This document shows positions 1 through 55,320 of a stretch of 55,320 bases of DNA, one piece after another. The position numbers and the translations under genes were made by a program. Each line of letters begins with the position of its first letter. Positions within the stretch are counted from its first letter, which is position 1. The stretch is taken from assembly GCA_028865545.1 (NCBI GenBank), contig JAGWJY010000019.1:1-55320 (forward strand). Reading direction: 5' to 3'. Under the pieces are notes generated by a model, which was not told the DNA's origin, ran no database searches, and saw nothing but the letters and a program-made list of their open reading frames with translations. Origin of the DNA: Alphaproteobacteria bacterium. GTDB lineage: Bacteria > Pseudomonadota > Alphaproteobacteria > Micropepsales > Micropepsaceae.

Positions 1-143
1 TTGACCGCACCGGTGCGAACCATCCGTCCGAGCCCTTCAACGATGTGGGTCTGCGGCGTGATCGGGTAGGCGCAGATGACTTCCGGCCGGCACAGCCCGA
101 TGGCCTCCGCCGTGGAAATCGAACCTTCAACTTGTTTCAGCAT
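1..143 (-). CDS. porA: 2-oxoacid:ferredoxin oxidoreductase alpha subunit, N-terminal part only
   Basis: The reverse-strand ATG at 143 follows a GGAG ribosome-binding site. It opens about 47 residues that run off the left edge of the window. Visible are MLKQVEGS, then CRPEVICAYPITPQTHIVEG, the usual start of the pyruvate/2-oxoacid:ferredoxin oxidoreductase alpha (pyrimidine-binding) domain. The protein should pair with a thiamine-diphosphate beta subunit to oxidise a 2-oxoacid to acyl-CoA and CO2 with reduced ferredoxin. It starts 12 bases after the gamma gene ends, so the two are one operon. The substrate cannot be told from this fragment. It is distinct from the complete alpha gene near 52 kb, which starts with a different sequence. 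Confidence 0.85.
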   Translation of the reverse strand, partial: MLKQVEGSISTAEAIGLCRPEVICAYPITPQTHIVEGLGRMVRTGAV

Positions 144-155
144 GCCAAATCTCCT

Positions 156-728
156 TCAGGCCGCGACCGATGCCGCCGAAGCGGCCTCGAAGGCTTCCGT
201 CGCTGCGGCGACATTCGCTTCGGCGATTTTCCCCGAGAAAGCCTCACGGATGGCGGCAGTGACGGACTCGAGGCGAACCGTGCCCGACAGAGCCGCAAAG
301 GCCCCGAGCAATACGGCGTTCGGCAACGGCCGTCCGATGTGTTTGAGAGCGATTTCCGACGCCGCCACGATGCGGGCGTGTCCCGGTGGCAGCTTGGCGG
401 CCGCTTGGGAGAGTCCCAGTTCGGCAAAGCTCTTGTTCGAGTTCACCAGAAGGTAGCCGTCCCGCTTGATGCCCTGGAAGACGTCGATGACCTTGAACAG
501 GGTCGGATCCTGTATGATCAGCACATCCGGTTCCATGATCGGTTCACGCAGCCTGATCTCTTTGTCGTCGATGCGGCAGAAGGAGACCACCGGCGCGCCG
601 GTGCGTTCGGAGCCAAAGCTCGGAAATGCCTGGGCGTATTTGCCTTCGAGAAACGCGGCCACGGACAGCATCTCCGCCGCCGTTACCACGCCTTGGCCGC
701 CGCGGCCGTGAATACGTATCTGGAGCAT
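156..728 (-). CDS. porC: 2-oxoacid:ferredoxin oxidoreductase gamma subunit
   Basis: This is a 190-residue protein. The start at 728 was chosen because it follows a strong AGGAGG-like site and because the family begins at MLQIRIHGRGGQGV; a longer upstream reading frame has no support. It carries the gamma-domain signature HGRGGQGVVTAAEML, then FPSFGSERTGAPV and a VLIIQDPTLF strand. The family acts as the CoA-binding/structural gamma subunit of pyruvate or 2-ketoisovalerate:ferredoxin oxidoreductase in the cytoplasm. It is the first visible gene of a minus-strand operon continuing into the alpha subunit beyond the window edge. The alanine-rich last 25 residues look like a flexible tail. A short hairpin and an imperfect FNR-like site lie just upstream. 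Confidence 0.9.
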   Translation of the reverse strand: MLQIRIHGRGGQGVVTAAEMLSVAAFLEGKYAQAFPSFGSERTGAPVVSFCRIDDKEIRLREPIMEPDVLIIQDPTLFKVIDVFQGIKRDGYLLVNSNKSFAELGLSQAAAKLPPGHARIVAASEIALKHIGRPLPNAVLLGAFAALSGTVRLESVTAAIREAFSGKIAEANVAAATEAFEAASAASVAA

Positions 729-744
729 GCTCCCTCCTAATTTG

Positions 745-761
745 CGGACACCGTGTGTCCG
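745..761. promoter_or_regulatory. Short perfect hairpin in the 5' leader of the gamma gene
   Basis: CGGACAC, a three-base loop and GTGTCCG form a perfect 7-bp stem. It sits only a few bases upstream of the ribosome-binding site of the gamma-subunit gene. It could be an operator palindrome or a leader RNA hairpin affecting translation; the sequence cannot decide between them. Confidence 0.4.
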
Positions 762-805
762 TCGAACCGATTTTGATGCACTAGTCGACATCCCTCGATG
801 CCGCA

Positions 806-819
806 TTGATCGATGTCAT
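806..819. promoter_or_regulatory. Imperfect FNR/FixK-type box
   Basis: TTGATCGATGTCAT fits TTGA-N6-TCAA with one mismatch in the last base. It is centred about 85 bp upstream of the gamma-subunit start. That is close to the spacing of the perfect box before the second 2-oxoacid oxidoreductase operon near 55 kb. With one mismatch it could be chance. Confidence 0.3.
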
Positions 820-931
820 TTTTCCGCCTGTTTAAGTCCTTCTGATCGAGTATTTCCAAGCCAAATCATGCTCTAAGACGGGGACGGCGATGGGGCGAGT
901 TGCCGCGCGGCGGAAACGTGCGCGGACTCGT

Positions 932-1033
932 TCATCGTTGCAGATCGGATTTCTTGAAATCGTCAAACATGATTCGTTGCGAAGCTTCGTCGAAGCCCTC
1001 AAGCCAACTCTCATGCGACGCCAAGACGAACAT
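932..1033 (-). pseudogene. Possible small ORF or decayed gene tail (33 residues)
   Basis: From an ATG at 1033 the minus strand encodes 33 residues containing SHESWLEGFDEASQ and IMFDDFKKSDLQR, then a stop. The composition is that of a normal soluble protein rather than a frame shadow. The same frame stays open for about 20 further codons upstream before a stop, with no other ATG. A neighbouring frame continues with protein-like residues, so this may be the end of a frameshifted old gene. No family is recognised and no clear ribosome-binding site is seen. Confidence 0.25.
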
Positions 1034-1782
1034 GCGTAATCCCAACAATCCGAGAAACAGATCGGCAGGGCATTCAACGAGACCGCGAAGACGAATTTGC
1101 CGTCATGGCTGCGGTCAGAGGCGATTAACCGGTATGAAAGAGCCCGATCGGATCGCCGCTGCACTATAGACGACGGGCAAGCTTGAATTCTGTAGCGCAT
1201 GGTGTCGCGCCTCGCGGTCGCGTCCGGTTTTGATTTGACGCGATGAGCAGTGGACAAGCTATGCGCAGTGTTACGTATCCGCATGGTGGCGGTGTGGCGT
1301 GTGCGTCGCCGTACTATTCCGTCACACGCAACTAAGTCTCTGAAAAGACGAAATTATATTGACCGACGAAAGCGCCGTTCCGATTTGCATGGCGTCATGT
1401 CGATTGCTTGGACCGTTCGCGGAGAATTGATCAAATATGATGCAGTCGAACCCGGCGGGTCTCGTGCCAGATTCGAGATTTTGTGACGATGATAAGCTTG
1501 AGAATGGCGTGCGATTTCGTATGCCGATGAGAGCCGGTAAAAAAAGGGAGCGTATCGGTATGTCCAGCCACATTGTCCGTCACATCGTTGATGGCGGGGT
1601 CGCCCGGGAAATGATTGGTGACGCCCTGTCACGACAATCCCCCCTCGGCCTTCTTCCCGGGCTCTGACGCGGCGCAAATCCAATGTTTTCCTATCCTTTT
1701 TGTCATGAGCCTTTATGGTTGCTGCATGGCAAGGACGCGGGCCGGGCAAGCCGGTGAGCGCGAAGAAAAAATGGGAGATTTC

Positions 1783-4482
1783 ATGACGCACGTTGCCTGT
1801 AGCCGCCATTTGCGTTTGGCCAAGATCGTTTTGATGGCGTTCACCTTGACGATGGCCGGCGCGGGGAGCGTGGCGGTCGCGGGGACCAAAGACGACGCCG
1901 GCGTCCTTCGTGCAACACTCGCAAACGGCCTGCGTGTGGTTATCGTCCGCAATACGCTGGCGCCTGTCGTCTCGACGTCCGTCAATTATCTCGTCGGTTC
2001 GGACGAGACGCCGAAAGGCTTTCCGGGTACCGCGCATGCCCAGGAGCATATGATGTTCCGCGGCAGCCCAGGTCTCACCGCCGACCAGCTTGCCAACATC
2101 GGCAGCGTGATGGGCGGAGACTTCAACGCCAATACGCGCGAAAGCATCACCCAATATCTCTACACTGTGCCGTCCGAGGATCTCGATGTCGCTCTCCATA
2201 TCGAGGCGATACGGATGCAGGGCGTGGATGATTCCGAGAAGGATTGGGACAAGGAGCGTGGCGCGATCGAACAGGAAGTCGCGCAGGACATCTCCATCCC
2301 TGGCTACAAGATGTACGAGCAACTGCGCGCAGAGATGTTCGCCGGCACGCCGTATGAACATGATGCGCTTGGCACGCGGCCGTCCTTCGACAAGACGACC
2401 GCCAAGATGCTGCAGGATTTTCACGACACATGGTACGCGCCGAACAACGCGATCCTGGTCGTGGTCGGCGATCTGGACCCGCAGAAGACGTTGGCGGAAA
2501 TCAAGCAGTTGTTTGGGCCCATCAAGGCAAAGAAACTGCCGGCGCGGCCGGTGGTGAATTTCAAGCCGGTTCCGGCAAAATCCTTCACCGTCGACACCGA
2601 CAGCCCGAACGAGACGCAGATCATCGCCTTGCGGCTTCCCGGGCTGCAAAGCCCGGATTTCCCTGCGCTTGAGGTTCTCGCCGATGTGCTGGCAAGCCAT
2701 CGCTTCGACCTTTACGGGCTGGTGGCCGAAGGTAAGGCGCTAGGTGCGGATTTCTCCATCGAGCCACTGCCGAAGGCGGGTATCGGCTATGCCGAAGTGT
2801 CCTTCTCGCCGGGCGGCGATGCCAAGGCCATCGAGCAGGAGATGCGTTCCATCCTGGCCAAGGTCGCCAAGTCCGGCGTGTCGCCGGAATTGGTGGAAGC
2901 GGCCAAACTCCAGGAGCGCCGCGACGCCGCGCAGGAAAAGGATTCCATCGCCGGGCTTGCCTCGGTGTGGTCGGATGCCGTCGCGCTCTACGGACTGAAA
3001 TCCCCCGACGAGGATCTGGCGCGGATCGAAAAGGTCACGGTCGCCGATGTCAATCGCGTCGCCCGGAAATACCTCCGGCTTGACCATGCGATTTCCGCAC
3101 TGATGCTGCCGCAAGGATCGGGCCGGCCGGTCGCCTCGGGCGGCGGGTTCGGCGGCCAGGAAACGATCTCCCTTGGTGAAGCAAAGTCGACGGATCTGCC
3201 GGACTGGGCGGAAGCGGCGCTCAAGCGCCTGACGGTGCCCAAATCGACGGTGCATCCCGTTGTTACAACGCTGGCCAACGGTCTGACACTGATCGTTCAG
3301 CCCGAGGATGTAAGCGACACTGTCAGCGTCTTCGGGCGCATCCGCAATCGGGCGGAAACGGAAGAGCCGGTGGGCAAAGAGGGCGTTTCGCTGCTCCTCG
3401 GGCCATTGCTGACATTCGGTACGGAACATCTCGATCGCATGGCCTACCAGAAGGCCTTGGACCAGATCGGCGCCAGTGAGCGCGCCGGAACCGATTTCTC
3501 GATCGAGATGCTGTCGCAGAACTTCGATCGTGGTGTCGAACTCCTCGCCGATAACGAGCTGCATCCGGCATTGCCGGCACAAGCGATGGAACTGATCAAG
3601 CCGCAGATCGCCAACGCCGTCGCCGCACGGAACAAGAGCCCAGGTTGGCTGGCGCAACGCACGTTGACGGCGGCGCTCTTCCCGGCAACGGATCCAAGCC
3701 TACGTCAGGCCACGGCGGAAACCGTCAATGCGCTGACACCGGACGATGTTCGCGCCTATTACAACAAAGTGTTCCGCCCTGATCTCACGACCATCGTCGT
3801 CATCGGCAACATCACGCCTGAGAAGGCGCGTGCCAGCATCGAGAAGTATTTTGGTGGTTGGACAGCGGTCGGCCCGAAGCCCGAAACCGATCTTCCCACG
3901 GCGCCGGCCAATCATGCCGCGGACCTCTCCGTGCCGGATGCAAGCCGCGTCCAGGACAACGTCGTGCTTGCCTATAATCTCGCACTGACACGCTCCGATC
4001 CCGACTACTACGCCCTCTCGCTCGGCAACGCGGTGCTGGGTGGTGGGTTCTATTCAACCCGGTTGAGCATAGACCTGCGCAAGAATGCCGGCTTGGTCTA
4101 CTCGGTCGGCGCGGGCTTGGAAGCCGGGCGCACCCGCGGCGTCTATTATGTCGAGTACGCCTGCGATCCCGACAACGTCACGAAGGCGGCCAAAATTGTG
4201 GCGCAGGAGTTGAAGAACATGCAGACGGCGCCTGTCACGGCCGACGAACTGACGCGGGTAAAGGCGCTCATGCTTCGTCAGATTCCCCTGGGTGAGGCAA
4301 GCATCAGCGATATCGCCAGCGGGTTTCTGCAAGATCGCGAATTGAATCTGCCGCTCGACGAATCGACCATCGCCGCGCAGCGCTACGTGGCGATCGATCC
4401 GGCAGAAATTGAGGCCGCGTTCCAAAAGTGGATGCGTCCTGACGATCTGGTCCGCGTCACGCAGGGACCGCCCCCGCAATAA
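1783..4482 (+). CDS. M16 (pitrilysin-type) zinc metallopeptidase, exported, two-domain
   Basis: This is an 899-residue protein. The start at 1783 follows GGGAGA at good spacing and gives a signal peptide (residues 1-34, hydrophobic core LMAFTLTMAGAGSVAVAG), so it is probably periplasmic. The inverted zincin motif H85-AQ-E88-H89 is intact, with the third zinc ligand probably E165 in GAIEQEVAQ. This first half should therefore be the active peptidase. The second half (from about residue 490) is an M16-like repeat without the motif, as is usual for the family. Such proteins cleave peptides, for example leftover signal or misfolded fragments, in the envelope. The gene ends 5 bp before a convergent Gfo/Idh/MocA gene. 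The true substrate is unknown. Confidence 0.92.
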   Translation: MTHVACSRHLRLAKIVLMAFTLTMAGAGSVAVAGTKDDAGVLRATLANGLRVVIVRNTLAPVVSTSVNYLVGSDETPKGFPGTAHAQEHMMFRGSPGLTADQLANIGSVMGGDFNANTRESITQYLYTVPSEDLDVALHIEAIRMQGVDDSEKDWDKERGAIEQEVAQDISIPGYKMYEQLRAEMFAGTPYEHDALGTRPSFDKTTAKMLQDFHDTWYAPNNAILVVVGDLDPQKTLAEIKQLFGPIKAKKLPARPVVNFKPVPAKSFTVDTDSPNETQIIALRLPGLQSPDFPALEVLADVLASHRFDLYGLVAEGKALGADFSIEPLPKAGIGYAEVSFSPGGDAKAIEQEMRSILAKVAKSGVSPELVEAAKLQERRDAAQEKDSIAGLASVWSDAVALYGLKSPDEDLARIEKVTVADVNRVARKYLRLDHAISALMLPQGSGRPVASGGGFGGQETISLGEAKSTDLPDWAEAALKRLTVPKSTVHPVVTTLANGLTLIVQPEDVSDTVSVFGRIRNRAETEEPVGKEGVSLLLGPLLTFGTEHLDRMAYQKALDQIGASERAGTDFSIEMLSQNFDRGVELLADNELHPALPAQAMELIKPQIANAVAARNKSPGWLAQRTLTAALFPATDPSLRQATAETVNALTPDDVRAYYNKVFRPDLTTIVVIGNITPEKARASIEKYFGGWTAVGPKPETDLPTAPANHAADLSVPDASRVQDNVVLAYNLALTRSDPDYYALSLGNAVLGGGFYSTRLSIDLRKNAGLVYSVGAGLEAGRTRGVYYVEYACDPDNVTKAAKIVAQELKNMQTAPVTADELTRVKALMLRQIPLGEASISDIASGFLQDRELNLPLDESTIAAQRYVAIDPAEIEAAFQKWMRPDDLVRVTQGPPPQ

Positions 4483-4487
4483 GGCGG

Positions 4488-5522
4488 TTAGGCGCCGCCG
4501 GCGACTTTGACCTTCTTGTCCGAGTCGGCGGCGGCGAGTACTGCGTCGACGAGCCGGTGGACCTTGAGCGCTTCGCGTGCCGAGACGCGGGGTTCGCGGT
4601 TCGTGTCGATCGCGTCTAGGAAGTCCCGCCATACACCCAGGTGATAGTCGTGCGGGAAGGCCATCGGATCGGCGCCCGTGCCGCCGGCCGACGCATCTGG
4701 CGCGAGTTCTTCGCGACGGCCGTCGTTGTACGCCACGGTTAGTGCCGTTCCGGCCAGCGAAGCCGTGCCTTTGGTGCCGATGAAATCGATGCGTTCTGCA
4801 CCGCCGGGATAGGCCGCCGTGGTGGCCTCGATGATGCCGATCGCGCCATTCTTATAACGTATAGCCGCGCAGGCGAGATCTTCCGTCTCCATGCGATGTA
4901 CGGCGCTGGTCATGGCAAAACCGCAGACCTCTTCGACCGGTCCGGCAAGGCTCAGCATCAGGTCGAGTGTGTGGATACCCTGGGTGATGAGGACACCGCC
5001 ACCGTCGCGCGCTTTGGCTCCGCGGCCGGGTTCGTCGTAATAAGTTTGCGGTCGCCACAGCGGAATTCGCGTCGAGCAGGAGACAATCTTCCCCAGCTCC
5101 TGCGCTGCCAGTAAGGCCGCGAGTCTTTCGGCCGCGGGCTTGAAGCGGTGTTGCAGGCACACCGCGATTTTCACACCGGCCGCCTCACCGGCGGCAACGA
5201 GCGCTTCCGAGCGCGCCGTCGTGATGTCGAGTGGCTTTTCGAGCAGCACATGCTTGCCGCTCTTCACCAGGCGGCTGACCAGCTCGAGATGGGTATTCGG
5301 AGGCGTCAGCAGGCCGACGGCGGAGATACCGCTGTCGGCGATGATGGCTTCGATGTCGCCTGTTACGGGAAATGGGAATTTAGCCGCGAAGTCGGCGCGC
5401 CGCTTGTCGCTTCTGCTCATGGCCCAGACCACCTCGGCCTTGTCCTTGAGATCGACAAGACTCTTGGCGTGCGGAGTTACGGCCATGCCAAGGCCGACGA
5501 GGGCTATGCGGCGTCGGGTCAT
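4488..5522 (-). CDS. Gfo/Idh/MocA family NAD(P)-dependent oxidoreductase
   Basis: This is a 344-residue protein with an N-terminal Rossmann fold (RIALVGLGMA), then EKPLDI near residue 95. That motif contains the family lysine that contacts nucleotide and substrate. GGGVLITQGIHTLDL near residue 175 supplies the catalytic-face histidine. The family reduces or oxidises sugars, inositols and related polyols in the cytoplasm; the substrate cannot be read from the sequence. The ATG at 5522 has GAGG upstream. It is the last gene of a minus-strand run behind a DUF883-like and a holin-like gene with gaps of about 20 bp, so probably co-transcribed. That partnership is odd for a sugar dehydrogenase. Confidence 0.88.
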   Translation of the reverse strand: MTRRRIALVGLGMAVTPHAKSLVDLKDKAEVVWAMSRSDKRRADFAAKFPFPVTGDIEAIIADSGISAVGLLTPPNTHLELVSRLVKSGKHVLLEKPLDITTARSEALVAAGEAAGVKIAVCLQHRFKPAAERLAALLAAQELGKIVSCSTRIPLWRPQTYYDEPGRGAKARDGGGVLITQGIHTLDLMLSLAGPVEEVCGFAMTSAVHRMETEDLACAAIRYKNGAIGIIEATTAAYPGGAERIDFIGTKGTASLAGTALTVAYNDGRREELAPDASAGGTGADPMAFPHDYHLGVWRDFLDAIDTNREPRVSAREALKVHRLVDAVLAAADSDKKVKVAGGA

Positions 5523-5540
5523 TATATACCTCGAGGTGTA

Positions 5541-5963
5541 TCAGGCCTTCAGAAGCCGGAGCAGAAAGTCGCGCAATCGCGGACTGACGCCAACGGCAAA
5601 GCCGCCAGCCAGCGCCACAAGGAGCGCCAGTATCGGCTTGCCGGCGATAAAGGACTGCGCGTCCTCGCCCAGGAGTTTACCCAGTTCGGCGCTGAACGCG
5701 AAAGCCGTACCGCCACGCTTGGCGCGCGCATGTCGCGCGCGCCCGGCAATCAGGCTGGATAAAACGCTGCCCAGATAAATCACAAGCAACGATGCCAGGA
5801 ATACAAGCCCCGCCGCCGCCAGAGCAGCGAGCGGCGCCGACAAGATGGTCAGGAGCAGGGCGTAAAGAGCCAGGCAGAGAAACACCACGGTCGCACCAAC
5901 GCCAACGGCGGCAACAAGCAGCGCTGCAGCCATGATCGCGATGCGAATTGGCAGTTCTCTCAT
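5541..5963 (-). CDS. Small membrane protein, phage holin-like/DUF1469-like
   Basis: This 140-residue protein has two strongly hydrophobic segments at about residues 8-35 and 43-70, a basic loop (AGRARHARAKRGG), and a third weaker hydrophobic segment near 110-128 (ILALLVALAGGFAVGV). This layout matches the 'phage holin family/Actinobacterial Holin-X-like' membrane proteins that commonly sit beside DUF883/ElaB-type genes and are thought to be inner-membrane stress proteins rather than true holins. It lies 24 bp after the DUF883-like gene and 18 bp before the oxidoreductase. The start at 5963 has GGGAGA somewhat far upstream. Confidence 0.7.
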   Translation of the reverse strand: MRELPIRIAIMAAALLVAAVGVGATVVFLCLALYALLLTILSAPLAALAAAGLVFLASLLVIYLGSVLSSLIAGRARHARAKRGGTAFAFSAELGKLLGEDAQSFIAGKPILALLVALAGGFAVGVSPRLRDFLLRLLKA

Positions 5964-5987
5964 CCGCCGGATCTTTCTCCCGGAGGA

Positions 5988-6263
5988 CTAGCGTCGCCCG
6001 CCGAACAACAAAATCCCGAGCAGAAGCCCAATGCCGAAAGCCGCGACGGTGGCCGTCACCGGCTCGTCGTGGATTTTCTGCTTCACGCCGTCGAAGGTTT
6101 GTTTGGCGTCACTCCAGGTTTCCTGGGCTGAACCTTGGAACTTGGAGGCGGCTTCCTGGCCGCGCTGGCGCACAAGATCAGCCAAAGTCTCGGCAAGCCG
6201 CGTGAAATCGGCCCGCAAGCCGGACATTTCTTCGGTCAGTTTGGAGACATCTTCGTTCGCCAT
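5988..6263 (-). CDS. DUF883/ElaB-YqjD-like membrane-anchored protein
   Basis: This is a 91-residue protein. The ATG at 6263 (MANEDVSK) is preferred over an in-frame TTG at 6284 because AGGA lies 8 bases upstream. The first 65 residues form an amphipathic helix suited to coiled-coil formation (LTEEMSGLRADFTRLAETLA). A C-terminal transmembrane segment (TATVAAFGIGLLLGILLF) ends in GGRR. This is the layout of ElaB/YqjD-type C-tail-anchored proteins, which in enterobacteria bind ribosomes at the inner membrane in stationary phase. It is the first gene of the run with the holin-like and oxidoreductase genes. Confidence 0.75.
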   Translation of the reverse strand: MANEDVSKLTEEMSGLRADFTRLAETLADLVRQRGQEAASKFQGSAQETWSDAKQTFDGVKQKIHDEPVTATVAAFGIGLLLGILLFGGRR

Positions 6264-6671
6264 GGCACCGATCCTGTCTGACAAAGGTTAATTTTCTATA
6301 GGTTCCCCCGGACCGCACAATAGTCAAGTCAGCTCTTTTTTCGGACGGCAAAGGCATTAAGCAGATTGCCGCAGGGGGGTGTCGGCACTGACGGGTTCTG
6401 CCGGTCAACCCGACCTTGGGTCCTTGCCGCCCGCTCGCCGCCGTGGCCGGAAGCGTGTGCCGAACAAGGTACTTGTCGTCCTCGCCTCCGGAAGCGGAAT
6501 TTCGGGCGGCCCATCACGGCATGGTGGGGGAGCATCCTTGGCGCGATACGCAGAAATACGCATCGGTGATTTTGCCTAGATGGCATTTCGCACCAATGGG
6601 CTATTTTGACTTTGCGCATTGCGCGGCAACGGGACCCTTTTCAGAATGATTGTCAAATAGGACGACGAGCT
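6264..6671. other. Intergenic region between divergent genes
   Basis: This is about 400 bp without a convincing gene. On the minus strand, TTGACT at about 6325 and TATAGA about 21 bases downstream could be promoter elements for the DUF883-like gene; the spacing is long. A GGAAC block resembling a -35 of the alphaproteobacterial general-stress sigma factor is present, but no matching CGTT -10 follows. An imperfect FNR-like site at 6606 is listed separately. Confidence 0.4.
6606..6619. promoter_or_regulatory. Imperfect FixK/FNR-type box upstream of the flavoprotein gene
   Basis: TTGACTTTGCGCAT matches the FixK-type pattern TTGA-N6-GCAA with one mismatch at the last base. It is centred about 59 bp upstream of the start at 6672, almost the same distance as the better box before the next gene (57 bp). 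The weak match makes it tentative. Confidence 0.3.
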
Positions 6672-7265
6672 ATGCAGCATGCTCTGATTATTGCTCATCC
6701 CAATCCGCGAAGCTTTGTTTCATCGCTAGCGCTGGCCTATGGCGAAGCGGCGGAAGGGCTCGGTCACAAGACAATCATGCGGGACCTGTATGGAATGGCG
6801 TTTGATCCTTGTCTGAAGGCGGACGAGATTCCGACATCGGCAGGCTATGCACCGCGGTCTGATGTTGTTGGCGAACGCGTCATCCTGCGCGACATCGACG
6901 TGTTTGCGTTGTTCTATCCATTCTGGCTGAACGCGCCGCCGGCCATGTTGAAGGGTTATCTCGATCGCGTGTTCGGGATGGGCTTTGCTTATGGCAAAGG
7001 TCGATCCGGAAACGAGCCGCTGTTGCGCGGTCGTAAGTTGATCAGCTTCACGGCGTCAGGTGCGCCGACCGAATGGGTGATGAAGACCGGCGCCTGGGAG
7101 GCCGTCCGTACCTTGTTCGACGAACATGTGGCCGCCGTCTGTGGCATGCAGATCGCAGATCACGTGCACTTCGGCGGCATCGTGCCGGGGATTCGGGGCG
7201 ACGTTGTCGCCCGCCACCAGCAAGCCGTACGCGACACGGTAGCGAGACAATTCGGCTCACATTGA
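6672..7265 (+). CDS. NAD(P)H dehydrogenase (quinone)-type flavoprotein
   Basis: This is a 197-residue protein of the flavodoxin-2/NQO1-like family. The start MQHALIIAHPNPRSF at 6672 was chosen because the family begins exactly here and AGGA lies upstream; an ORF start at 6606 would add an unrelated tail. The HPNPRSF loop binds FMN or FAD phosphate. FYPFWLNAPPAMLKGYLDRV and the following GMGFAYG are the flavin and active-site motifs. The family makes two-electron reductions of quinones or nitro compounds in the cytoplasm. It is followed after 60 bp by the acyl-CoA synthetase-GNAT gene. Possible FNR-type control suggests a low-oxygen role, but that is inference. Confidence 0.88.
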   Translation: MQHALIIAHPNPRSFVSSLALAYGEAAEGLGHKTIMRDLYGMAFDPCLKADEIPTSAGYAPRSDVVGERVILRDIDVFALFYPFWLNAPPAMLKGYLDRVFGMGFAYGKGRSGNEPLLRGRKLISFTASGAPTEWVMKTGAWEAVRTLFDEHVAAVCGMQIADHVHFGGIVPGIRGDVVARHQQAVRDTVARQFGSH

Positions 7266-7275
7266 CATATGGCAA
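7262..7275. promoter_or_regulatory. FixK/FNR-type box before the acyl-CoA synthetase-GNAT gene
   Basis: TTGACATATGGCAA fits the FixK consensus TTG(A/C)-N6-(T/G)CAA exactly and has a palindromic CATATG centre. It overlaps the stop codon of the upstream flavoprotein gene and is centred about 57 bp before the ATG at 7326. It would give the downstream gene its own oxygen-responsive promoter. No binding evidence exists here beyond the match. Confidence 0.45.
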
Positions 7276-7325
7276 TGCGGGAGCCGGCGGTTTAGTACGG
7301 GCTGCTTTTCAGGACGATGTAACTC

Positions 7326-9995
7326 ATGTCCATTCGCAATCTTGATGCCTTCTTCCATCCAAAAAGCATTGCGCTGATCGGCGCCCGTAAGGTTCCTCAT
7401 TCGGTCGGCGCGGTGATGGCGGCAAATCTGCTTTCGGGCGGGTTTAACGGGCCAATCATGCCGGTCAACCCCAGGCATCGTTCCGTCAACGGCGTTCTCA
7501 CCTATCCGGACGTGAAGAGTTTGCCGGTGTCGCCGGACCTCGCAGTGGTTTGTACGCCACCCGACACGGTTCCGGGCTTGATTGCGGAATTGGCGGCGCG
7601 CGGCACCAAGGCCGCGATCGTCGTAACGGCCGGCTTTAGTGAGTCGACGGAGGAAGCGGGTCACAAGCTCGAGCGGGACATGTTGGCCGCGGCGCGCCCG
7701 TCGCTGATGCGTATCGTTGGCCCCAACTGCCTCGGCATCCTTTCGACGCCTTCCGGCGTGAATGCATCGTTTGCGCAAGGCGGGCCGCGCAAGGGCAAGG
7801 TGGCCTTCGTCGCGCAGTCCGGTGCCATGGTGACGACGGTGCTCGATTGGGCAGCCGCCCGCGGCCTCGGCTTCTCGCATTTGGTGTCGCTCGGCGACAT
7901 GGCCGACGTCGATTTTGGCGACATGCTCGACTACTTGGCCAACGATCCCGACACGGATGCAATCCTTCTGTACATCGAGGCGATCACCCATTCGCGCAAA
8001 TTCATGTCTGCGGCGCGTTCCGCCGCCCGCGTCAAGCCGGTGATCGCGATCAAGGCTGGCCGCAGCGAGACGGCGGCGCGCGCTGCAGCTTCGCACACTG
8101 GTGCATTGGCAGGTGTCGATGCGGTCTATGATGCAGCATTTCAGCGCGCGGGCATTCTGCGTGCTTACGATCTCGACGAAATTTTCGACGCGGTGGAGAC
8201 ACTGTCGATGCGTCCGCGCGTGACTGGCGATCGTCTGGCCATCGTCACCAATGGCGGCGGTGTCGGCGTTCTCGCCGTGGACGCGTTGTCGGATTACAAG
8301 GGTACACTTGCCGAATTGACGCCGAAAACCATCGCGAGTTTGAACGCGGTCCTGCCGCCGACATGGTCGCACGGCAATCCGATCGACATCATCGGTGATG
8401 CAGGTGGTGATCGTTACGCCGCTGCGCTCAATGCTATTGCGGATGCGCCGGACATGGATGGCGTCCTTGTGCTGCATTGCCCAGTGGCGGTCGCCTCCGG
8501 CCTCGAAGCAGCTAAGGCGACGGTCGACGCCGTCAAGGCGAGCGAACGCGCCGTGCTGACCAGTTGGCTCGGCTCCGGCGAAGTGGAGGAATGCCGCCGC
8601 ATGTTCCAAGCTGCGCATATTCCGACTTACGAGACGCCGGAGAAGGCCGTTCGCGGTTTCATGCATCTGGCGCGCTATGCCCGCGGACAGAACGTATTGA
8701 TGGAAGTGCCGGCTTCGGCGGCGGAAGACTTCGTGCCGAATGAGGCGCGTGCCCGTGCCATCGTAAACGAGGCGCTGGCGGAAGGTCAGATCTGGCTAGA
8801 CGCGATCCGCGTGGCGCAGCTCTTTGAATGCTATGCCATTCCGAGCGTCCGTTTGGCCAAGGCCGTGACACCCGCAGAAGTGGCTAAGACGGCGCAGGAA
8901 TTCGGCGTGCCGGTGGTGATCAAGATTCTGTCGCCGGACATCACGCATAAATCGGATGTCGGCGGCGTCGATCTGGACATCGACGGCCCTGACGCCGCGA
9001 GAGCGTCCGCCGAAGCTATGCTGGCGCGTGTCGCCAAGGCCGCGCCGAAGGCAAAAATCGATGGCTTCCTGGTGCAGGAGATGGTCCGCCGCCCGCGCGC
9101 TTACGAACTGATCGTCGGTATGGCGGTAGACAGGGTTTTCGGACCGTTCCTGCTGTTCGGTCAAGGTGGCGTGGCGGTTGAAGTGATCGCCGACAAGGCA
9201 CTGGCGCTGGCGCCTCTGAACATGGCGCTTGCCAAAGACATGGTATCGCGCACCCGCATATATCGTCAGCTCAAAGGTTATCGCGACCGTGCGCCGGCGG
9301 CGCTCGACGACGTCAATGCGGTGCTGGTGCGGGTGTCGCAGCTGATCTGCGATTTCCCGGAAATCATCGATCTCGACATCAATCCCCTTCTGGCAGACGC
9401 CAACGGCGTGATCGCCGTTGATGCGCGCATCAAGCTCGTGAAGGTGGAGGCCGGTGCCCGTGACAAACGTCTTGCCATCAAGCCCTATCCTAAAGAGCTT
9501 GAACATCGCGAGACGGTCCCCGGGCTTGGTGAATTCTTCCTGCGCCCGGTGCGCCCGCAGGACGCGGCGGGCTTCACGCGCTTCTTCGCGCGGTTGTCGC
9601 CCGACGATGTTCGCCTGCGCTTCTTCTCGCCTCTGCGCAGTCTGCCGGCCAATCTGCTCGCACGGCTCACACAGATCGATTACGACCGCGATATGGCGTT
9701 CGTTCTGTTTGACGCCGAAGACGAAGTGATGGGCGTCGCGCATTTCGCCGCCGATCCGGACAAACAGCGTGCGGAATATGCGGTATTGGTGCGCAGCGAT
9801 CTCAAGGGTAATGGCATTGGCCGGGCGCTGATGCAGCGCATCATCGCCTACGGCAAGCGCTTTGGCGTCGGCGAGATTTTCGGCGACGTGCTCGAAGAGA
9901 ATGTGATGATGATCTCGTTGTGCCGCGAACTCGGTTGTGCGCTTGCGCCGCTCCCCGGGGCCGCCGGAATAGTGCGCTCCAGCTTGAAGCTGTAA
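7326..9995 (+). CDS. ADP-forming acyl-CoA synthetase fused to a GNAT acetyltransferase domain
   Basis: This is an 889-residue protein. Residues 5-130 are a CoA-binding Rossmann domain (HPKSIALIGARKVPHSVG). Residues 150-460 are succinyl-CoA-ligase-like. Residues 485-700 are an ATP-grasp domain with ITHKSDVGGV and DLDINPLL. Residues 735-885 are a GNAT domain with the acetyl-CoA loop LKGNGIGRALM. The architecture is that of Pat/YfiQ-type protein lysine acetyltransferases. Here, however, the synthetase half keeps the phospho-histidine motif (H257 in ASHTGALAG, like GHAGA of succinyl-CoA synthetase), which enterobacterial Pat has lost. The protein may therefore still interconvert acetyl-CoA + ADP + Pi with acetate + ATP, or acetylate proteins, or do both. 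A FixK-type box lies 57 bp upstream and an FNR gene follows. Confidence 0.9.
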   Translation: MSIRNLDAFFHPKSIALIGARKVPHSVGAVMAANLLSGGFNGPIMPVNPRHRSVNGVLTYPDVKSLPVSPDLAVVCTPPDTVPGLIAELAARGTKAAIVVTAGFSESTEEAGHKLERDMLAAARPSLMRIVGPNCLGILSTPSGVNASFAQGGPRKGKVAFVAQSGAMVTTVLDWAAARGLGFSHLVSLGDMADVDFGDMLDYLANDPDTDAILLYIEAITHSRKFMSAARSAARVKPVIAIKAGRSETAARAAASHTGALAGVDAVYDAAFQRAGILRAYDLDEIFDAVETLSMRPRVTGDRLAIVTNGGGVGVLAVDALSDYKGTLAELTPKTIASLNAVLPPTWSHGNPIDIIGDAGGDRYAAALNAIADAPDMDGVLVLHCPVAVASGLEAAKATVDAVKASERAVLTSWLGSGEVEECRRMFQAAHIPTYETPEKAVRGFMHLARYARGQNVLMEVPASAAEDFVPNEARARAIVNEALAEGQIWLDAIRVAQLFECYAIPSVRLAKAVTPAEVAKTAQEFGVPVVIKILSPDITHKSDVGGVDLDIDGPDAARASAEAMLARVAKAAPKAKIDGFLVQEMVRRPRAYELIVGMAVDRVFGPFLLFGQGGVAVEVIADKALALAPLNMALAKDMVSRTRIYRQLKGYRDRAPAALDDVNAVLVRVSQLICDFPEIIDLDINPLLADANGVIAVDARIKLVKVEAGARDKRLAIKPYPKELEHRETVPGLGEFFLRPVRPQDAAGFTRFFARLSPDDVRLRFFSPLRSLPANLLARLTQIDYDRDMAFVLFDAEDEVMGVAHFAADPDKQRAEYAVLVRSDLKGNGIGRALMQRIIAYGKRFGVGEIFGDVLEENVMMISLCRELGCALAPLPGAAGIVRSSLKL

Positions 9996-10167
9996 CCCTG
10001 GTTTCCGGAAAAAGTATCTGGGAGGTCGCAGGAACACCTGCCCTAGGGGTAATCGCGTACTTTGCAGAACGCCCCACTCCGAGGTTATTCTCTTGTTGGA
10101 ACCATCGCTGTGCCCGTCGAGGCGACGGCCGGCAGTGGATCGGTTTTGCGGAGAAAGTAAGGGCTGC

Positions 10168-10914
10168 ATGCAACGGAAAGTTGCTGAATCCGGCCGAGAC
10201 TTCGATGCTCATTTGCCGCCCGGGGAAGCTGTGTCCGCCCGGCCGGCCGCCTGCGAACAAGGTTGCCGTTTTTTTATGGACGAGGCCTGTGTCCACAAAT
10301 CTGACATGGACGCGGCCGGCGTGACGGTAAAGTTCGTCCGTAACGAGACGATTTATTCAAAGGGCGATGAGGCGCGTTATTCCTATAAGGTAATTGAAGG
10401 TGCCGTGCGTCTGTCGCGCATTTTTGCCGATGGCCGGCGACAGATCGTCAATTTCTATCTGCCCGATGAGACGTTCGGTATCGAGCTCACGGCCGAGTAC
10501 ACGTCCACCGCCGAAGCGGTAGGCGATGTCTTGGCCCTGCGCTGCCCGCGCATCTGCATCGCACAATTGACGGAAGGTAATCCGGATGTAAGTCAGAAGC
10601 GGTTGGCCATGTTAAGCAAAAGCCTGTCTGCGGCCGAGCAGCACGTCGCTATGCTCGGACACCAAAGCGCCAAGGAGCGCGTCGCTTCCTTCTTTCTGGC
10701 GCTGGAAATGCAGCAACACACGCAAGTTGAAGGGATGCTTGATCTTCCACTGAGCCGTCAGGACATCGCCGATTATCTGGGCCTGACCATCGAGACCACC
10801 TGCCGCGCGTTAAGCGACCTCAAGCGCCAGAAAATCATCGACGCGCCGAGCCGGCGACGGATCGTAATCCGCGATCTTCCCGGTCTGCAGGCAATCGCGG
10901 AGGGTGATACCTGA
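10168..10914 (+). CDS. fnr: FNR-type oxygen-sensing transcriptional regulator (Crp/Fnr family)
   Basis: This 248-residue protein starts at the ATG at 10168 (AAGG upstream), which keeps all the cysteines. C29, C33 and C41 (C-x3-C-x7-C) plus C126, placed like Cys122 of E. coli FNR, are the probable [4Fe-4S] ligands. A cAMP-type beta-roll domain (residues 50-135) and dimer helix follow. The C-terminal winged helix-turn-helix contains LSRQDIADYLGLTIETTCRA. The recognition helix has E-T-T-C-R, where FNR/FixK proteins normally have E-x-x-S-R, so cysteine replaces the base-contacting serine. The protein should activate or repress TTGA-N6-TCAA sites when oxygen is low. It sits between the synthetase-GNAT gene and a universal stress gene preceded by a perfect box. 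Confidence 0.92.
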   Translation: MQRKVAESGRDFDAHLPPGEAVSARPAACEQGCRFFMDEACVHKSDMDAAGVTVKFVRNETIYSKGDEARYSYKVIEGAVRLSRIFADGRRQIVNFYLPDETFGIELTAEYTSTAEAVGDVLALRCPRICIAQLTEGNPDVSQKRLAMLSKSLSAAEQHVAMLGHQSAKERVASFFLALEMQQHTQVEGMLDLPLSRQDIADYLGLTIETTCRALSDLKRQKIIDAPSRRRIVIRDLPGLQAIAEGDT

Positions 10915-10944
10915 ATGACGCGGGTCTCGCGGCATTCTCGTTTT

Positions 10945-10958
10945 TTGACAAGTCTCAA
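10945..10958. promoter_or_regulatory. Perfect FNR box upstream of the universal stress protein gene
   Basis: TTGACAAGTCTCAA is an exact TTGA-N6-TCAA palindrome in the 106-bp gap between the fnr gene and the universal stress protein gene. It is centred about 69 bp before the ATG at 11021, a distance compatible with FNR activation when the leader is short. The adjacent fnr gene is the obvious candidate regulator. Confidence 0.65.
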
Positions 10959-11020
10959 TGCAACAATCGGCGCAGTCACACATCCTGTTGCGGAAAAGCC
11001 GGACACGCACCGGAGGAACC

Positions 11021-11890
11021 ATGCCGTTCGTCAAGATTCTCGTCCCCGTTGCCGGAGCCGGTCGCGATCGTTTTGCGCTGCAGACCGCTTTCGCGGCCGC
11101 CAGGCCCTTCAATGCCCATGTTGTGGCACTGTTCGTTCATGCAGACCCTCGAGAGTCCGTTCCGTATGGAGAGCTTCCGTTCTCGCCGGGCATCGTTCAG
11201 GATCTGATCGATACGGCCGCCGATCTGGAAAAGGCCGCGTCGAAAGCCGCGCGTAGCACGCTGGCGACCCTCGCCGCGGAATCCGGCATCCGCATTATCA
11301 GCGCGCCGCAACGTAGCGATGCCGTGACGGTTTCCTATCAGGAGATAGCCGGTCATCTCGCCAGAGCACTCGATCGGGAGGCGCGCCTCTGCGATCTGGT
11401 GGTGTTTCCGCCCATCCGCGAGACGGACGACCCGGAGATTCAGGACGGCTTCATCCGTACGCTGACCAAGCTGGAACGCCCAGTGCTGTTGTCGTCCGAA
11501 AAGCCGCCCGAGCAGATCGGCAGGAGGGTGGCGGTGGGCTGGGACGGCGGCATCGCCTGCGCCCACGCGCTGACCGCGGCGCTCCCCTTTCTGGCGCAAG
11601 CGCAGGACATTGAGATTCTCTCCATTCAGGACACCTCGAACCATCACGGCTGCGGTGTCGACGACGTGGCGGCCTATCTGGCGCTGCACGGCCTTACCTG
11701 CACAAGGCGCATCTTCACCCGTAACGGAGACAACGTGGCAGAGCTCTTGCTCGAAAGCGCAGCCAATGGCGGTTTCGACATGCTGGTCGCCGGCGGCTAT
11801 GGCCATAGCAGGCTGATGGAGTCGATCTTCGGCGGCGTCACCGAGCACATTGTCTCGCATCCGAAAATCCCGGTTTTCATGATGCACTGA
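11021..11890 (+). CDS. Universal stress protein, tandem UspA domains
   Basis: This 289-residue protein is about twice the size of one UspA domain. The start at 11021 follows CGGAGGA. The first domain (MPFVKILVPVAGAG) spans residues 1-145. The second opens at RRVAVGWDGG (about residue 168) and ends with the UspA loop GGYGHSRLMESIFGG near the C-terminus. That loop has glycine, not Ser/Thr, after the last glycine of the ATP motif, so nucleotide binding is uncertain. In alphaproteobacteria such two-domain stress proteins are often in FNR/FixK regulons, and a perfect FNR box lies upstream here. Its exact role in low-oxygen survival is unknown. Confidence 0.9.
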   Translation: MPFVKILVPVAGAGRDRFALQTAFAAARPFNAHVVALFVHADPRESVPYGELPFSPGIVQDLIDTAADLEKAASKAARSTLATLAAESGIRIISAPQRSDAVTVSYQEIAGHLARALDREARLCDLVVFPPIRETDDPEIQDGFIRTLTKLERPVLLSSEKPPEQIGRRVAVGWDGGIACAHALTAALPFLAQAQDIEILSIQDTSNHHGCGVDDVAAYLALHGLTCTRRIFTRNGDNVAELLLESAANGGFDMLVAGGYGHSRLMESIFGGVTEHIVSHPKIPVFMMH

Positions 11891-11926
11891 TGCCGTACAG
11901 CGGCGGCCGTTATCTTGCCGGCCCGG

Positions 11927-11942
11927 TCCCCGTCGCCGGGGA
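11927..11942. terminator. Hairpin after the universal stress protein gene
   Basis: TCCCCG and CGGGGA form a 6-bp GC-rich stem with a 4-base loop, 36 bp after the stop codon. There is no T-run, so it may be a weak or Rho-assisted terminator, or an RNA 3'-end stabiliser. Confidence 0.35.
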
Positions 11943-12098
11943 GGCGCAGGAAAACTCAAAAACAATCCGGCAGTGTAGAATTTGCGCCGCGCGCCGCGTT
12001 CGCTAATTCCTTCATGCTTTTCATGCATTCGCACTCGCATTTTTCTTGCGTGTCTGTAGGCTGAACCTGCTATTTCCGTGGCGTAAAGTGGATCGGAC

Positions 12099-14810
12099 AT
12101 GCCTATGACCGCGATAACGAATGACACACAGCAGGGCCGGGCGAGCCGGGCGACAATCCGGCTGCTCGGGCGGCTGCTTGGGACTGTCATCAAAGAGCAA
12201 TACGGGCAGGACGAGCGGAGTGTAAGGCAAGGCCAGGCGGACCTCGATTTGGTCGAGGAAATCCGTCAGCAGTCGGTCGGTGAGCATCGCGACGGCGCCG
12301 CGGAAACACGACTCAAGCTGAGGCTTAGTGAGCTCGAACCTCCGCAGGTGGCGCTTCTCATCCGCGCCTTCACCATTTTCTCGCAGCTGGCCAACATTGC
12401 AGACGATCATCTTGTCCATTGCGAGGCGGGTCCCGGCCCGCTGCAGCAACTGGAGGCGCATCCGCGCGTGAATGCCAAAAATGTCGGTGCCTATCTGGCC
12501 GGCGCGCTGCTTTCACCGGTGATCACCGCCCATCCCACCGAGGTGCGGCGCAAAAGCATCCTTGATCGCGAAGCGGATATCGGCGCCCTGCTGATGCGCC
12601 GCGAACGGGCGAATCTGCAGGCGGGCGAAAATGCGGAGATCGACGCGCAGCTCAAGCGCGAGATCAGAACGCTGTGGCAGACGCGTATGCTGCGTCCGAT
12701 CCGAATTCACGTTACCGACGAGATCGAGAATGCGCTGGCCGTCTTTTCGCGGACGTTCCTCAGCCAGATTCCGGCCGTCAAGCGCCGCCTGGCCTATCTT
12801 TTCGGCCTGAACGGCACGGTCCTGCCTTTTTTGAAACCTGGTTCATGGGTCGGAGGTGACCGCGACGGTAACCCGTTCGTCTCTGCGCAGACGCTAGAAT
12901 ACGCCGTCCGCCGCCAGGCGGAGATCGTACTCGATTACTATCTTGAACAAGTGAATATGTTGGGCACCGAGCTGTCGCTGTGCGAGGAATTCGTTTCGAC
13001 CACCGAAGCGCTGAAGGCGCTTGCTGCAGGCCCGGAACACACATCGCGGCAGCAACTGGATGAACCCTATCGCCGTGCGCTCATCACCTGCTATGCGCGG
13101 TTGGCGGCAACGCGCAAGACGCTCCTCGGGCGCGCACCGACGCGCGCGGCGCGTTGGGAAGCCGAACCTTATGCGACGCCGGAGGATTTTGCGGCCGATC
13201 TCACGATAATCGTCGAATCGCTTCACAAGGGCGGCGATGCCGATTTGGCCGACGGACGTCTGCTTAATCTGCGCGAAGCGGTTGGAGCATTCGGTTTCCA
13301 CCTTGCCGTCATGGATCTGCGCCAGAATGCGGATGTTCACGAGCGTGCCCTTGACGAGCTGTTTCGCGAGGCCGGCGCCGTGTCGTCTTATATCGCCCTT
13401 GGCGAAAACGAACGCGTCTCGCTTTTGCTCAAGGAATTGGAGAGCCCACGGCTCCTCCGTTCGCCTTACCGTTGTTACTCGGAGGAAACGCAGCGCGAAC
13501 TCGATATTGCCGATAAGGCCGCCGGCCTTAAGCGCCGGTTTGGCGACTGCGCCATCGCAAATTATGTGATCTCGAAGACAGCCAGCGTCTCGGACTTGCT
13601 GGAAACAGCCGTGATGCTGAAGGAAGCGGGACTGTTGACCCCTGGTGCTTCGCCCAGCGCCGCGCTACGGGTCATTCCACTTTTCGAGACCATCGATGAT
13701 CTCCGCGCCGGTGCCGACGTCATGGGCGCCTATTTCGACATTCCGTTGGTAGCTGCCCTGCTTAAGGCCCAGGGTGACACCCAGGAAGTGATGATCGGGT
13801 ACTCCGACAGCAACAAGGACGGCGGCTATCTTACCTCCAATTGGGAAATCCGCTCCTGCATCGCTCGGTTGACGGCGTTGGGTCAGTCGCGCGGCATCAA
13901 GATGCGCTTCTTCCACGGCCGCGGCGGTGCCGTCGGCCGAGGCGGTGGATCGAGTTTCGACGCCATCCGTGCGCTTCCCGCATGCGCCTCGGCAAACGGC
14001 ATTCGGATCACCGAACAGGGCGAAGTCGTGGCCAGCAAGTATGGTGATCCGGAGATTGGCCGTTCCAGTCTGGAGACGATCATTGTCGCCGCGCTTCTGT
14101 CACAGCTCAATCACGAACGCGACGCGGCTGACGACGATGCGGCCGAGCTGCTGACCAAGATGAGCGCTTCGGCCTACAGTGCCTATCGCGGTCTTGTCTA
14201 CGAAGTCGAAGGGTTCGACCGCTATTTCCGCGAATCGACGCCGCTGCCGGAAATCTCCGACTTGAAGATCGGCAGCCGCCCTGCTTCGCGCAGCACCTCC
14301 GGTCGCATCGAGGATTTGCGCGCAATTCCCTGGGTATTTTCCTGGTCGCAGGCACGCGTGATGCTACCCGGCTGGTTCGGCTTCGGATCGTCGGTGCGTG
14401 AGTTGGGCGCAGAGGCGCTGCGTCCGTTGTACAAGAACTCACCCTTCTTCCGCACGACGGTGTCCAACATGGAAATGGTGCTCGCCAAGTCGAGCTTGGC
14501 GATCGCGCAGCGTTATTCCGAGCTTGTCGAGGATAGTGCGCTGGCCCAAACCGTGTTTGCACGGATTGAAGACGAATGGCACGCCACCGTCGACGCTGTG
14601 CTGGCGATCACCGGGCAATCCGTTCTGCTCGAACGCAGTCCCAGGTTGCAGAATTCGATCCGGCTAAGATTGCCTTACATCGACGCGCTCAATCATCTGC
14701 AGGTCGATCTTTTGCGCCGACGGCGCGCCGGCGACGATAGCGAGCAAACCCACCGTGCAATCCATATGTCGATCAACGGCGTCTCGGCAGGCTTGCGCAA
14801 CAGCGGTTAA
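12099..14810 (+). CDS. ppc: Phosphoenolpyruvate carboxylase
   Basis: This is a 903-residue protein, the normal bacterial length. The catalytic motifs are all present: TAHPTEVRRKS near residue 145, WVGGDRDGNP near 250, EVMIGYSDSNKDGGY near 565 and FHGRGGAVGRGGG near 605. The C-terminus ends NGVSAGLRNSG, as required for the active site and allosteric region. It catalyses PEP + bicarbonate to oxaloacetate + phosphate, refilling the TCA cycle. The start at 12099 is followed by a second in-frame ATG at 12105; either could be used. It stands alone on the plus strand and converges on a small unknown gene with a 4-bp TTAA overlap of the two stop codons. Confidence 0.97.
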   Translation: MPMTAITNDTQQGRASRATIRLLGRLLGTVIKEQYGQDERSVRQGQADLDLVEEIRQQSVGEHRDGAAETRLKLRLSELEPPQVALLIRAFTIFSQLANIADDHLVHCEAGPGPLQQLEAHPRVNAKNVGAYLAGALLSPVITAHPTEVRRKSILDREADIGALLMRRERANLQAGENAEIDAQLKREIRTLWQTRMLRPIRIHVTDEIENALAVFSRTFLSQIPAVKRRLAYLFGLNGTVLPFLKPGSWVGGDRDGNPFVSAQTLEYAVRRQAEIVLDYYLEQVNMLGTELSLCEEFVSTTEALKALAAGPEHTSRQQLDEPYRRALITCYARLAATRKTLLGRAPTRAARWEAEPYATPEDFAADLTIIVESLHKGGDADLADGRLLNLREAVGAFGFHLAVMDLRQNADVHERALDELFREAGAVSSYIALGENERVSLLLKELESPRLLRSPYRCYSEETQRELDIADKAAGLKRRFGDCAIANYVISKTASVSDLLETAVMLKEAGLLTPGASPSAALRVIPLFETIDDLRAGADVMGAYFDIPLVAALLKAQGDTQEVMIGYSDSNKDGGYLTSNWEIRSCIARLTALGQSRGIKMRFFHGRGGAVGRGGGSSFDAIRALPACASANGIRITEQGEVVASKYGDPEIGRSSLETIIVAALLSQLNHERDAADDDAAELLTKMSASAYSAYRGLVYEVEGFDRYFRESTPLPEISDLKIGSRPASRSTSGRIEDLRAIPWVFSWSQARVMLPGWFGFGSSVRELGAEALRPLYKNSPFFRTTVSNMEMVLAKSSLAIAQRYSELVEDSALAQTVFARIEDEWHATVDAVLAITGQSVLLERSPRLQNSIRLRLPYIDALNHLQVDLLRRRRAGDDSEQTHRAIHMSINGVSAGLRNSG

Positions 14811-15094
14811 GCGTCTTGTTCAGATAGTGTGTCGTTGATGGCTGCATGGCATGGTTGGCCGACCGCGGGCCCGGCATTCAGCGCATCACGCAGGGTGCGC
14901 TCGACGATGCCCAGCAGAGAAACCGCCGTCTGATGACGATGGCGCTCGTTGGCACTTGCCGGCAGAGCCGCGAGTAGCTCTCCGGCATTGATAGCGTCGA
15001 TGATGGCGAGCGCCTCACGAATGTGTTTCGCCGAGGCGCATGTCTCGGGAATTATCCAGCCGTTTGCGAAATCGTGCTTGTTGAAAGAGTTCAT
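14807..15094 (-). CDS. Small protein of unknown function
   Basis: This is a 95-residue protein. The ATG at 15094 is favoured over an upstream in-frame start because GAGGGGG lies at ideal distance. The sequence (MNSFNKHDFANGWIIPETC, later AIIDAINAGELLAALPA) is mostly predicted helix, soluble, with two cysteines, and has no domain I recognise. Codon use is like its neighbours. Its stop codon shares TTAA with the end of ppc, so the two are convergent. I would not assign a role. Confidence 0.6.
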   Translation of the reverse strand: MNSFNKHDFANGWIIPETCASAKHIREALAIIDAINAGELLAALPASANERHRHQTAVSLLGIVERTLRDALNAGPAVGQPCHAAINDTLSEQDA

Positions 15095-15393
15095 GGCTGC
15101 CCCCCTCGGGCATGGTTTGGGTTCCGCTTCCAGTGCGGCAAAACGCTCCCAACCTTTACCCACGCCATTCATCGACAACCTGGGGTAGATTCATTCACTT
15201 TTCGTTGGTCCCGATGCCCCCAGAGCATCAGGCAACAGATCGTTCGCGTCGGAAGCAGTTTACCTAAGATTGATGGCCCTCTGGCCGTCTCCTCGTTTTG
15301 CCGGTAACAAGACAACACCGGCAACAAGGTAGAAGGGCGTCAGCGCACCGTATGTAGAAGAATCAGTCACGGGGCGTTCCTTCAGGTGAACAC
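15095..15393. other. Divergent promoter region
   Basis: About 300 bp between the small unknown gene (minus) and the LysR gene (plus). It contains the inverted repeat listed separately and otherwise nothing recognisable as a gene. Confidence 0.45.
15298..15324. promoter_or_regulatory. Inverted repeat upstream of the LysR gene
   Basis: TTGCCGGT and ACCGGCAA are perfect 8-bp arms separated by 11 bases, about 70 bp before the GTG start of the LysR gene. The size and spacing suit a LysR-type autoregulatory operator (dyad of about 27 bp), though the classical T-N11-A form is not obvious. Confidence 0.4.
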
Positions 15394-16425
15394 GTGGAAA
15401 ACCTCATAGATTCACGTCTGCAAAACTGGGAAGGCGCTCGTGCCTTTCTCGAAGTTGTGCGACGCGGCAGTTTTCGTTCCGCAGCGCAATCCTTGCATCG
15501 TTCGGTTAACACCCTCAGACGCGAAATCGAAGACCTCGAGCGCGAGGTGGGTCTCACGCTATTCACGCGGCATGTCGACGGGGTTCGGTTGACGGCCGAA
15601 GGCGAGCAGCTGCTTGGCGCCGTCAAGCGCATGGAGTCTGCATCGTTCGACATCGCGCGTGCGCGGAACCGCAGCGGGTCGATGCGCGGCGAAGTTCGGC
15701 TGAGCGTCACAGAAGGCCTTGGAACATTCTGGCTCGCACCCCGCCTGGTGGAATTCCAACGTGACCATCCCGAGCTGCTGATCGACATACGCTGCGCCAT
15801 GCATCCCGCGGACGTATTGCGGCTCGAAAGCGACATCGCTGTTCAGATCACACGTCCGACGGTTAAGGATTTGCGCGTGGTGAAGATCGGCCGTCTACAC
15901 TCGATGCCGTTCGCCTCGCGCGGCTATCTTGAGGCACACGGCACACCGACAAATTTTTTGGAGCTGTCCAAGCACCGTTTGGTGCTGCAAGTCGCCGACC
16001 AGCTTATCGCCATGGAAGAGTACGCGCGGATGTTTCCCGATACGCCGCAACTGGGCACGGTTTCATTTCGGGTGAATGTGAGCAGCGCCTATTACTGGTT
16101 GATCGCACGCGGCGGCGGCGTTGGGATACTTCCGACCTACGCGCATGCATTGGGCGGAAGAGTCGTACCCATCGACGTGGAAGGGCTTCGCTTTGTCAAC
16201 GACATCTGGCTGACTTACCATCCGGATGCCTCCAAGATCGAACGCGTTCGCCGCCTGATCGATTGGCTGGTCGAAGCATTCTCACCCAGGAAATATCCTT
16301 GGTTTGGCGACGAATTCATCCACCCGCGGGATTTGCCCCGCGTATCGGGAGGCTCGTCGCTGCAATCTCTGTTCGAAGGCTTCGAAGGCGTTGAGAAGGA
16401 CGAAACCACGCACGTAGCGAAATAA
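15394..16425 (+). CDS. LysR-family transcriptional regulator
   Basis: This 343-residue protein starts with GTG at 15394 behind AGGTGA. The N-terminal winged helix-turn-helix (residues 10-70) includes FLEVVRRGSFRSAAQSLHRS and LFTRHVDGVRLTAEG. The rest is a periplasmic-binding-like effector domain with GGGVGILPTYAHALG near residue 247. The effector is unknown. About 35 extra C-terminal residues (after WFGDEFIHP) extend past the usual LysR end. Its divergent neighbour is the small unknown gene; no obvious target operon adjoins it. Confidence 0.9.
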   Translation: MENLIDSRLQNWEGARAFLEVVRRGSFRSAAQSLHRSVNTLRREIEDLEREVGLTLFTRHVDGVRLTAEGEQLLGAVKRMESASFDIARARNRSGSMRGEVRLSVTEGLGTFWLAPRLVEFQRDHPELLIDIRCAMHPADVLRLESDIAVQITRPTVKDLRVVKIGRLHSMPFASRGYLEAHGTPTNFLELSKHRLVLQVADQLIAMEEYARMFPDTPQLGTVSFRVNVSSAYYWLIARGGGVGILPTYAHALGGRVVPIDVEGLRFVNDIWLTYHPDASKIERVRRLIDWLVEAFSPRKYPWFGDEFIHPRDLPRVSGGSSLQSLFEGFEGVEKDETTHVAK

Positions 16426-16536
16426 CGCGCACGTGCCTGGACGATGTTGGTCCGCAGGCTTTTCCGAGATCGATATCCCTACCGGCAACGCGGCCATGCG
16501 CGCCTTTTCGCAAGGGTGGTCCGCAACCATATCGAG

Positions 16537-16565
16537 CGAACCCGGCGCCTCAACGTGCGGGTTCG
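16537..16565. terminator. Hairpin between convergent LysR and XRE genes
   Basis: CGAACCCG and CGGGTTCG form an 8-bp stem with a 13-base loop. It overlaps the last codons of the minus-strand XRE gene, between two convergent genes. It lacks a T-run, so a bidirectional terminator role is only plausible. Confidence 0.3.
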
Positions 16566-16981
16566 TTCTCGATCTCATACAACTGCGAGGTTTTCCCCTC
16601 GGCGAGTTGCTTTGCGAGGTTGAGAATGGCGCGCCTGTGCTTGGGCGACTGTATGGCTGAGTAGGCCTCGAGAAGATCCGCGGCACCGGGTTCGTTCAGG
16701 CGGGCAACGTGGCGTGAAAACAGCGACGATGCTTTTGACTGATCTAGATCGCCGACAATGTCCATCACGCCGCAATGCAGCGCCTGCGCAATCTCCACGA
16801 GACGTGAAAAGCTCACTCGGTTTGTGCCGTGCTCGTACTTCTGCACTTGCTGGAACGTGATACCGACCTGACGGGCGAGCTGTTCCTGCGAGAGGCCCAA
16901 TTCACGCCGCCGCAACCGGATTCGCGATCCAAGCGCGACATCCAGCGGATGCGGTGCATTATCCTCCGTATAGGTTGTCAT
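16550..16981 (-). CDS. XRE-family regulator, PraR-like alphaproteobacterial type
   Basis: This is a 143-residue protein. The helix-turn-helix at residues 15-72 contains GSRIRLRRRELGLSQEQLAR and VGITFQQVQKYEHGTNRVS, the signature of a conserved alphaproteobacterial XRE group that includes Rhizobium PraR, a regulator of quorum sensing, biofilm and adhesion. The C-terminal half (residues 85-143) is helical and typical of the group. The gene is divergent from the polysaccharide deacetylase and the following exopolysaccharide cluster, which makes that cluster a reasonable target; this is inference. A spaced repeat lies in the shared upstream region. Confidence 0.88.
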   Translation of the reverse strand: MTTYTEDNAPHPLDVALGSRIRLRRRELGLSQEQLARQVGITFQQVQKYEHGTNRVSFSRLVEIAQALHCGVMDIVGDLDQSKASSLFSRHVARLNEPGAADLLEAYSAIQSPKHRRAILNLAKQLAEGKTSQLYEIENEPAR

Positions 16982-17069
16982 GCTGTATCCTTCTTACCCC
17001 CGTGAATCAGAGCATTACTCGGCATTATTGTCCATCGGGCACTACCACAAACATGGGTTGCTTCGTCCA

Positions 17070-17141
17070 TAAGTTGCAGTAGATGCACCGGTAAATTTCA
17101 GCCGTTTCACCAGCGGCAGATTAATTCGAGATTAAGTTGCA
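17070..17141. repeat. Spaced direct repeat TAAGTTGCA in the XRE-EPS intergenic region
   Basis: TAAGTTGCA occurs at 17070-17078 and 17133-17141. The start-to-start spacing is 63 bp, which is six turns of B-DNA. The second copy is embedded in the palindrome GTTGCAAC. Both lie between the divergent XRE regulator and the deacetylase that opens the polysaccharide cluster, where a regulator binding on one face of the DNA would be expected. Confidence 0.35.
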
Positions 17142-17200
17142 ACTGCAATTATAGGTTCTTTGGCGGGACAACGGAGCGCCTTGGAAGGAGTGGCGACGCA

Positions 17201-18229
17201 ATGCCAAGACGATTTGGAATTTTTGCACGCACGCTCGGCCGGTTCGTTCCGTCGGCACTGGTCCGCCCCTTCGGCCGACCGGTCGTGCTGTTTTTTCACG
17301 GGGTTGAGCAGCATACCGACGACCCCAGGGTTCAGACAAACCACCATGAAGTCGACGACTTCGTACAAATTCTCAAAGCGATCAAGGCGAGCTTCGACGT
17401 GCTGCCACTGGCTGCCGTCAGCGACGCTTTGGCGCACCCGGAACGGCACCGTCGCAGTGTGTTCCTGACCTCCGACGACGGCTACGCAAACACGTTAACC
17501 ATCGCAGCAGATTTACTGGAAGATATGGGCTTGCCCTGGACACTGTTCATCAGCACGCACCATGTCGACACCGGTGAACGCAATCCGATGTTTCTCATTC
17601 GCCTGTTCTTCCATTATGCGCCCGAAGGCCAATACGACATTCCGTTTCTCGGGCCAGTAGTCCTCGGTGATGAGGATGTGCGCGAGCGGCAGGTTGCTCG
17701 CGCGGTCGAACGGCTCAGGCTGATGAATTTCAAAGACGCCTCACGCGCGCTTGCGGCGATGTTGGCCGCTTTCCCGGATGATACTTTGCGTCGGCTGCTG
17801 AAGCGTTTTTCGTCAGAGGCATTCTTATCCTGGGGCCAAATCACGGATCTGAAGCGGCGCGGTGTCGAGATCGGCGCCCACGCCCATCATCATTGGGCGA
17901 TGCACGCGGGACAGGATCCGTTGTTCTATCGTGACGAAGCCCGCCGCTCCCGTGAGCGCATCGAAAAGGAGGTCGGCGCCTGCCGCTACTTCGCCTACCC
18001 GCATGGAAATGTGGACGACGTCTCGCGGCGCGCCTGGGAGGCCGTGCGCGACGCCGGATATGATTATGCGTTTACCACGCTGTCAGGCACGCTGGATGCA
18101 AGCCTGAACCCGTTCCTACTGCCGCGGTTCTGTCTTGGGCCTCATCAGCGCGGCTTGACGAGTGTGGTTCCACTCCTGCGCGCGGCCAATCCGCGGCTCG
18201 CCGAGTGGCAGAAGAGGATGGCGGGTTAA
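17201..18229 (+). CDS. Polysaccharide deacetylase family protein (NodB-like)
   Basis: This is a 342-residue protein whose start at 17201 follows GGAAGGAG. It has the NodB-type deacetylase pattern: FFHGVE near residue 30, FLTSDDGYANT near 90 (the catalytic Asp-Asp pair, with Ser in place of the usual Phe before DD), the metal-binding histidines in EIGAHAHHHWAMH near 226, and YFAYPHGN near 265. It should remove N- or O-acetyl groups from a glycan. No signal peptide is clear, so it may act on a lipid-linked intermediate at the cytoplasmic side. It is the first gene of the plus-strand exopolysaccharide block. Confidence 0.85.
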   Translation: MPRRFGIFARTLGRFVPSALVRPFGRPVVLFFHGVEQHTDDPRVQTNHHEVDDFVQILKAIKASFDVLPLAAVSDALAHPERHRRSVFLTSDDGYANTLTIAADLLEDMGLPWTLFISTHHVDTGERNPMFLIRLFFHYAPEGQYDIPFLGPVVLGDEDVRERQVARAVERLRLMNFKDASRALAAMLAAFPDDTLRRLLKRFSSEAFLSWGQITDLKRRGVEIGAHAHHHWAMHAGQDPLFYRDEARRSRERIEKEVGACRYFAYPHGNVDDVSRRAWEAVRDAGYDYAFTTLSGTLDASLNPFLLPRFCLGPHQRGLTSVVPLLRAANPRLAEWQKRMAG

Positions 18230-18357
18230 CCAAGCGCCGTATCATTTCGGGGCGCAGAACGGCTTTGACGCTCTTTGAAGGTACGTGCGGCCTCATTTTG
18301 CGTCGCGATTTGGCACGTTTTTTCCCAGTTTTATTGGCGTGTCTGATGCAGCGCTGA

Positions 18358-18379
18358 CCTCGGAAGCTTTGCCCCGAGG
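18358..18379 (+). promoter_or_regulatory. Hairpin masking the ribosome-binding site of the sugar transferase
   Basis: CCTCGG and CCGAGG form a perfect 6-bp stem with a 10-base loop. The right arm contains the GAGG ribosome-binding site of the GTG start at 18386 (6-base spacing). In the transcript this would occlude translation initiation of the initiating sugar transferase unless opened. Confidence 0.35.
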
Positions 18380-18385
18380 CCTCGC

Positions 18386-19120
18386 GTGAGCATTCACGAA
18401 CAATTCGCTGACACTTTGGCGGATCCGCAGGCAGTTCGGCGCACCTTGAGTGCGCTGCCTTCGACTTTCGAATTTCTGCCGTTGGGAAGCGACGCGCACT
18501 TCGAAGCCGCTAACAGCAACACGAACTGGGCGCTTACGGCGTCCAAGCGCTCATTGGACCTCTTCATCGCTGTTCCGGCACTCATACTCGTCACGCCACT
18601 GTTGGTGCTGCTCGCGCTCTTGGTCCGATTAGATTCGACGGGGTCGGTGCTGTTTCGCCAGAAGCGTCTTGGCCATCGCGGCCGGCCCTTCGCCATCCTC
18701 AAACTACGCACGATGACTGTATTGGAAGACGGTGCCGCAGTGGTCCAGGCGCAACGCGACGATGCGAGAACGACACGGATTGGCCGTTGGCTCAGGGCAC
18801 TCAGCCTCGATGAACTGCCGCAGCTTCTCAACGTCATCAAGGGTGAAATGTCGCTGGTTGGACCGCGTCCGCATGCGCTGGTGCACGATCTCCATTACGC
18901 GCGACTGATCGCGAATTACCAACGCCGGCAGGACGTCAAGCCGGGCATCACCGGCTGGGCGCAGATTAACGGACTACGCGGTGCGACGCCGACGGTCGAA
19001 GTCATGTCGCGGCGCGTTGATTTCGACGTTTGGTACGCCAATCACGCCAGTTTGGCGCTCGATCTGAAAATTCTCTTTCGCACACCGTTTGAAGTCTTCC
19101 GCCGCAGGAACGCCTATTGA
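18386..19120 (+). CDS. Initiating sugar transferase (polyprenyl-phosphate hexose-1-phosphate transferase)
   Basis: This 244-residue protein starts with GTG at 18386. After a 50-residue N-terminal extension comes one transmembrane segment (LFIAVPALILVTPLLVLLAL, residues 65-84). The small bacterial-sugar-transferase catalytic domain follows: FRQKRLGHRGRPF, LKLRTM, LSLDELPQLLNVIKGEMSLV and PGITGWAQINGLRG. It transfers a hexose-1-phosphate from a nucleotide sugar to undecaprenyl phosphate at the inner membrane, starting repeat-unit assembly. It lacks the multi-TM N-terminus of WbaP, so it is the short PglC/EpsL type. Its TGA overlaps the next ATG. Confidence 0.92.
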   Translation: MSIHEQFADTLADPQAVRRTLSALPSTFEFLPLGSDAHFEAANSNTNWALTASKRSLDLFIAVPALILVTPLLVLLALLVRLDSTGSVLFRQKRLGHRGRPFAILKLRTMTVLEDGAAVVQAQRDDARTTRIGRWLRALSLDELPQLLNVIKGEMSLVGPRPHALVHDLHYARLIANYQRRQDVKPGITGWAQINGLRGATPTVEVMSRRVDFDVWYANHASLALDLKILFRTPFEVFRRRNAY

Positions 19121-19974
19121 TGCGCACGCAAGCTCACCAAGTACACAATGCCACCATACCGCGCGACATCGAGCGTCGTTCCGGCGCGCGTCTTTACGAT
19201 CGTGTTGTTGTGGGTGGCGTACGTACGGCGTGCGTGTCCCGGCAGCAGCTTGGCGGCCTGATGGTGGGCGATTGCTTGGCGGCGCGCGGTGGACTGCGTG
19301 CCCCTCGGCTGGTCTTCGCGACGAATGGCCATGCCATCGCATTGGCGGCGTTGAATGCCGAGTTCCGCCATCAGCTGGCACAGGCCGATCTGATTCACGC
19401 TGACGGCACGCCGGTGGTGTTTGCGTCCCGTCTGTTGACCCGGACGCCGGTTCCGGAACGCAGCGCGACGACGGATTTCATTTTTGACGCTGCCCATGCC
19501 GCAGAGCGGCACGGCCTGAAATTCTTCCTCCTCGGCTCGACCGAGGACGTCAATTCACGTTGTGCAGCGAACCTGAACAAAGCTTATCCCGGTATCGAAA
19601 TCGCGGGCCGCCGTAATGGCTATTTTTCGATCGAGGAGGAAGCGCGCATCTGTGACGAGATCAATCGTTCCGGTGCGGACGTCCTCTGGGTCGGTCTAGG
19701 CGTTCCGCTGGAATACGAGTTCTGCCTGCGCAACAAGGCGCGGCTGAAGGCCGGCTGGATCGTGACCTGCGGTGGCTGCTTCAACTTCGCGGCCGGCGAT
19801 TACGCGCGCGCGCCGCAATGGATGCAGAAGACCGGTCTCGAATGGCTGCATCGCTTATGGCGGGAGCCCAAGCGGTTGTTCTGGCGCTATCTTGTCACCA
19901 ACCCAGTCGCGATCGCCATGCTTTTGCTGGGCACCGGCAGCGTTCAGTCGCGCGTTTCGCAGTCTTTGAGGTAG
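19120..19974 (+). CDS. WecG/TagA/CpsF family glycosyltransferase
   Basis: This 284-residue protein starts at the ATG at 19120, inside TGATG shared with the previous stop. The family motifs are LVFATNGHAIALAALN, then LAQADLIHADGTPVVFASR near residues 85-105, GRRNGYF, VLWVGLGVPLEYEF and VTCGGCFNFAAGDYARAPQW. WecG/TagA enzymes add N-acetylmannosamine-type residues to a lipid-linked sugar, usually as the second sugar after the initiating transferase, which is exactly the gene before it. The donor here is unknown. The C-terminal stretch holds basic and hydrophobic residues that suggest membrane association. Confidence 0.9.
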   Translation: MRTQAHQVHNATIPRDIERRSGARLYDRVVVGGVRTACVSRQQLGGLMVGDCLAARGGLRAPRLVFATNGHAIALAALNAEFRHQLAQADLIHADGTPVVFASRLLTRTPVPERSATTDFIFDAAHAAERHGLKFFLLGSTEDVNSRCAANLNKAYPGIEIAGRRNGYFSIEEEARICDEINRSGADVLWVGLGVPLEYEFCLRNKARLKAGWIVTCGGCFNFAAGDYARAPQWMQKTGLEWLHRLWREPKRLFWRYLVTNPVAIAMLLLGTGSVQSRVSQSLR

Positions 19975-19976
19975 CC

Positions 19977-21278
19977 ATGCTTGCCGCCGCGCAACAGGCA
20001 CTTCCTTTCCTCCGGGAAGGCGATTGGCTTCGTGTGCAGTCTCTGCTGCGCACCAGTTATCGTTACAGCCTGTCGGTGATCGGTCCGATCGCAGTCTCCG
20101 CAGCGCACTTCATTGCATCTTTGATTTTTCTGCACTTCTTGCAGGCTTCACAGTTCGGCCAGTTTTCATTCCTTTTGATCGTTGTACCGTTCTGCCTGAG
20201 CATGTCGAGCGCCTTGCTTGGAGCGCCAGCTTCTCTGACACGTGGCAAGGATGATGTAACAGCCGCCGCGGAAATCGCCACGCTACATAAAGCAAGCCTG
20301 ATCATATCGGTTATGGCGGGTTGCATCGTGGCCGTTCTGATGTTTTCGACACATGCGGGAGCGGGCGAGGCGGTATTATTCGGCTTATACGGCGCGGGAG
20401 CCACGTTGCGCAGCTTCGCCCGCAGCCTTTCCAATGTGCGTGCCAGACTCAAACGGGTGGCAACGTCGGACTTTGCCTATGGGGCACTGCTCGTCGGCGG
20501 ATTGATCGGCCTTATCGCCTTCGGTCGTCTGACCATGTTCAACGCGGCGTTTGTCTTTGTCCTGTCGGTGACAGCAAGTTTTCTGCCGTTCGGTCGGACT
20601 TACGCGCGCGAAATTGCCAGTGCGGTAAGGGCGCGGAACTTCAGCCATTATTTGCCGATCTGGCAGAACGTCACGCGCTGGTCGTTGCTGGGTGTGGTTC
20701 TGACGGAGTTGACCGTCAACGCACACGCCTATTTCGTGACATTTATTTCCGGTCCCAAGGCGTTCGGTTTGCTCGCTCTAGGCGCACTCTTTATGCGGCC
20801 GGCCTCGCTGGTGCTATCGGCGCTGCCCGACATCGACCAGCCGGTGATGACCCGACATCTCGCCCACGGCGACACCAAAGGCGCCTTGCGGGTGGTTAAC
20901 GAATTTAGAATGGCGTCCGGGTTAGTCTTGGTGGGCACCATCATTTTGTCGATCGTTCTCGTGACTTGGTTTCCGCACCTCTTTCTGAAGAAGGGCTATG
21001 ACGAAACCGACGTTCTGGTCGTCCTGGCGCTGTGGATTGCGATCACCGCGGCCCGCGTCATCCGTACCCCGGCTGCCGTGTTCCTGCAGGCGACGGGCAG
21101 CTATTCGGCCCTGGCGCGTGTCAGCGCTTGGTCGAGTGTGACATCGCTGGTTGCGACCTTTGCACTGTTGTACACGCTGGGGCCGATCGCCTCTTTGGGC
21201 GGCGTCTTTGCCGGCGAGATTGCGATCATGGTGGCGATCTTCCCACTGGCGCGGGCATGGAGAGCGCAGCATGCCTGA
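19977..21278 (+). CDS. Polysaccharide flippase (Wzx-like, MOP superfamily)
   Basis: This is a 433-residue integral membrane protein with about 12 hydrophobic segments. The ATG at 19977 has GAGG upstream; the longer open frame from 19818 overlaps the WecG gene and is not used. It should flip the lipid-linked repeat unit to the periplasmic face. Fold and context (between glycosyltransferases and a Wzy-like protein) support the call, while individual motifs are weak, as is usual in this superfamily. It overlaps the following GT2 gene by 8 bp. Confidence 0.8.
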   Translation: MLAAAQQALPFLREGDWLRVQSLLRTSYRYSLSVIGPIAVSAAHFIASLIFLHFLQASQFGQFSFLLIVVPFCLSMSSALLGAPASLTRGKDDVTAAAEIATLHKASLIISVMAGCIVAVLMFSTHAGAGEAVLFGLYGAGATLRSFARSLSNVRARLKRVATSDFAYGALLVGGLIGLIAFGRLTMFNAAFVFVLSVTASFLPFGRTYAREIASAVRARNFSHYLPIWQNVTRWSLLGVVLTELTVNAHAYFVTFISGPKAFGLLALGALFMRPASLVLSALPDIDQPVMTRHLAHGDTKGALRVVNEFRMASGLVLVGTIILSIVLVTWFPHLFLKKGYDETDVLVVLALWIAITAARVIRTPAAVFLQATGSYSALARVSAWSSVTSLVATFALLYTLGPIASLGGVFAGEIAIMVAIFPLARAWRAQHA

Positions 21279-22200
21279 AGTCGTGGTTGCCATTCCCACC
21301 TTCCGCCGCCCGCGCAGCTTGACGCGTCTGCTCGACGCCCTGGCAAAGATCGAGACGGATGCGCATCTCGTTGTCGTGGTCGCGGACAACGATGCCGAAC
21401 GCCATGAAGGTCACGACCTGTGCCTAGTCCGTCGAGCGCGGGGCTATCGCTGGTCGCTGGATCCGGTGATTGCACCGGAGCGTGGCATCGCACAGGTGCG
21501 CAATGTGTTGGCCGAACGCGCGCTTACTTATGGCGATGCAGAGTTTGTGGCCATGCTCGACGACGACGAGTGGCCATCGCCGCAATGGTTGAGCCAGTTT
21601 CTGCGCGTACAAGCACTGACGGGCGCCGACGCGCTGCAGGGTTCGATTCTGTTCGAGTTTGAGTCCGCACCAAGGACTTGGGCGGCAGGTTTCGACGGGG
21701 TGACCTCGATCCGTCGCCCTACCGGACCGGTGCGCATGCTGGAAGGCGCAGGAAATATTCTTCTGACGCGCGCTTGTCTGGAGGGCCTGGAACGCCCCTG
21801 GTTCGATCCGGCGTTTGCGTTGACCGGCGGCGAGGACCGCGATTTCTTCGAGCGGTTGGCACTTGCAGGCAAACGCTTTGCCTGGGCGGACGAAGCCGCG
21901 GCGCACACCATCGTGCCGGCCTCACGCACCAGCCTTAAGTGGACGCTCGAGCGCGCATACAGCATCGGTAACACCGACATGCGCATTTTTCTCAAGCATC
22001 GCCCAAAGCCTGCTGCCCGCGCACGGGAATTCGGCAAGATAGCCTTGGCGCTCTTGTTGTCACCGATCTTGTTGGTCATCCTTGCGGCAGTTCCGAATCG
22101 CGCCGTTGACGCGCTGCGTAGGCTTTTCCGGAACGCCGGAAAGATCACAGCGCTTTTCGGCCGACATTACAACGAGTATGCCGTAACGCATGGCGAATGA
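21271..22200 (+). CDS. Family 2 glycosyltransferase
   Basis: This is a 309-residue GT-A fold protein. VVVAIPTFRRPRSLTRLLDA opens the nucleotide-binding fold. VAMLDDDEWPSPQW (about residue 95) is the DXD metal/UDP motif, and TGGEDRDFFERLALAG (near residue 190) contains the ED acceptor motif. A hydrophobic segment (LALLLSPILLVILAAV, residues 260-275) suggests membrane attachment. It adds a sugar to the growing lipid-linked unit; the specificity is unknown. It overlaps both neighbours (flippase by 8 bp, polymerase by 11 bp), which implies tight translational coupling. Confidence 0.9.
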   Translation: MPEVVVAIPTFRRPRSLTRLLDALAKIETDAHLVVVVADNDAERHEGHDLCLVRRARGYRWSLDPVIAPERGIAQVRNVLAERALTYGDAEFVAMLDDDEWPSPQWLSQFLRVQALTGADALQGSILFEFESAPRTWAAGFDGVTSIRRPTGPVRMLEGAGNILLTRACLEGLERPWFDPAFALTGGEDRDFFERLALAGKRFAWADEAAAHTIVPASRTSLKWTLERAYSIGNTDMRIFLKHRPKPAARAREFGKIALALLLSPILLVILAAVPNRAVDALRRLFRNAGKITALFGRHYNEYAVTHGE

Positions 22201-23494
22201 TGGTCTGGCCGACAATGTGATACACGTGCACCAGGCGACGTGGATCGACGAAGCTGCGTTCCTTGCTTTTCTATTGCTGGCGTTCGTTGGCCTGACGCCT
22301 TTCGCCGTGGCGCCGCCCACGCTCAATCCTCTCAACAGCGGACTCAACCCGACTGGCGCCGGCGACGTAATGCGTCAGATTTGCTATCTGGCGGCGTTTG
22401 CGGCCATCGTCATTGGTGCTTTCCGTCATCGCGGATTGGCGGCGTTCTCGTCGGTGCCAATCCTGCTGGTGCTGCTCTTGGCGTGGTGCCTGGTGAGCGC
22501 CGGCTGGGCCAGTGAGCCGGGTGTCGCTGTCCGCCGCGCCGGGCTGGCCGTCGTACTTGTTGTTTCGATCATGTTAAGTGTGGAAACCATTGGCACGGAG
22601 CGCAGCCTCATCCTCTGGCGCTGGGTGCTGGTCGGTGTCCTGTTCGTGAACTTCATATCCATTCCGTTCATCCCGCAGGCCAGACATCTGCCGGGCGAGG
22701 CGGATCCCGGTCTCGTAGGTGATTGGCGCGGTCTCTACGATCACAAGAACATCGCGGGCGCCGTTACCGCTATGACCGCCATCATATTCCTGTACGCGCC
22801 GCGTCTGTCGCCTGGGCTTTTCCACAAATTGCGGGATTGGGTGATCGTCGCGGCAGCAATTGCTTTCACGGTGATGACGCGCTCGAAATCATCGCTCGGC
22901 CTGATGGTGATCGCGCTTGTCATGGGTGCTGTCTATCGCTGGGCCTGGAAACGGGAGTTGGACCGCACCATCGTTGTCGTTGCGGGTGTGATCCTCGTCA
23001 TCGCCGTGACGGCCTTCCTGGTGGCGGATCAGGGGGCGATAGCACGCTTTTTGGAAGACCCGGATGATTTGACCGGCCGCACGGCAATTTGGCAGGCGGA
23101 AATCGCCTTCATCCACGATCATCCGATTTTTGGTGCAGGCTTTGGGACTTTTGCTGATACCGGCGGCCTGTCACCGTTGCACAATTATGTCGGCAACGAT
23201 TGGGTTAACTCTGTGAGCCACGGTCATAATGGCTATCTTCAGCTGCTGGTGACCATCGGCTCCATCGGCTTCGCGCTTGCGATTGCCGGGTTGCTTGTGG
23301 CGCCTGCGATTTTATTCTGGAATGGCAACGGCGACGTCGACATGAAGGCACTGCTCTTTGCTTTATTCGCCTTCCTTGTATTGCATAATTTTATGGAATC
23401 CGACTTCCTCGAAGGCGACGGCGTAACTTGGGTCGCCTTCCTGTTAACGCTTGCCATGCTCTACAATTTGAATCGGCGCGGAGAGCTGCGATGA
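22190..23494 (+). CDS. Wzy-like polysaccharide polymerase/O-antigen ligase family protein
   Basis: This is a 434-residue protein with about 10-12 transmembrane segments. A large hydrophilic loop carries the Wzy_C/ExoQ-type residues: LYDHKNIAGA near residue 182, MTRSKSSLGL near 225, DDLTGRTAIW near 290, HPIFGAGFGTF near 310 and VSHGHNGYLQLLV near 343. These match the conserved Arg and His of O-antigen ligases and ExoQ-type polymerases. It probably polymerises the repeat units in the periplasm; ligase activity is the alternative. Its stop shares ATGA with the next gene. Confidence 0.88.
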   Translation: MANDGLADNVIHVHQATWIDEAAFLAFLLLAFVGLTPFAVAPPTLNPLNSGLNPTGAGDVMRQICYLAAFAAIVIGAFRHRGLAAFSSVPILLVLLLAWCLVSAGWASEPGVAVRRAGLAVVLVVSIMLSVETIGTERSLILWRWVLVGVLFVNFISIPFIPQARHLPGEADPGLVGDWRGLYDHKNIAGAVTAMTAIIFLYAPRLSPGLFHKLRDWVIVAAAIAFTVMTRSKSSLGLMVIALVMGAVYRWAWKRELDRTIVVVAGVILVIAVTAFLVADQGAIARFLEDPDDLTGRTAIWQAEIAFIHDHPIFGAGFGTFADTGGLSPLHNYVGNDWVNSVSHGHNGYLQLLVTIGSIGFALAIAGLLVAPAILFWNGNGDVDMKALLFALFAFLVLHNFMESDFLEGDGVTWVAFLLTLAMLYNLNRRGELR

Positions 23495-24411
23495 CGCCGT
23501 TCTTCTCCGTCGTCATCCCCGTGTACAACCGCGCAACGGTTCTTGGCGATGCTTTACGCTCTGTACTGGCACAGACCGAACAGGATTTCGAGATCGTCGT
23601 GGTTGATGACGGTTCAACGGATCATCCCGAGCGTACGGTGAAGGAGATCAGCGATCCGCGCATCGTGCTAGCCCGCCAGGACAATGGCGGCGGCGGCGCC
23701 GCACGCAATACCGGTATCGACATCGCGCGAGGCCGATTCATCGCCTTTCTGGATTCCGACGACGAGTTTCTGCCGCATCATCTCTCGACTATGCGCAAAC
23801 TCCTCGAAGGAACGTCTCGTGTCGCCGGCTATGCGCGCATTGTGGTTGACCGCGGCGAGGGGCGCGCCTTTCTCAAACCACCGCGCGCCATCCGCAACGG
23901 CGAGGATATGGCGACCTATCTTCTTTGCGATCGCGGCTTCGTGCCGACAAGCACCATGGTCGTGGAGCGCGATATGGCGAAAGTCGTTCGCTTTCACGAG
24001 AATCTGGCCGCCGCGGAAGATACCGATTTTGCGATACGACTGACGCTTGCTGGCGTCCGGTTTGTCATGGCCGAGAAACCCGGTGTGCATTGGCACGATC
24101 TCGGCGATCCCAACCGTCTATCGTCCGGCCGCAAGAATGCGACCATGCTGCAGTGGATTGACGAGCTAAGGCCTCAAATTCCGATCAAGGCGTATTACGG
24201 TTGCCTCGGCTGGGCCTATGCCAAATATGTCGCCACACAAGACCGCTTTGCCGCGTTGAAACTCTATCTTAATGCGGTGTTGCATGGCTGCTATCGCCCG
24301 TCTCTGGCGATGATCGTCTTCTTGCAGATATTCCTGACGGACGGTGCCTACCGTCGGTTGGCCGACACCGCCATTGCAAAACTGGGTGCAGGCCTTCGCG
24401 TGCGCGCTTAG
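23491..24411 (+). CDS. Family 2 glycosyltransferase
   Basis: This is a 306-residue protein starting at the ATG in ATGA overlap, with GGAG upstream. SVVIPVYNRATVLGDALRSV and VVDDGSTD form the nucleotide-sugar-binding fold. GGGGAARNTGIDIARG and FLDSDDEFLP give the DXD-type motif near residue 90, and AAEDTDFAIRLTLAG near residue 170 the acceptor ED motif. It looks soluble apart from a hydrophobic stretch near residue 275. It adds one sugar of the repeat unit, with unknown donor and linkage. It is the last of the tightly overlapping genes; a 128-bp gap follows. Confidence 0.9.
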   Translation: MTPFFSVVIPVYNRATVLGDALRSVLAQTEQDFEIVVVDDGSTDHPERTVKEISDPRIVLARQDNGGGGAARNTGIDIARGRFIAFLDSDDEFLPHHLSTMRKLLEGTSRVAGYARIVVDRGEGRAFLKPPRAIRNGEDMATYLLCDRGFVPTSTMVVERDMAKVVRFHENLAAAEDTDFAIRLTLAGVRFVMAEKPGVHWHDLGDPNRLSSGRKNATMLQWIDELRPQIPIKAYYGCLGWAYAKYVATQDRFAALKLYLNAVLHGCYRPSLAMIVFLQIFLTDGAYRRLADTAIAKLGAGLRVRA

Positions 24412-24509
24412 GCGGAGGGCTTTTGTATATCTTTTCCTGCGGGTACCTCGATCGGGCGCAAAAGCTCGCGCAGCTCGTCTTTATAGCGCTTCTGAAACGC
24501 ACTCTCCAT
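24408..24509 (-). pseudogene. Possible remnant of a minus-strand gene tail (33 residues)
   Basis: An antisense frame ending at 24408 encodes MESAFQKRYKDELRELL followed by RPIEVPAGKDIQKPSA. The same frame is open for about 35 codons upstream (including HSIIDKHWAQN) before a stop. It is protein-like and fills the otherwise empty gap between the GT2 and ATP-grasp genes. It could be the surviving C-terminus of a lost gene. There is no ribosome-binding site at the only ATG. Confidence 0.2.
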
Positions 24510-24539
24510 ATTTTGCGCCCAGTGTTTATCGATGATTGA

Positions 24540-25754
24540 GTGTCGCGCCGTATGTTTCGGCGTATGACGCAGCGAATCCTTCTGGCGACGACCGTCAAAT
24601 GGCCGTCAGCCGCTTATCTGGCAGGCGCCTTCGCGTCACTGGGCTGTCCAGTCGAGGCACTGTTTCCGCGTGGCCATGTGCTAGCCGTCAGCAAGTATCT
24701 AAGCCGCGCTCACACTTACCAGCCGTTGCGTCCGTTGGTGTCGCTTGCCACGGCGATAGCGAGGGCGGGGCCTGACCTGATCATTCCCTGCGACGATCGT
24801 GCCGTCACGATTCTGCAGCGACTTCGCGCCATGGCGCCCGAGTTGTCGGCGCTGCTGGAGCGCTCGATGGGTAGAATGGACTCTTATCCACTGATGATGA
24901 CGCGGAGCAACGCCATTGCTGTAGCACGCTCGGAGGGCGTTACGGCGCCACTTACGGTTCCTGTGGCGGACGAAGTTAATCTCAAATGGGCTTTGGAAAG
25001 CGTTGGGTTACCCGCTGTATTGAAAACAGATGGAAGTTGGGGCGGTGGTGTCGCCGTCGTGCGAACCCATGAAGAGGCAACACTCGCCTTCCGCAAGCTA
25101 GGCCGTGCGCCATCGCGGCTACGGAGTATGGCGCGCGCCGTGGTACGCAAAGACGCACATTTCCTGCTGGCCGCCTACCGGCCGCGTGCGGCTGCAGTTC
25201 ATCTACAGCAATTTATCAATGGCAAACCCGCGACAAGCGCCTTCGCCTGCCGTGATGGCGAGATTCTCGCGGCGATCCACGTCGACGTCGTGGCCTGGCA
25301 GGGTACGACCGGACCCGCGTCGCTGCTGAAGCGCACAGACTGCCCCCAGATGGACAACGCGGCGCGCCGTATCGCGCGCCGTTTTGGGCTGAACGGTCTG
25401 CAGGGACTCGATTTCGTCCGTGACGAAGCGGGCACGGCACATCTGATCGAAATCAATCCGAGAGCGACGCAAATCTGCCATTTGGCGCTCGGCGCAGGAC
25501 ACGATCTGCCGGCCGCGCTGCTCGGCCAGCCGCCGCGCCCGGCGGTGACCGACAAGCAACTGATCGCACTTTTTCCGCAGGAGTGGCGGCGCAATCCGGC
25601 GGAACAGCCTCCGGCCGCGGCCTATCGTGATGTGCCGTGGGATGACCCGGCGGTCCTCGCCGCCGTCGGAGGTGTCCAGCCGCTGTTTGCGCCACACGCC
25701 GACGGCAGGCCGTTTGATGCCACGGCTTTGCGGGCCAGACGCTCCGAATCTTAA
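24540..25754 (+). CDS. ATP-grasp family ligase of unknown substrate
   Basis: The protein has up to 404 residues. The start is uncertain: GTG at 24540 gives the longest form, and ATGs at 24552 and 24564 (MTQRILLATTVKWPSAAY) are equally possible; none has a good ribosome-binding site. The N-terminal domain resembles PurT/carbamoyl-phosphate-type pre-ATP-grasp (LIIPCDDRAVTIL). The ATP-binding part has AVLKTDGSWGGGVAVV near residue 160 and the metal motif IEINPRATQICH near 302. ATP-grasp enzymes join a carboxylate to an amine or similar nucleophile through an acyl phosphate. Within a polysaccharide cluster it could add an amino acid or acyl group to a sugar; this is inference. Confidence 0.75.
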   Translation: MSRRMFRRMTQRILLATTVKWPSAAYLAGAFASLGCPVEALFPRGHVLAVSKYLSRAHTYQPLRPLVSLATAIARAGPDLIIPCDDRAVTILQRLRAMAPELSALLERSMGRMDSYPLMMTRSNAIAVARSEGVTAPLTVPVADEVNLKWALESVGLPAVLKTDGSWGGGVAVVRTHEEATLAFRKLGRAPSRLRSMARAVVRKDAHFLLAAYRPRAAAVHLQQFINGKPATSAFACRDGEILAAIHVDVVAWQGTTGPASLLKRTDCPQMDNAARRIARRFGLNGLQGLDFVRDEAGTAHLIEINPRATQICHLALGAGHDLPAALLGQPPRPAVTDKQLIALFPQEWRRNPAEQPPAAAYRDVPWDDPAVLAAVGGVQPLFAPHADGRPFDATALRARRSES

Positions 25755-25843
25755 CGGATTGGCGAGGCGTCAATCGCCGGATTCTCACCAACCTACTGCC
25801 AAGAAATGTTTAAGAAGGACCGCGGCGTTAACCATTCGTCAGC

Positions 25844-25862
25844 GTAAACCGGGGTAAACCGG
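25844..25862. repeat. Tandem GTAAACCGG repeat before the co-polymerase gene
   Basis: GTAAACCGG occurs twice with a 10-bp period (25844-25852 and 25854-25862), 60 bp upstream of the ATG at 25923. One helical turn between copies suits a protein binding the same DNA face twice. It could also be chance. Confidence 0.3.
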
Positions 25863-25922
25863 CCAAAGGTGCCGAAGGAAGGCTTAAAGCCGACCGGAAG
25901 CGTAGGGCGATCATTCCGGTCC

Positions 25923-28067
25923 ATGGCCATCGACAGAACCGCGCCAAGCTTGACCTCTACCGCCGGAGGCACCGACGACACGTCGTTCGGGTTTGCCGAT
26001 CTCATGCGCGTACTCCACGAGCGCCGCATCCTTATCCGTAACGTGACGACCCTGGTTGTTCTCCTGACCGTGCTGGTCGTAATGCTGCTGCCGACGCTCT
26101 ATTCAAGTTCGGCTGTTGTCATGCTCGAGCAGCGCAAGAACAACATCGCCGATCTGTCTTCCGTGCTCTCGGCGCTACCGACCGATCCGTCCTCGGTACA
26201 AAACCAGATACAGCTCCTGTCTTCGCGCGATCTGGCGCAGCGTGTTATCGGCAAGCTGAAGCTTTACAACGATCCGGAATTCAATCCTGCCATTAACAAT
26301 GGTGGACTGCCGACACTTGGCGCGCTTCTCCATATGATCCGCCCTGCGAAGGTCATTCCGGGCCAGGACCGCGCCGATTACGAACGCGACGCCATTGTCA
26401 GCAACTTCCTAAGTCATTTGAGTGTCGACGCGCTGGGCCTCTCGACCTCGATCACCGTGACGTTCACCTCGCGCGATCCAGCGAAAGCCGCGTTGATCGC
26501 CAACACGCTCGCAAACGCCTACACCGAAGATCAAGTCGATCTTAAAATCGCCGCCGCGCGCAAGGCCACACAATGGCTGACCGACCGCATGCATCAGTTG
26601 GCGCAGCAGGTGCAGAGTGAACAGAATGCGGTCGAGCAATACAAGGCGGCGCACGACCTAGTGGATTCGGGGCAGGGCAATTCACTCGTCGACCAGCAGC
26701 TCGTCGCCATCAACGCGCAACTCGTTGCCGCGCAATCTGATCTTGCCGAGAAGAAGGCGACCTATGATCGTGTCGAGGCCTTGGTGCGGACTGGCAATAC
26801 CGGCGATGTCTCGCAAATTGTTGCTTCGCCCCTGATCGTCAAGTTGCGTACTCAGGAAGCTGATCTCATCCGCCAAGAAGCCGATTTGGCGACGCGTTAT
26901 GGGCCGAACCATCCGAAGATGCTCGCTATTCGCATGCAGAAGCGCGATCTGGACGACAAGGTTGCCCAGGAAGTATCGCGTATTGCAGGATCGATCGCCA
27001 ACGACATGGCAGTCGCCCGCGCCCATGTCGACTCGATTGAGGCAAGCTTGGCGCGCGTCGAGAAACAGGCGGAGAACGATAACCTGGCGCGCGTCAAACT
27101 GAACGCGCTGGAAGACAACATGGCGTCGACGCGCACCATGTACGAATCCTTTGTGTCTCGTCTGCGTGCCACCCAATACCAGGACAATCTCGACAATCCC
27201 GAAGCGCGTGTCATTTCCAATGCGCCGATTCCGAGCGCCCCAAGTTCTCCGCACCGCATGCTGTTTTTCGTTGCATCGATCCCGGCAGGTTTGATGCTGG
27301 GCATCCTCATGGCGCTGCTGGCGGAACGGTTCCAGGGTCCGCTGCCGAGTAACGATTTGCGCCAGGTCCGCATGGCACCCGTTATGGCACGTCCCGTTCC
27401 GGCCTTTGCCTTGCCGCCTGTTCTGGCGGAACTTTCAGCGACCTCGGACATGCGCGCGGCCAGTTATGTGGTTGATCGGCCGGATGCACCCTACAGCCGG
27501 GCTTACCAATCCCTGCTGGGCCAGGTGGCGCCGGCATGGCCCGGCCGGGGGAAGATCGTTGCCGTGACGGCGCCCGGCCCGGACGTGGGAAAGTCGGTGA
27601 TTGCGCTCGGATTGGCGCGCGCTGCGGCACGGCAAGGTCTGCGGACGGTCATCATCGATGGCAACTTCGAACGGCCCGTCATCGCGGCTGCAATGGGTTA
27701 TAATTCAATATCGGCCGGGATTGGTGAGCTTTTGGCAGGGGCACAGCCCTTATCGCGCTCTCTGGTGCGGGATCCGAAGTCCAGTGCGTTGCTGCTCTCT
27801 GCGGCGCGGCCAACTGGTCCGGCCCAAATGCTCTGGACCGCACCCAAGATGGTGGAACTGCTCAATTATTTCCGGCAGACCTGCGACCTGGTGCTGGTTG
27901 ACGCCACGCCGGTTTTGACGGCGAGGGATATGACCTTCCTGGCACGGCTATGCGACCAGGTTGTGCTGGTCGCCCACGGCCGGGGGCCTCAAGCCGTTCT
28001 GGAAGACGCCACGCGTGCGCTAGCGGCAAGCGGTGCACCCGCGACCGGCCTGGTGATCACCCGCTAG
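25923..28067 (+). CDS. Exopolysaccharide chain-length determinant/BY-kinase-like co-polymerase (Wzc/GumC type)
   Basis: This 714-residue protein starts at the ATG at 25923 (a GTG at 25869 would add 18 residues). Residues 20-115 form a Wzz domain with the first transmembrane helix (TLVVLLTVLVVMLLP). A long periplasmic coiled-coil region follows (about 180-415, QSEQNAVEQYKAAHDL). A second helix lies near 450-472 (SIPAGLMLGILMALLAERF). A cytoplasmic P-loop domain then has Walker A GPDVGKS, a Walker A'-like VIIDGNFERP and Walker B LVLVDATP. The A' box lacks the usual second Asp, and no tyrosine-rich tail is present (it ends TGLVITR), so autophosphorylation is doubtful. It should control polymer length and export with the Wzy and flippase genes before it. 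Confidence 0.88.
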   Translation: MAIDRTAPSLTSTAGGTDDTSFGFADLMRVLHERRILIRNVTTLVVLLTVLVVMLLPTLYSSSAVVMLEQRKNNIADLSSVLSALPTDPSSVQNQIQLLSSRDLAQRVIGKLKLYNDPEFNPAINNGGLPTLGALLHMIRPAKVIPGQDRADYERDAIVSNFLSHLSVDALGLSTSITVTFTSRDPAKAALIANTLANAYTEDQVDLKIAAARKATQWLTDRMHQLAQQVQSEQNAVEQYKAAHDLVDSGQGNSLVDQQLVAINAQLVAAQSDLAEKKATYDRVEALVRTGNTGDVSQIVASPLIVKLRTQEADLIRQEADLATRYGPNHPKMLAIRMQKRDLDDKVAQEVSRIAGSIANDMAVARAHVDSIEASLARVEKQAENDNLARVKLNALEDNMASTRTMYESFVSRLRATQYQDNLDNPEARVISNAPIPSAPSSPHRMLFFVASIPAGLMLGILMALLAERFQGPLPSNDLRQVRMAPVMARPVPAFALPPVLAELSATSDMRAASYVVDRPDAPYSRAYQSLLGQVAPAWPGRGKIVAVTAPGPDVGKSVIALGLARAAARQGLRTVIIDGNFERPVIAAAMGYNSISAGIGELLAGAQPLSRSLVRDPKSSALLLSAARPTGPAQMLWTAPKMVELLNYFRQTCDLVLVDATPVLTARDMTFLARLCDQVVLVAHGRGPQAVLEDATRALAASGAPATGLVITR

Positions 28068-28163
28068 TAGCTCAGCTTGACTTTTTACCTAGCCGGCGGT
28101 TGATACGCAGCGCCTTCGAGTAAACCATCTTGGAAAATATTTACGTTGAACCTTTCGCGGGAA

Positions 28164-28232
28164 ATGAGCTACGCGGAGCACCCCATGGCCTCATACTCCG
28201 GCGCGACCAACTCCACTTCGGTAGCAAAGTGA
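28164..28232 (+). CDS. Possible 22-residue leader peptide
   Basis: ATG at 28164, preceded by GGGA, opens MSYAEHPMASYSGATNSTSVAK and stops 8 bp before the first IalB gene. Length and position fit a leader peptide or a chance ORF; there is nothing else to support it. The 172-bp gap also holds TTGACT at 28078 with a TTGATA-like block 17 bases on, a candidate promoter. Confidence 0.2.
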   Translation: MSYAEHPMASYSGATNSTSVAK

Positions 28233-28239
28233 ACCCCAC

Positions 28240-28860
28240 ATGAGCGAAACGTCCTCTTCCGTGCTGACGCGCATGGGCACTGCCCTCAGCGGCATGCCGC
28301 CCGCGCTGTGGCGTCTGATACTAGTCCTCGTCGTCTTTCTGGTGGGCGGCGTAGCCGGTTGGATTGGCCGCGGTGTCCTGGCCGGCCCTGCCGATGTTCC
28401 GACGATGAGCGTCTATCAGGATTGGCACCTGCTTTGTCCGGCGATCAAGACCAAGGACGGGGCCTGCGAGCTAAGTCAGGACGTCTACGAACAAAAGGCC
28501 GGCGAACGGCTAGCGCGCATCATTCTGGCGAAGGACAAAGACAAGAGCATGGTGATGTACGTCACCGTACCGCTTCAGGTCCTTCTCGAGCCTGGGCTTG
28601 GACTCAAGCTCGGCGATGAAAAGGTGCAGGTGTTCCAGTATAAAACTTGCACGGAAGAAGGCTGCCTCGCTGTCATCCCCGTCGACGACCAGATGATCGC
28701 CTCCCTCAGCAAGGCGCAAGATGCAGGGATCGACGTTGCCCAGCCAAACGGTAAGGGCGCGGAATTGCCTTTCTCGATGAAAGGCTACACCGACGCCTAC
28801 AATGCATTCCTGAATAACGAAGCTAAGCGCAAATCCTGGTGGCGGAGACTGTGGTCATGA
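28240..28860 (+). CDS. Invasion-associated locus B (IalB) family protein, membrane-anchored
   Basis: This is a 206-residue protein with one N-terminal transmembrane segment (ALWRLILVLVVFLVGGVAGW, residues 22-41) and no clear cleavage site, so it is probably anchored with its domain in the periplasm. The IalB domain runs from VYQDWHLLC to the end. It has two cysteine pairs (LLCP with DGACELSQ, and YKTCTEEGCLAVI) and the C-terminal FSMKGYTDAYNAF element. IalB was described in Bartonella as an invasion factor, but the family is widespread in non-pathogenic alphaproteobacteria with unknown envelope function. Its stop shares ATGA with the second IalB gene. Confidence 0.85.
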   Translation: MSETSSSVLTRMGTALSGMPPALWRLILVLVVFLVGGVAGWIGRGVLAGPADVPTMSVYQDWHLLCPAIKTKDGACELSQDVYEQKAGERLARIILAKDKDKSMVMYVTVPLQVLLEPGLGLKLGDEKVQVFQYKTCTEEGCLAVIPVDDQMIASLSKAQDAGIDVAQPNGKGAELPFSMKGYTDAYNAFLNNEAKRKSWWRRLWS

Positions 28861-29471
28861 AGTCTGTCGGTATTCGGTTCGCAGGTCTCGTCGTCAGCCT
28901 TATAGCGTTCTCTCTTCTTGCGACGCCGGATGTGGCTGCGCCCGCGGCGAGCGCGCCTGCTCAGGCTGACGCCAACAAGCCCGTCCAGCCCGATGTGACG
29001 CAGGAATTCGGGGATTGGACTGTGCGCTGCTATCCAGTCTCATCGCCGGCGCCGTGCGAAATGCTCGAGATGCTGGTCAACAAGAAGACCGGCCGTCGCG
29101 TGCTGGGCGTCGTGCTCGTGTACAACACGTCGAACAGCCAGCACGTGATGCAGATCGCGCTGCCGTTGGGCGTGATGCTGCAGAACGGTGCCGTGCTCAG
29201 CTCAGATACGTTCACCTCCGATGTCATGCATTTCCGGCTGTGTGACGTTCAGGGTTGCTATGTCGTGGCACCTCTCGACGACAGCGCGGTCGACCAGCTC
29301 GGCAAGGCCACCAAGGCAGAAATGCAGATCGTTTCGGTCGACGGCAAGAAATTCAATATCGCCTTCTCGCTAAAAGGGTTCACCGCCGCGCATAATTCGC
29401 TGGTGCAGCTGGCGCGGCAGAAGGCCGCCGGTTCCTCTTCCAGCACGTCCTCGGACGCGCAGAAGCATTAG
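28857..29471 (+). CDS. IalB-family protein, exported
   Basis: This is a 204-residue protein. The ATG at 28857 lies in the ATGA overlap with GGAGA upstream. It has a signal peptide (residues 1-30, core FAGLVVSLIAFSLLATP) and then an alanine/proline-rich linker. The domain starts at FGDWTVRCYP and keeps the family cysteine pairs (VRCYPVSSPAPCEM; LCDVQGCYVV) and the FSLKGFTAAHNSL element. It ends in a Ser/Ala-rich tail (SSSSTSSDAQKH). It is paired with the anchored paralogue before it, so the two may work together, perhaps one anchored and one soluble. A strong terminator follows 30 bp downstream. Confidence 0.87.
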   Translation: MKSVGIRFAGLVVSLIAFSLLATPDVAAPAASAPAQADANKPVQPDVTQEFGDWTVRCYPVSSPAPCEMLEMLVNKKTGRRVLGVVLVYNTSNSQHVMQIALPLGVMLQNGAVLSSDTFTSDVMHFRLCDVQGCYVVAPLDDSAVDQLGKATKAEMQIVSVDGKKFNIAFSLKGFTAAHNSLVQLARQKAAGSSSSTSSDAQKH

Positions 29472-29500
29472 CTTTTCGCTGGATACGCTCTTGCGTTTCG

Positions 29501-29542
29501 CGGGCCGGCTGACAATTCGTCAGGCGGCCCGTTGTTTTTGTT
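29501..29542 (+). terminator. Rho-independent terminator after the IalB pair
   Basis: CGGGCCG-G-CTGAC and GTCAG-G-CGGCCCG form a 13-position stem with one internal G-G mismatch and an AATTC loop. TTGTTTTTGTT follows. This is the clearest intrinsic terminator in the window. It ends the IalB unit (and any read-through from the polysaccharide cluster) before the RND operon. Confidence 0.85.
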
Positions 29543-29743
29543 CTGCTTTCGTCTCTCGTGGCACCGTGCCCGTGAGTGCATGGCAGAATTTTACCCCCCC
29601 ACTTCGCGACAAATCGGACAAATTTCTCCAAAACTGCTTTGCTATCCCCATATAGCTATCATCCCGCCTTGCGGCCGCCGGCGCGCAGACGGAGACGGGC
29701 GCAGCCGTTCTGCGAGATCGCGAGCCAACAGTCGGAATTTCGC

Positions 29744-31261
29744 ATGAATAGCCACAGCGACGATGCAAGCAGGTTCCAGTCTGCGTCCGATGGGGCGCGC
29801 CGCAATTTCGAACAGGCGCGGCTGCGTTTCGGCACGGCCGGGGACCGCGTAGATCCGTACCTCAAAAAGGCTGGCGGTTATGTCGGCGACATTAGGCGTT
29901 GGTCGTCAAACCATCTGCCCGGTGGAGAGAAATCGCTCTGGGTCGCCATCGGCCTCATCGTGCTGATAGCATTCGTGTGGGCAATTCTGCCGGGCCAGAC
30001 CGCAATCGACGCCGGCCGCGTGGGCATGAATGGGCCGCAGCCGGTCGGCGTTGCCGTGGCCAAGAAGGGCAATATCGACCTGACTATCGATGCACTGGGT
30101 ACCGTCACCCCGCTGGCGACGGTTACGGTTAGGCCGCAAGTGAGCGGCCAGTTGCTGCGCATCGATTTTCAAGAAGGCCAGCGCGTCAAGGCTGGCGCCT
30201 TGCTAGCCGAAATCGATCCGCGTCCCTATCAGGCGGCGCTCGATCAGGCGAAAGGTCAGCTGGCGCGCGACAGTGCCTTGCTTACCAACGCACGGCTCGA
30301 TTTGAAACGCCAGCAGGCGCTTTATGCGGCGAAGGCAACGTCGCAGCAGGTTCTTGATACACAGCAGACGCTCGTGAAGCAGGACGAGGGTATCGTGCTT
30401 TCCGATCAGGCCAATGTGGAAACGGCCGCGATTAATCTCGGCTACACGCGCATCACGTCGCCGGTAGCCGGGCTGGCCGGTTTGCGTCAAGTGGACGTCG
30501 GCAATTTCGTCAGCGCCGGACAGTCAACGGGCGTCGTCGTCGTCACCCAGCTTGAACCGATGTCCGTCGTCTTCGCCGTACCAGAGGACAGCGTCGATTC
30601 TATCGTTTCACGCATGAATTCCGGCGCCACACTTCAAGTGAGCGCCTATGACCGCGACCAAACGACAAAGCTCGCCTCCGGCAAGCTTTCGGCCGTCGAC
30701 AGCCAAATCGATACGACGACAGGCACCGTGAAGCTGCGGGCGCTCTTCGACAATGAAGATGGCGTGCTGTTTCCCAACCAGTTCGTCAATGTCCGCCTTC
30801 TGGTCAGGACATTGCATGGGCAGATCGTCATACCGGCCTCCGCGATTCAGCGCGGCACGGACGGCGCCTATGTCTTCGTGGTGAAGCCGGATCATACGAT
30901 TCAGATGCGCACCGTGACGCTCGGCCCTCAGCAGGGCGACAGCGTTTCCATCGTCAAAGGTCTCAACGTCGGCGAGACCGTAGTGACAGATGGCGGCGAC
31001 CGTCTGCGTGATGGCGCCGCGGTCACGATTCCGAGCGGAGAGAAAGTCGCCAAGGTTGTGCCGGCGCAGAACGCAGTCGCCGTGACGCCTAATCCGCAAG
31101 AAGAGCGCCGCGCCCTGTTCCGCAAGCTGACGCCGGCGGAGCGCGAACAACTTCGCGGCATGGCCCCTGACGCGCGCAGGGCATGGATGAAGTCCCATCG
31201 CGACGAACTTATGAAACGCAAGGATCAACCTGGCGGTGGCTTTGGCGGCGGGGGACGTTAG
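29744..31261 (+). CDS. mdtA: RND efflux periplasmic adaptor subunit (MdtA-like)
   Basis: This 505-residue protein starts at the ATG at 29744 (MNSHSDDASRF). A cytoplasmic N-tail of about 65 residues precedes the membrane anchor (SLWVAIGLIVLIAFVWAIL). The adaptor domains follow: ALGTVTPLATVTVRPQVSG and VKAGALLAEIDPRPYQAALD (lipoyl/hairpin), ITSPVAGLAGLRQVDVGNFV, then TLGPQQGDSVSIVKGL near the end of the membrane-proximal domain. It links the inner-membrane RND pumps to an outer-membrane channel, which is not encoded in this window. The C-terminal tail (about 50 residues, EERRALFRKLTPAEREQLRG, ending Gly-rich) is longer than in E. coli MdtA. It is the first gene of an operon with two pump genes. 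Confidence 0.92.
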   Translation: MNSHSDDASRFQSASDGARRNFEQARLRFGTAGDRVDPYLKKAGGYVGDIRRWSSNHLPGGEKSLWVAIGLIVLIAFVWAILPGQTAIDAGRVGMNGPQPVGVAVAKKGNIDLTIDALGTVTPLATVTVRPQVSGQLLRIDFQEGQRVKAGALLAEIDPRPYQAALDQAKGQLARDSALLTNARLDLKRQQALYAAKATSQQVLDTQQTLVKQDEGIVLSDQANVETAAINLGYTRITSPVAGLAGLRQVDVGNFVSAGQSTGVVVVTQLEPMSVVFAVPEDSVDSIVSRMNSGATLQVSAYDRDQTTKLASGKLSAVDSQIDTTTGTVKLRALFDNEDGVLFPNQFVNVRLLVRTLHGQIVIPASAIQRGTDGAYVFVVKPDHTIQMRTVTLGPQQGDSVSIVKGLNVGETVVTDGGDRLRDGAAVTIPSGEKVAKVVPAQNAVAVTPNPQEERRALFRKLTPAEREQLRGMAPDARRAWMKSHRDELMKRKDQPGGGFGGGGR

Positions 31262-31302
31262 CCCTGATGGCTGCGGATCGAACGCTCTAAAGGCCAATCG
31301 CA

Positions 31303-34300
31303 ATGAATCCTTCTGCGCCTTTTATCCAGCGTCCGGTCGCGACATCCCTGTTGATGATCGCGATCATGTTGCTGGGGCTGGCTGGATATAGATACTTGCC
31401 GCTGTCGGCGTTGCCGGAAGTCGACTATCCAACCATCCAGGTGCAGACCTTCTTGCCCGGCGCCAGCCCGGATGTGATGACCACTTCGGTCACCGCCCCG
31501 CTGGAGCGCCAGTTCGGCCAGATGCCGGGCCTGAAGCAGATGTCGTCGATCAGCTCCGGTGGTGCCTCCATCATCACCCTGCAGTTCGATCTGAGCCTCA
31601 GTCTCGATGTCGCCGAACAGGAAGTGCAGGCAGCGATCAACGCCGGCGGCAATCTCTTGCCGCAGAGCCTTCCTGCGCCGCCGGTCTACGCCAAGGTTAA
31701 TCCGGCTGATGCGCCTATTCTGACGCTGGCGATCAGCTCCAAGACAATGCCGATCACCCAGGTGGAGGATCTTGCGGACACGCGTCTCGCGCAGAAAATC
31801 TCGCAGCTTGCGGGCGTCGGACTTGTAAGCATCAATGGCGGCCAGCGGCCGGCGGTGCGCGTACGCGCCAACATGCAGGCGCTTGCCGCCTATGGGCTCA
31901 ATGTCGACGATCTCAGAACAACGATCGCCAACGCCAACTCCAACGCACCGAAGGGTAGTTTCGACGGCGCTTCGCGATCCTACACCATCGACGCCAACGA
32001 TCAGATTCAATCCGTCGCCGATTACAAGAAGATCGTCGTCGCCTACAAGAACGGTGCGCCGGTCCACCTTTCCGACGTCGCTAGCGTCGTACAGAGCGCC
32101 GAAAACGTGAATCTCGGCAGCTGGATGAACACCACACCGGCTGTCCTGCTCAACATCCAGCGCCAACCGGGCGCCAACGTCATCGATGTCGTCGATTCCA
32201 TCAAGGAGATTCTGCCGGACCTCAAGGCCTCGCTGCCGGCTTCCGTCTCCGTCGACGTATTGACCGACCGAACCAACACCATCCGCGCCTCGGTCGCCGA
32301 CGTGCAGTTTGAACTGACGTTGGCGGTCATACTGGTTGTCCTGGTGATCTTTCTCTTCCTGCGCAATCTGTCTGCGACTTTCATTCCCAGCATGTCTGTA
32401 CCGCTTTCGATCGTCGGCACTTTCGCGGCGATGTACCTGCTCGGCTACTCGCTCAACAATCTCTCTCTCATGGCGCTGACCATTTCCGCCGGGTTCGTGG
32501 TCGACGACGCCATTGTGATGATAGAGAACATCAGTCGTTACCTTGAGGCGGGGTATACCCCGCTCGAGGCGGCGATGAAGGGCGCTGGCGAGATCGGCTT
32601 CACCATCGTTTCGTTGACGGTGTCTTTGATCGCGGTGCTGATCCCTCTGCTGTTCATGCAGGAAGTGGTGGGCCGCCTGTTCCGCGAATTCGCCGTGACG
32701 CTGGCAGTTACCATCCTTATCTCGGCGGTCGTGTCACTCACCTTGGTGCCGATGTTGTGCGCGAAACTATTGCGTCGTCGCCCCGAAACCAAACAGATGG
32801 GCCCAATCGCGCGCAAGGCAGAGGAATATTACGAGTGGATGGTCCGCGAATATGATCGTCTGCTAAGATGGGTTCTAGACCATCAACCGCTGACGCTCGC
32901 AGTCGCCGTCGGCACGTTGGTCTTCACCGTTCTTCTCTATATCGTGATTCCGAAGGGCTTCTTCCCTTTGCAGGATACCGGTCTCATCCAGGCTTACACA
33001 GAGGCCGGACCGACGGTGTCCTTCGCCGAAATGGCCAGGCGTCAAGACGCGCTCGCCGCGGAAATTCTGAAGGACCCGGACGTCACGAGCCTTTCGTCCT
33101 TCATCGGCGTTGATGGCAGCAATACCACGCTGAATAGCGGCCGCTTCCTGATCAACCTGAAAGCCAAAGGCGAGCGCGGTGACATACAGGCCACCATGCG
33201 CCGGATCGTGGCCGCTTCGAAGAATGTTCCAGGCATTGCGTTGTATTTGCAGCCCGTTCAGGATCTGACGATCGATGCCACTGTTAGCCGGGCCCAATAT
33301 CAATTTGTCCTTGAGGACGCCAAGTCCGCGATTCTCACCCAGTGGGTCCCGGTGCTCATGCGGCGCCTGGCCGCGGCGCCCGAGTTGGCCAACGTCTCCA
33401 CCAATTTCTTGGATCGCGGGTTGGCCGCCTATGTGACTGTCGATCGGGATACCGCGGCGCGGTTTGGCATCACCGCCGCGACCATCGACAACGCGCTGTA
33501 TGACGCCTTCGGTCAGCGCATTATTTCAACGATTTACACGGAGTCGAGCCAATATCGGGTTATTCTGGAGGCCGATCCGAAGGTCCAGGACTCCGTCGCG
33601 TCGCTCGCGAATATCTACCTGCCGTCGGCCGGTGGCGGGCAGGTACCGCTGTCGTCGGTCGCCCGCATCGAAGTCAAGCCGGTGCCCATCGAGAATGATC
33701 ATCTCAGCCAGTTTCCGGCGGCGATGATCTCGTTCGACGTGGCCTCCGGCTATTCGCTCGGTGCGGCCGTGGACGCTGTGCGCAAGGCTGAAGTCGATGC
33801 GCAACTACCTGCCAGCATCACCACACACTTCCAGGGTGCAGCGCTGGCCTTCCAGTCCACACTCGGCAACGAGTTGCTGCTGATCCTGGCGGCGGTCGCG
33901 ACGGTCTACATCGTGTTGGGTGTGCTCTATGAGAGCTACATCCATCCGGTCACCATTTTGTCGACGTTACCGTCCGCCGGCGTCGGCGCGCTGTTGGCCT
34001 TGATCATCACCGGCCACGACCTCAACATCGTCTCGATCATCGGCATCATCCTGTTGATAGGCATCGTCAAGAAGAATGCCATCATGATGATCGATTTTGC
34101 GCTCGAGGCGGAACGCCATGAAGGTAAGAGCCCGCGCGACGCCATCTATCAGGCGGCCATGCTGCGCTTCCGCCCAATCATGATGACCACGGTGGCGGCG
34201 ATGTTCGGCGCGCTGCCGCTGATGCTGGGCAGCGGCACGGGGTCTGAGCTCCGCCATCCGCTCGGCATCGCGATCGTCGGCGGCCTGATCGTCAGTCAGA

Positions 34301-34416
34301 TGCTGACGCTGTTCACGACGCCCGTCATCTACATTTATTTCGACCGGCTGATGCGCAGCTTCCGTGCATGGCGTGGCGGTTCGCCGGCGGCAGAGGTAGG
34401 TCCGGCGGCGCCATGA
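31303..34416 (+). CDS. mdtB: RND multidrug efflux permease, MdtB-like
   Basis: This is a 1037-residue inner-membrane pump of full RND length. The start [20 protein letters not shown] is typical. SGFVVDD-type residues ([18 protein letters not shown], about residue 403) supply the proton-relay aspartates. Twelve transmembrane segments and two large periplasmic loops are present, and [16 protein letters not shown] near residue 925 marks TM10. The MdtB/MdtC pair works as a heterotrimer with the MdtA adaptor, exporting bile salts, novobiocin-like drugs or metals in known examples; the substrate here is unknown. Its stop codon overlaps the next start (ATGA). Confidence 0.94.
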
Positions 34417-37400
34417 ATTTCTCGCGGCCTTTCATAGAACGCCCAGTCGCCACGACGTTGTTGACGATGGGTCTGGCGTTCGCCGGTATGGCCGCATATT
34501 TCATGTTGCCCGTCGCGCCGCTGCCCAACGTCGACCTTCCTGTGATCTTCGTCATGGCACAGATGCCCGGTGCCAGCCCGGAGACCATGTCGACCAGCGT
34601 GACCACGCCGTTGGAACGCCATCTGGGTGCCATTTCCGACGTCGACGAAATGACCTCGACAAGTTCCGAGGGCTCGGCGTCCATCGTGCTGCAGTTCGGC
34701 TTCAACCGCGACATAGATGGCGCCGCGCGCGACGTTCAGGCCGCGATCAATGCCGCGCGGGTGGATTTGCCGTCTGGGCTGCGATCAAACCCGACTTATC
34801 GCAAGATCAATCCGGCCGACCAACCGGTGCTGATTCTGGCGTTGACCTCCGACCAGCTCTCGCCGGGACAGATGTACGATTCTGCCTCCACGATCCTGCA
34901 GCAAAAGCTGAGCCAGGTGGACGGCATCGGACAAGTGCAAATCGGCGGCAGTTCGCTGCCTGCCGTGCGTGTCGACCTCAATCCGCGGGCGCTGTTCAAA
35001 TACGGCATCGGCCTCGAAGACGTGCGCGCAGCTCTCTCGGCCGCCAACGCCAACGCCCCCAAAGGAGCCGTCTCGCAGGGGCCGCAGCGGTTCCAGATCT
35101 ATGTCAACGACCAGGCCCGTGCGCCTGCGGATTATCGTTCCCTGATTGTGGCCTATCGCAACAACGCAGCGGTCAGGTTGTCCGACATCGCCCATGTCTA
35201 TGAGGGCGTCGAAGACGTGCACAATCTGGGTATGGCGAACGGCAAGCCCGCCATCCTCGTAATCCTGTATCGCCAGCCCGGCGCCAACATCATCCAGACC
35301 GTCGAGAATGTGAAAGCCGCGCTGCCCCAGTTGCAGGCGGCGTTGCCGCCCTCGGTCCACCTGATCATCGCCAATGATCGAACCAACTCGATCCGCGGCT
35401 CTCTGCATGACGTCGAAGTCACCATGCTGATATCGATCGTTTTGGTGATGCTCGTGGTCTATCTGTTCTTGCGCAATGCGCGGGCTTCGCTGGTTCCCTG
35501 TATCGCTGTCCCGCTTTCCATCATCGGCACCTTTGCCGTGATGTATATGTGCGACTACTCCCTCGACAATCTGTCGCTCATGGCCTTGACGGTGTCCACG
35601 GGCTTTGTCGTCGACGACGCCATCGTTGTGCTCGAAAACATCACGCGCCGTATCGAACAGGGAATGCCGCGGCTTCAGGCTGCGCTGTTGGGCGCCCGCG
35701 AGGTCGGTTTCACGGTTCTTGCGATGAGTCTTTCGCTGGTTGCGGTCTTCTTGCCGATCCTGCTGACTGGCGGGATCATTGGCATGTTCTTCAAGGAATT
35801 CGGCGTCACATTGGCGACGGCTATTGTTATTTCGCTCATCGTCTCGTTGACGGCGACGCCGATGCTTTGCGGCCACCTCGATCTGCATATGAGAAGCCGC
35901 GAACAGGGCTGGCTCTTGCGCCAGTCGGAAAGGGCATATGAGTGGGGCAAACGCTCCTATGCTAAGTCGCTGAATTGGGCACTTTTCAATCCGAAAACCA
36001 TCCTTTTCATCCTCGCCGTCACCATAGTGCTGAACGTTGTGCTTTTTATCTTCGTCCCGAAGGGTTTCTTTCCCGGCCAGGACACCGGCGAAATCATGGG
36101 CGGCATCCGGGGCGATCAAAGCATTTCATTCCAGCTGATGCAGCAGAAGTTCGAGCGCTTCGTTAAAATCATCGCCAAGGATCCAGCGGTTGATAGTGTG
36201 GTCGGTTTCACCGGTGGCGGAGGCGGCGGGCCGGGACGTGGCGGTACGAATTCCGCCAACGTTTTCATTCATCTCAAGTCTCTCAACCAGAGAGGTGGGA
36301 TGAGCACGGACGACGTCGTTCAGCGGCTTCGCGGGAAGCTCGACGATATCGCTGGCGCGCGGATTTTCCTGCGCGATCCTGGCGACGTCAGGTCGAGCGG
36401 ACGTCAAGGTCAGGGTAGCTATCAGTATTCGATCCTGGGCGACACGCTCGCGGACGTTGATCAATGGGTACCGAAGATCACGGCCGCGCTCGAGAATGTA
36501 CCCGAGTTGCAGGACGTCAATTCTGATCGCGAAGAAGCCGGGCTCGAAGTGCAGCTGTCGATCGACCGGGCGACAGCCTCACGGCTTGGAATCTCCGCGA
36601 CGCAGATCGACAACACGCTTTACGATGCCTTCGGCCAGCGGCAGGTGTCGACGATCTACAACGATCTCAATCAGTATCACGTAGTGATGGGTGTGGCCCC
36701 GCAGTTCTGGCAGAGCCCTGAGACGTTGAAGGACATCTATGTCAGCACGTCGGGTGGCGCCGTATCGGGAACGCAGGCGACAGGAGCGGCGGCCGGCACC
36801 ACGGTGGTCTCGAGCGCGACGGCGTTGAGCGCAGCCGATGTCGCCAACAACGCCGTGCGCAATCAAAGGCTCAATGCCTTGGTCACCAGTTCGGGTGGTG
36901 CATCCACCGGTGCGTCTGTCAGCACGCGGGTGGAGACCATGGTGCCTCTTGCTGCCTTCAGCAGCTTCGGTCCCGGCACGATGCCACTGTCCATCGCCCA
37001 CCAGGGCCCTTTCGTGGCAACGACCTTCTCCTTCAACTTGGCGCCCGGCGTAGCGCTCAGCCAGGCCACGGACGCCATCCTGCGCACTATGGCCAAGATC
37101 CACGTTCCGATCTCAATTCACGGCGAGTTCGCCGGAAATGCAAAAATCTTCCAGCAGTCGTTGTCCGATGAGCCGTTGATCTTCCTGGCTGCGATCCTCA
37201 CTGTCTATATCGTGCTCGGCGTTCTTTATGAGAGTTTGGTTCATCCTCTGACGATTCTGTCGACGCTGCCCTCCGCTGGCGTCGGCGCCTTCCTCGCCTT
37301 GCTCATCACCAGGGTCGAGTTCAGTCTCATGGCGGTTATCGGCATTCTTCTGCTGATCGGCATCGTGAAGAAAAATGCGATCATGATGATCGACTTTGCA

Positions 37401-37727
37401 CTGATCGCTGAACGGGAACGCGGCTTGAAGCCGCGTGACGCGATCTTCGAGGCCTGCCAAATGCGCTTCCGTCCCATCATGATGACGACGTTTGCCGCCA
37501 TCCTCGGAGCGATGCCGTTGGCCATCGGCTTCGGGACCGGCTGGGAGCTGCGTCAGCCTCTGGGTATTTCGATCGTTGGCGGACTTTTCGTCAGCCAGTT
37601 GCTGACGCTCTACACGACACCGGTGATTTATCTTTATCTGGATCGTTATCGGTTGCGCACCAAGCGCCGCTGGAACCGCTGGTATTCGCGCATGATTGGC
37701 GACGTCGCACCCGACGCCGCTGAGTAG
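34413..37727 (+). CDS. mdtC: RND multidrug efflux permease, MdtC-like, with a low-complexity insertion
   Basis: This 1104-residue protein starts at the ATG in the ATGA overlap ([20 protein letters not shown]). It shares the RND layout with its neighbour, including [18 protein letters not shown] and [16 protein letters not shown]. It is about 65 residues longer. The surplus is mostly a Gly/Ala/Ser/Thr-rich stretch at about residues 780-846 ([20 protein letters not shown], then [20 protein letters not shown]). It lies where MdtC has the short strand leading to VPLSSV in the second periplasmic loop. This could alter docking to the outer-membrane channel or drug entry. A second Gly-rich patch ([11 protein letters not shown]) is near residue 605. 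Confidence 0.93.
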
Positions 37728-37738
37728 TTCTCCGTAGA

Positions 37739-38467
37739 TCAGAGGCCGGGCGTGTCCTGGATATCAGGCTGGTCGTGGTGGATTTCGGCGTTGCGATGCT
37801 GCTGATACAGACTGCGCATCGTCGCGTAGTAATCGATCGAACTCCGCTCGATCTGATCAAGCGTGTCTACGTTCTGGGAGTAGAGATCCAGCACGCCGAC
37901 GCCAGAGCGCACCGCGTACCAGGTGTCCGAGCCGTGGAATTTGATATAGGTCAGCGGATCCATGAAGATGTCGGCGACTTGGCCGCTCAGGTCACGCGGC
38001 GAGTCGGGGCCTAGGAACGGCAAGACCAGATAGGGCCCTGAATCGACGCCCCAGGTGCCCAATGTCACGCCGAAATCGGATGTGTGATCGGGGATGCCGA
38101 TCTTGGTCGCCACGTCCACCAGACCACCGACACCCAAGGTGCTGTTGACGGTGAAGCGTTCCAGTGTCTCGCCGGCGCGGTCCGCATCACCTTGCAGGAT
38201 GTCGTTACCGAAGGTCACGGGCTTGTCGAGATTGGTGAGGAAATTGTGCACGCCGTCGCGGGCAAATTCCGGAACGGCATGATTGTAGAATTTGGCGACC
38301 GGCTTGGCGACGGCATCCTGGACCTTGGTGTTCATGTCGAAGATGGTGCGATTGGTCGGTTCATAGGGGTCGTTTTGAGCCAGAGCCTCTGGGTCGGTCG
38401 TCGTTGTGCAGCCTGCCGCCAAGACACTCAGCAACGCGACCGCGAGGATGGAAGAACGATGCGGCAT
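37739..38467 (-). CDS. mlaA: MlaA/VacJ-family outer-membrane phospholipid-transport lipoprotein
   Basis: This 242-residue protein starts at MPHRSS (38467). It has a signal peptide with lipobox LAAGC, the cysteine near residue 20. The family core NDPYEPTNRTIFDMNTKVQD, then GRF-like RFTVNSTLGVGGLVDVATKI, DFGVTLGTWGVDSGPYLVLP and PLTYIK match MlaA. MlaA removes phospholipids from the outer leaflet of the outer membrane and passes them to the Mla system. No other mla genes are in the window. It is convergent with the RND operon, which ends 11 bp away. Confidence 0.93.
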   Translation of the reverse strand: MPHRSSILAVALLSVLAAGCTTTTDPEALAQNDPYEPTNRTIFDMNTKVQDAVAKPVAKFYNHAVPEFARDGVHNFLTNLDKPVTFGNDILQGDADRAGETLERFTVNSTLGVGGLVDVATKIGIPDHTSDFGVTLGTWGVDSGPYLVLPFLGPDSPRDLSGQVADIFMDPLTYIKFHGSDTWYAVRSGVGVLDLYSQNVDTLDQIERSSIDYYATMRSLYQQHRNAEIHHDQPDIQDTPGL

Positions 38468-38598
38468 CACTAAACCCCGCTCGAAGGCGGCCTCAATTCT
38501 AAGAATCAATATGTTAACATTTCGGCGCAGACTCAAATATCGTGTCTAGGTGCCGCTCCGACAAGGGGCAGGGATATTTTTCTTTCGTCGGAATCCGG

Positions 38599-39369
38599 TC
38601 AGATACCGCCCCACCAGCTGTAACCCTGGTCCTCCCAATAGCCGCCGTGGCCACCGTTGACTGTCTTAAATTCGTCAACGAGTTCTATGCGCTTAATATA
38701 CTTTGGCATTTTGTAGCCCAGCTGTCGCTCGGCGCGCAGGCGGACCGGTGCCCCATGCTCGATCGGCAAGGTTTGGCCGTTCAATTTATAGGCAAGAATC
38801 GTCTGGGGATGTGTCGCCTCCAATAGATCCAAACTCTCGTAGTAGAACTGCGGCGGGTCGCCTTCCTGGGCCATGTTGTCGGCGCAAAAAAACATGACGT
38901 AACGTGCGGCTGCCGTCGGTTTGGCAGCCGCCAAGATGAGATTGAGCGGTGTTCCGGTCCATTGCCCGATGCAGCTCCAGCCTTCCACACAATCGTGGCG
39001 GGTGATCTGGGTTCGTGAGGGCATGGCGCGCAGCGCTGCCATGGAGATCGACAGCGGGTGTTCCACCAGACCGCCGACTTCTATCCGCCAATCGCGAAAA
39101 CCGTTCGCCGCATGTCTGTTGTAGTCTGTCGTATCGGGATTGAGCGTGCCGTTGGCACGGAAGACCGGGGCAATATCGTTCTTGGAGAACTCGGGCGCCA
39201 GCGCGTGCTCGCCGGCAAACAGGCGCTGTGCATGACGGGTCAGGATTTCGACTTCCGACAACAGGCTGACGACCCATGGCTGTTCGGATAAGCTGGTACA
39301 GCCACCGAGCAGAAGGGTTGTCGCACCGGCACCGAAGCGGGCCAGGAAGCGGCGGCGGTTGTCAGCCAT
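38599..39369 (-). CDS. Tat-exported molybdopterin oxidoreductase (sulfite-oxidase/MsrP-like fold), possibly a lipoprotein
   Basis: This is a 256-residue protein. NRRRFLARFGAGA is a twin-arginine motif, followed by a hydrophobic stretch ending LLLGGC that resembles a lipobox. It may be a Tat-exported lipoprotein. The SUOX-type core contains RHDCVEGWSCIGQWTGTPL, whose cysteine (about residue 127) ligates the molybdenum. The end has YKMPKYIKRIELVD. It overlaps by 8 bp the preceding cytochrome-b gene, so that protein is the likely electron partner, analogous to MsrP-MsrQ. The cytochrome is not a MsrQ-like protein, so the substrate may differ from methionine sulfoxide. The size is small for the family. 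Confidence 0.87.
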   Translation of the reverse strand: MADNRRRFLARFGAGATTLLLGGCTSLSEQPWVVSLLSEVEILTRHAQRLFAGEHALAPEFSKNDIAPVFRANGTLNPDTTDYNRHAANGFRDWRIEVGGLVEHPLSISMAALRAMPSRTQITRHDCVEGWSCIGQWTGTPLNLILAAAKPTAAARYVMFFCADNMAQEGDPPQFYYESLDLLEATHPQTILAYKLNGQTLPIEHGAPVRLRAERQLGYKMPKYIKRIELVDEFKTVNGGHGGYWEDQGYSWWGGI

Positions 39370-40222
39370 CTTTGTTGCCCTCGATCACATAGCGGCCGGT
39401 GATCATCGACCGCAGATTGTTCCAAGTGCCTGACAGCACGACCATCACAATGTGCACGATGAAGAACGCGAGAAACGAAAAGGCGCAGATGAAGTGAATC
39501 GTGCGTGCTGTTTGCCGTCCGTGAAAAATCCACAGCAGCGCGGGAAAGGCGCTGTCCATCGTGGGGGACATGGTAAGCCCGGTCAGCACGATAAGTGGCC
39601 CTAGTATGAAGATGACGGAGAAGTAGGCCAGTTTCTGCAGCGCGTTGTAGCGCTTGGCCTCTTCGCCTTTCGGAAATTTGAGCTTGATGTGGTCGACGAT
39701 CTCACGCGGCAGGTGGGCGATGTCCGTCTTGGTTGGCAACAAGTCATGCCGCGCATGTCCACGCACAATGGAATATATCCAGAACAGCAAGCCGTTGATG
39801 ACGAACAACCACGCGAAGGCGAAATGCCAGAGGCGGCCCATAGCCAGCCATTGTGGCCCCGGCAGGGTCGCCCATTCCGGGAAGCCACGCGGCATCGGCA
39901 TGCCGTCCTCGTTCGAGACGCCGAGTATGCCGGTCGTGTTGAAATGCCACGGCCCGACCTGCGTGACGCCGACCGGCCCGCTGTCGCTGTCCAGCGCTGT
40001 CATGGATAGCAGGGGGTGGGCGAAATCCGAGCTTTGGCCCCAATAGAGCGCCGGATGGGCATTGAAGATCTGCAGTCCACTCATCAGCAGGAAGGCTAGG
40101 CAACCCGCGTTGATCCAGTGGCTGACGCGGACGAGCAGTCGGTGGCGAGAAAAGAGATAGTGCGGCCCCCGGGGAGCAAGGCCTAGGGCACGACGTATGC
40201 TCATTGCAGGCTCGATTCCCAT
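39362..40222 (-). CDS. Cytochrome b561-type membrane electron carrier
   Basis: This 286-residue protein starts at the ATG at 40222 (GGAG upstream), with 40204 as an alternative. Four main transmembrane segments carry paired histidines suited to two b-hemes. These are VRVSHWINAGCLAFLLMSG (residues 32-50), RLWHFAFAWLFVINGLLFW (about 130), a segment near ILGPLIVLTGLTMSP (about 218), and RTIHFICAFSFLAFFIVHIV (about 240). A large loop between helices 1 and 2 contains PVGVTQVGPWHFN. This layout matches formate-dehydrogenase/thiosulfate-reductase cytochrome b proteins. It should pass quinol electrons to or from the molybdopterin enzyme encoded immediately downstream. Confidence 0.87.
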   Translation of the reverse strand: MGIEPAMSIRRALGLAPRGPHYLFSRHRLLVRVSHWINAGCLAFLLMSGLQIFNAHPALYWGQSSDFAHPLLSMTALDSDSGPVGVTQVGPWHFNTTGILGVSNEDGMPMPRGFPEWATLPGPQWLAMGRLWHFAFAWLFVINGLLFWIYSIVRGHARHDLLPTKTDIAHLPREIVDHIKLKFPKGEEAKRYNALQKLAYFSVIFILGPLIVLTGLTMSPTMDSAFPALLWIFHGRQTARTIHFICAFSFLAFFIVHIVMVVLSGTWNNLRSMITGRYVIEGNKDG

Positions 40223-40376
40223 CACACCGGGCTCCGCGGTCGATTGACGCGTAGGATAGCAAGTCTCATTGCCATTCGCCACGCGCCGGGCTCAAAACTG
40301 GCTTTCCGCCAGCCTCTTAGATGGACATTCGTACGGGGCCTTGATTACGTTACATCATCTTTTTCGAGGATTTGTC

Positions 40377-41789
40377 ATGACGTCGGCGCTTAGCCTCCAC
40401 CCGGACCGCTTCTTCCCCACCGATGGGACCACGCGCGACATCGCGCGCCGGCTCTTCGCCCGTGTCGAGAAGCTACCCATCATAAGTCCGCATGGGCACA
40501 CCGATCCGTCTTGGTTCGCGACCGACGCCGCGTTCGAAGATGCGACCAGTCTTTTTCTCTGGCCAGATCACTATGTGCTCCGCATGCTGTACAGCCAAGG
40601 CATAGGTTTCGACCGGCTTGGGATCGCTCCCGTCCAAGGGAAACCGGTGACAACGGACCGCCGCGCGATATGGAAGCTGTTCGCCGCAAATTATCATTTG
40701 TTCCGTGGCACGCCATCGCGTACTTGGCTCGATCATGCTTTCGCGACCGTATTCGGCCTGGAGGTGCGCCTCGATGCGGATACGGCCGATCACTATTACG
40801 ACACCATCAACGAGGCGTTGGCGAAGCCCGAATTTCGTCCGCGGGCGTTATTCAAGCGCTTCAACATCGAAGCGTTGGCGACCACTGAAGGCGCCACTGA
40901 CCCTCTTCTGCATCACGCCAAATTGAAGACCAATTGGGGTGGTCGCGTGGTCACCACCTTCCGTCCCGACGGTGCGGTTGATCCCGACAACGAGGAGTTC
41001 GCCAAGAACGTTGCACTGCTGGGTGAGCTAACCAAGGAAAACACCGCGACTTGGAACGGCTATCTCAAGGCGCTCGCAAATCGGCGCGCCTTCTTCCGCG
41101 AGCACGGCGCGACCGCCACAGATCATGGTCATCCGACGGCGCGGACGGCGAATTTGAGTGCAACCGAATGCCAAGCGCTGCTCGATCGCGCGCTGCGGGG
41201 GCGTCTTGAGGTTGGCGAAGCTGAGCTTTTCCGCGCCCAGATGCTGACTGAGATGGCGCTGATGTCGTGTGAAGACGGTATGACGATGCAGATCCACCCC
41301 GGCTCATTCCGCAATCACAATCCGGCGCTCTTCGCCATGTACGGCCGCGACCGCGGCGCCGACATCCCGATGCGCACGAGCTACGTCGACACGCTGAAGC
41401 CCTTGCTCGATCGCGTCGGCACGCGTTCCGATCTTACGATCATCCTGTTCACGCTCGACGAAAGCAATTACGCGCGCGAACTGGCGCCATTGGCAGGCCA
41501 CTATCCGTGCCTGAAGCTGGGTCCCGCCTGGTGGTTCCACGATTCGCCGGAAGGCATGATGCGGTTCCGCCGTCAGGTGACGGAGACCGCCGGCTTCTAC
41601 AATACGGTCGGCTTCAACGACGATACGCGCGCCTATTTTTCGATCCCGGCGCGGCATGATCTGGCGCGGCGCATCGATTGCGCCTATCTCGCTGAACTGG
41701 TCGCGACGCATCGCCTGGACGAAACGGAAGCCGCTGAGATCGCCGTGGACCTCGCCTATAATCTGCCCAAGAAGGCGTACAAGCTCTAA
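40377..41789 (+). CDS. uxaC: Uronate isomerase
   Basis: This 470-residue protein starts at 40377 behind GAGGA. The metal-binding HxH of the amidohydrolase-like fold is visible as ISPHGHTDPSWF near residue 35. The family motif follows (LFLWPDHYVLRMLYSQGI). LGPAWWFHDSPEGM and the C-terminal GFNDDTRAYFSIPARHD near residue 420 hold further active-site residues. It isomerises D-glucuronate to D-fructuronate or D-galacturonate to D-tagaturonate in the hexuronate pathway. No other uronate genes adjoin it here; it converges on a thiolase gene with a 4-bp overlap of stop codons. Confidence 0.94.
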   Translation: MTSALSLHPDRFFPTDGTTRDIARRLFARVEKLPIISPHGHTDPSWFATDAAFEDATSLFLWPDHYVLRMLYSQGIGFDRLGIAPVQGKPVTTDRRAIWKLFAANYHLFRGTPSRTWLDHAFATVFGLEVRLDADTADHYYDTINEALAKPEFRPRALFKRFNIEALATTEGATDPLLHHAKLKTNWGGRVVTTFRPDGAVDPDNEEFAKNVALLGELTKENTATWNGYLKALANRRAFFREHGATATDHGHPTARTANLSATECQALLDRALRGRLEVGEAELFRAQMLTEMALMSCEDGMTMQIHPGSFRNHNPALFAMYGRDRGADIPMRTSYVDTLKPLLDRVGTRSDLTIILFTLDESNYARELAPLAGHYPCLKLGPAWWFHDSPEGMMRFRRQVTETAGFYNTVGFNDDTRAYFSIPARHDLARRIDCAYLAELVATHRLDETEAAEIAVDLAYNLPKKAYKL

Positions 41790-42958
41790 AGCCGCTCGAC
41801 GATGGTGACGTTGGCCATGCCGCCGCCTTCGCACATCGTTTGCAGGCCGTAGCGCTTGCCGGTGTCGCACAGCGCGTGCACCAGCGTGGTCATCAGCTTG
41901 GTACCCGTGGCGCCGAGCGGGTGGCCGAGCGCGATAGCGCCTCCGCGTGTGTTCAGCCGTGTAGGGTCGGCGCCGGTTTCCTTGAGCCAGGCCACGGGTA
42001 CCGAGGCGAAGGCCTCGTTGACCTCGAACAGGTCGATGTCGCCGATTTGCAAGCCTGCTTTCGCCAGCGCGCGCTGCGTTGCCGGAATGGGGGTTTCCAG
42101 CATAATGACGGGATCACCGCCCATTACCGTCATGTGATGGATACGCGCCATCGGCTTGGCGCCGAGCGTCTTGAGTCCGGCCTCGTTGGCGATCAGCACC
42201 CCCGAGGCACCGTCGCAGATTTGGCTGGAAGTTGCCGCGGTGATGATGCCGCCCTCGCGGATCAGCTTGACGGCGCTGATTGCCTCGACGCTGGCGTCGA
42301 ACCGGATACCTTCGTCGATGGCGTGTTCGGCCTTGCTGCCGTCGTCCAGCGTCACCGCCAGCGGCACGATCTCGTCCTTGAATGCGCCCGCCTGCGTTGC
42401 GGCAATGGCCTTGGCATGACTCTCATAGGCAAACCGGTCGAGATGCTCCTTTGACAGCTTGTACTTCTCCGCCATCATCTCGGCACCGACAAACTGGCTG
42501 AACGGCGTCTCGGAATAGCGTCGGACGATGTTGGGGCTCATATAGGTGCCGAAATTGTTCTGTGCCGGCAGCATCACCGAGAGCCCCATCGGCACACGGG
42601 TCATGCATTCGACGCCACCGGCAATGACCACGTCCATGGCGCCCGATTTTACCGCTTGCGCCGCGAAGTGCAGCGCCTGCTGGGACGAGCCGCATTGCCG
42701 GTCGACGCTGGTCGCCGGCACGGTCTCAGGAAGCTTGGAGGCCAGCACGGCGTTGCGTGCAATGTTAACGGCCTGTTCGCCTACCTGCATGACACAGCCG
42801 AAGATCACGTCTTCGATCAGGGCTGGATCGGCCCTACTGCGTTCTACCAGCGCATCGATCAGCGCGCCGCCGAGGTCGGCCGGATGCCAGCCCTTGAGCC
42901 GTCCGCCCTTGCGACCGCCTGCCGTCCGGGCCGCCGCCACGATATAGGCCTCCGCCAT
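41786..42958 (-). CDS. Thiolase (acetyl-CoA acetyltransferase family)
   Basis: This 390-residue protein starts at MAEAYIVAAARTAGGR (42958), behind AAGGGA; the longer frame to 43087 is not used. The nucleophilic cysteine is in SVDRQCGSSQQALHFAA (about residue 90). NEAFASVPVAW, GGAIALGHPLGATGTK and CEGGGMANVTIVERL supply the remaining catalytic residues. It makes or cleaves 3-ketoacyl-CoA. The opening sequence (GGRKGGRLKGWHPADLGGAL) is like the acetyl-CoA acetyltransferases of steroid/lipid degradation clusters, but no such cluster is visible. It is divergent from the cystathionine beta-lyase gene. Confidence 0.93.
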   Translation of the reverse strand: MAEAYIVAAARTAGGRKGGRLKGWHPADLGGALIDALVERSRADPALIEDVIFGCVMQVGEQAVNIARNAVLASKLPETVPATSVDRQCGSSQQALHFAAQAVKSGAMDVVIAGGVECMTRVPMGLSVMLPAQNNFGTYMSPNIVRRYSETPFSQFVGAEMMAEKYKLSKEHLDRFAYESHAKAIAATQAGAFKDEIVPLAVTLDDGSKAEHAIDEGIRFDASVEAISAVKLIREGGIITAATSSQICDGASGVLIANEAGLKTLGAKPMARIHHMTVMGGDPVIMLETPIPATQRALAKAGLQIGDIDLFEVNEAFASVPVAWLKETGADPTRLNTRGGAIALGHPLGATGTKLMTTLVHALCDTGKRYGLQTMCEGGGMANVTIVERL

Positions 42959-43073
42959 GTGCGCATTCCCTTGTTGTTCCAAACGGTCCTTACCATCATA
43001 GCGTGGCGGAAGCGCAAGAATGGGCGTGACTTGTCGGTGACCTGCCCTAAGGTAACCGCCGGAGGACGGATTC

Positions 43074-44228
43074 ATGAGCGGCCACAAGGCACAAAAGCCC
43101 GAAACGATTACCGCGCAGGCGCTCGGCTGGATCGATGCCGAAACGCATGCGGTCGCACCCGTGGTGCACGCGTCATCGACCTATCTGCGCGATGTTGACA
43201 ATCAATATCGTACGGGCCGGGCTTATGCGCGTGCCGACAATCCCGCTTACGATCAGCCGGAAGCCGTGCTGGCCGCTCTGGAGAAGGGCGAAGCGGCGAT
43301 GTTGTTCGCCTCCGGCATGGCCGCGGCGACGGCGGTGTTCCAGGCGCTGGCGCCGGGCGATCACGTGGTGGCGCCCAAGGTGATGTATTGGGGCTTCCGT
43401 CATTGGCTGATCGATTTCGCACGCAACTGGGGTCTTGAGATCGACTTTGTCGATATGTGTGACCTTGCGCTGCTCAAGCAGGCGGTGCGGCCCGGCAAGA
43501 CGCGTCTGGTGTGGCTGGAAACGCCGGCCAATCCCTTGTGGGACATCGTGGATATCGCGGCGGCGGCCGAGGTCACGCATGCGGCCGGCGCAAGGCTTGC
43601 CGTCGACTCCACCGTGGCCACGCCCGTGTTCACAAGGCCGATCGAATTCGGCGCCGATCTCGTCATGCATTCCGCGACCAAATACCTCAACGGCCATTCC
43701 GATCTGGTGGCCGGCGCGCTGGTGACCCGCGCGAAAGACGAGCACTGGGAACGCATCGCTGGCGTGCGCGCTCGTATCGGCGGTATCCTCGGTTCATTCG
43801 AGGCCTGGCTTTTGCTGCGCGGCATGCGGACGCTGTTTCCGCGCGTTCGCATGGCGGCGGCAAATGCGCAGACATTGGCGCACCAACTGGCCGCCAATCC
43901 GCATGTCTCGCGCGTCCTCTATCCCGGCCTTCCGGAGTTTCCCGGCCATGCCATCGCCGCACGCCAAATGAAGGGCGGCTTCGGCGGCATGATGTCGATC
44001 CGCGTCAAAGGCGGCGAGCGGGCAGCCATCGCCACTGCGGCACAGGTCGGGATCTGGAAGCGCGCAACCTCGCTGGGTGGTGTCGAAAGCCTGATCGAAC
44101 ACCGCGCCTCGGTCGAAGGTGCCGACACGCCATGCCCGCCGGACCTGTTGCGTCTGTCCGTCGGAATTGAGGATGCGGGTGACCTGCTCGCAGACCTGGA
44201 AACGGCCCTGGCGATCGCGCATGGCTGA
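43074..44228 (+). CDS. metC: Cystathionine beta-lyase
   Basis: This 384-residue PLP enzyme of the trans-sulfuration family starts behind GGAGG. SGMAAATAVFQAL precedes the cofactor-binding region. MHSATKYLNGHSD contains the Schiff-base lysine (about residue 204). GGFGGMMS and ATSLGGVESLIEHRAS complete the site. It cleaves cystathionine to homocysteine, pyruvate and ammonia. The motif MYWGFRHWL fits MetC rather than MetB or MetZ, though family members overlap in activity. A perfect 10-bp hairpin follows the stop codon. Confidence 0.88.
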   Translation: MSGHKAQKPETITAQALGWIDAETHAVAPVVHASSTYLRDVDNQYRTGRAYARADNPAYDQPEAVLAALEKGEAAMLFASGMAAATAVFQALAPGDHVVAPKVMYWGFRHWLIDFARNWGLEIDFVDMCDLALLKQAVRPGKTRLVWLETPANPLWDIVDIAAAAEVTHAAGARLAVDSTVATPVFTRPIEFGADLVMHSATKYLNGHSDLVAGALVTRAKDEHWERIAGVRARIGGILGSFEAWLLLRGMRTLFPRVRMAAANAQTLAHQLAANPHVSRVLYPGLPEFPGHAIAARQMKGGFGGMMSIRVKGGERAAIATAAQVGIWKRATSLGGVESLIEHRASVEGADTPCPPDLLRLSVGIEDAGDLLADLETALAIAHG

Positions 44229-44230
44229 GC

Positions 44231-44257
44231 GATGTGCCAAATCACGCTTGGCACATC
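44231..44257 (+). terminator. Perfect 10-bp hairpin after metC
   Basis: GATGTGCCAA and TTGGCACATC pair perfectly around a 7-base loop, starting 2 bases after the metC stop codon. There is no T-run. It lies across an upstream GTG (44234) in frame with the CPBP gene, which argues that that gene really starts at 44312. Confidence 0.6.
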
Positions 44258-44311
44258 GTACGAGCGCCGTTTAATCTCTCGGAACAATTCCGTCGCGAAA
44301 GGGCGCGCGTC

Positions 44312-44995
44312 ATGGTCGGGGCAACAACATCCCGTGGGGGAATCTCGCGAGTAATGTTTTTGGGTCTGTTCCTCGCACTTATCGTTCCCCTCCTGACTCC
44401 CATCGTCGACTCGATCTTTTACGGAACGGAACAGACAAGCGCCCGCATCGAGTGGGGTATTGTTGTGCATTGGATCAACTTGGCGGTGTTGATCGCCGTA
44501 GTGATCCTTGCAGAGCGGCAATCATTGACGTCCATCGGTTTGCGATCGCTGCGCTGGTGGACAATCCCGTTGGGTTTGCTCGCCGGCGTGGTGATTACAG
44601 CGCTTGCCGGCGTCCTCGTGCGCGCGCTAGGGGTGAGCACCGACCAGCATTTGGCGACTTTTCTGCAGTCTCTGCCGTTCTCTGTGCGTCTACTCCTCGT
44701 CGTAACCGCGGGTGTATTTGAGGAGACGCTGTACCGGGGTTACGCTCTCGAGCGTTTGGCGTCCGCATTCAACAGCAAGTGGGTGGCGGCTGCAGTGACC
44801 GTCGCATTTTTCACACTAGGACACGTTCCGGCCGTCGGGTTTGCGCACCTGCTTCCGATCTTCATTGTCAGCGTATTCGTCACGTTGCTGTACCTGTGGC
44901 GGCGGGACCTTATGGTCAATGTCGTCGCTCACGCGACAATCGACGGTATCGGACTGCTGCTCGTGCCGATACTGGCCCATCACGGCGCCCTGTGA
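44312..44995 (+). CDS. CPBP-family intramembrane metalloprotease (CAAX protease-like)
   Basis: This 227-residue protein starts at the ATG at 44312, behind AAGGG and downstream of the metC hairpin. It has about six transmembrane segments. The three CPBP motifs are present: EETLYRGYALERL (about residue 137, EExxxR), FFTLGHVPA (FxxxH, about residue 168) and HATIDGIGLL near residue 208. Relatives include Rce1, bacteriocin self-immunity proteins and SpdC. A specific substrate cannot be inferred, and no bacteriocin gene is near. It is followed about 100 bp on by a HAD hydrolase. Confidence 0.87.
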   Translation: MVGATTSRGGISRVMFLGLFLALIVPLLTPIVDSIFYGTEQTSARIEWGIVVHWINLAVLIAVVILAERQSLTSIGLRSLRWWTIPLGLLAGVVITALAGVLVRALGVSTDQHLATFLQSLPFSVRLLLVVTAGVFEETLYRGYALERLASAFNSKWVAAAVTVAFFTLGHVPAVGFAHLLPIFIVSVFVTLLYLWRRDLMVNVVAHATIDGIGLLLVPILAHHGAL

Positions 44996-45097
44996 CCGCG
45001 TGCGGGCCACATGTGCCGCCGGCGGCCTTGCGGACCGCCCCGACGCGTCTTATCAGATGGCTGCGATCCGCACGCTCCGCGCCTAGAGAGGGCCGCC

Positions 45098-45775
45098 ATG
45101 CAGCACATTCAAACCGCTTTCCTGTTCGATCTTGACGGCACGCTGGTCGACAGCGTCTACCAGCACGTGCTGGCCTGGATGGAGGCGCTCGATGAAGAGG
45201 GGATCGAGCTATCCGTCTGGCGCATCCACCGCAAGATCGGCATGAGCGGCGGCTTGTTCACCGATCAGCTGCTGCGCGAAACCGATCAGCCGATCGCTCC
45301 GGATCGCGTCGACCGTATCCGCCGCCTGCACGCAGAGGCCTATAAGCGCAATGCGAAGAAGATCAGGCCGTTGCCAGGCGCCCGTGAACTGCTCGCTACC
45401 TTGACAGAAACGGGCGTTCCTTGGGCCATCGCCACCAGCGGACGTCTGGAAACCGCGGCGCCCAATATCGCGGCGCTCGGCGTCGATCCCGCCAAAATTC
45501 CGGTGGTGACGCGCGACCAGGTCAAATACGCCAAGCCCGACCCCGATCTGTTTCTCGCCGCCGCGGAGCGTCTCGGCATTCCGATCGAGAATTCCGTCGT
45601 GGTCGGCGACAGCATTTGGGACATGCTGGCGTCGCGGCGCTGTCGTGCGCTCGGCGTCGGCCTGCTGTCGGGCGGCTACGGGCAGGACGAGCTGGAGCGC
45701 AGCGGTGCCATCCGGGTCTACGAAGACCCCAGCGATCTGCTGAAGCATCTCGACGAGGTTGGCGGGCGCCGCTGA
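45098..45775 (+). CDS. HAD-superfamily phosphatase (beta-phosphoglucomutase/GpH-like)
   Basis: This 225-residue protein starts at MQHIQTAFLFDLDGTLVDS, behind GAGAGG; the longer frame to 45011 is not used. Motif I is FDLDGTLVDS (nucleophile Asp). Motif II is AIATSGR, with lysine in YAKPDPDLF (motif III) and VVGDSIWDMLASRR (motif IV). An alpha-helical cap lies between motifs I and II, as in phosphoglycolate phosphatase/beta-PGM relatives. It hydrolyses a small sugar- or glycolate-phosphate; the exact substrate is not readable. It is convergent with the mutarotase-like gene, 4 bp away. Confidence 0.9.
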   Translation: MQHIQTAFLFDLDGTLVDSVYQHVLAWMEALDEEGIELSVWRIHRKIGMSGGLFTDQLLRETDQPIAPDRVDRIRRLHAEAYKRNAKKIRPLPGARELLATLTETGVPWAIATSGRLETAAPNIAALGVDPAKIPVVTRDQVKYAKPDPDLFLAAAERLGIPIENSVVVGDSIWDMLASRRCRALGVGLLSGGYGQDELERSGAIRVYEDPSDLLKHLDEVGGRR

Positions 45776-45779
45776 GCGT

Positions 45780-46907
45780 TTACGTCTTATCCGTCGAGAA
45801 GCGGAATTCCGTCACCGCGTGGAACGGCTTTCCCGGAACCAACTCCGTGGAAGGAAAGTTAGGATGGTTCGGCGAATTGGGGAAGTGCTGCGCCTCCAGC
45901 GTCAACGCGCCATGCACGGGATAATGTCTGTCGATCGCCGCCTGCTGATGCACGTAGTTGCCGCTATAGACCTGCAGGCCAGGCTGCATGGTCCATACCT
46001 CCACCACGCGGCCCGACGCCGGATCGCTGAGACGCGCGGCGATATGCAACGTTCCCGCTTTGCCGTTCAGGACGAAATTGTTGTCGATGCCCTTGGAATG
46101 CAGCACCTGCGGGTCCTTTGATTTCAGATGCGGGCCGATCGCACTCGGTTTGGTGAAATCGAAATCGGTGCCCGTTACGGAACGAATCTCGCCCGTGGCG
46201 GAACTGGTGTCGTCCACCGGCGTAAAGGCATCGGCGAAAATCTGCAGCACATGGTTGTCGATGGTGCCCGCACCGACGCCCGCGAGATTGAAATAGTTGC
46301 GGCTGACGATGTTGACGACCGTCGGCTTGTCGGTGGTGGCGCGGATATCGACGGCCAGCGTGTTGTTCTTGCGCAGCGTATAGGTCACCGTCGCCTGTAC
46401 CGTGCCGGGATAGCCCATATAGCCGTCTGGATCGGTGTGCGTGAGCACGAGCCTGGGTTCGTCGCCGTCTTTGACGGCTGCCTGCCAGACTTGACGGAAA
46501 TAGCCCATGCGTCCGCCTTGGTCGGCGTTGCCATAGGGATCGAGGTCGAGCGTATAGGTTTTGCCGTCTAGCGTGATGCGTCCGCCTTTGATGCGGTTGG
46601 CGTAGCGCCCGATCAACGCGCCGTAGTGGCCGTTCTTCGCGATGTAATCGGCGCTGGTGTAATCGGCCAGACTATCGAAACCTTCGACGACATCGGCCAT
46701 CTTGCCGTCGCGGTCCGGCACGCGAATCGACACGATAATGCCGCCGTAATTGGTGATTTTGACCTCCATGCCGCTTGCATTGGTGAGCGTATAGAGATTG
46801 GCCGGCCGTCCATCGTCGGCGGTGGCGCCCCAGGGTTGGCTGATGATCTTGGCTTGCGCCGATGAAATGACGGCCAGCGCCAATACGGCGATAAAACATA
46901 AGCGCAT
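45780..46907 (-). CDS. Exported aldose-1-epimerase-like protein lacking both catalytic histidines
   Basis: This 375-residue protein starts at MRLCFIAVLALAVISSAQA (46907, behind GGGAGGA). It has a clear signal peptide, so it is periplasmic or secreted. Galactose-mutarotase motifs are present: NYGGIIVSIRVPDR, YGALIGRYANRIKGGRI, DPDGYMGYPGTVQATVTYTL, YFNLAG and PGLQVYSGNYV. The catalytic base glutamate remains in LEAQHFPNSPN. However, the first catalytic His (normally NxLHGG) is Gln130 in NADQGGRMG, and the second (normally TNHSYFNLAG) is Arg203 in VSRNYFNLAG. Normal mutarotase chemistry is therefore unlikely. It may bind sugars or act on another substrate. It is followed on the same strand by the GH92 gene's end, so both may form a glycan unit. 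Confidence 0.87.
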   Translation of the reverse strand: MRLCFIAVLALAVISSAQAKIISQPWGATADDGRPANLYTLTNASGMEVKITNYGGIIVSIRVPDRDGKMADVVEGFDSLADYTSADYIAKNGHYGALIGRYANRIKGGRITLDGKTYTLDLDPYGNADQGGRMGYFRQVWQAAVKDGDEPRLVLTHTDPDGYMGYPGTVQATVTYTLRKNNTLAVDIRATTDKPTVVNIVSRNYFNLAGVGAGTIDNHVLQIFADAFTPVDDTSSATGEIRSVTGTDFDFTKPSAIGPHLKSKDPQVLHSKGIDNNFVLNGKAGTLHIAARLSDPASGRVVEVWTMQPGLQVYSGNYVHQQAAIDRHYPVHGALTLEAQHFPNSPNHPNFPSTELVPGKPFHAVTEFRFSTDKT

Positions 46908-47016
46908 GCGATATCCTCCCAAGTGCCGCTGTGGTTTTGTGTGGCGGTCTGTTCTTTCCAGTATCACGGATGGGCCCGTCTTTGTCTCCTGATCTAGCGG
47001 TTGCGTTCGAGATTGG

Positions 47017-49398
47017 TTAGTTCGGCGGCCCGAACGAGGGCGGCGTGTCCTGCGGAGCGATGCCCCATGACGGATCTGCCGTTCTTGACATCGTATAGCT
47101 GAGGTTTCCGCCTCTGCGCGCAAAGCTCTCAGGCAACCATGGCTTCGTACTTGGTCTTCCGTTCACGGACAACCCGGTTACGTAAGGCGCATCCATCGCG
47201 GCCCCCTTGGCGTCGATGGTGACGCGCGCGCCCGGACGATCGACAACCACCCTCTCGAACAGCGGACTGCCAAGAACGAATTCAGCGCGGCCTGGATAGA
47301 GCGGATACATGCCGAGCGCCGCCCAGACATACCACGACGACATCTCACCCAGATCGTCATTGCCGGAGATGCCATCCGGCGTGTTCGTCCAGATCCGCTT
47401 CATCGCCGCACGGACGAGTTCTTGAGTTTTCCAAGGCTCGCCGGCGAAATCGTACAGCCAGGGCGAGGCGATCGAAGGCTCGTTGTCGAGTTCGGCGTGA
47501 GCGTCACCGGCCTTGGTCACTGCGAGACTGCCGTCGGGCTTGTAGAAGAAGCGGTCAAGCCGCTGCGTCGCTTTCTTCGTGCCGCCCAGTTCCGCAAACA
47601 GCCCTGCCGGATCGAATGGTATCATCCAGAGATACTGGGCGCCTGAGCCTTCGACATAATTATCGTCGTCTTCGACGCTGAAATCCACGGACTTCCAGCT
47701 GCCATCGGCGTTACGCGGCTGGATGTAGCCTCCTTCGGGCGCCGCATTGGGATTGAACAAATTGCGCCACCAGCCGGCGCGCGCCAGGAAACGCCGCTCC
47801 ACTGCTGTATCGCCGACGTCGCGGGCGAGCTGGGCCACACCGAAGTCGGCAGCCGCGAGTTCGAGCGTGTCGGCCGCGCTGCCCCACCCTGGTGCACCGA
47901 CGGGCATGTAGTGCAACGTGAGCCAATCGTTGAGGCCGGGCCGTTCGCCAACGCACAGCACGGGGCAGCCCTTGCGACTCAAATCCTTTTCGGTCGGCAT
48001 GGTGGCCGCCTTGAGCAACGAGGCATAGGCATCTTTCACATCGAAGTCGTGACCTCCGAAGGCGTAGATCGCGGCAATGGCTGGCGCGGACGGATCACCA
48101 TTCATGACGCTCGTGGCGCCTGTCAGATGCGTCCAGCGATCCCATGTGCCGCCGTTCTGGTTGGCCTGGTTGAGCAGCGATTGGGCAATGTCCGCGCCGA
48201 GCCGGGGATCAAGCCAGGTAAGAAGCTGAACCTGCGAGCGGTAGACGTCCCAGCCGGAAAAATTCGCATATTGGGCCTGCTGTGGCGCTGCGACGCGGTG
48301 TACTTTGCCATCGAAGCCCAGATATTGACGGTTGACGTCGCTATAGAGGTTGGGCTCGAGCAACACATGGTAGAGCGCCGTGTAGAACACGGTGCGCTCG
48401 TCTTTTGTGCCGCCTGTAACGGCGATCTCTTCGAGCTTTTTGTTCCAAGCGTTCACCGCGGCCTCGTGCACGGCCTCCAGCGTCGTGCCTTCGGGGCTTT
48501 CGGCGGCGAGGTTGGCGCGCGCATTGGCAAGGCTCACATAGGAGATGCCGACCCGCATATTGACCTGCGTGCCGGGCGCAAATCTGATCCACGCGCCGGA
48601 ACCGTCGCCTCCGGGTGGGAAGCCGCGATCGCCGTAGCCTGTGCCGCCCTGGGCTTCGAGGATGCCCTTGTGCAGTTCCCCATTGTGCCAGGTGCCGCCC
48701 GCGGTGAAAGGCCGATCGAATTTGGCCACGAAGTGCAGCGTGTAATAGCTTTCCCTGCGGTCTGGCGCGACGTAACCGCAAAAGTTCCCGCTGGTCACCG
48801 AGCCGGTCACCTCGCGCCGCGTTGGATCGATCTGTACGGTGGCGTCGCTGCTGCCAACTTCGGAATCCGAGACGGGGAAGAGGAGGTTGGCCGGTGTGTC
48901 CTTAGGATAGGCAAAGCGCGCATAGCCGGTCCGCAGCGTGGCGCTCAGCGCCACGGCAACTCCGTTGCCGAGTGTCACCTGATACCAGCCCGGCGAGGCC
49001 GCCTCATGGTCGTGGCTGAACAGGCTCGAATAGGTTGTGAATGGAGCGGTGGAAGGCGAACGCTCCACAGGTACAGTCACCGGCATGATGGGAACATCAC
49101 CGCTGGCGCCGAGGCAGCCTGTCCCGGACAGGTGCGTGAGGCTGAACCCTCTGATCCCGTTGGACCGCCATTCATATCCGCCCGGTGCGGCGATCGGGTA
49201 GCTGCGTCCGGGAAGCGGGGTTTCTTCAGGGCTGAAAGCCACCATGCCCAGGGGAAGCGTCGCGCCGGGGTAGGTGTTGCCGCCATTGGCCGTGCCGATG
49301 AAGGGATTGACTTCGCTGGCCGGCTGCACTGCTCCGCTTTCAGCGGACGCGGCAGCTAGGGCCAAAAATGAAGTCGTCACGGCTATGAGAATGCGCAT
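47017..49398 (-). CDS. GH92 family exo-alpha-mannosidase, exported
   Basis: This 793-residue protein has a signal peptide (MRILIAVTTSFLALAAASA). The N-terminal domain begins VNPFIGTANGGNTYPGATLP and has FSLTHLSGTGC near residue 108. The (alpha/alpha)6 catalytic domain contains NFSGWDVYRSQVQLLTWLDP near residue 380, DDNYVEGSGAQYLW near 588, and ISGNDDLGEMSSWYVWAALG near 688 with the catalytic acidic pair. GH92 enzymes are calcium-dependent exo-alpha-mannosidases (1,2-, 1,3- or 1,4-) or mannosylphosphate hydrolases that trim mannans and N-glycans. It lies about 110 bp upstream of the mutarotase-like gene on the same strand. No SusCD-type transporter is present. Confidence 0.92.
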   Translation of the reverse strand: MRILIAVTTSFLALAAASAESGAVQPASEVNPFIGTANGGNTYPGATLPLGMVAFSPEETPLPGRSYPIAAPGGYEWRSNGIRGFSLTHLSGTGCLGASGDVPIMPVTVPVERSPSTAPFTTYSSLFSHDHEAASPGWYQVTLGNGVAVALSATLRTGYARFAYPKDTPANLLFPVSDSEVGSSDATVQIDPTRREVTGSVTSGNFCGYVAPDRRESYYTLHFVAKFDRPFTAGGTWHNGELHKGILEAQGGTGYGDRGFPPGGDGSGAWIRFAPGTQVNMRVGISYVSLANARANLAAESPEGTTLEAVHEAAVNAWNKKLEEIAVTGGTKDERTVFYTALYHVLLEPNLYSDVNRQYLGFDGKVHRVAAPQQAQYANFSGWDVYRSQVQLLTWLDPRLGADIAQSLLNQANQNGGTWDRWTHLTGATSVMNGDPSAPAIAAIYAFGGHDFDVKDAYASLLKAATMPTEKDLSRKGCPVLCVGERPGLNDWLTLHYMPVGAPGWGSAADTLELAAADFGVAQLARDVGDTAVERRFLARAGWWRNLFNPNAAPEGGYIQPRNADGSWKSVDFSVEDDDNYVEGSGAQYLWMIPFDPAGLFAELGGTKKATQRLDRFFYKPDGSLAVTKAGDAHAELDNEPSIASPWLYDFAGEPWKTQELVRAAMKRIWTNTPDGISGNDDLGEMSSWYVWAALGMYPLYPGRAEFVLGSPLFERVVVDRPGARVTIDAKGAAMDAPYVTGLSVNGRPSTKPWLPESFARRGGNLSYTMSRTADPSWGIAPQDTPPSFGPPN

Positions 49399-49971
49399 GC
49401 ACTTTCCCCGTTGAATTTACGAGCGTCGCAAGGGACTGATTATTTGAGTCCGACCAGGACGTTTCCCTCGGTCGATCGGCCCAAGATTGAAGATAGGTTT
49501 TGCCGCGCACGACATCGCCGCCTTGCGCGGCCAGGACGTTTGTGCGCGAACATCCTCGGCCGCGCTTTGCCAGTTGCGGCGCGCGAGGGCCTTCAAGGCG
49601 GCGGCCGTCGGCACGATGGCCAGCAGTCCGCCAACGCCTTGGCGCCGTGCCGGAACGGAAGAGGCAAATGGCGTCCGAGCTATTCCGTCGTGTTCTTCGC
49701 TCATGGATGCATCGTCTGGCTTGCCGCGTATGAACCCTGACTTCATTTTCTCGGGCATGCAATCGCCACGCGACGGAACGGTCGGCTTCTGCGCCTGCTG
49801 GCGGCAACACGAGACGTAGCTATGGATTGGAACCGCGGCTGTGGGCAATCGCACGAACTGACGGAAACGCGATACCAAATGCATCAAATTCTGGCGGCAT
49901 CGCCCAGCCTGTTATGCGACGGAGTAGCGACGATCGTAGGCTATCGTCGAGGCGACGAGAATCAAGAAGGA
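49399..49971. other. Gene-poor region upstream of the GH92 gene
   Basis: These 573 bp hold no gene I can assign. A minus-strand frame open from 49746 to 49417 encodes 109 residues (starting MKSGFIRGKPDDASMSEEHD, with a weak GAGAA upstream). It lacks any domain, and its codon pattern is unlike its neighbours; it may be a decayed gene. The GH92 promoter should lie at its left end. Confidence 0.35.
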
Positions 49972-50526
49972 TCAAGAACTCACAACCGCGAGCATCTTCG
50001 CAACATGATCTCCCAGTCCGTGAAAGGTGTGGGGAAGTGACGAATCGAGATAGGCGCTGTCGCCTTGTTCCAGCTTGTAGCCGTGCCCGTCATAGAAAAG
50101 TTGCACAACGCCCTCGACGATGTAGACGAATTCCTGTCCGTCATGCGTGATCGGCACGCCTGGTGCCACCTTGGGATCGAAACTCAAGAGGAACGGCTCC
50201 ATCACATGTCCCACGGTGCCGGGTCGGGTCAGCGATGAGTAAGCGTAACTCTGCTCAGTACCTCCCTGTTTGCCCGAGAGAGAATCTCCCGCTCGGCAGA
50301 TCGTCAGGTGTTTGGTGACCGTGCCGCCGCCATGCAGCAATCCTTCCATCTTCGAGCCGAGCACGCGCGATAGCTGAATTACCGCGCCTATGGGGGGAAC
50401 GGCGCTGCCATCCTCGTAGGCTTTGAGCCGTTCCGCGTCGATACCGCTTAGCTTTGACACCTGCGCCAGTGTTATTTCCTGCGCCTCACGCAGCGCCTTA
50501 ATCCTCTCACCGACATATTTTCTCAT
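49972..50526 (-). CDS. XRE-cupin transcriptional regulator
   Basis: This is a 184-residue protein. The helix-turn-helix at residues 1-60 (YVGERIKALREAQEITLAQV and IDAERLKAYEDG) is joined to a cupin domain at about 105-180 (FVYIVEGVVQLFYDGHGYKL, then GDSAYLDSSLPHTFHGLG). HTH-cupin regulators usually sense a small metabolite in the cupin barrel. Its gene is last in the operon, 20 bp after porB, so it probably controls or reports on the 2-oxoacid oxidoreductase genes before it. Starting at 50526 keeps the conserved MRKYVGER start; the ribosome-binding site is a weak GGGGGT. Confidence 0.9.
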   Translation of the reverse strand: MRKYVGERIKALREAQEITLAQVSKLSGIDAERLKAYEDGSAVPPIGAVIQLSRVLGSKMEGLLHGGGTVTKHLTICRAGDSLSGKQGGTEQSYAYSSLTRPGTVGHVMEPFLLSFDPKVAPGVPITHDGQEFVYIVEGVVQLFYDGHGYKLEQGDSAYLDSSLPHTFHGLGDHVAKMLAVVSS

Positions 50527-50546
50527 GGGCGACCCCCGTGGATTGT

Positions 50547-51473
50547 TCAGGCGTCGCGCCGGGCGGGAACGATCCTGCCCGAGAGCGCGCGCAGATTCTG
50601 CCAGTAGCGGTCTATGGCCGGGCGCAGATCGGAGGCAGAAAGTCCCGACTTCTGGAAGCGGCGCTGCAAAGATAAATACATGTTCAGCGCTTCGTCGGTG
50701 AAATCCGGCTCGATGTTCACGACATGACGCTTGCCGTCGAATATCTCGTAGACCGGGAACAGACCGGAGCGCACGGCAAGCCGCACCAGTTCCAGGCCCA
50801 GCGCCGGCTCGGACTTCCATCCCGTCGGACAGGGCGAGAGCACATGCAGGAAGCGGAAGCCCTTCTGATCAAGCGCGGTGCGCATCTTGCGATGGGTGTC
50901 CTCGGCATGGGCGAGCGAGATCGAGGCGGCGTAAGGGATGCGGTGTGCCGCCATCACCGCGAGGATATCCTTCTTCTGCTCCGCCTTGCCGTCGGGCGTG
51001 TTGGTAGTGACGGCGCCGGCCGGCGTGGCGGAGGAGCGCTGGCCGCCGGTGTTGCCGTAAATCTCGTTGTCGTAACAGATATAAAGGATGTCCTCGTTGC
51101 GCTCGGCTGCCGCCGACAGGCTGGCGAAGCCGATGTCGAAGGTGCCGCCGTCGCCGGCGAGTACGATCACGCGGACGTCTTCGCCGTTGAGTGCTGCGAC
51201 GCTGGCGGCTCCGCTCGCCGCGGCCGAGGCCGAGGCGAAGGTGGTCATCAGCGTGGGAACGCCGAAAGTCGCTTGCGGAAAAGTGCCGCCGGCCACCGCT
51301 GCACAGGCGGCCGGAATGATGAGCTGCACGCGTCGCTCGCCCACTGCGTGCCGCAGCATCTGCAGCGTGATCGACATGCCACAGCCGCCGCAATTGGTGT
51401 TACCTTTGCGAAACAGCGGCTCGCAGCGATCGAGTGGTGTGCCGACCATGCCGCCCAGTGCCGGTTCGTTCAT
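50547..51473 (-). CDS. porB: 2-oxoacid:acceptor oxidoreductase beta subunit (ThDP-binding)
   Basis: This is a 308-residue protein whose ATG overlaps the porA stop (TGATG). The [4Fe-4S] ligands are visible at C28 and C31 (NTNCGGCG), in PAACAAVAGG and in SPCPTGW (about residue 216). The thiamine-diphosphate motif GDGGTFDIGFASLSAAAERN leads to YDNEIYGNTGGQRSSATPAG, which resembles the pyruvate-type beta subunits more than 2-oxoglutarate ones. It decarboxylates the 2-oxoacid and passes electrons to the Fe-S cluster. It is encoded with a fused gamma/flavoprotein/ferredoxin subunit, so the final acceptor may be NADP+ rather than ferredoxin alone. Confidence 0.92.
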   Translation of the reverse strand: MNEPALGGMVGTPLDRCEPLFRKGNTNCGGCGMSITLQMLRHAVGERRVQLIIPAACAAVAGGTFPQATFGVPTLMTTFASASAAASGAASVAALNGEDVRVIVLAGDGGTFDIGFASLSAAAERNEDILYICYDNEIYGNTGGQRSSATPAGAVTTNTPDGKAEQKKDILAVMAAHRIPYAASISLAHAEDTHRKMRTALDQKGFRFLHVLSPCPTGWKSEPALGLELVRLAVRSGLFPVYEIFDGKRHVVNIEPDFTDEALNMYLSLQRRFQKSGLSASDLRPAIDRYWQNLRALSGRIVPARRDA

Positions 51474-52633
51474 CACACGGCCTCCATGATGGCTGGCGCA
51501 CCAGCGCTCCGCCGCGGCACGAGATCTGCCAGCATCTTGACGAGGTGCTCGGGGCGCACGTCGCCGCCGCCAAGCCCCGCGAGATAGTCCTGCATGACGG
51601 TGGCGGGATCAGCAAGGCAGCGCGTCTCCGACCACAGCACACCACCAAGGCCAATGCCGATATTGCGATCGATCGCGGCGATATGCTTCTTGCCGACAAA
51701 ATGAGCGCGGATTGCTTCGGTAGGCAGCGGGCGGAACAGGCGCACGCGCAGCGCGCCGACCCGCTGGCCTTCTGCTCGCAGCTTGTCCACCACGCGCTCG
51801 GCAGTCGATCCGATAGTGCCCATCGAGACGATAAGAGTCTCCGCGTCCTCGGCGCGGTAAGCCACCACGGCATCGGGCAGACGGCGGCCGAAGGCGGCTT
51901 CGAACTCCTTTTGTATCTCCGCGTAGATTTGCAGCACGTCAAGCATTGCATTGTGATGCTGCCAGCGGTGCATTTCGGTCTGGTGCGGGACTTCGATCTG
52001 CCCCAGCGTGTGGGGCACATCATCGAGGCGATGGGGAATGTCGGTCAATGGCAAGAAGTCGTCCACTTGCGCCTGATGAGGAATGTCGGTCTGGGCGACG
52101 GTGTGTGAGAGGATGAAGCCCTCCATATTGACCATCACAGGCATCAACACGCGGCGATCTTCCGCCAAGCGGAAGGCGCAAAGCACAGTATCGAAGAGTT
52201 CCTGATTGTCGGCGCAGTAGAACTGGATCAGTCCGTGATCGCGCAGGGTGAGCGCGTCGCTGTGATCGGCCCAGATGTTCCAGGGCGGGCCCATCGTGCG
52301 GTTGGCCACCGCAAGCACTACCGGCAGGCGCAAGCTCGCCGCTGCGATGCAGTTCTCGAACATGTAGGCCAGGCCGTTCGACGAGGTCGCTGTGAAGGTC
52401 CGCGCGCCGGCTGCGGCGGTGCCGATGCACACGCCCATCGCGCTGTGTTCGCTCTCCACGCGGATGACACGGCCCTTCTCAATGGTCTGTTGGCACAGGT
52501 ACTCCATACATTCCGTCGACGGTGTGATCGGATAGACGCCGCTGCAGAAGCCACGTCCTTTGCGGTTGGCACGCGCGGCCAGGGTTGCCGCCAGCGCCGC
52601 GCCATGGTTGGCGCTCAACAATTCGACGGTCAT
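51473..52633 (-). CDS. porA: 2-oxoacid:acceptor oxidoreductase alpha subunit
   Basis: This 386-residue protein starts at MTVELLSANHGAALAATLAA (52633), in ATGA overlap with the fused subunit. It has the alpha-subunit opening with GVYPITPSTECMEYL, RVIRVESEHSAMGVCIGTAA and TATSSNGLAYMFE, then RTMGPPWNIWADHSDAL and the C-terminal transketolase-like domain (VSMGTIGSTAERVVDKLR). It forms the 2-oxoacid-binding half with porB. The sequence differs clearly from the partial alpha gene at the left edge of the window, so the organism has at least two enzymes of this class. A histidine-rich linker (PHQAQVDDF to PHQTEMHRWQHH) is unusual. Confidence 0.92.
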   Translation of the reverse strand: MTVELLSANHGAALAATLAARANRKGRGFCSGVYPITPSTECMEYLCQQTIEKGRVIRVESEHSAMGVCIGTAAAGARTFTATSSNGLAYMFENCIAAASLRLPVVLAVANRTMGPPWNIWADHSDALTLRDHGLIQFYCADNQELFDTVLCAFRLAEDRRVLMPVMVNMEGFILSHTVAQTDIPHQAQVDDFLPLTDIPHRLDDVPHTLGQIEVPHQTEMHRWQHHNAMLDVLQIYAEIQKEFEAAFGRRLPDAVVAYRAEDAETLIVSMGTIGSTAERVVDKLRAEGQRVGALRVRLFRPLPTEAIRAHFVGKKHIAAIDRNIGIGLGGVLWSETRCLADPATVMQDYLAGLGGGDVRPEHLVKMLADLVPRRSAGAPAIMEAV

Positions 52634-54894
52634 GCGGCCACTCCATTCTTTTCCTGCATTTCCATCGCGCTGCACGGGCATTCGGCGACGCACATGCCGC
52701 AGCCCTTGCAGTACTCGCCGTCGACACGATAGCCGTCGGCCGTGCGAAAGATCACGCCGTCGGGACAGCAGATCAGGCAGGTATCGCACTTCGTGCAATG
52801 GCCGCAGGAGAAGCAGCGCGCCGCCTCCTCCGCGCTCGCCAGACCGAGATTGACTTCGTCGAAGGTGAGCGCGGGCCGGGCCGTTTGATCGTCCTTGTGC
52901 GGTGGCGTGACATCGAAATGAGAGAAGCGAATCTGCCCCGGCGCCACGCGTTTGGCCGGCGCTTCGTCCGGCAAAACGTCGCCGTTGAGAACGGCAAGCG
53001 CGGTGCGTCTTCCGTTGCCGATGGCGTGGGTCACTGTGCCATCGCCGGTAGCGCAGTCGCCGGCGAACCAGACGGGAAGCGTCCGGTCGCCATGCCAAGC
53101 GCGGCCGTCCCGCATCGTCCAGCCATCGGGCAACAGATCGAGTTCGCTCTTCTGGCCGAGGGCGAGCAGGACCTTGTCACAAACCATCGTCGATGTGTTC
53201 TGCGTGACCACTGGGCGGCGGCGGCCGCTGGCATCGGGTGTGCCGGCCCCGACTTCCGCAACTACGATGGCGGATACCATGCCGGCGCCGGTGAATTCGA
53301 CCGGCTGGCGGTGCGGCAGAATCTGCGCGCCTTCGCGCTCGGCGTCCTCGATCTCGTCGGTGATGGCCGGCATGTCCTCGCGGCCGCGGCGGTAGACGAT
53401 CTTCACGGAAGCGGCGCCGCAGCGCAGCGCCGTGCGTGCGCAATCGACCGCTGTGTTACCGCCGCCGACTACCACGACATGTCCGTGCAGCACGACGCGC
53501 TTGCGCTTCATACGATCGAGGAAGTCGAGGCCCTGCTCGACGCCGTCGAGTGTCTCGCCTTTCGCGCCGAGCGTATGCGCCGGTCCGAACCCGACGCAGA
53601 CGATCACCGCATCGAACTCCAGCTGCAGACGCTTCATATCGACCTTGTCCACGCGAGAATTACAGCGTACCTCGACACCCAGCGTCACGATGCGCTCGAT
53701 ATCGCGCTGCAGTGCCTCATGCGGCAGGCGGAATTCCGGGATGCCGTTGCGCAACACGCCACCCAGCGCCGGCCCGGCCTCGACAATCGTCGCCGCGTGG
53801 CCATGAAGGGCGAGTTGGTAGGCCGCGCTCAATCCGGCTGGACCGCCACCAACCACGGCGACGCGTTTGCGCTGCGCAGCCGACTGCGGCGCCAACGCCG
53901 TGTGCGAATGGTCGCCTATCCAGCGCTCCAGGCTACGGATGTTCACTGCGCCGTCGAACGTAGCGCGGTTGCAGCCTTGCATGCACGGCGCCGGACAGAC
54001 GCGGCCGCAGACTGAGGGCAGCGGCTGGGTGCGCAGCAAAATCGCTGCCGCCTTATCGGCACCCTCGTTCTTCAAGGCCTGGATGAATCCCACTATGTCG
54101 TTGCCGGCCGGACAGGCAAGATTGCAGGGCGCCGAATGCTCGCTGTAGATCGGTACCTGGTTACTCCACGATCCGGTTTTCAGAGACGCGGGAATATCCT
54201 CGTTGTGCGCGATCAGGGACCGAACCGCGAGGGGCGACGGGCTGGCTGCCGGCGCGGCGGGAGCAAAATCGCCATGAACCGGCTCGCTGACGTGCACCTG
54301 TTCGTAAGCTTGCTGCGCGGCGGGCAGATCGCCGGCCAGCCCGAGCGACGCGTAAGCCCTTTCCAGCACTGACAGCGGCAATCCCAACAAGCGCGCATAG
54401 GCGCCGAGGATTGTGGTGTTGATGATGACGACCGAACTCGACCCGATGCCCTGCTCACGCGCGATCGCCGTGGCGTCGATTACGCCGAAGCGATAGTGCT
54501 CGAATCGGACGGCGTAACTCTCCAGGCTGGCGCGGCTGTTCAGCAGCACCTGCGAACCCGCCGCCGCGCCATCCATCACTTGCGCTCCCATGAGGCCTTC
54601 GTCGAGAACGATCAGATGATTTGGCCGGTAGACTTTGTTGCGGTTGCTGATGGCGGAACGATCGACACGCGTATAGGCCTGCACCGGTGCGCCCGAGCGT
54701 TCGCTGCCGTAATCGCCGAAGGTCTGCACATGCAAGCCCATTTCGGTGAACAGCGCCGCGATCAGCTTTGCGCAGGTGACGCCGCCTTGGCCTCCTCGTC
54801 CGTGCACGCGCACTTCCAACGGCAACGTCAAGCCGGCAGGCAAAGGGATAGTTGAGGCGGAGGCCAAAGAATCGGCCGGACATTTGTATTCCAT
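52630..54894 (-). CDS. Fused POR gamma-GltD-like FAD/NADPH reductase-ferredoxin subunit
   Basis: This 754-residue protein starts at 54894 behind GGGAG. Residues 25-200 are a POR-gamma domain (VRVHGRGGQGGVTCAKL, FGDYGSERSGAPV). A Pro/Ala linker follows. Residues 245-650 form a GltD-like module: Fe-S cysteines C257, C261, C296, C300, C304 and C308, FAD motif VAVVGGGPAGLSAAY (346-360), and NADPH motif VVVVGGGNTAVD (474-485) with R502-R503. Residues 690-754 are a 2x[4Fe-4S] ferredoxin. All electron-transfer parts between the porAB centre and NADP+ are therefore on one chain. The alpha/beta/large-gamma plan resembles the 2-oxoglutarate:NADP+ oxidoreductase described from Azoarcus evansii, as I recall it. 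Direction and substrate are open. Confidence 0.93.
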   Translation of the reverse strand: MEYKCPADSLASASTIPLPAGLTLPLEVRVHGRGGQGGVTCAKLIAALFTEMGLHVQTFGDYGSERSGAPVQAYTRVDRSAISNRNKVYRPNHLIVLDEGLMGAQVMDGAAAGSQVLLNSRASLESYAVRFEHYRFGVIDATAIAREQGIGSSSVVIINTTILGAYARLLGLPLSVLERAYASLGLAGDLPAAQQAYEQVHVSEPVHGDFAPAAPAASPSPLAVRSLIAHNEDIPASLKTGSWSNQVPIYSEHSAPCNLACPAGNDIVGFIQALKNEGADKAAAILLRTQPLPSVCGRVCPAPCMQGCNRATFDGAVNIRSLERWIGDHSHTALAPQSAAQRKRVAVVGGGPAGLSAAYQLALHGHAATIVEAGPALGGVLRNGIPEFRLPHEALQRDIERIVTLGVEVRCNSRVDKVDMKRLQLEFDAVIVCVGFGPAHTLGAKGETLDGVEQGLDFLDRMKRKRVVLHGHVVVVGGGNTAVDCARTALRCGAASVKIVYRRGREDMPAITDEIEDAEREGAQILPHRQPVEFTGAGMVSAIVVAEVGAGTPDASGRRRPVVTQNTSTMVCDKVLLALGQKSELDLLPDGWTMRDGRAWHGDRTLPVWFAGDCATGDGTVTHAIGNGRRTALAVLNGDVLPDEAPAKRVAPGQIRFSHFDVTPPHKDDQTARPALTFDEVNLGLASAEEAARCFSCGHCTKCDTCLICCPDGVIFRTADGYRVDGEYCKGCGMCVAECPCSAMEMQEKNGVAA

Positions 54895-54960
54895 CAAATC
54901 TCCCGCATCGCAGAATGCGCCGATCGCGGGTACATGATACTGAAGTTCCGGCGCGACTAT

Positions 54961-54974
54961 TTGACTTCGATCAA
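54961..54974. promoter_or_regulatory. Perfect FNR box upstream of the fused 2-oxoacid oxidoreductase operon
   Basis: TTGACTTCGATCAA is an exact TTGA-N6-TCAA palindrome, and a close TTGAT-N4-ATCAA match too. It lies between the divergent fusion gene (centre 73 bp from its start) and the small gene at 55054 (about 86 bp). The FNR protein encoded near 10.5 kb is a candidate regulator. The match is strong and the position is right for a promoter. Confidence 0.7.
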
Positions 54975-55053
54975 TGCTGTATTTATGTCGCCACATGCCA
55001 TGAACAGATTTATATTGTGAGCTTAAGTCGAACGTTGCAGCAAGGAACGTGCG

Positions 55054-55257
55054 ATGACAAAGAAGAAGTCGATCCGCGCCATCCCGCAAGAGCCAGCGCC
55101 AACGCAGAAACCACCACCCGACGAGCGCAAGAGCGACTTCAGCAAAGTCGCTTGCGGTTATACGCCGGAGCAATTCCTGCGTGAGGCAGAACGCTGCCTG
55201 ATGTGCCCCGAGCAGCGGTACTGTCGATTTAATTCCGTTAGGACGCGTTGGGCATGA
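55054..55257 (+). pseudogene. Truncated GltD leader-like small protein
   Basis: These 67 residues have an N-terminal Lys/Pro-rich segment. DFSKVACGYTPEQFLREAER and CLMCPEQRYC follow, which is the leader helix and first cysteines (C-x2-C-x5-C) of NADPH-glutamate-synthase small-chain/GltD proteins. A GltD would continue with GCP and the FAD domain, but the frame stops after RFNSVRTRWA. The downstream bases in other frames do not resume a GltD sequence. It is probably the surviving start of a lost gltD-like gene, or a small Fe-S protein. It shares its upstream region and FNR box with the fused subunit gene. Confidence 0.5.
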
Positions 55258-55320
55258 CTGCCTGATCGTTCATGCCGTTGCGGTGACTGCTTCCACATAT
55301 GATCGGCCTTGTCTCGAAAG

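Follow-up and report, generated by a model that had tools for sequence, protein, structure and literature searches.

The 889-residue protein encoded at positions 7326..9995 (+ strand) of the window, the whole 55,320-nucleotide stretch of DNA analyzed here, has the architecture of a type I Pat protein acetyltransferase together with an intact set of ADP-forming acyl-CoA synthetase (ACD) residues. We consider it probable that its approximately 705 N-terminal residues, which carry a phospho-H257 loop and H541, form an ADP-forming acyl-CoA synthetase, and that this synthetase is joined to a GNAT protein-lysine acetyltransferase. Both activities are predicted from the catalytic residues and their joint conservation, as well as from the modelled fold. 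The substrate would be a short acid, for example acetate, and the enzyme may save ATP at low oxygen. The reading frame is open from an ATG start, and Pfam and sequence matches resolve it into a CoA_binding_2 domain (residues 13-139; 7362..7742), a flavodoxin-like Succ_CoA_lig domain that contains E218 (residues 156-293; 7791..8204; E = 1.9e-58), a Ligase_CoA_2 domain (residues 305-456; 8238..8693), an ATP-grasp_5 domain (residues 483-704; 8772..9437; E = 2.1e-82) and a GNAT domain (residues 738-871; 9537..9938), the last matched by Acetyltransf_3 over 738-871 and by Acetyltransf_1 over 783-870, all on the + strand.

Among solved structures, sequence similarity is highest to E. coli PatZ (9it0; phmmer E = 1.4e-203), followed by the 4-hydroxybutyryl-CoA synthetase Nmar_0206 (8wzu; phmmer E = 5.2e-120) and then by the alpha chain of ACD1 (4xyl; E = 2.6e-96), and the matches to PatZ and 8wzu are far above chance. 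An AlphaFold model, calculated from the protein and 33 relatives picked by similarity to it, has a mean pLDDT of 87 and a pTM of 0.82. The model aligns with PatZ at a TM-score of 0.90 (normalized by the query) and a VIA-align Z of 35.4 over 860 residues, and, normalized by the target, scores 0.89-0.90 against 8wzu and 0.91-0.93 against the ACD1 alpha chain. The CoA-binding, ligase and ATP-grasp subdomains of the ACD superfamily are thus all present.

Residue 257, in the synthetase half, is a histidine within AASHTGALA (codon 8094..8096, + strand), which the initial annotation had placed at the phosphorylated position of ACDs. Alignments with ACD1, Nmar_0206 and SucD bear this out. The H257 column corresponds to H254 of the ACD1 alpha chain and to H256 of Nmar_0206, and in a profile alignment with SucD it falls on the histidine of MGHAGA, from which plain BLASTP is displaced by one column. 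In the available text of PMC11494057, H256 of Nmar_0206 is the phosphorylated residue on a swinging loop, and H535, its ATP-grasp histidine, is the first to take the phosphate. The counterpart of H535 is H541 (8946..8948, + strand), a predicted relay histidine, so that the loop phospho-histidine, its glutamate partner and the ATP-grasp histidine of ACDs are all found here as H257, E218 and H541. K533, D684 and N686 are likewise present, the latter two within a D684-I-N686 ATP-grasp motif (9375..9383, + strand) that reads D-I-H in PatZ. The tested catalytic positions are invariant in the 34-sequence alignment of the protein with its 33 similarity-selected relatives, and the synthetase half looks catalytically competent from its residues. 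The GNAT half keeps E817 (9774..9776, + strand), the predicted general base and counterpart of PatZ E809. Both the ATP-grasp domain, initially described as intact, and the GNAT domain are present by their Pfam matches and keep H541, D684, N686 and E817. The putative swinging loop spans residues 247-263 (8064..8114, + strand; compare 246-266 in Nmar_0206) and contains 17 of the 22 model residues with pLDDT below 50, the sole run of three or more; such low values fit a mobile loop, though they fall short of proof.

The protein resembles type I (class I-alpha) Pat/PatZ/YfiQ (9it0, 9isq) in domain order, full-length fold and GNAT base, but E. coli PatZ has no histidine at the H257 column, where its loop region is four residues shorter, and has D-I-H in place of D-I-N. 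The loss of this histidine from enterobacterial Pat, on which the initial annotation relied, thus holds for PatZ. ACD1 from Ca. Korarchaeum (4xym) shares the matching glutamate and histidines (E213, H254 and the ATP-grasp histidine for E218, H257 and H541), but is built from separate alpha and beta chains, neither of which matches the GNAT part. Nmar_0206 is a single chain with the same order over residues 10-702 and with H256 and H535 matched, but it has 698 residues, 29% identity and no match to the GNAT part.

If the synthetase half works as these comparisons suggest, it would catalyze acyl-CoA + Pi + ADP <-> acid + CoA + ATP. Acyl-CoA and Pi would react at the CoA-binding half to give phospho-H257, and a swing of the loop would carry the phosphorylated histidine to the ATP-grasp half, where the phosphate would pass to H541 and then to ADP. 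This proposed path is the ACD mechanism, as described in the available text of PMC11494057, read in reverse. The GNAT domain, like that of Pat, would use acetyl-CoA to acetylate lysines of proteins. With acetyl-CoA as the substrate of both halves, a futile cycle could be avoided, in that the synthetase would make ATP from acetyl-CoA and the GNAT domain would silence the ATP-burning AMP-forming Acs. Conservation of residues does not fix the choice of acid or the direction of the reaction. It is possible, though on balance unlikely, that the synthetase half acts on another acid (propionate, branched-chain or aryl) or runs in the acid-activating direction, as an uptake CoA ligase. NCBIfam models for acetate (TIGR02717, acetate--CoA ligase alpha; 493.8 bits against a curated cut-off of 567.15) and for 4-hydroxybutyrate (NF045493; 491.4 bits) score alike below their cut-offs, and a Ptb/Buk-like gene pair beside an IorA-like oxidoreductase suggests that non-acetyl acyl-CoAs may be made; against this, the GNAT domain and the kinship with PatZ point to the handling of acetyl-CoA.

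The conservation of the synthetase residues across the family bears on whether they are in use. We compared 202 distinct full-length fusions; because these share ancestry and 80 loci were selected for resembling our protein, their counts are not independent trials, and two even samples were also counted. A histidine occupies column 257 in 185 of the 202, a slightly inflated figure because MAFFT places a stray histidine there in some loop-shortened proteins, and a stricter loop motif, [ST]H[TS][GR], is present in 171. This expression misses L041, L042 and L044, which are not fusions but retain the core, and wrongly accepts L215 and L225. The H541, D684 and N686 core is complete in 166 of the 171 loop-positive fusions, as opposed to 7 of the 31 loop-negative ones; the five loop-positive exceptions, in which the core is partly missing, include L215 and L225, whose shortened, PatZ-like loops mimic the motif. 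The GNAT glutamate E817 follows a different course, being present in 180 of 185 fusions with H257 and in 17 of 17 without it. Where the loop is lost, then, the ATP-grasp residues appear usually to be lost as well and the GNAT glutamate to stay, as judged from these alignments.

In the first even sample, drawn from 289 alphaproteobacterial genomes, we examined 63 fusions. L010, which has an internal stop and lacks the end of the ATP-grasp domain, is one of them, and G148 contributes two; split or fragmentary matches in G067, G076, G224 and G226, GNAT-less proteins and L083, a truncated protein of G186 whose loop is degenerate, were left out. The phospho-histidine loop is present in 59 of the 63, and the core in 56 of these 59 and in none of the four loop-less proteins. 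The initial annotation was therefore correct that the protein keeps the histidine, but retention is the usual state among the sampled Alphaproteobacteria and not a peculiarity of this protein. In the other Pseudomonadota, sampled across the phylum as 49 fusions from 47 genomes (E <= 1e-150), the loop is found in 21, or in 19 once the false positives L215 and L225 are removed, with the core in 18 of the 21 loop-positive and 5 of the 28 loop-negative fusions. In a set with Desulfobacterota and halomonad members, all 69 distinct aligned rows have the loop. Pairwise dN/dS between our protein and L091 is 0.025 in the CoA half, 0.042 in the ATP-grasp domain and 0.015 in the GNAT domain; the comparisons with L092 and L141 give 0.18-0.25, at a dS close to saturation. 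One 55% homologue, L010, has its internal stop after approximately 670 residues and GNAT sequence past the stop.

These patterns make it very improbable that we are dealing with a plain Pat enzyme whose synthetase is inactive, like that of E. coli PatZ, and whose histidine is a relic. Its PatZ architecture and 40% identity to PatZ would accord with such an enzyme, and the available text of a review calls the type I and type II domains inactive (PMC8556138). Yet H257 and its partners are invariant in the 34 sequences and are usually lost together, and a relic should have decayed in the way that the synthetase residues of L078, L197 and L231 have. Support for the bifunctional enzyme put forward in the initial annotation accordingly comes from the catalytic residues kept in both halves, from the joint loss of loop and core and from four relatives that are synthetase-only; the part of that proposal concerning the activities themselves stays a prediction.

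Those four relatives (L074-L077) lack the GNAT domain, have 706-731 residues, keep the ACD residues and come from small alphaproteobacterial genomes (1.1-2.0 Mb). In the phylogeny they lie inside the fusion clade, with a support of 0.995 at a 40-tip node and of 0.25 to 0.9 at nearer nodes. A search of their loci for a GNAT remnant found none, and the 72 genomes with an acetate-kinase match do not include any of the four that encode these proteins. That the ACD residues are kept where the GNAT domain is missing suggests that the synthetase activity is worth keeping alone. In a tree calculated with the tested columns removed, the loop state changes approximately nine times after correction of miscalls; the uncorrected count, which included the loop-less fragment L084 and the errors of the loop expression, was 13 changes versus 38 with shuffled labels. 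Parsimony leaves the direction of each change unfixed, and we read the histidine-bearing fusion as ancestral and its loss as repeated because outgroup ACDs carry the phospho-histidine. From these sequences, loop loss looks to have been repeated, including on the enterobacterial branch that holds PatZ, and enterobacterial Pat looks derived. As loop and core are usually lost together and the GNAT domain is kept, while the GNAT-less relatives keep the synthetase, enterobacterial Pat would be the derived form and the synthetase of our protein likely a working one.

An alternative role for H257 would be that of a phospho-switch, set by the level of ATP or acyl-CoA and gating the GNAT domain, while the synthetase itself would carry little net flux. 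According to the available text of PMC8556138, acetyl-CoA binds to the N-terminal domain of SePat/PatZ, and this domain is believed to regulate the GNAT domain; regulation is thus the role already known for this half. A switch of this kind nevertheless seems improbable here, given that the ACD residues are kept in relatives with no GNAT domain to gate and that the entire active site, beyond the loop, is kept. Returning to a synthetase with net flux, we tentatively suggest, at somewhat short of even odds, that the Pat family began as a bifunctional enzyme. Such an enzyme would have made ATP from acetyl-CoA and acetylated Acs so that the ATP was not burned again, phospho-H257 may have timed the acetylation, and the enterobacterial acetyltransferases would be its degenerate descendants.

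The type I architecture of Pat is textbook knowledge, and acetyltransferase classes are set out in the available text of PMC6456759. Proteins of this kind are also already labelled as bifunctional: homologues encoded on rhizobial plasmids carry the NCBI PGAP label 'bifunctional acetate--CoA ligase family protein/GNAT family N-acetyltransferase', and the two labelled homologues whose loops we checked (L247 and L248) both have the phospho-histidine loop. The literature searched yielded no activity data behind this label and no paper on the PatZ structures, and the titles and abstracts retrieved report no active synthetase half in a Pat. Nor did the search return a report of the intact form as the alphaproteobacterial norm, or an assay of it, a weak negative given that most subscription papers lay outside its scope. 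The available text of PMC8556138 regards the synthetase half of type I and II bacterial lysine acetyltransferases as inactive because it lacks the histidine. This description fits the derived branches, the enterobacterial one included; most of the sampled alphaproteobacterial members keep the loop. If the synthetase half is active, energy conservation from acetyl-CoA and protein acetylation would be tied together in one chain, and many bacteria would possess an overlooked ATP-forming route.

The genome itself encodes an AMP-forming Acs with a TRSGKIMRR site and a histone-deacetylase-like protein, and a search for SIR2 gave no match at 95.7% completeness. Reversal of acetylation would therefore need the histone-deacetylase-like protein. 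Matches to SIR2 occur in 50 of 59 fusion genomes versus 110 of 230 others (G269 included), raw counts with genome size uncontrolled; the idea that the fusion needs a sirtuin was rejected, as the genome under study has no SIR2 match. Acetate kinase is found in 23 of the 59 fusion genomes versus 49 of the 230 others (p = 0.007). Each of the 59 has a full-length copy with the loop, in G218 interrupted by an internal stop; some of the 230 have copies that are fragmentary or lack the loop, and the genome under study scores as positive through a weak Buk-like match. Fusion genomes are thus richer, not poorer, in acetate kinase; we rejected the proposal that the fusion replaces this enzyme, and it is not a simple substitute for it. 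Elsewhere in the same genome, positions 240-4418 of L245 (G000 contig C11:15500-21000) carry, on one strand, a Ptb-like gene and a divergent acetate/butyrate kinase-like gene next to one for an IorA-like 2-oxoacid oxidoreductase, likely a second substrate-level phosphorylation module.

In the window the fusion gene is the second of a four-gene cassette on the + strand. It is preceded by a Flavodoxin_2 family gene (6672..7265; start inferred, frame open from 6606) and followed by a Crp/Fnr regulator gene (10168..10914; start inferred, frame open from 10093) and a universal stress protein gene, usp (11021..11890; start placed from a GGAGG before the ATG, frame open from 10958). The same order is found in L089, L090, L091, L092, L093 (Rhizomicrobium electricum, 63%), L034, L037 and L141. 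The host is probably an alphaproteobacterium resembling Rhizomicrobium. On one Mesorhizobium and one Sinorhizobium meliloti plasmid, the genes close to the homologue include those for a universal stress protein and for a member of the pyridoxamine oxidase family. Clustering of the neighbours in 52 non-redundant loci, out of 70 with enough flank, revealed no universal neighbour, and the largest clusters, named by eye, were AMP-ligase (11), Usp (9), ABC ATPase (8) and Crp/Fnr (8). The regulator is FixK/FnrL-like, with FixK its best NCBIfam match, at scores below the cut-offs, and has an N-terminal C-x3-C-x7-C; an Fe-S cluster is doubtful because the third cysteine is missing in the close relative L091.

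Possible FNR control of the fusion gene, also raised in the initial annotation, fared poorly. An FNR-like match upstream of the gene (TTGACATATGGCAA, one mismatch; 7262..7275, + strand) overlaps, in its first half, the preceding gene's stop codon and occurs in two of nine cassette loci, recurring in L090 alone among the eight cassette relatives with a start region. It is absent from L091, whose protein is 96% identical, and L089 has a different match at -7. In contrast, an FNR/FixK-like box before usp, next to the Crp/Fnr gene (TTGACAAGTCTCAA, one mismatch; 10945..10958, + strand), is present as TTGACAnnTCTCAA in 10 of 10 cassette loci, the one studied here included. We therefore regard FNR control of the fusion gene as unsupported. 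The window holds 11 boxes with at most one mismatch versus 3.9 expected, a number that no shuffle reached. Across the family, FNR/FixK-like boxes are enriched upstream of the gene, occurring in 32 of 184 upstream windows versus 222 of 5,870 other windows, and in 19 of 112 versus 128 of 3,350 after removal of sequences at least 70% identical, the background windows being a weak control because they are mostly coding.

Two antisense reading frames on the minus strand, at 7257-8666 (469 aa) and 8796-10169 (457 aa), overlap the fusion gene and are probably a by-product of codon bias. Upstream of the fusion gene, at 7271-7310, a TGGCAA with a TTTAGTA- or TTTAACA-like sequence after it is largely conserved over the nine cassette loci and is possibly the real promoter.
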